Numbered from the stretch's first letter, positions 1 to 20,085 are shown. The stretch: 20,085 nt of DNA from a virus (IMGVR_UViG_3300029267_000170:1-20085), one strand, 5' to 3'. The notes: generated by a model not told the origin, from the sequence alone. Program-made: numbers and translations.

Positions 1-349
1 AGGTCCGCCTGGACGTCGGCTCGACGTCGTCGCCGCCCAGCGCGAGCCAGTCGTCGATTGACCGCTCGCCGAATATGAGCAGGCCGGTATCCCCTTCGGC
101 CAGCCCCCATGAGATCTGAAACCCGCCGCCTCGAGGAAACGCCACAGGCACGCCCGTGATCGTCGGAGCCTGCCGCGTCTCGCCGTCCGAGAACCGCGCC
201 CGAAGCACCGGCCGCACCTGAGCCCGCTTCTGCGCCGCGTCGTAGCTCAACACGACGCCGGGCGTGCTCGTGTGGAGCGCCCTGATCTGCGCCTTGATCG
301 CGTCGGTCAGCACGGACGCGAATTCGATCGCCTGTGGTTCCGTCGTCAT
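1..349 (-). CDS. Gp138-like baseplate spike / central puncturing protein, partial (C-terminus off left edge)
   Basis: The reading frame opens with an ATG at 349-347 that overlaps the stop of the hub gene (ATGA, 346-349) and stays open to the left edge, giving the first 116 residues. I read it directly from the complement; it begins MTTEPQAIEFASVL. The segment GVVLSYDAAQKRAQVRPVLR, followed by a VPVAFPRGGGF stretch, a GDTGLLIFGERSIDDW stretch and a terminal RR, is the typical N-terminal OB-fold pattern of phage Gp138-type spike proteins (relatives of gpV/gp45). Known role of the family: the spike sits under the hub at the tail tip and pierces the host envelope when the sheath contracts. The position directly after the hub fits. 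The C-terminal beta-helix or tip cannot be seen. Confidence is good for the family and moderate for the exact role. Confidence 0.82.
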   Translation of the reverse strand, partial: MTTEPQAIEFASVLTDAIKAQIRALHTSTPGVVLSYDAAQKRAQVRPVLRARFSDGETRQAPTITGVPVAFPRGGGFQISWGLAEGDTGLLIFGERSIDDWLALGGDDVEPTSRRT

Positions 350-1170
350 TCGTTGCCCTCGATCTCGGTGTAGTAGTCCGGCGCCCAGCCCGAGTCGCCT
401 CTGTGCTTGACGGAGAACGGCTTGACGATGCCGGACCATGCGGCGCTTGAGATCTGCAGCCGCCGTTTCGGCTTGATCCGTCCGTTGAGCAGGCACCTGG
501 CAGCAATGCGGCCGTCGTCCATGCGCTCGACCGTTCCTACGAGCCCCGTGCTCGAAGACAGCAGTACGGCCGTCTCGCCGGTCGAGCCGCCTGCAGTCCA
601 CACGGCCAGCTCTCCGTCCTGGATCGCCCACCGCACGCCTGCGGAGCGGGCGACGTCGTCCAGCGCCTGCCTCGCCGGACCCATGATCGAGAATCCGCCC
701 TGGTATTCCAGGTCGAGCGCTCCGTCCGGCAGGCCGGAGAAGTCGAGACCCATGGCCTCGGCGATCCCGCGCAGCAGATCGCTCGTGAGGATCGGGCCGT
801 CCCAGCTGCGGCTCAGCCGCGCAGTCGAGTAGATCGTCCCGCCGTCGGCCGCCTCGAGCGTGGTGATCCAGTCCGGCCCCTCCTTGACGTGCTTCACCGT
901 CCCTGCCCGCACGTCGCCGAAGAAGATCTGCGGCGGCTTGGCGCCCTGGCCGCGGTATCCGGCGAAGAGACGGACGATCATGTCCGGCTGCTGCAGCATG
1001 CCGCGGCTGTCCTCGTTGAGGTTGTAGACGGTCAGAGCAAGCGTGTCCGGCTCGCGGCTCGACGTCTTGACGGCCTCGAACGTGAAGCGCAGGTCCGTCC
1101 AGCTCTTGCCCGTCTCCCCTGCCCGCCCGGCGTCCAGCCGGACGACTCGATCGAAGAATCGCTTGTCCAT
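346..1170 (-). CDS. Baseplate hub protein (T4 gp27 / gpD-like)
   Basis: A 274-residue protein, soluble, without membrane segments. Residues about 5-110 (FFDRVVRLDAG, then a LRFTFEAVKTSSREPDTLALTVYNLNEDSR region, then MIVRLFAGYRGQ and IFFGDVRAG) match the first beta-barrel of small phage hub proteins, which usually contain an 'I-F-x-G-x-V/I' strand followed by a statement of the degraded or secondary signal. The middle part (SDLLRGIAEAMGL, then ARQALDDVARSAGVRWAIQDGEL) is the characteristic helix-strand segment of these hubs. In the family, a trimer of this protein adapts the sixfold tail tube to the threefold spike. It lies between the plug gene (1-base gap) and the Gp138-like spike (ATGA overlap), the usual order in KPP10/Pam3-like myoviruses. 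The assignment is by pattern and position, not by a database search. Confidence 0.8.
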   Translation of the reverse strand: MDKRFFDRVVRLDAGRAGETGKSWTDLRFTFEAVKTSSREPDTLALTVYNLNEDSRGMLQQPDMIVRLFAGYRGQGAKPPQIFFGDVRAGTVKHVKEGPDWITTLEAADGGTIYSTARLSRSWDGPILTSDLLRGIAEAMGLDFSGLPDGALDLEYQGGFSIMGPARQALDDVARSAGVRWAIQDGELAVWTAGGSTGETAVLLSSSTGLVGTVERMDDGRIAARCLLNGRIKPKRRLQISSAAWSGIVKPFSVKHRGDSGWAPDYYTEIEGNE

Positions 1171-1171
1171 C

Positions 1172-1582
1172 CTACGTGATCGCTATGCTGATGCCCGGCT
1201 CTCCTGCCGCCGCAGCGGCCTCGATCGCGTCCAGCTCGTCGCCGGTCAGGTACAGGAGAACAGCGTCCGTCCCGAGGTTCGTCCGCGTGATCGCCGCGAC
1301 AGGCTCCGAGTCGTCCGTAGACGTGGAGGCGACGAACAGCGTCCCGGCCGGCGCGCCGTCGCCGCGCAGCCTGGAGAACAAAGGCCAGTTGAGCTGCAGC
1401 TTCGATCCCTTCCACAGCTCGGAGCCGTCCGCGGCGTACAGGTCGGCATACCACGCCTGCACGCGGTCGCTCCACCATATCCGGAGCCTGTACGAGACGC
1501 CGTCCAGGCTGATCGTCTCCGTCCAGTCCGTCAACCCCTCGTTGTCCGCCAGATTGTTGAACACCGGGATGACCTGAGACAC
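1172..1582 (-). CDS. Baseplate plug protein, Pam3 gp18-like (DUF6983-type)
   Basis: A 136-residue protein. It appears to start at a GTG (1582-1580): no ATG precedes the conserved MSQVIPVFNNLADNE start, and GGAGG lies 9 bases upstream. The core reads FNNLADNEGLTDWTETISLDG, then YRLRIWWSDRVQAWYADLYAADG, then ELWKGSKL. The 'YRLR-x(2)-W-x(6)-W-x(2)-DLY-x-ADG' pattern is typical of a small protein that closes the tail tube end in the cyanophage Pam3 baseplate and is common in phages with DUF3383 sheaths. The C-terminal half (GTLFVASTSTDD, NLGTDAVLLYLTGDEL) is also typical. Its location between a Dit-like protein and the hub supports a baseplate role. A 93-base leader containing a hairpin precedes it, whereas most neighbouring genes overlap. 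The alternative description would be an uncharacterised baseplate protein. Confidence 0.75.
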   Translation of the reverse strand: MSQVIPVFNNLADNEGLTDWTETISLDGVSYRLRIWWSDRVQAWYADLYAADGSELWKGSKLQLNWPLFSRLRGDGAPAGTLFVASTSTDDSEPVAAITRTNLGTDAVLLYLTGDELDAIEAAAAAGEPGISIAIT

Positions 1583-1644
1583 TTGACTCGACCTCCGACC
1601 TGTGAGATAGTCGACGCATCCTCCTTTCGGTTGATGCGTTGTCT

Positions 1645-1673
1645 GCGGGGCTCTCCACCACGGGGAGTCCCGC
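1645..1673 (-). repeat. Stem-loop in the leader of the plug gene
   Basis: GCGGG (1645-1649) pairs with CCCGC (1669-1673) and CTCC (1653-1656) pairs with GGAG (1664-1667), leaving a 7-base loop and a small internal bulge, about 9 base pairs in total. It begins 3 bases after the stop of the Dit-like gene and lies in the only sizeable spacer of the baseplate block. There is no T-run after it on the minus strand, so I do not call it a terminator. It could limit read-through, protect mRNA ends, or control translation of the GTG-started plug gene. The function is unknown. Confidence 0.45.
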
Positions 1674-1675
1674 GC

Positions 1676-2290
1676 CTAGAACCAGGAGTCCGCGATCCCG
1701 GCCAGCACCGACTTGCCGCGGTCCTCGGCCGCCTGCTCTCCTTCCGTCTCCGCGTCCGCTCCCTGCTGCCGCCCTACGTCCCGATTGCCCGGCGAGGAGT
1801 GCCTCACCCTCTCGTCGTACCGCTCCGGCGGAAGCTCGACGTCCTGACTCGACGCCACCCGGATCTCGCGCAGCATGATGGACTGCTCGATCCACTGCGG
1901 GCCGCCGTCCGTGTCCGCGTCGTTCAGGTTTGTTATGATCATGTTCTCATAGTCGGCCCTGTGCGTCGCGACGGTCAGCAGCCGCTTCTCGTTCCACAGG
2001 CGGACAAGTTCGTCCCAGACCAGCAGGTCTCGGTCAGGCTGCGCCTCGATCAGCGGAGACAGCGCAGTGGCCGACGCGATCTCCACGATCGACAGGGAGA
2101 GCGGAGACAGCTGAACGTGGTCGGTCACGTCCGAGCCGTCCTCGACCGGGTGATCGGTGATCGTGCCTTCCCTGCCGTGCTGCTCCATGACCGCCGCGTC
2201 GAAGACGACCAGCTCCATGCCGGTCTCCTGGTCGTAGATCACGGCTCCCGTGCTGCGCGGCGGCCTGACAAGCGGGATCTGAGCGCTCAT
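1676..2290 (-). CDS. Dit-like baseplate protein (DUF6046 / KPP10-type)
   Basis: A 204-residue protein. The N-terminal half carries MELVVFDAAVMEQHGREG, then TITDHPVEDGSDVTDHV, then LSPLSLSIVEIASATALSP, a pattern seen in Dit-like proteins: an antigen-like beta-sandwich with the 'T-x-HPVEDG-x-x-x-T-DH' signature. Residues about 84-130 (LVWDELVRLWNEKRLLTVATHRADYENMIITNL) match the second conserved segment. In the family a hexameric ring of this protein joins tube and baseplate. The C-terminal about 60 residues (from about 140) are charged and low in hydrophobic content (GRQQGADAETEGEQAAEDRG) and are probably flexible. The gene overlaps the tape measure stop by 4 bases (2287-2290), so it is probably translated by reinitiation. 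A strong AAAGGAGG follows only after the gene ends, in the next leader. Confidence 0.75.
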   Translation of the reverse strand: MSAQIPLVRPPRSTGAVIYDQETGMELVVFDAAVMEQHGREGTITDHPVEDGSDVTDHVQLSPLSLSIVEIASATALSPLIEAQPDRDLLVWDELVRLWNEKRLLTVATHRADYENMIITNLNDADTDGGPQWIEQSIMLREIRVASSQDVELPPERYDERVRHSSPGNRDVGRQQGADAETEGEQAAEDRGKSVLAGIADSWF

Positions 2291-3906
2291 TCCAGACCTC
2301 CTTCCGTCGCGGTCTGCAGGTCGCGCAGCGGCTTGGCGAGCGCGTCCTCGACGCCCTGCCGCACGACCTGTCTGGTCTGCTCGCCGTCCATCGCCGTCGA
2401 GCCCTGGATCTCCACGGAGACCGACCCGACGCTGACTGACGCATTGGCCTGATTGCGGGCCGCCTGCCGTTCGGCCATCTGGAACGCCAGTCTGCGCATG
2501 GCGTCCGCGCCTAGCCCGCGCGCCTGCCCGATCCTCCTGGCCCTCTCCAGGATCTGCTGCTGCTCCTCCGTGCTCAGCGTGCCCGCGGCAGATGCCCTCT
2601 GCTGCTCTTTGCGCTGCGCCTCCGTTGATACGAGCCCCAGCGCCTGGCCCACCTCTCGGATCACGGCCGCCCGGTCGCCGATCGCGTCAAGCATCTCGAT
2701 GAACGCATGCAACTTGTCGGCGATCCACTCGAAGATCGGCCTGATGTTCGATCTGTACCACTGCGCGATCGCCGCGTCGCTCGTATCGAGCCAATCCATC
2801 AGCCGCCCGGCGAGCGAGTCCGCGCCTGTAAAGAATCTATACAGGTCCTCGATGATCAGACCGACCGCGGCGATCAGAGCGAAGATCGCAGCCTGAGCAA
2901 GAGCCGCCTGGACCTTCAGCCAGCTGAACGCCTTGCCGGTCCCGATCGTCAAACCGAGCAGCGCCTTCATGCCGAGCAGCAGGTTCGTCCCGACGAGCCC
3001 GATCAGCACGACCTTGAGCGCGGTCGCCGCCGTCGCCACGCCGCCGATCGCGTCGAGCAGCTTCTTGAGCCAGCCGACCAGAATCACGATGGGCTTGAAC
3101 GCCATCCGCGCCGCGTCGGCCAGCCCGACCAGCACGCCCTGGATGTTCTGCGCGATGATCTCCCGGTTGGCGGTGAACCAGTCTCTGAGCCCTTGTGCAT
3201 ATTCGATGATGGCGGGCATCACGCTGGACCCGATAATGAACCGGATGCCGCGGAACGCCTTCTTTACCTCGTCGATGCTGTCGCTGAAGACCTCGGATCG
3301 CTTTGCGACGTCCTCGGAGAGCACGATGCCGAGATCCCGCGCCTCCTGGCGCATGGCCTGGATCCCCTCCGAGCCGGCCATGAAGAAATTTTGCAGCTTC
3401 TTGGCCGATCCTCCGAGCAGCTTCTCCGCGATCGCCAGCCGCTTCGTGTCGTCGGCCACGGCCCTCATTCCGTCGGCCACGTCGAGCAGCAGCTCTTCCT
3501 GGTCCCTCAGATTGCCCTGAGAGTCGGTCAACGTGACTCCGAGCTCCCGGAACATGTCGGCGAACTGGAGGTTGCCCATGAACGCCGCGTCATATGCGTT
3601 CTTGGACAAGTCCTTGATTACGTCGGTCACCTCCATGATGTTCGAGCCGCTCTGCTCGGCTGCGTGAGCCAGTTCCTGGTAGCTCTCGATCGTCAACCCG
3701 AACATCCGCGCCTGCTTCGCCGCCTGGTCTCCCGCCGCCGCCGTCTCGGAAGCCAGCCCGAACAGCGCCGCGCCTGCGGCGGCGCCCGCAGCGGCAAGCG
3801 CCTTGGCCGCGGCCTTGGCCGCGTTCAGGCTCGCCGTGTACTTCTCAGCCCCGCTCGTGTCGGCATCGAAGCCGAGCTTGGTCAGGAGTTCTCTAAGATA
3901 CGGCAT
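2287..3906 (-). CDS. Tail tape measure protein
   Basis: A 539-residue protein of the expected class: a long, alanine-rich, largely helical N-terminal third (residues about 20-60), a segment reading FGLTIESYQELAHAAEQSG and FRELGVTLTDSQGNLRDQEEL (residues about 69-145) that is highly typical of lambda/TP901-like tape measures, a hydrophobic middle (about residues 270-360) with several potential membrane-spanning helices, and a charged helical C-terminus. It sits directly after the frameshifted chaperone, the standard position. Known role: it sets tail length and leaves the tail during infection. Using the usual rule of about 1.5 angstrom per residue, 539 residues predict a tail of roughly 80 nm, short for a contractile tail. 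The ATG at 3906-3904 lies inside the end of the -1 frame of the chaperone (14-base overlap). Confidence 0.9.
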   Translation of the reverse strand: MPYLRELLTKLGFDADTSGAEKYTASLNAAKAAAKALAAAGAAAGAALFGLASETAAAGDQAAKQARMFGLTIESYQELAHAAEQSGSNIMEVTDVIKDLSKNAYDAAFMGNLQFADMFRELGVTLTDSQGNLRDQEELLLDVADGMRAVADDTKRLAIAEKLLGGSAKKLQNFFMAGSEGIQAMRQEARDLGIVLSEDVAKRSEVFSDSIDEVKKAFRGIRFIIGSSVMPAIIEYAQGLRDWFTANREIIAQNIQGVLVGLADAARMAFKPIVILVGWLKKLLDAIGGVATAATALKVVLIGLVGTNLLLGMKALLGLTIGTGKAFSWLKVQAALAQAAIFALIAAVGLIIEDLYRFFTGADSLAGRLMDWLDTSDAAIAQWYRSNIRPIFEWIADKLHAFIEMLDAIGDRAAVIREVGQALGLVSTEAQRKEQQRASAAGTLSTEEQQQILERARRIGQARGLGADAMRRLAFQMAERQAARNQANASVSVGSVSVEIQGSTAMDGEQTRQVVRQGVEDALAKPLRDLQTATEGGLE

Positions 3907-4572
3907 TGCGTCGCTCCGCGTCCTGCATGGCGATCCGCTCGATCTGCGCCTTGGCGATCAGGGCGGCGTGCGCTTCCATGAGATCGGCCGTCGTCCAGCA
4001 GAGCCTGACCTCAGCCAGGCCGGACGCAAGACCTTCGGACACGGGCCGCCAGATCATCCACTCGACGTCCGCCGCTTCGGCGGCTTCCTCGATGCGCCGC
4101 CCTGCGTCTTCGGAGAGCCCTGAGCCGCCGCCCCGGCTAAAGGGACGTTGAGCCGCTTGAGCGCGTCGCCGAAGTTGTCGATCACGAGCCGCTTGACCGC
4201 CGCGCCCAGCTCGCCGTAGTTGGCCTGATAGGCCAGATCGAACTGGTGATCGTCCCGCAGCGCCTTGCCGTCCCGGAATGCGTGGCGCATCAGGTCCTGG
4301 ACGAACCGCTCGTCGTCCAGGATGCGCTCGGCGGCCCCGCTGATCACGGCGCCCAGCCTATCCCACTCCACATCTCCGTCGAGGCCCGGCCCGTCTCCGA
4401 CTGCCTCGACCAGCTCGGCCAGCGCCGGGCCGATGATCCTGCTCAGGCGCATCATCAGCCGGTAGCCGTCCCTGCCGCCGTGCAGCACATGCCTGTATGA
4501 GTGAGCCGATCCGGAGTCGTCGTCCAGCTCGAACTCAATGGTGCTCGTCTTCAGGTTGCTCGTGTCTTCCAT
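3893..4572 (-). CDS. Tail assembly chaperone, long form made by -1 ribosomal frameshift (lambda gpGT analogue)
   Basis: Join of 4572-4138 with 4138-3893: 145 codons in the first frame, then 81 residues after a -1 slip at CCCTTTA, total 226 residues. The added part starts SRGGGSGLSEDAGRRIEE, contains an EWMIWRPVSEGLA stretch and a WTTADLMEAHAALIAKAQ stretch, and ends ERRNAVS before a TAG at 3895-3893. This frame is open with good coding character over exactly the stretch between the chaperone stop (4054) and the tape measure start (3906), which otherwise would be a 147-base gap in a tightly packed operon. In lambda the G and GT products bind the tape measure and recruit tube protein. The slippery site and layout are strong evidence; frameshift efficiency cannot be judged here. 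Confidence 0.83.
4054..4572 (-). CDS. Tail assembly chaperone, short form (lambda gpG analogue)
   Basis: A 172-residue protein from an ATG with GGAGG 10 bases upstream. Residues about 8-130 are mainly helical (GGRDGYRLMMRLSRIIGPAL, then ILDDERFVQDLMRHAF, then FDLAYQANYGELGAAVKRLV). The N-terminus has the short acidic beta segment IEFELDDDSG often seen at the start of these chaperones. The last 27 residues, after the slippery site, are a basic, low-complexity tail (KPPKRRTSSG at the end). That is what would be expected if this tail is merely the read-out of the non-shifted frame. The gene follows the tube gene and precedes the tape measure, the invariant place of this function in long-tailed phages. 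The exact family is not recognised by sequence alone. Confidence 0.8.
   Translation of the reverse strand: MEDTSNLKTSTIEFELDDDSGSAHSYRHVLHGGRDGYRLMMRLSRIIGPALAELVEAVGDGPGLDGDVEWDRLGAVISGAAERILDDERFVQDLMRHAFRDGKALRDDHQFDLAYQANYGELGAAVKRLVIDNFGDALKRLNVPLAGAAAQGSPKTQGGASRKPPKRRTSSG
4138..4144 (-). promoter_or_regulatory. -1 programmed frameshift slippery heptamer CCCTTTA
   Basis: On the minus strand, codons 144-145 of the short chaperone read CCT TTA, preceded by a C, giving the heptamer C-CCT-TTA, a canonical X-XXY-YYZ site in the correct frame. TTA is an unusual leucine codon in DNA this GC-rich. Downstream, CGGCGGCT (4130-4123) can pair with AGCCGCCG (4085-4078), and a tight GCCGC-CGAA-GCGGC hairpin (4084-4071) is an alternative. 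Either could stimulate slippage; a pseudoknot is possible but not shown. Confidence 0.82.
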
Positions 4573-4606
4573 GGCGTTCAGCCTCCGTACAGGCCAGATG
4601 CCCCGA

Positions 4607-5059
4607 TCAGCCGAGCGGCGTCGGGACGGTGCCGAGATTCGCTTCCAGCGTCGAGCCGCACTCGATCTCCCAGGAGAGCTGCGGGACCTCCGCGCCGTAC
4701 GCCTTGTCCGGACGCTTGGTCACCCAAGCCTGCGGCGACACGAGCGACGCGCCGGAGCGGGCGTCGATGATCGACAACGCGAAGCACCCGAGCCCGGTCG
4801 CCTCGTCCGTGATCCGGTAGCCGTCGATGATGTTGTTGATCAGCGACGTGCCGAGCACGTTGAACGTGACCATCGTCCGCCGATCGTTGTGCTTGGCTCG
4901 AGCGACCTCGCCGCCGATCCCGGCTCGGCTGACCCAGGTAGGCGACGTGTGCGTGATCGTGATCGCGTCGCCGTCGCTCCAGCCGTCGATCGGGACGCCG
5001 TTGATGGAGACGGAGACGACCTTGATGTCGTAAGTCCCGGCCATCGGGTTCACAGGCAT
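4607..5059 (-). CDS. Tail tube protein (DUF3277 / KPP10 ORF10-like)
   Basis: A 150-residue protein starting at an ATG with AGGAGA 7 bases upstream. It shows the layout of DUF3277-type tube proteins: YDIKVVSVSINGVPIDGWSDGDAITITHTSPTW split by short turns, then the hallmark GGEVARAKHNDRRTMVTFNV (residues about 49-68), then TSLINNIIDG, and LVSPQAWVTKRPDKAYGAEV with ECGS near the end. Family knowledge: hexameric rings of this protein stack into the inner tube that is driven into the cell. It follows the sheath gene after a 23-base spacer and is followed by the chaperone after 34 bases. Such a sheath-tube-chaperone order is standard. The spaced, strong ribosome binding sites here fit high expression. 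Confidence 0.83.
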   Translation of the reverse strand: MPVNPMAGTYDIKVVSVSINGVPIDGWSDGDAITITHTSPTWVSRAGIGGEVARAKHNDRRTMVTFNVLGTSLINNIIDGYRITDEATGLGCFALSIIDARSGASLVSPQAWVTKRPDKAYGAEVPQLSWEIECGSTLEANLGTVPTPLG

Positions 5060-5082
5060 GGCGATCTCCTATCTGAGCCGAC

Positions 5083-6402
5083 TCAGGCGGTCGGCGCGGT
5101 GAACGAAACGGAGACGGTCCCGGCGACCGTGACGCTCTGCACGGCCCCGCTCGGCTGCGCGCCGAACTCGTAGGTCAGGCTGCGCGCCGTGCGCTGCGCC
5201 GGCGTGACGTCTGCCAGCGCCGGCATCTGCACGGCGCTCGACCCCTCGATGAAGTGGCCGACGCCCTCGCCGCGCTGCAGGACGACGAGCGTCAGGCCTT
5301 CGAGGATCTTGAATCCCGCATCGGTATACGGGATCCTTCGTCCTGCGTTCGACGCGTTGACGAACGCCTGCATGAGGTCCTCGCGGATCCGGGCCGCGGC
5401 CCAGTCCGCCGACACGCGCACGTCGAGCCACCTCCCCTTGGCCGTGTAGCCCTTGCCGAACGCGCCGACGCCGCCCATCGTGGTGTAGTAGTTGGCGTAT
5501 TTGCCGTCCATGATCGTCTGGATCCCGGACGTGTAGCTCTGCGCCGTGACGCCGGTGAGCGTCTGGCAGTACGCGATGGTCGCGTAGGAATCCGGGCTGA
5601 AGGCGAAGTACTTGCAGCACAGAGCCCATCCGAGCATCTCGGCCGGAGTCGGGTGGTAGCAGACGACCGTGTACTCGAGTCCTGCCGCCTTGGCCAGTGC
5701 GGCGATGGACGTCGCCTCGACGGCCGATCCGGGGATGTCGGCGTCGTCCGAGTCGGCGAACAGGATCCGGCCGTTCGTCTCCGCCCACAGGCTCGCCGTG
5801 CCCGTGTTCGGGGACGCGACGTAGTCCGCATCCGTCGCGTCCTTGACGGCGAAGCCGTAGAAGCCCTGGTACAGCTCCCACAGGTCGTCGAGCGCGTCCT
5901 TGATCGTCGCGTGCTCCGAGCCCCAGACGCCGACCGCGATGGTCTTCGGCCGCGGAGACTGCGTGAAGGCATACCCGATCTCGTCGACGTCCGCCGCGAC
6001 GCCGAACAGCGCCTGGTCCGCGCTCAGTTCGGACGGCAACGAGTACTCCTTGTAGAAGTTCAGGAACTCGTCGATCAGGACGCCGCCGTCCACGGTTGCA
6101 TCGTCGATGTCCTCAGCCGTCGTGATCGTGGTGTTTCCGGCGCCGAACACCGCGTCGCCGCTGCACGTGTAGATGCCGTCGTTGCCCGTGCTGGCGTAGA
6201 TGCGGAGCTCGTCGCCGTCCTTGAAATGCGCGGTGTGGTCGCCCACGATCGTGATCGTGTTGGCCGGAGCCACGCCGATCCCCGTGATCGCGTAGTCGCC
6301 GTCGGCCAGCGGAACGAGGATCAGCGGCGTGCCGAACGCCGTCTTGCCGACGCTCGACGCGTCCAAGCTCACGCTGACTGCAATTTCACCATCGAAGCTC
6401 AT
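5083..6402 (-). CDS. Contractile tail sheath protein (DUF3383-like) with an N-terminal beta-rich insert
   Basis: A 439-residue protein with a strong GGAGG before the ATG. Residues 1-38 (IAVSVSLDASSVGKTAFGTPLIL) and then, after residue 110, DEFLNFYKEYSLPSELSADQ, FTQSPRPKTIAVGVWGS, LYQGFYGFAVKDATDADYV, YANYYTTMGGVGAFGKG, IREDLMQAFVNASNAGRRIPYTDAG are the collinear blocks of DUF3383 sheaths, which form the contractile layer of KPP10/Pam3-like myoviruses. In this family the first and second blocks normally lie close together. Here about 70 residues (39-109) intervene, containing NTITIVGDHTAHFKDGDELRI, STGNDGIYT and NTTITTAEDID, the pattern of a small independent beta domain. It is upstream of the tube gene. 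Presence of a sheath fixes the morphology as myovirus. Confidence 0.87.
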   Translation of the reverse strand: MSFDGEIAVSVSLDASSVGKTAFGTPLILVPLADGDYAITGIGVAPANTITIVGDHTAHFKDGDELRIYASTGNDGIYTCSGDAVFGAGNTTITTAEDIDDATVDGGVLIDEFLNFYKEYSLPSELSADQALFGVAADVDEIGYAFTQSPRPKTIAVGVWGSEHATIKDALDDLWELYQGFYGFAVKDATDADYVASPNTGTASLWAETNGRILFADSDDADIPGSAVEATSIAALAKAAGLEYTVVCYHPTPAEMLGWALCCKYFAFSPDSYATIAYCQTLTGVTAQSYTSGIQTIMDGKYANYYTTMGGVGAFGKGYTAKGRWLDVRVSADWAAARIREDLMQAFVNASNAGRRIPYTDAGFKILEGLTLVVLQRGEGVGHFIEGSSAVQMPALADVTPAQRTARSLTYEFGAQPSGAVQSVTVAGTVSVSFTAPTA

Positions 6403-6413
6403 GGGACCTCCTG

Positions 6414-6968
6414 TCAGGGATAGTCGACCTTGACCGGCGCCTCGCCGACCGTTCCGTCGGCGTGGATCTCCTGGATTGAGCCGACATCCTCAGTAAGCCT
6501 CAAACTGAACAGGAATGCAAGATCCAACTGCATGACCCTGTACGGCTGTTCATCCTCGAGGACAGAGACGTCGTTCGGGCCGCCGTCCACGCCGATGATC
6601 GACAGGCCGGCAGCCCTGTTCGTCTCGACAGACGACGGGAGCTTGAAGTCCATGCTCGCCGTCTGCGCCATGTTGCGCGCGTCGAACCCGAAGCACTTGA
6701 CCGAGACGGACCCGCGCTTGATCTGGTCGACGCGGTACTCGTAGTCCGTCGGCGCGCCGCCCGCCTCGTCTACCAGCGCCCGCTCGCCCTGTCCGACGTC
6801 GACAACGGAGACCGGCTGCAGCGTGACGTAAGGCCACGCCGGGCGCGGGGCGCTCTGGTTCGCGTAGATCACCGGGATGCCGGAGCCTACTTTGTCCATC
6901 GCCGCCTGGAGCCACGCCTGAATCGCGGCCTCCCACGGCTCCGGCTCGTACTGCGTGCGCGCCGTCAT
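6414..6968 (-). CDS. Tail terminator / neck protein (phage neck terminator gp12-like, LIC_12616-type)
   Basis: The start is the ATG at 6968-6966 that overlaps the preceding stop (ATGA), giving 184 residues; a longer in-frame start at 7043 would bury 79 bases in the previous gene and adds unconserved sequence. The N-terminus (WEAAIQAWLQAAMDKV, then VIYANQSAPRPAWPYVTLQ) is the signature of small neck/tail terminator proteins: an amphipathic helix, a 'P-V-x(2)-A-N-Q-x-x-P-R-P' loop and a strand. Further features are YRVDQIKRGSVSVKCFGFDAR and LDLAFLFSLRLTEDVGSIQ, which end typical members. In the family it caps the tube and sheath when the tail has reached full length. It lies just before the sheath gene, as in other DUF3383 phages. 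Confidence 0.78.
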   Translation of the reverse strand: MTARTQYEPEPWEAAIQAWLQAAMDKVGSGIPVIYANQSAPRPAWPYVTLQPVSVVDVGQGERALVDEAGGAPTDYEYRVDQIKRGSVSVKCFGFDARNMAQTASMDFKLPSSVETNRAAGLSIIGVDGGPNDVSVLEDEQPYRVMQLDLAFLFSLRLTEDVGSIQEIHADGTVGEAPVKVDYP

Positions 6969-7378
6969 GACTCCTCCCCTCCCTCCGGAGGCCTGACCTC
7001 CCGGAGCGCGTAGCGCGTGTGCCGCACCGGTCGCGGGCTCCACGTCGGGAGATTCTCCGGCATCTCCTCCACCACCTCGTATTGATGCCCGTCATCGGCG
7101 ATCAGCCTGTCGGCCTTGCGCCCTGCCGACCGCGCGCCGGACGTGTCGCCCTCGACGAGCGTCCTCAGCTCCTGGTCGCCGCGCACCAGGTAGAACGCCC
7201 ACTCTACGCGGTTCTCCTTCTGCCCCTCGGTCCTCAGCTCCATCTGGCGCGTCGTGAGCCGCTGCAGGATGCCGGTCACCGAGATCTCTTCCAGCTCTGC
7301 CGACCAGACGCCGGCCGTGAAGGCGCCTCCTGTCTCCCGCACGACGACGAACGACCTGGACAGCACGGCGGCAATCAT
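6965..7378 (-). CDS. Putative head closure / head-tail joining protein
   Basis: A 137-residue protein between the gp10-like and neck-terminator genes, with ATGA overlaps on both sides. The stretch GGAFTAGVWSAELEEISVTGILQRLTTRQMELRTEGQKENRVEWAFYL and later DRLIADDGHQYEVVEEMPENLP suggests a small beta-barrel: a strand-rich protein with 'D-G-x-x-Y-E-V' near the end, as in many stopper (SPP1 gp16-like) and head-closure proteins. Length and position fit such a connector. I do not recognise a specific family with certainty, so the function is mainly from context. Confidence 0.6.
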   Translation of the reverse strand: MIAAVLSRSFVVVRETGGAFTAGVWSAELEEISVTGILQRLTTRQMELRTEGQKENRVEWAFYLVRGDQELRTLVEGDTSGARSAGRKADRLIADDGHQYEVVEEMPENLPTWSPRPVRHTRYALREVRPPEGGEES

Positions 7379-7884
7379 CTCGTCCTCCCGATCACCACCC
7401 GCTCGCCCTTGCGCACCTCGACCTGGATGGAGTTGCGCAGAGCCGTTGTGTCGACGAGCCCGCTCACCGGCTCGCCCTTGGAGTTCGTCCAGTTCACGAA
7501 CTCGACGGACTCCCGGATGTCCTTCTGCGCCCGGACGCCCAGCGACTGGAGCGCCTTCTCCGGAGTCAAGCGCCCGTCCTGCACCATGGCCAGCAGCGAC
7601 GCGCGCAGCCGGTCGTAGTCCGCCCTGTTCTTGTCCAGACCCTTGCGCATCCAGGCCTTTTCCGGCACCTTGCCGCCGTCCGACCCGAACTCGTGCAGTC
7701 CGCCGTACAGGGCGATGGGGTAGTCGATTTTGGAAGGAGGCACGTCCTTGCCGAACATGCCCATGACCGAGCCCTCGAATATCCCGACCAGAGCAGCCAG
7801 CTCGCCGAGCTCCAGCGTAGCCTTCATGGCCCGCTCGAAGCCGTTGTCCCTCTCGACCAGCTGGACCTTGACCCCCTGGCTCAT
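7375..7884 (-). CDS. HK97 gp10-like / virion morphogenesis tail-completion protein
   Basis: The start is set at the ATG 7884-7882, which overlaps the stop of the previous gene (ATGA), giving 169 residues starting MSQGVKVQLVERDNG. The open frame continues upstream to 8148, but that extra sequence is Arg-rich read-out of the previous gene. The conserved core is IALYGGLHEFGSDGGKVPEKAWMRKGLDK (residues about 59-88): the 'Y-A/G-x-x-H-E-F-G ... P-x-R/K-x-W/F-M/L-R-x-x-L' pattern of HK97 gp10 and Mu-like virion morphogenesis proteins. The C-terminus (LVDTTALRNSIQVEVRKGERVVIG) is also usual: 'L-x-D-T-G/T-x-L-x-x-S-I'. In the family it helps complete the tail-side junction of head and tail. Confidence 0.78.
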   Translation of the reverse strand: MSQGVKVQLVERDNGFERAMKATLELGELAALVGIFEGSVMGMFGKDVPPSKIDYPIALYGGLHEFGSDGGKVPEKAWMRKGLDKNRADYDRLRASLLAMVQDGRLTPEKALQSLGVRAQKDIRESVEFVNWTNSKGEPVSGLVDTTALRNSIQVEVRKGERVVIGRTR

Positions 7885-8297
7885 AGTCCCGGACTCTCTC
7901 TGTATGGGTAGAGCATGCGGCCCTTGTCCGTAGCGAGCTGCGTCTCGCTCCAGCTCACGGACACGGATCCGATCGCTCCGGCCGACGCGCCGGGCAGCCG
8001 CTTGACGTACCAGTTGCATGCCCACATCAGAACGAACGACTGCACGGACGACGGAAGCGCCACGGAGAACGGAGCGAGAGCCGACTCGTAGTCGGCGAAG
8101 TCGGACTGGCAGTACTGGTCGGCCTCGCAGCAGGCCTCGATCCAGCATGCGGCCGCCATCTCGGCCGACATGTCCGACTCGGCGACGCCGAGCCAGTCCG
8201 CCATATGAGACACGAATCCAGGCACCTCGGACGTAGAACCCATGCGGTCCTGGATCGTCGTGTAGACCGTGCCCTCGTATGTCCGCGTCTCCGTCAT
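7881..8297 (-). CDS. Head-tail connector, HK97 gp6-like adaptor
   Basis: A 138-residue, mostly helical protein. MADWLGVAESDMSAEMAAACWIEACCEADQYCQSDF (from about residue 32) followed by LPSSVQSFVLMWACNWYVKRLPGA resembles HK97 gp6/SPP1 gp15 adaptors: helix pairs with small acidic residues, then 'P-x-x-V-x-x-F-x-L-x-W-x-x-x-W-Y' as the second helix. Such adaptors form a dodecamer ring under the portal. It is the first structural gene after the glycosyltransferase cassette, and its ATG overlaps the stop of the upstream glycosyltransferase (8294-8297), so it is coupled to that gene. The protein is unusually rich in Cys (three in residues 46-57). The assignment is from pattern and position. Confidence 0.66.
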   Translation of the reverse strand: MTETRTYEGTVYTTIQDRMGSTSEVPGFVSHMADWLGVAESDMSAEMAAACWIEACCEADQYCQSDFADYESALAPFSVALPSSVQSFVLMWACNWYVKRLPGASAGAIGSVSVSWSETQLATDKGRMLYPYRESPGL

Positions 8298-9268
8298 GCG
8301 ATCGCCTCCAGCCGTTCGACCAGCTCGTCGAGCTGCGCCTCGTGCAGAGCCGCGACCCGATCTGCGTTCATGATAGCACGGCCGGCCAGATCGTCAAAGC
8401 GTTCCTGGTCGTCGAACAGCCGCGCGATCTCCTTGACCCACCGCGCCGCGTCGTGGGGCAGGAACACCGCCCCGTCCCCGAGCGACTCCCGCAGGCTCGG
8501 CAGGTCCGACGCGATCACGGGGATGCCGTTCCACTGCGCTTCTACGGCCGCCATGCCCCAGCTCTCATGCAGGCTCGGCATGAGCAGCACGCGAAGCCGG
8601 GCGAACAGCTCATGGATCGGACCGGGCGTCCATTCGTCGAGGTTGCGCTCGCGCATCGGGACGCGGATGCCGTAGCCGCCGAGCTGAGCGATGAACATCT
8701 CGCTCGGCATGGCCCTCACGACGTCCATGAACAGGTCGGCGCCCTTGTCGGCGATCGGATTCGCGATCCCGACCGCGTCCTGACAGGTGTGGACTCCGGG
8801 GATGCCCTGCACCTCGATCCGCTCGACGTCCAGCGGCGGCACGAGCACGCAGGCCGGCAGATCGCCGATGTGATGCCTCGACGCCGCAAGCGTGACCGGC
8901 GAGTTGGCTATCCACAGCGCCGCCGACGGACGCACCGGCGCGGAGATCGTCGCCGGGCTCCAGGCGTTGTGCATCACGACGCAGGCCGGGCACGGAGCCT
9001 GCTGCAGCGTCTGCGCCGCCCACTCGTACTGAGTCAGCACGACCTGGGGCTTGACCTCACGGCAGACAGCGGCGAAGTCGCGCATGGACCGGCGGCGCCA
9101 GATCTTGACGCCGCGGTCGCCGTCGATCCGCCTGGCCCCGTTCGGCGTGGATGTCAGGATGTGGACCTCGTGTCCGCGCGACGCCAGCTCGACCGCGACG
9201 CCCTCCGTGTAGAACTCGCTTCCGGCCATCCGCGGCCGGTAGTGGCGGGTGGTCCACAGGAGGCGCAT
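8294..9268 (-). CDS. GT4-like glycosyltransferase (GT-B fold), soluble
   Basis: A 324-residue protein. The N-terminal Rossmann half has MRLLWTTRHYRPRMAGSEFY and VELASRGHEVHILTS. The C-terminal half has IANPIADKGADLF (residues 168-180, including the Lys of the phosphate-binding 'KG'), and PSLHESWGMAAVEAQWNGIPVIAS (231-254) with the E-x7-E motif at E235 and E243 that binds the sugar nucleotide in retaining GT4 enzymes. No membrane segment or signal peptide is present, so it should act in the cytoplasm on a nucleotide-sugar. AGGAGG lies 9 bases before the ATG, inside the end of the methyltransferase gene (4-base gap); its stop overlaps the gp6-like adaptor start. Substrate and acceptor are unknown. 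It sits in a head module, where such genes are not standard. Confidence 0.88.
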   Translation of the reverse strand: MRLLWTTRHYRPRMAGSEFYTEGVAVELASRGHEVHILTSTPNGARRIDGDRGVKIWRRRSMRDFAAVCREVKPQVVLTQYEWAAQTLQQAPCPACVVMHNAWSPATISAPVRPSAALWIANSPVTLAASRHHIGDLPACVLVPPLDVERIEVQGIPGVHTCQDAVGIANPIADKGADLFMDVVRAMPSEMFIAQLGGYGIRVPMRERNLDEWTPGPIHELFARLRVLLMPSLHESWGMAAVEAQWNGIPVIASDLPSLRESLGDGAVFLPHDAARWVKEIARLFDDQERFDDLAGRAIMNADRVAALHEAQLDELVERLEAIA

Positions 9269-9272
9269 GGGC

Positions 9273-9965
9273 TCAGGCCTCCTGGCGCACGACGAACCAG
9301 TGCTCGTCGACGGTCCAGCTCGTCATCCGCTCCGCGTTGAACCCGGCATCCTTCAGCATGGCGGATACCTCGTCCGGCTCGTACCCGCGCATGCACGGCA
9401 CGGGCCGCTCATCCTCCGGGCCGTCCCACGGCCTCACGGCCGGCGAGTCCGCGCGCAGCAGCTGGAACACGAAGCGGCCCGTGCTGCTCAGGAGCCGGCG
9501 TACCTGATGGAAGATCCGCTGCACTTCCGCCTTGCGCAAGTGCTGAAACACGATACACTCATAGACTACGTCGAATTTCGGCACGCCGGGCATGATCGCC
9601 CCGATGTCCTGCAGCCTGCCGTGCATGAGCAGAATGCTTCCCATACCCCGCGTCACGCCGGCTCCGAGCTCGATCATCTCCTTGCTCGGATCGATTCCGT
9701 AAAGACAGTGTTCCTGGATCCGCCCCGCGCCGATCGCCGCCAGATTGAACCCGGGCCCGCAGCCGATCTCGAGCACGATGTCTCCCGGCTTGATCTGACT
9801 CGGGATCCGGCACCGGGCCAGCTTGAGCGCCGAGTGCCCGATGCATTCGACGATCACATCAGGCCCCATGACTCTGCCCCGCGCTCCCACCTCTGTGTGC
9901 ACGAGACTCAAACCGTTGTGCAGCAGCTCACGGTCCCAGATCTCTCCGTAGTCGAATTCGCTCAT
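9273..9965 (-). CDS. Class I SAM-dependent methyltransferase
   Basis: A 230-residue protein. Motif I is clear: GDIVLEIGCGPGFNLAAIGA (residues 61-80), followed by an acidic residue at the end of strand 2 (LYGIDPSKEMIELGA, D92) and a motif IV-like FDVVYECIVFQHLRK (131-145) before a GRFVFQLLRADSP strand. These place it in the Methyltransf_11/25-like group, mostly small-molecule, sugar or lipid methylation. It lacks the catalytic NPPY/DPPY motif of N6-adenine or N4-cytosine DNA methyltransferases and the Pro-Cys motif of C5 enzymes. It is flanked on both sides by glycosyltransferases with a 4-base overlap upstream and a 4-base gap downstream, so O-methylation of a sugar (capping) is the simplest role. 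That is inference. Confidence 0.85.
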   Translation of the reverse strand: MSEFDYGEIWDRELLHNGLSLVHTEVGARGRVMGPDVIVECIGHSALKLARCRIPSQIKPGDIVLEIGCGPGFNLAAIGAGRIQEHCLYGIDPSKEMIELGAGVTRGMGSILLMHGRLQDIGAIMPGVPKFDVVYECIVFQHLRKAEVQRIFHQVRRLLSSTGRFVFQLLRADSPAVRPWDGPEDERPVPCMRGYEPDEVSAMLKDAGFNAERMTSWTVDEHWFVVRQEA

Positions 9966-12133
9966 GATCGATCCCCGTTCATCTTCCGCGTCACCTGTCC
10001 GGGATGCACCCGGTAGATCGCTCCGTGGTAGTCGTCGTCCCGATGCAGCCTGCCGCCGGCCTTGTACAGCCGGCGGAACGTCTCCTGATCATCGTCGCCT
10101 GGCTTGAGCCGCGCAGTCCCGTAGCTGCCGGCGGCGAGCAGCGACGCACGCCGCATGAGCGCCGTGCAGTGCGGAATCGTACTGTGCGCGGCGATCGACT
10201 CCACGGGCAGACGCGGCCATTCGCCCGGCTCAAGCCGGAATCCTTGATCGTCGTCCGGCCATGCAACCAGCATGCGGCATGACCACAGGTCCAGGCCGTG
10301 CTCGTCCGCCGCCTCGACGGAGCGCGCCAGATAGTCGGGCATCAGCACGTCGTCATAGTCCAGCGGCTTGACGTACTCGCTCGTCGACTGCTCGATGCAC
10401 TGGCGGAACGCCCAGCCCATGTGCTCCTGATTCGCAGGCTCGCCGCTGCAGACCCAGTCGATCCCGCCGTAGCGGTCGGCGACCTCCTGAGCCTGATCCG
10501 GCAGGCCGTCGAAGCAGAGCACGACCTTGAAGTCCCGATACGTCTGGCGCGTGATTGAGAACATCGCCGCGTCGAGCCAGGACAGCCGATCACAGCCGTG
10601 GTGGTACCGGAGCATGACCGTCACGCGAGGATCGTCCCGGCTCGGGTCCGGCAGCAGCCCCTCGACGTCGAGCAGCCGGCGGCCGAACTTCTCCGGCCAG
10701 CCGCCGTCGACCATGAACGGCTCGACAGCCGACACGCACGGCTCGGATGCGCACGCCGCCGCGCGCCTGATCGCCGCAGCCGCATCACGGCCCATCCGCC
10801 GCCAGTCGACGTCCGCCCTGCCCGTGCTCTTGCCGTCCGAGTCGTCGAAGTCGTACAGCGCGCCGGTCTTCCCTTCCTCGATCAGGCCGATCGCGTTGGC
10901 TCCCCGAGTGACGGCCGCCGGCAGGCCGCAGGCGAGCGCCTCGACGAGCGACAGGCAGAATCCTTCGGTCGGGCTCGTCGCGACGAACACGTCGTGATCG
11001 GAGAACATGCGCGCGTAGTCCGTCGTGATGTCGAAGCCTTTGATGTGCAGACGGTCATGCACTCCGAGCCTCGAGCACTCCCCGAGCAGACGGGCCGTCG
11101 CGCCGGTCTGCCAGGTCATGACGGACTCGTGGTATGAGTCGTCCACGCCGCTGTAGAGCGTGATCTCGATCTCGGGGTCCGCGGCCAGGATCGACGGGAT
11201 GCAGCCGCCGCCCTTGTCCGGCGAGATGCGGCCGACGTAGACGGCCCTGATCCGGCCGCCGTCCGTGATCGGAGCGCGGCCGCTGATCCGAGACGGACGC
11301 ATCATAGGCGGCGACACGACGACGGGCGGTTCGTCCGACTGGCCGGCCATCCATCGATCCATGTCCGGATTGCTGAGGATGCCCTCGCTGGCAGGCATGC
11401 ATCTGCCCCACCGGCAGGCCGGCGGGTAGACGCGCCCGTGGTCGCCCGCGTGCTGATTCGCGATGATCGCGTCGTGCCGGACGGACGGGTCCGTGATCGC
11501 AGCCCGCTCGTCCTCGGGCAGCAGCCGCCCATAGATGCACGTGACGTGCGTTGACGCCCTGTCGTACAGCCGGACGATCGCCGGCGGCTCATCTAGCTCC
11601 CGCTCGATCGCGTCGACCAGGTTCCATCTCCCCTGCGGCCAGCGCTGCACCAGGATCTGCGCCCGCTCCCTGAGCCACGGAGGCAGCGCCCTGACATAGC
11701 GCCAGACCGCCTGCTGCGTCCCGCCGATGCCCATATCGTAGATGACCCACGTCCACAGCGGGGGGCGCATGTCTCGGACTGTCGGCTCCCTGATCAGCGC
11801 CGCACGCTCCATGTCGGCCCGCAGCGTGTGCGCGGCAAGCGCATCCTCTCCATACTCGATCCCGGCCATGACCGCATGGCCCTGAGCCGCCGCTGCCAGA
11901 CATCCGGATGCAAGCACGAGGTCCGGCTGTTCCTCGTCGATCCACGCCGCGACGTTGCGCACGTCCCGCCTGGACGCGCCCATGCGGATCCGCACGCCGC
12001 GCACGTCGCCGAAGCGGCGTCGCGGGGCGAGCGGATCCCTCCACGACGTGATCAGCGTGACGGCATGGCCGGACGCGGCTAGGGCCTCTGCCCTGGCCAG
12101 GTCAAGGTGCTCGGAGATCAGGACGATGCGCAT
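9962..12133 (-). CDS. Multidomain glycosyltransferase: extra GT-B half + GT4 + GT2
   Basis: A 723-residue protein with three parts. Residues about 1-115 are one N-terminal Rossmann half of a GT-B enzyme (MRIVLISEHLDLARAEALAA, SGHAVTLITS, PDLVLAS) with no matching C-terminal half. Residues about 125-490 are a complete GT4 enzyme: IYDMGIGGTQQAVWRYVRAL, VYVGRISPDKGGG (298-310), and TSPTEGFCLSLVEALACGLP (386-405) with E-x7-E at E390 and E398. Residues about 503-723 are a GT2 (GT-A) domain: VTVMLRYHHGC, SITRQTYRDFKVVLCFDG, the metal-binding LDYDD (591-595), and PGDDDQETFRRLYKAG with the acidic base region. No membrane segments. It probably adds two successive sugars. Ribosome binding site before the ATG is weak (7 bases after the preceding stop), suggesting lower yield than structural genes. 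Confidence 0.88.
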   Translation of the reverse strand: MRIVLISEHLDLARAEALAASGHAVTLITSWRDPLAPRRRFGDVRGVRIRMGASRRDVRNVAAWIDEEQPDLVLASGCLAAAAQGHAVMAGIEYGEDALAAHTLRADMERAALIREPTVRDMRPPLWTWVIYDMGIGGTQQAVWRYVRALPPWLRERAQILVQRWPQGRWNLVDAIERELDEPPAIVRLYDRASTHVTCIYGRLLPEDERAAITDPSVRHDAIIANQHAGDHGRVYPPACRWGRCMPASEGILSNPDMDRWMAGQSDEPPVVVSPPMMRPSRISGRAPITDGGRIRAVYVGRISPDKGGGCIPSILAADPEIEITLYSGVDDSYHESVMTWQTGATARLLGECSRLGVHDRLHIKGFDITTDYARMFSDHDVFVATSPTEGFCLSLVEALACGLPAAVTRGANAIGLIEEGKTGALYDFDDSDGKSTGRADVDWRRMGRDAAAAIRRAAACASEPCVSAVEPFMVDGGWPEKFGRRLLDVEGLLPDPSRDDPRVTVMLRYHHGCDRLSWLDAAMFSITRQTYRDFKVVLCFDGLPDQAQEVADRYGGIDWVCSGEPANQEHMGWAFRQCIEQSTSEYVKPLDYDDVLMPDYLARSVEAADEHGLDLWSCRMLVAWPDDDQGFRLEPGEWPRLPVESIAAHSTIPHCTALMRRASLLAAGSYGTARLKPGDDDQETFRRLYKAGGRLHRDDDYHGAIYRVHPGQVTRKMNGDRS

Positions 12134-12140
12134 GGACGGA

Positions 12141-12452
12141 TCAGGCGTCCGGGCGGTAGGCCGGGTTGTTCACCTGAGTGATCGCGCCGCGCTCCGACTG
12201 GCGGCGCTTGATCTCTGCCGGACTGTACACCCTGTTGCGGCTCGGACGGCACCGCTGCGTCGGCTCGCCCGGATCGTTCTTCGCGTCGCCGGCGTTGACG
12301 TATTCCGCCAGGCCGTTGCGCACGAGCATGTGCCCGACGGCGAAGTCGGCCGCGATTTCCGCGCCCTCGTCGTAGCGCTTCGAACCGCAGCTGATCGGCC
12401 GCAGCGCCTTGATCTTCACCTTGCCGCGCCGCTTGTTTGAGTTGATCTGCAT
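12141..12452 (-). CDS. Small head-module protein (DUF7210-like), function unknown
   Basis: A 103-residue protein. The N-terminal half reads KIKALRPISCGSKRYDEGAEI and then VGHMLVRNGLAEYV, the pattern 'V-K-A-L-R-P-I-x(3)-G-K-R-Y-x-x-G-x-x-x-x-x(7)-L-x-x-x-G-x-A-E' seen in short phage proteins placed next to capsid genes, a small SH3-like or HeH-like fold. The C-terminal half is polar and probably disordered (GDAKNDPGEPTQRCRPSRNR). It is the first gene after the capsid terminator-like hairpin, which makes it the first gene of the distal part of the operon, and the large glycosyltransferase starts 7 bases after its stop. A role in decoration or connector assembly is possible but not shown. Confidence 0.6.
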   Translation of the reverse strand: MQINSNKRRGKVKIKALRPISCGSKRYDEGAEIAADFAVGHMLVRNGLAEYVNAGDAKNDPGEPTQRCRPSRNRVYSPAEIKRRQSERGAITQVNNPAYRPDA

Positions 12453-12470
12453 GTCGATATCCCTTCACTG

Positions 12471-12501
12471 AAAAGCCCCGGCCTGTACGGGGGCCGAGGC
12501 T
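12471..12501 (-). terminator. Intrinsic-terminator-like hairpin after the capsid gene
   Basis: On the minus strand a 10-pair stem forms between 12501-12492 (AGCCTCGGCC) and 12483-12474 (GGCCGGGGCT), with one G-T wobble and an 8-base loop, followed by a short T-run (TTTT at 12474-12471). The T-run is short, so termination is probably partial: this would lower expression of the distal genes compared with the capsid. Confidence 0.62.
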
Positions 12502-12506
12502 CGGTT

Positions 12507-12535
12507 CCGGATCCATGCAGCCTGTTGGGATCCGG
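12507..12535 (-). repeat. Second stem-loop after the capsid gene
   Basis: CCGGATCC (12507-12514) and GGATCCGG (12528-12535) are exact inverted repeats with a 13-base spacer. No T-run follows. It lies between the terminator-like hairpin and the hairpin nearest the capsid stop. Possible roles are mRNA 3'-end protection or a processing site. Confidence 0.5.
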
Positions 12536-12540
12536 TCCTA

Positions 12541-12585
12541 AGGCGGACTAGACCCGGGAGAGACCGTACTCTCTCCCGCCCGCCT
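12541..12585 (-). repeat. First stem-loop after the capsid gene, perfect 9-bp inner stem
   Basis: CGGGAGAGA (12555-12563) is an exact inverted repeat of TCTCTCCCG (12570-12578) with a 6-base loop. An outer pair AGGCGG (12541-12546) / CCGCCT (12580-12585) could extend the structure with an internal loop. It starts about 8 bases after the capsid stop codon, the place expected for a stem-loop that stabilises an abundant capsid mRNA. No T-run follows it. Confidence 0.55.
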
Positions 12586-12593
12586 GTTCGTGA

Positions 12594-14306
12594 TCAGGAG
12601 CTGGAGCCGCCCGGCGCCGAGTCGAAGGTGATCTTCACGAACGCCTCGGGCAGCTCGGTGCTGAAGCAGACGCGCTCCTCCCCGAGCAGATCCACCATGT
12701 TGCGGGTGAAGTGATCCTCGTGCTGGGTGGCGATGGACACCATGGCCTCCTCTCTGTCCCAGAGCGTGGCCCCGCGCTTGAAGTCGCCGATCAGCGCCTC
12801 TCCTTGCGCGATCGCCGTGTTTTCGACTACCGGCACGCCCCACAGCGTCGGGACCTCGCCGTCCTCGAAGGCGGATCCGACGAGGTAGTGCCCGTCCGAG
12901 CCCTTCAGCTTGCGGATGCTGGTCAGGTCTGTCGGGTTGATCAGGATCGCGTTGGGCAGGTACCCGCCGAGCGCGGCCAGCGTCTTCCCCTCCAGGATCG
13001 CATCGGCCATCGTGTCTCCAGCGTCGCCGGAGCTCCACAGATATGACAGCACGGACGGGTTGATCATCAACCCGAGCAGGTCGGTACCGGTCCCGGAGCC
13101 GTAAAGAATCTGCTGCGTCTCGGAGCGCATCAGGCCGTACATCAGCCTGTTGTCGATCCGGTCGCGAAGCACGGGGTAGTCCTGCAGATACCGCTTCGGC
13201 AGCGGGATGGTCGTGGCCAGCGTCCCGACCGAGCAGGTCCGCTGAACGTATGTCAGCTTCGCCGACGGCTTGAGGTTCGTGTCCGCCGTGAATGTGAACG
13301 TATCGGAATGCACCTCGGCTCCGATCGCGTAGGTGTGCGTGCCGGTGATGCCCGCGGTCAGGGTCACAACGCCGGCGTCTCCGTCGTCGCCCACCGCGAC
13401 CGAGTCCACCTCGGCGGTCTGAGAGTTCGAGCCTTCCTCAATCGTGATCTCCTGGCCCGGGTAGAACCCGTTGGCGTTGCTCACGGCCAGGGTCAGGTCC
13501 CCAGGAGCGGACGCGGCGGTCAGCTCCGTCCTCAGCTCGTGGTAGTTCGTCTCCTCGATCCACTCGATGAGGTCGCTCTCCACGGTGATGGTGTTGAGCA
13601 GGTCCCGCAGACTGACCATGAGGTCCGGAGCGCTCACGAGGTCGCCCCATCGGTAGCTGTACTGAGCCGAGAACGCCGCGGCGCTCGCCGTGTCGATCCC
13701 GCTGTACTCGGCCTTGCGGCCCATGCGTCTCAGCCGCGCGTGCCACGACTTCAGGCCTCCCGGCACCGCTACCTGCAGGCCATTGTACTCGGCGGCGCCG
13801 GCTTTGCGCTCGACAAGCGCCTTGTATTCCTTGCTGTTGGTGAACGCTTCGCCTGGACTCTGCAGCTTGTCGGCCGCTGCTCCGGTCGGGAGTCCGGTGC
13901 CGAAGCTCGCCTTGGCGTTGAGCAGCTGCTGATACTGCTTGACCGCGTCGCGGGTCGCCTCGTCGAGCTTCTTGTTCAGCTCGGACATGGCCTTGGCGCT
14001 CTCCTCGGCGCCCGCCTGATCCGCGGCCTGCATCTGCTCCTGCAGCCCCACGATCTTGGCTTCGAGCTCGTCGCAGCGGGCGAGGCTCGCGTCCAGCTTG
14101 CCCCGCATGTCGTTCAGAATCGCAAGCGCATCCTCCTCCCCATCCGCTGGCTCCGTGCCTTCCGGCTCGCCCTCTCCTGCCGTCGGCTCGACCGATCCGA
14201 TCATGAACGGGATCGCCGCCAGCAGCCCGGCCGGACCGAACGCCGCCGCGCAGACCGCAACGGCCATCGCGCCGATCAGCAGCATGACTCTCTTTCTCTT
14301 GCTCAT
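12594..14306 (-). CDS. Major capsid protein, HK97 gp5-like, with hydrophobic N-terminus and E-loop insert
   Basis: A 570-residue protein; the usual HK97 gp5 is about 385. The C-terminal region aligns by eye with HK97 gp5: RIDNRLMYGL, YGSGTGTDLLGL, ILINPTDLTSIRKLKGSDG, LWGVPVV, ATLWDREEAMVSI, NMVDLLGEERVCF. Residues about 57-170 are a helical, charged delta-like scaffold segment, normally removed by the prohead protease. Two oddities: residues 1-40 begin KRKR and then a long hydrophobic run (VMLLIGAMAVAVCAAAFGP and LLAAIPFMIG) resembling a signal anchor, and residues about 257-335 insert a Thr/Val-rich beta segment just where the E-loop should be. The HK97 crosslink lysine seems replaced by Gln in my alignment (YVQRT). 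AAGGAG 5 bases before the ATG supports this start. Confidence 0.93.
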   Translation of the reverse strand: MSKRKRVMLLIGAMAVAVCAAAFGPAGLLAAIPFMIGSVEPTAGEGEPEGTEPADGEEDALAILNDMRGKLDASLARCDELEAKIVGLQEQMQAADQAGAEESAKAMSELNKKLDEATRDAVKQYQQLLNAKASFGTGLPTGAAADKLQSPGEAFTNSKEYKALVERKAGAAEYNGLQVAVPGGLKSWHARLRRMGRKAEYSGIDTASAAAFSAQYSYRWGDLVSAPDLMVSLRDLLNTITVESDLIEWIEETNYHELRTELTAASAPGDLTLAVSNANGFYPGQEITIEEGSNSQTAEVDSVAVGDDGDAGVVTLTAGITGTHTYAIGAEVHSDTFTFTADTNLKPSAKLTYVQRTCSVGTLATTIPLPKRYLQDYPVLRDRIDNRLMYGLMRSETQQILYGSGTGTDLLGLMINPSVLSYLWSSGDAGDTMADAILEGKTLAALGGYLPNAILINPTDLTSIRKLKGSDGHYLVGSAFEDGEVPTLWGVPVVENTAIAQGEALIGDFKRGATLWDREEAMVSIATQHEDHFTRNMVDLLGEERVCFSTELPEAFVKITFDSAPGGSSS

Positions 14307-14328
14307 AGCATCTCCTTGTGCGATATAG

Positions 14329-15123
14329 CTATTGCAGCTTGGAACGAATTTCCTTCATGGCGGCCAGCGCCCGCTTGTCGAGCACCGGCTTACGGCCGGA
14401 CTTCGGCTTCTCGGCTTCGGCCGACTTCAGCAGACTGTCGATATCCTTGACCGCGGCCTTCAGGCTGCGCAGCACGCCGCGCAGCCTGCCCTTGTTCGTC
14501 GCGCTCAGCACCGCGCCCGCCTTCAAGCCGTCCAGATCAGCCTCTGCGACGCGCGCGACGTCCGGTCGCCAGACGCCGTACCGGCCGTCCTCGCCCTTCA
14601 CCAGCGGCACGCCGTGGCCCTTGGCCAGCGCGACGTCCGTGTCCCAGTGGGCGGGGAAAGTAACCGGACTGACCTCCCACAGCTTCAGCTCGTCGAGGCT
14701 GCGCGGCTGGACCTTCCAGCCCGGCATCAGCTCGACCGGGTCCGCCTCTGTCAGCTCGTGCGCCCGCACGATGTCGAATCCGATCGACATCTTGTCGACC
14801 ACGCCATCGGCGATCAGGGCCATGTGGTCGGCCTTCGTCGACAGGTCGGTCATCTGGGCGCGGAAGAACAGGCCGTGCTCGTCTTCCGCCAGATCCAGGC
14901 ACTTGCCGATCGGCTGCATGACGTCGTGCTGCCAGAGCAGCTTGACGGACCCGATGCGGCCCGCGCTCGACAGCTCGTCGAGCTGCGTCTTGAACGCGCC
15001 GCGCTGGATGATGTCGCCCTGCAGGTCGATCGTACTGAACACTGCGGCGTGACCGCTGATCTCGCCCTTCTGGACGTCGGCCTTCACGTTGTCGACTGCG
15101 AACATTTTGACTTGGCGCTTCAT
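14329..15123 (-). CDS. HK97-type prohead maturation protease
   Basis: A 264-residue protein with the U35/HK97 gp4 protease pattern: GEISGHAAVFSTIDLQGDII (residues 20-39), RGAFKTQLDEL, LLWQHDVMQPIG with H66, DGVVDKMSIGFDIV with S113, and LKLWEVSPVTFPA with E150, consistent with the Ser-His-Glu set of the family. It cleaves the delta segment of the capsid protein and itself inside the prohead. Residues about 180-264 are a helical, Lys-rich tail, as in homologues that bind the scaffold. GGAGG is 4 bases before the ATG. The capsid gene starts 22 bases after its stop. The 52-base spacer upstream has an imperfect tandem repeat and a promoter-like -35 element. Confidence 0.92.
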   Translation of the reverse strand: MKRQVKMFAVDNVKADVQKGEISGHAAVFSTIDLQGDIIQRGAFKTQLDELSSAGRIGSVKLLWQHDVMQPIGKCLDLAEDEHGLFFRAQMTDLSTKADHMALIADGVVDKMSIGFDIVRAHELTEADPVELMPGWKVQPRSLDELKLWEVSPVTFPAHWDTDVALAKGHGVPLVKGEDGRYGVWRPDVARVAEADLDGLKAGAVLSATNKGRLRGVLRSLKAAVKDIDSLLKSAEAEKPKSGRKPVLDKRALAAMKEIRSKLQ

Positions 15124-15129
15124 GTCGCC

Positions 15130-15158
15130 TCCATGCGTTCAGAATCCATACATTCAGA
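15130..15158 (-). repeat. Imperfect tandem repeat upstream of the protease gene
   Basis: Two 14-base copies, tccatgcgttcaga (15130-15143) and tccatacattcaga (15145-15158), differ at two positions and are separated by one base. They occupy the leader of the protease gene and include its ribosome binding site region. A direct repeat with a 15-base period here could be an operator or a chance duplication. Confidence 0.4.
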
Positions 15159-15169
15159 CCTGCTGTCAA
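15141..15169 (-). promoter_or_regulatory. Possible sigma70-type promoter before the protease-capsid genes
   Basis: On the minus strand a perfect TTGACA (15169-15164) is followed after 17 bases by GATTCT (15146-15141), a weak -10 match that keeps the A at position 2 and the T at position 6. It lies in the only longer spacer (52 bases) between the minor head protein and the protease, in a locally AT-rich stretch. The -10 is poor, so this is tentative. Confidence 0.25.
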
Positions 15170-15175
15170 GGATAT

Positions 15176-16249
15176 TCACAACTCGATCACGATCGTGCAC
15201 CTGCAGTTCGGGTGCAGCGGAGGCGTCTGCGTTGTCGTGCCTCCGGCCCGGTCGTCGAAGTTGTCGCCGAACGCGATCTCCATCCCGTCCAGCGGAGCGC
15301 ACCGATCGCAGACCAGCTCGTCGCGCGCCGTGACCCAGATCTTGCGCGGCTGCGGCTTCAGCGCCGCGTCCGTTGTCCGGAGAGCCGTGCTGATCGTCTC
15401 GACGATCCCGGCGTTGAACGCTCCGGCCCCCTCTGTCCTGGCGATCAGGGCCGCACGGGCTCCCTGCTTGATCGACGCGGATGCCTGCGCGACCTTGAGC
15501 GCCGCAGACACGCCCGCGCCGCCTGCGAGCAGCGCGGCGGCAGACGATCCGACGAACGCGGCGTCCCGGAGGTTGAGCCCGATCGCAGGCCGGACGAACT
15601 TCGCCGCTCTGGCCGGGTCCTCCGGCGTGTCGATCATGAACTGCGTCATCATCGCCCGCACGGCCTTGCGCTGCTCCTCCGACACCTCGTCGGCCAGCGC
15701 CGAGCCGCGCGTGCCGATCCAGGCCGACACGGCAGCGGCGACCGCCGCCTCGTCGACCCCCGTCTCGTCGATCGCCTCCCGCTGCGACTCGATCCCGGAC
15801 TCGGCAATCTTCTTCACCGCGTCCGCCCACTCGCCGCGGATGAACTCTCCGTACATGCGCCGCCAGTCGGCGAGCTGCGGCAGCTCCAGCTGACCGGCCC
15901 TGATCGCCGCCTCGATCTCGGACAGCTTGACCGACGCCTTCATCTCGTCCCAGAGCCCGGACAACATGCGCCGCAGCTTCGGTTCCGCGTTGCCCAGCGC
16001 CTTCTTGATCGCCGTCTCGGCCTTGCGGCTCGCGGCCTTGATCCGCGCCGGGCGGCCCTTGTCCTGACGGCGGTCTACCGCGGCCCATGCGCTCGATGCG
16101 GCGAGAGACTCCCGGTCTGCGTCGTCCAGCTCAGGGTGGTCCGACCACACGCTGTTGAACACGGCCATCCAGATGCGCTGAAGCCGATCGCTCAGCTCGC
16201 GCACGGCAGGCGGCAGGTCGGAGATTCGGTCGTAGGGCTTGACGTTCAC
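15176..16249 (-). CDS. Minor head protein, Mu gpF / SPP1 gp7-like head morphogenesis protein
   Basis: A 357-residue protein. The N-terminal two thirds are helical and charged (WDEMKASVKLSEIEAAIRAG and similar). The last 55 residues contain the family signature: WVTARDELVCDRCAPLDGME with C314/C317, followed by LHPNCRCTIVI with H346, C349 and C351, which fits a metal-binding C-terminal module of Mu gpF-type proteins. Known roles: a low-copy protein attached to the portal inside the head, needed for correct DNA entry or head assembly. Its ATG overlaps the portal stop by 4 bases (16246-16249), so the two are coupled. No fused ADP-ribosyltransferase or nuclease domain is visible. Confidence 0.88.
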   Translation of the reverse strand: MNVKPYDRISDLPPAVRELSDRLQRIWMAVFNSVWSDHPELDDADRESLAASSAWAAVDRRQDKGRPARIKAASRKAETAIKKALGNAEPKLRRMLSGLWDEMKASVKLSEIEAAIRAGQLELPQLADWRRMYGEFIRGEWADAVKKIAESGIESQREAIDETGVDEAAVAAAVSAWIGTRGSALADEVSEEQRKAVRAMMTQFMIDTPEDPARAAKFVRPAIGLNLRDAAFVGSSAAALLAGGAGVSAALKVAQASASIKQGARAALIARTEGAGAFNAGIVETISTALRTTDAALKPQPRKIWVTARDELVCDRCAPLDGMEIAFGDNFDDRAGGTTTQTPPLHPNCRCTIVIEL

Positions 16250-17739
16250 AGCACGACCCTTCCGTTGCCGCCGGGCAGCGGCTTGCGGGGCTTGCCTGTG
16301 TTAAGCGGCTTGAAGATCGCCTCCAGCCGCTTGTGCATGCGGGAGGGCATGTCGTCCAGTGCGGACGCCGCCTCGTCGACCTGCACAGCCTCATCGGCCG
16401 GCTGCTCTTCCGCCTCGTCTGCCGCGCCGCTCTGCTCGAGCAGCGTGGACACAGGCACGAGCCCTCCTGCGATCCATCCGATCGTGTCGCCCGCGAAGCG
16501 AGGCAGGTCTAGCCCCAGGACCTGGGCGATGATCACGGGCGGGACGCCCGTGCCCCACAGCTTGACGTACGTGTCCGCGTACTCGACCAGCTGAGCGCTC
16601 AGCGCCTGCACGCCGACCCGCTCGTAGCCTACGGCCAGGTCCGCGCCGAACCGGCGGGCCAGGAACTGCGTGAACGCCGATGCGAGCCTGTCCGCGACCG
16701 GGAACACCGTGTCGAGGTAGAATCGGAGCCAGGCCTGAGCGACGTTGTTGTACGTCGCCGTGTCCTGGATGCCGACCACGGGCGGCGGGACCCGGAACAG
16801 CGCGCAGATCTCCTCGCGGGTCATCCGGCGGCCGTTGATGAAGTCCATATCCTCGGCTGTCATGCCGAGCGAGGTCCATGTCACGTCGGCGCCGACCACG
16901 AACGGCTCCCGCGCATTCTGAGGCTGCTGGTGCTGGTCATACACCTGCTGCCGGAACTGATTCCACTGCTTGTCGGTCAGGGGTTCTCCGTTCGGCCCCG
17001 TGGCCGACAGGATCCCGCTCGGCGAGACCCTGTTGTCCATCGCGTACATGTTCCAGTCGGTCGCCGCCTCGTCCGTCGCGATCGTCGCCGCGCCTGCGCG
17101 CATCGGGCTCATGCCCCAGTAATCGCTTGCCGGGTCCGGGAACATGCAGTGGATCAGGTCCTGCGTCGGCACGTTCGGAAGCCCGGTCACGTCGCTCGAC
17201 CACTTGTAGTGCTTGATCCACTGCTCGTGTTTACGCCAGTCGCCGGGCACCGGGCTCAGCTTGTCGGACCTGACCGTCTGCATGGCGACCGGCAGCCCGG
17301 ACGGAGCGCCCTCCGCGTGCAGCTCTACGGTCATGCTGTTGCCCGTCAATAGAAGCATGAGCACCGTATACTCCCAAAATGACTTTGCGTCCTGGTGATT
17401 GTTCGGCCGCGCCAGGAGCGCGGCTAGCGGGTCTGAGTCCGGCAGCCTGCCATAGGTCCCGTCCTCCGCGACGCGGTAGGCGTTCCACTCCAGGCTGCTC
17501 ACGGCCTGCGAGATCGCGGTCACACAGGCATAAACCCAGATCGTCGACTCGAGGCCTTCCTCGATCGCGGTCGAGGAGTCCCACGCCTTGACGTACGCGC
17601 CGCCGGACCAGACGGACCCGGTCCAGGCCGGCGAGATGCCGTGCGCCTCGATCTGCTTCCGCAGCGCTCCGATCAACTTGGCGCGCGTGCGGCCGTACCA
17701 GCTCAGCGCCCGTCCCTTTGCCTGCTTGATCAGTCCCAT
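16246..17739 (-). CDS. Portal protein, HK97 family
   Basis: A 497-residue protein with the HK97/SPP1-type portal layout. Features: EGLESTIWVYACVTAISQAVSSLEWNAYRV (residues about 62-91, wing), DPLAALLARPNNHQDAKSFWEYTVLMLLLTGNSM (start of clip region), MFPDPASDYWGMSPMRAGAATIATDEAATDWN (stem), and RMTREEICALFRVPPPVVGIQDTATYNNVAQAWLRFYLDTVFPVADRL (hydrophobic/hinge region), which is the most typical block of this family. The C-terminal about 70 residues are acidic and polar (QSGAADEAEEQPADEAVQVDEA), often involved in prohead interaction. It begins 1 base after the large terminase stop. Twelve copies form the DNA channel at one vertex. Confidence 0.93.
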   Translation of the reverse strand: MGLIKQAKGRALSWYGRTRAKLIGALRKQIEAHGISPAWTGSVWSGGAYVKAWDSSTAIEEGLESTIWVYACVTAISQAVSSLEWNAYRVAEDGTYGRLPDSDPLAALLARPNNHQDAKSFWEYTVLMLLLTGNSMTVELHAEGAPSGLPVAMQTVRSDKLSPVPGDWRKHEQWIKHYKWSSDVTGLPNVPTQDLIHCMFPDPASDYWGMSPMRAGAATIATDEAATDWNMYAMDNRVSPSGILSATGPNGEPLTDKQWNQFRQQVYDQHQQPQNAREPFVVGADVTWTSLGMTAEDMDFINGRRMTREEICALFRVPPPVVGIQDTATYNNVAQAWLRFYLDTVFPVADRLASAFTQFLARRFGADLAVGYERVGVQALSAQLVEYADTYVKLWGTGVPPVIIAQVLGLDLPRFAGDTIGWIAGGLVPVSTLLEQSGAADEAEEQPADEAVQVDEAASALDDMPSRMHKRLEAIFKPLNTGKPRKPLPGGNGRVVL

Positions 17740-17740
17740 G

Positions 17741-19162
17741 TCATGCTCCCGGTCTGTCCGACCATCTGGATATCCGGATCACCCGCGCCGCTCCCTCCCT
17801 GACCCTCGCTAGAGCATAGCTCAGGCAGTCGACCCGGTCATCCTTTTTCGCGTGCGGGAACCGGCTGACCTCCATCTTCCAACTCCCGATCCACGGCGCC
17901 AGGGACGCGGACGGAATGTGCACGTTGCCGGCCTCGACCATCGGAGACACGCTGCTCGCCCGCTGCAGCTTGGACCGCCCTCCAGGACTCACCATGATCA
18001 GGCCCGGGATCTCGTCGGCGTGCGACTGCTGCACAGCCGGACCAAGCGCCTTGTCCTCGCACAGCACGCTCTCCGTCTGCGGGAACCGCTCGATCATCTC
18101 GACCATGGCGGACACGACCTCCGGCAGCTTGGCCCGCTTGCGCCACTCTGCCAGGAGCCACGCCGACTTGCCGCGGACGCCCCACACCTGGCCGACCGCG
18201 AAGCTGGACGCCTCGGACTCGCCGCCGAACGTCAAGTCCCAGCTCTGGATCACTGTATCGAAGCTCGACGGGTCCGGCCAGCGGTCGAAGGTTTGGAACC
18301 ATGCTGCCTGGAACACCGACGCGCCGGACGGCGTCGGGTCCTGCTGATACATCGTCTCGAACGCTGCGGAACCCACGCCGTCCTCCCCGTCCCGCAGCGC
18401 CTCCAGCTCGGCAAGCGGCTTGAGCTGCGGACAGAGGGGCTCGCCCTCGGAGCGGCCCAGCGGATCGCCCTCATGCGCGATCGCGGGCAGCACGATGTGA
18501 CGCCATTTGCCGTCCTGGTCGTGGTCCCTGAGCCAGCCCGTCAGGTCGTACTCGTTCCAGCGCGTCTGAACGAGGATGATGGATGCGCCCCTCTCGAGCC
18601 TCGTCATGATCACCCGGTTCCACCACCGGCGCAGCTCACGGACCTTCGTGTCCGAGCGGGCGTCCTGGTCGTTCTTGATCGGGTCGTCCACGATGACCAG
18701 CGACGCGCCCTTGCCCGTCACGGCGCCGCCTACGCCGGTCGCGACAAGCGATCCGCCGCCCGGAGTTACGGTCCACTGATCCATGCGGTCGCGGTCGTGG
18801 CGCCCGACACGGAGGCGGATGCCCAGCTCGTCCGCGTGCTCGTCCAGGTCTCGCTTGATCTCGACGGACCACCCCTCTGCCAGGTCCTTGATGTATGATG
18901 CAAGTATGACCTTGCGGTCTGGATACCAATGGAGGAACCACAAGGGGAGCCGGCGTGATAGCAGCTCGCTCTTGCCGTGTCTCGGCGGCATGTTCAGGAT
19001 GATCCGCGCGCCTCCCTGGACCACGGCGTCCTGCACCTGGCGCGCGATCCATCGGAGGTGGCGGTACGGCTTCCACGAGCAGCCGCTGATGCGGTGAGCG
19101 AACAGGGCCAGGCTCAGCCGCCAGGCCTCATCCGCCGCTTGCGTCGTCCGCGCCGCCGTCAT
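17741..19162 (-). CDS. terL: Terminase large subunit
   Basis: 473 residues from the ATG at 19162-19160, which has AGAGG 6 bases upstream; an earlier ATG at 19192 would add 10 residues and deepen the overlap with the small subunit to 65 bases. ATPase domain: ILNMPPRHGKSELLSRRLP with Walker A (residues 58-66), SLVIVDDP as Walker B (154-161), and LVQTRWNEYDLTGWL with the coupling motif (198-202). Nuclease domain, RNase H-like: D309 in IQSWDLTFGG, D370 in VLCEDKALGPAV, and D441/D442 in KKDDRVDCLSYALA. These residues are all in place, so the enzyme should be active. The motor cuts and packages DNA at the portal. The packaging mode (cos or headful) is not determined here. Confidence 0.95.
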   Translation of the reverse strand: MTAARTTQAADEAWRLSLALFAHRISGCSWKPYRHLRWIARQVQDAVVQGGARIILNMPPRHGKSELLSRRLPLWFLHWYPDRKVILASYIKDLAEGWSVEIKRDLDEHADELGIRLRVGRHDRDRMDQWTVTPGGGSLVATGVGGAVTGKGASLVIVDDPIKNDQDARSDTKVRELRRWWNRVIMTRLERGASIILVQTRWNEYDLTGWLRDHDQDGKWRHIVLPAIAHEGDPLGRSEGEPLCPQLKPLAELEALRDGEDGVGSAAFETMYQQDPTPSGASVFQAAWFQTFDRWPDPSSFDTVIQSWDLTFGGESEASSFAVGQVWGVRGKSAWLLAEWRKRAKLPEVVSAMVEMIERFPQTESVLCEDKALGPAVQQSHADEIPGLIMVSPGGRSKLQRASSVSPMVEAGNVHIPSASLAPWIGSWKMEVSRFPHAKKDDRVDCLSYALARVREGAARVIRISRWSDRPGA

Positions 19163-19646
19163 CGATCGCCTCTGCCAACTTGTCCAGCGCATCGGCCGCC
19201 CGGTCGTCTCCCAGCGCCGATGCGAGCTGCGCGCGCCAGTCTATGCGCAGCGGGCCGCCGTCAGGGCCGGAGATCTCGCGCCGCGCAGGCATGTCCAGAC
19301 CGAGCAGCGCCGCGCGGCGATTCATGACCCGGAGGAGCATCTCCCAAGCCTTGTAGTCGAGCTTGTCGGCCTGCAGGTTCGACAGCATGCCCTTCCAGAT
19401 GAAGTCGAGCTTGGCCGACTCCATCGCGCGCAGTTCGTCGGTCGGCTCCTGCAGCGTCTTGCGGATCGCAGCCTGCAGCGCCTTCTGCACGCTGGACGTC
19501 GACTTGTAGCCCAGCTTCTCGGCGATCTGCCGGTAGGTGAGCCCCATAATGCGAAGCTCGACCGCCTTGCGCTGACGGTCGAGCTTCTCCATCGCTGCAG
19601 GGGTCATTTTGTGATTAGGAGGTCCGGACCCCTTACGCCTAGGCAA
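19128..19646 (-). CDS. terS: Terminase small subunit
   Basis: A 172-residue protein. I prefer a TTG start (19646-19644) because AGGAG lies 6 bases upstream; the first ATG is 13 codons later without a good site. The N-terminus is basic (PRRKGSGPPNHK). Residues about 25-60 form a helix-turn-helix: RKAVELRIMGLTYRQIAEKLG followed by TSSVQKALQAAIRKT, the DNA-binding part of small terminases. Residues about 70-110 (AMESAKLDFIWKGMLSNLQ, DYKAWEMLLRVMNRRAALLGLD) are the oligomerisation helices, ending in a 'R-R-A-x-L-L-G-L-D' motif common in these proteins. It lies upstream of terL and overlaps it by 35 bases. It selects the packaging start site. Confidence 0.84.
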   Translation of the reverse strand: MPRRKGSGPPNHKMTPAAMEKLDRQRKAVELRIMGLTYRQIAEKLGYKSTSSVQKALQAAIRKTLQEPTDELRAMESAKLDFIWKGMLSNLQADKLDYKAWEMLLRVMNRRAALLGLDMPARREISGPDGGPLRIDWRAQLASALGDDRAADALDKLAEAIDDGGADDASGG

Positions 19647-19658
19647 ATTACGCTCCTC

Positions 19659-20085
19659 TCACACGGCGAACCTGTCCGCATCGAGGTGATCGGGCGTCAC
19701 GAACGGAGGACGCCCTCCCTGCTCGTACAGGTCCTTCTTGATGTAGTAGTCGACTCCGAGCCGTTCCGACAGCTCGACCGCTCGGCTCAGGAAGTCGGCC
19801 CAGTCGACGCGCCGCCCGTCGCTCCACCCGTTGACCTTGCCGATCTTGAAGTGATCGACGTCCGGCGCGCTCAGCTCCATGAGCGCCAACGTCTGGTCCG
19901 GATCGATGACCGGCTCGAAGCTGACGAAGGTCCTGACTCCCGTGTCGTGGAACGCGGCGAGCATGGCGAGCCTCTCCTGCGAAGGAGCCGCGCCGGGCTC
20001 GATGCGGAGCGAGTCGTCCGTGTCGAGAAATGTCAGGGTCGCGCCGACCGCAACGCGGTCCATCGTCTCGACGACGTCGAGATCC
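19659..20085 (-). CDS. Radical SAM family protein, C-terminal part (N-terminus off right edge)
   Basis: The frame is open to the right edge; the first visible codons read DLDVVETMDRVAVGATLTFLD, so the ATG at 20063 is internal. The pattern 'D-L-x-x-x-x-x-x-x-V-A-V-G-x-T-x-T/S', then PGAAPSQERLAMLAAFHDTG, then TFVSFEPVIDPDQTLALM and VDHFKIGKVNGWSDGRRVDW, then YYIKKDLYEQGG, is the second half of the TIM-barrel of radical SAM proteins of the spore photoproduct lyase/Rv2578c-like group found in phages. The CxxxCxxC iron-sulfur motif would lie outside the window, so activity cannot be judged. It ends 12 bases before the small terminase start and appears to be in the same operon. Its substrate is unknown. 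Confidence 0.78.
   Translation of the reverse strand, partial: DLDVVETMDRVAVGATLTFLDTDDSLRIEPGAAPSQERLAMLAAFHDTGVRTFVSFEPVIDPDQTLALMELSAPDVDHFKIGKVNGWSDGRRVDWADFLSRAVELSERLGVDYYIKKDLYEQGGRPPFVTPDHLDADRFAV

What the first reader, a model, noticed from the sequence alone, without database searches (positions are those of the whole stretch)
8294..12133. Glycosyltransferase-methyltransferase-glycosyltransferase cassette inside the head module
Seen: three genes with clear GT4, class I methyltransferase and GT4+GT2 signatures sit between the capsid-adjacent small gene and the gp6-like adaptor, a place where only head genes usually occur. They overlap each other and the adaptor by 4 bases or are separated by 4 bases, so they are translated with virion genes. 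None has membrane segments, unlike the membrane-bound glucosyltransferases of phage seroconversion clusters. Established: glycosylated capsid or tail proteins are known in some phages, including mycobacteriophages. Inference: this is a late-expressed system that builds a sugar chain of at least two or three residues, perhaps O-methylated, on virion proteins. The specific set and its coupling to the adaptor may be undescribed.
Basis: partly seen in the sequence, partly recalled or inferred. Interest (0 to 1): 0.85.

Follow-up and report, generated by a model that had tools for sequence, protein, structure and literature searches.

The report
Capsid-linked virion glycosylation gene cassette
A virus of bacteria carries three sugar-modifying enzyme genes right behind its shell-protein gene, and wide comparison suggests that this kind of cassette attaches sugars to the last serine of the phage's shell (and, in many relatives, tail) protein, a trait shown in a few mycobacterial phages but apparently common in uncultured phages and prophages.

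Summary
The trio is real: a GT4 (8294-9268), a class I methyltransferase (9273-9965) and a GT4-GT2 fusion (9962-12133) sit co-directionally, nearly gap-free, between capsid and neck genes of a contractile-tailed phage fragment. The window enzymes show no detectable BLASTP similarity to the ones compared. What is new is the context. Relatives of this GT4 (phrog_26352, 'unknown function') occur in dozens of IMG/VR contigs; in 38 of 38 with a recognised HK97 capsid, the GT4 lies downstream on the same strand. Five have a methyltransferase in between. In three capsid families, glycosyltransferase-bearing phages have capsids ending in Ser/Thr (80/80 in one family); relatives without one mostly do not. 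Tail-tube proteins behave likewise (48/51 versus 11/32; phylogeny-aware pairs 5:0, borderline). The window capsid ends APGGSSS; its sheath and tube do not end in Ser/Thr. Best explanation: cytoplasmic O-glycosylation, with methylation, of the capsid C-terminal Ser tail. Sugar, acceptor and benefit are inferred. New variant of a known kind.

The parts
12594..14306 (-). HK97-fold major capsid protein, 570 aa, ending ...FDSAPGGSSS; proposed glycan acceptor (C-terminal Ser tail)
   Evidence: PF05065 1.4e-34; C-terminus read
12141..12452 (-). Small 103-aa protein of unknown function between capsid and cassette
   Evidence: phrog_2616 5e-6, unknown function
9962..12133 (-). 723-aa fusion: N-terminal partial GT4-like segment (about 1-115), GT4 domain (about 125-490, EX7E at 390), GT2 domain (about 500-720, DYD at 592)
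   Evidence: PF00534 and PF00535, motifs; single-sequence structure model failed, pLDDT 36; domain limits are estimates from the sequence
9273..9965 (-). Class I SAM methyltransferase, 230 aa; proposed glycan O-methyltransferase
   Evidence: PF13649 1.9e-11, SAM motif I EIGCGPG
8294..9268 (-). GT4 glycosyltransferase, 324 aa, GT-B fold, member of phrog_26352, the capsid-linked family
   Evidence: Pfam, phrog_26352 7.9e-36, AlphaFold model pLDDT 88 matching MshA and PimA, relatives next to capsids
7881..8297 (-). Next head gene (connector/adaptor by position), start codon overlaps GT4 stop by 4 nt
   Evidence: overlap; no family match; PF05135 in the matching place of L021

Best explanation
The cassette is a late-expressed, cytoplasmic virion-glycosylation system. 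One of the glycosyltransferases, most likely the phrog_26352 GT4, transfers a sugar from a nucleotide-sugar to the hydroxyl of the Ser-rich C-terminal tail of the major capsid protein (APGGSSS); the GT4-GT2 fusion extends the chain and the methyltransferase caps or modifies it. Shown: the genes, the GT4 fold, catalytic motifs and near-gapless co-directional order; capsid linkage of the GT4 family; presence/absence of such cassettes between capsid and connector in related phages; association of glycosyltransferases with Ser/Thr-terminal capsids and tail tubes. Inferred: late expression, acceptor residue, sugar identity, order of steps, O-methylation of the glycan, and the benefit (shielding particles in the environment or changing adsorption).
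For: Linkage: 38 of 38 IMG/VR contigs with both a relative of this GT4 and a PF05065 capsid have the GT4 93-4448 nt downstream of the capsid match on the same strand; in the A6 capsid family it starts 6-54 nt after the capsid ORF in 80 of 80. Methyltransferase between capsid and GT4 in L057, L063, L076, L078, L087 by family search, and in L036; L036 also has a CTP_transf_3 cytidylyltransferase and L076 a GT11-like enzyme in the gap. Presence/absence: capsid to connector is about 3.6 kb in L063 (methyltransferase + GT4) and 2.3 kb in L094, but 1.0, 0.6 and 0.6 kb in L091, L092, L097 (computed from the hits). Acceptor signature: A6 capsid C-termini 65 Ser + 15 Thr of 80; A4 nearly all Ser, and L241, without GT4 within 4 kb, ends KTA; A3 with GT 17/22 unique tails end in Ser, without GT 0/35. 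Tail tubes ending in Ser/Thr: 48/51 with GT, 11/32 without; Fisher 6e-9; independent pairs about 5.3 same, 0 opposite. Cluster O phages Firecracker and Dylan end LVGS (capsid) and KGDS (tail); TurkishDelight STS and VAS. Published: cluster O and Che8 glycosylate capsid and tail tube (PMC11600133, PMC12363180), at the C-termini (PMC12619734). Hosts of relatives include Streptomyces and Nonomuraea.
Against: No mass data for this virus. The capsid association is strongly clade-structured: only about two independent concordant changes, not significant after correcting for phylogeny; the tail-tube test is borderline (median p 0.03 or 0.06 by direction of test, range 0.03-0.375). Exceptions: GT-bearing capsids of L057/L094, L161, L164, L076, L087, L013 do not end in Ser/Thr; L124 ends SSS without a detected GT in 805 nt. 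The window lineage is only about 31% identical in capsid to the surveyed family and is a myovirus. Its fusion enzyme and methyltransferase have no close relatives, so their roles rest on family-level similarity alone.
Confidence: 0.7

Rival explanations
1. The trio modifies the phage DNA (glucosylation of hypermodified bases) to escape restriction.
For: GT-B enzymes glucosylate DNA in other phages, and one distant viral fold match is annotated DNA alpha-glucosyltransferase (E 1.7e-8, 8% identity).
Against: Conserved linkage to capsid genes across unrelated capsid families; best solved matches are small-molecule and lipid GT4s, MshA and PimA. The fragment holds no replication genes, so base-hypermodification genes could not be looked for.
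Confidence: 0.06
2. The trio modifies the host envelope or a host glycan (seroconversion or superinfection exclusion).
For: Many phage glycosyltransferases do this; the GT4 and GT2 domains resemble polysaccharide enzymes.
Against: No clear membrane segments and no flippase or GtrA/B-type partner next to it; it sits within the head gene run with 4-nt overlaps; the capsid and tail-tube C-terminal association would be unexplained.
Confidence: 0.1
3. A virion glycosylation system, but the acceptor is another virion protein (sheath, fibre, neck) or internal residues of the capsid, and the Ser tail is incidental.
For: Several GT-bearing capsids lack a terminal Ser/Thr; the 137-aa head protein (6965-7378) also ends in Ser; the GS-tailed A3 capsids largely form one clade.
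Against: Ser/Thr exchange while the terminal hydroxyl is kept in 80/80 A6 capsids, parallel tail-tube pattern, and C-terminal sites reported for mycobacteriophages.
Confidence: 0.2
4. A mobile cargo or decayed insertion at a permissive spot between capsid and connector without a role in the virion.
For: The cassette is present or absent among related phages and its content varies.
Against: Open frames, intact catalytic motifs and GC3 matching neighbours; near-universal presence in two capsid families.
Confidence: 0.06

Closest known systems
Cluster O mycobacteriophages (Corndog gp35-38, Firecracker gp33-36)
   Same: An O-methyltransferase and three glycosyltransferases in a tight run inside the head module (between portal and protease), reported to modify capsid and tail tube; capsid and tail subunits of Firecracker and Dylan end in Ser.
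   Different: Enzyme families differ: TylF-type methyltransferase, GT25-like and small GT2-like proteins; no significant BLASTP match for the pairs tried; different place, siphovirus of Mycobacterium; the window is a myovirus with its cassette after the capsid.
Streptomyces phage TurkishDelight gp20
   Same: Tandem GT4-GT4 protein of the same phrog_26352 family between capsid and major tail genes; window GT4 matches it at 31% identity, 1e-25; capsid and tail end in Ser.
   Different: No methyltransferase or GT2 found in its cassette; no glycosylation data found by me.
Capsid-linked GT4 of Streptomyces and Nonomuraea genomes and IMG/VR contigs (phrog_26352 kin)
   Same: Homologous GT4 (27-38% identity), directly downstream of the capsid, Ser/Thr-terminal capsid.
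   Different: Mostly GT4 alone or in two copies; the window adds a methyltransferase and a GT4-GT2 fusion and is separated from capsid by a small gene.
GT4 plus GT8-like fusions after GS-tailed capsids (L131, L159, L148)
   Same: Two-domain glycosyltransferase right behind capsid.
   Different: Only weak sequence similarity to the window fusion (E about 0.015-0.3); the second domain is GT8-like, not GT2.

Membership tests
phrog_26352 / capsid-linked GT4 family | Sequence homology over the whole GT4 protein | tested here: met
   7.9e-36 over residues 7-305; alignment A5 with 27-38% identity
phrog_26352 / capsid-linked GT4 family | Same-strand position downstream of an HK97-type capsid gene | tested here: met
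   About 3.3 kb downstream of capsid in the window; 38/38 relatives
phrog_26352 / capsid-linked GT4 family | Ser/Thr-terminal capsid protein | tested here: met
   Window capsid ends GGSSS
Phage-encoded virion glycosylation (cluster O kind) | Glycosyltransferase genes encoded in the structural region | tested here: met
   compare
Phage-encoded virion glycosylation (cluster O kind) | Methyltransferase in the same run | tested here: met
Phage-encoded virion glycosylation (cluster O kind) | Homologous enzymes | tested here: not met
   No significant BLASTP similarity in the pairs tried; different Pfam and PHROG families
Phage-encoded virion glycosylation (cluster O kind) | Ser-terminal major tail protein | tested here: not met
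   Sheath ends TAPTA, tube ends TPLG
Phage-encoded virion glycosylation (cluster O kind) | Glycans on virion proteins by mass spectrometry | not testable with these tools
   Metagenomic virus fragment
Membrane glucosyltransferase (Gtr) seroconversion cluster | Membrane-spanning glycosyltransferase with flippase | tested here: not met
   Only one marginal hydropathy window, inside the GT4 domain; no partner gene
DNA-hypermodifying glucosyltransferase system | Base-hydroxymethylating or hypermodification genes in the genome | not testable with these tools
   Contig holds only structural genes

The most novel reading that the evidence does not exclude
Virion glycosylation is a widespread, recognisable system of tailed phages: a glycosyltransferase gene linked to its acceptor gene, the capsid, and a C-terminal Ser/Thr on capsid and often tail-tube proteins as the acceptor signal. 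It is nearly invisible in cultured phage collections but common in Streptomyces-type prophages and environmental phages, with swappable add-on enzymes (methyltransferase, GT2, GT8, GT11, cytidylyltransferase), of which the window is one version.
Probability: 0.55. Interest if true: 0.78.

Novelty: new variant of a known kind. Interest (0 to 1): 0.64.

Why it matters
As far as I could find, phage virion glycosylation has been demonstrated in only a few mycobacteriophages. If capsid-linked glycosyltransferases together with Ser/Thr-terminal capsids mark it generally, glycosylated phage particles are common in soil phages and prophages, can be predicted from sequence, and can be tested at once on ordinary laboratory phages and by co-expression. 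It would also give phrog_26352, listed as of unknown function, a role, and raise the question of what sugar-coated particles gain in nature, away from immune systems.

Tried and rejected
Single-sequence AlphaFold of the 723-aa fusion: pLDDT 36, discarded. Host identification of the window virus: TerL and portal scans gave only the same virus and the portal scan of genomes none; host unknown. Close relatives of the fusion and methyltransferase: none in 50,697 phage records or in the loci held. At first I rejected the Ser-tail idea because GS-tailed capsids seemed to occur without the GT4; those capsids turned out to be followed by another, GT4-GT8-like fusion. The naive Fisher value for capsids in family A3 (2e-11) is not used as proof because the trait is clustered on the tree. 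The A4 and A6 families lack enough GT-free members for an internal contrast. A literature search for capsid-downstream glycosyltransferases found nothing specific; the key paper (Freeman 2023) is not held and was used only through papers that cite it. L040 was left out of the tail-tube test because its reading frame was uncertain.

Full report
What is there. The window is a 20,085-base linear virus record with no flanking genome. All plausible genes run on the minus strand in the order terminase small and large subunit, portal, MuF, S78 protease, HK97 capsid, a 103-aa protein, GT4-GT2 fusion, methyltransferase, GT4, a connector-position gene, neck, head, tail terminator, DUF3383 sheath, KPP10 ORF10-like tube, tape measure, Pam3-type baseplate plug. 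The same virus, with identical proteins, is in a second contig (L002/L003, re-fetched whole as L007) that runs about 4.3 kb further to a baseplate J protein and a tail-fibre-like ORF, and in a 5.6-kb contig (L005) that carries the terminase and portal.

The trio. The GT4 belongs to phrog_26352, listed as unknown function. An AlphaFold model from a 16-sequence alignment (pLDDT 88) matches retaining GT-B enzymes such as MshA and PimA. The fusion could not be modelled.

Relatives. A scan of IMG/VR with window GT4 plus the two halves of TurkishDelight gp20 gave 79 further loci. Of the 50 records searched for a capsid, 38 had PF05065; in all 38 the GT4 lay downstream of it on the same strand, most often as the very next gene. 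In five of these a methyltransferase lay between capsid and GT4, and the capsids of L057, L063, L076, L078 and L087 are homologous to the window's. Some gaps hold further sugar genes: a cytidylyltransferase, an MptE-like protein and a methyltransferase in L036; a GT11-like enzyme in L076. Among named genomes the strongest GT4 relatives are in Streptomyces and Nonomuraea contigs, with capsids just upstream wherever one was recognised (12 loci); Rhizobiales hits score far lower and had no capsid hit. In 50,697 cultured-phage records only TurkishDelight has this family at the threshold used.

Presence and absence. Capsid relatives fetched without regard to glycosyltransferases mostly lack one. 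In L063 about 3.6 kb separate capsid and connector; in its sister L091 (72% identical capsid) about 1 kb. So the cassette is an optional block at this spot.

The acceptor idea. Published work places mycobacteriophage glycans at the C-termini of capsid and tail-tube subunits (PMC12619734). Firecracker and Dylan capsids and tails, and those of TurkishDelight, end in Ser. In family A6, 80 of 80 capsids end in Ser or Thr and 80 of 80 are followed by GT4 within 54 nt. In A4 nearly all end in Ser, or Ser-Ala, and carry GT4. In A3, capsids followed by a glycosyltransferase end in Ser in 17 of 22 unique cases, the others in 0 of 35; here the partner is mostly a GT4-GT8-like fusion. Tail-tube proteins end in Ser/Thr in 48 of 51 glycosyltransferase-bearing and 11 of 32 other phages. 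Several of the 11 exceptions end in one clade-specific CAVTVS/T sequence. With phylogeny taken into account the tail-tube contrast is about five independent concordant changes to none (median p 0.03 or 0.06 by direction of test), and the capsid contrast in A3 two to none, not significant. The pattern is therefore suggestive and consistent across families, not proven.

How it probably works in the window. The capsid ends SAPGGSSS, while sheath (TAPTA) and tube (TPLG) do not end in Ser/Thr. I infer that a GT4 primes the Ser tail, the fusion extends it, and the methyltransferase modifies the glycan. In a contractile tail the tube is covered by the sheath, which would fit an unmodified tube. Only the gene-level facts are shown; acceptor, sugar, order and benefit are inferred.

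Comparison with the known. Corndog and kin carry an O-methyltransferase (gp35), two glycosyltransferases and a putative N-acetylglucosaminyltransferase between portal and protease. The authors noted few capsid peptides and proposed capsid modification (PMC4351075); later work cited in PMC11600133 and PMC12363180 reports capsid and tail-tube glycosylation. The window works like this in layout and probable effect, but its enzymes are of other families and no homology was detected in the pairs tested. Hence: new variant of a known kind, with evidence that the kind is much wider than the cultured examples suggest.

Noticed in passing
L131 6285-8054, L159 1514-3235, L148 6297-7955 and others of L090-L169: A GT4 plus GT8-like fusion protein of about 570 aa sits directly behind GS-tailed capsids; the one queried (L131) has no match in cultured phages.
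   Followed up: partly
L036 2740-4413: Between capsid and GT4: CTP_transf_3 cytidylyltransferase, MptE-like protein and methyltransferase, suggesting activation of a CMP-linked sugar for the virion.
   Followed up: partly
L076 4055-8909: Several genes between capsid and connector, including a GT11-like (fucosyltransferase family) enzyme, a methyltransferase-like protein and GT4.
   Followed up: partly
window 12594-14306, residues about 300-380: The window capsid carries a roughly 70-residue insertion absent from its relatives (alignment A2).
   Followed up: no
window 1360-1437: ARAGORN calls a tRNA-Cys on the strand opposite to a baseplate plug gene; no Rfam match at gathering threshold, so probably a false call.
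   Followed up: partly
window 19128-19646: Small terminase candidate whose helix-turn-helix scores as Sigma70_r4_2.
   Followed up: no
window 19659-20063: A 134-aa ORF at the contig end, probably a truncated gene, without a Pfam match.
   Followed up: no
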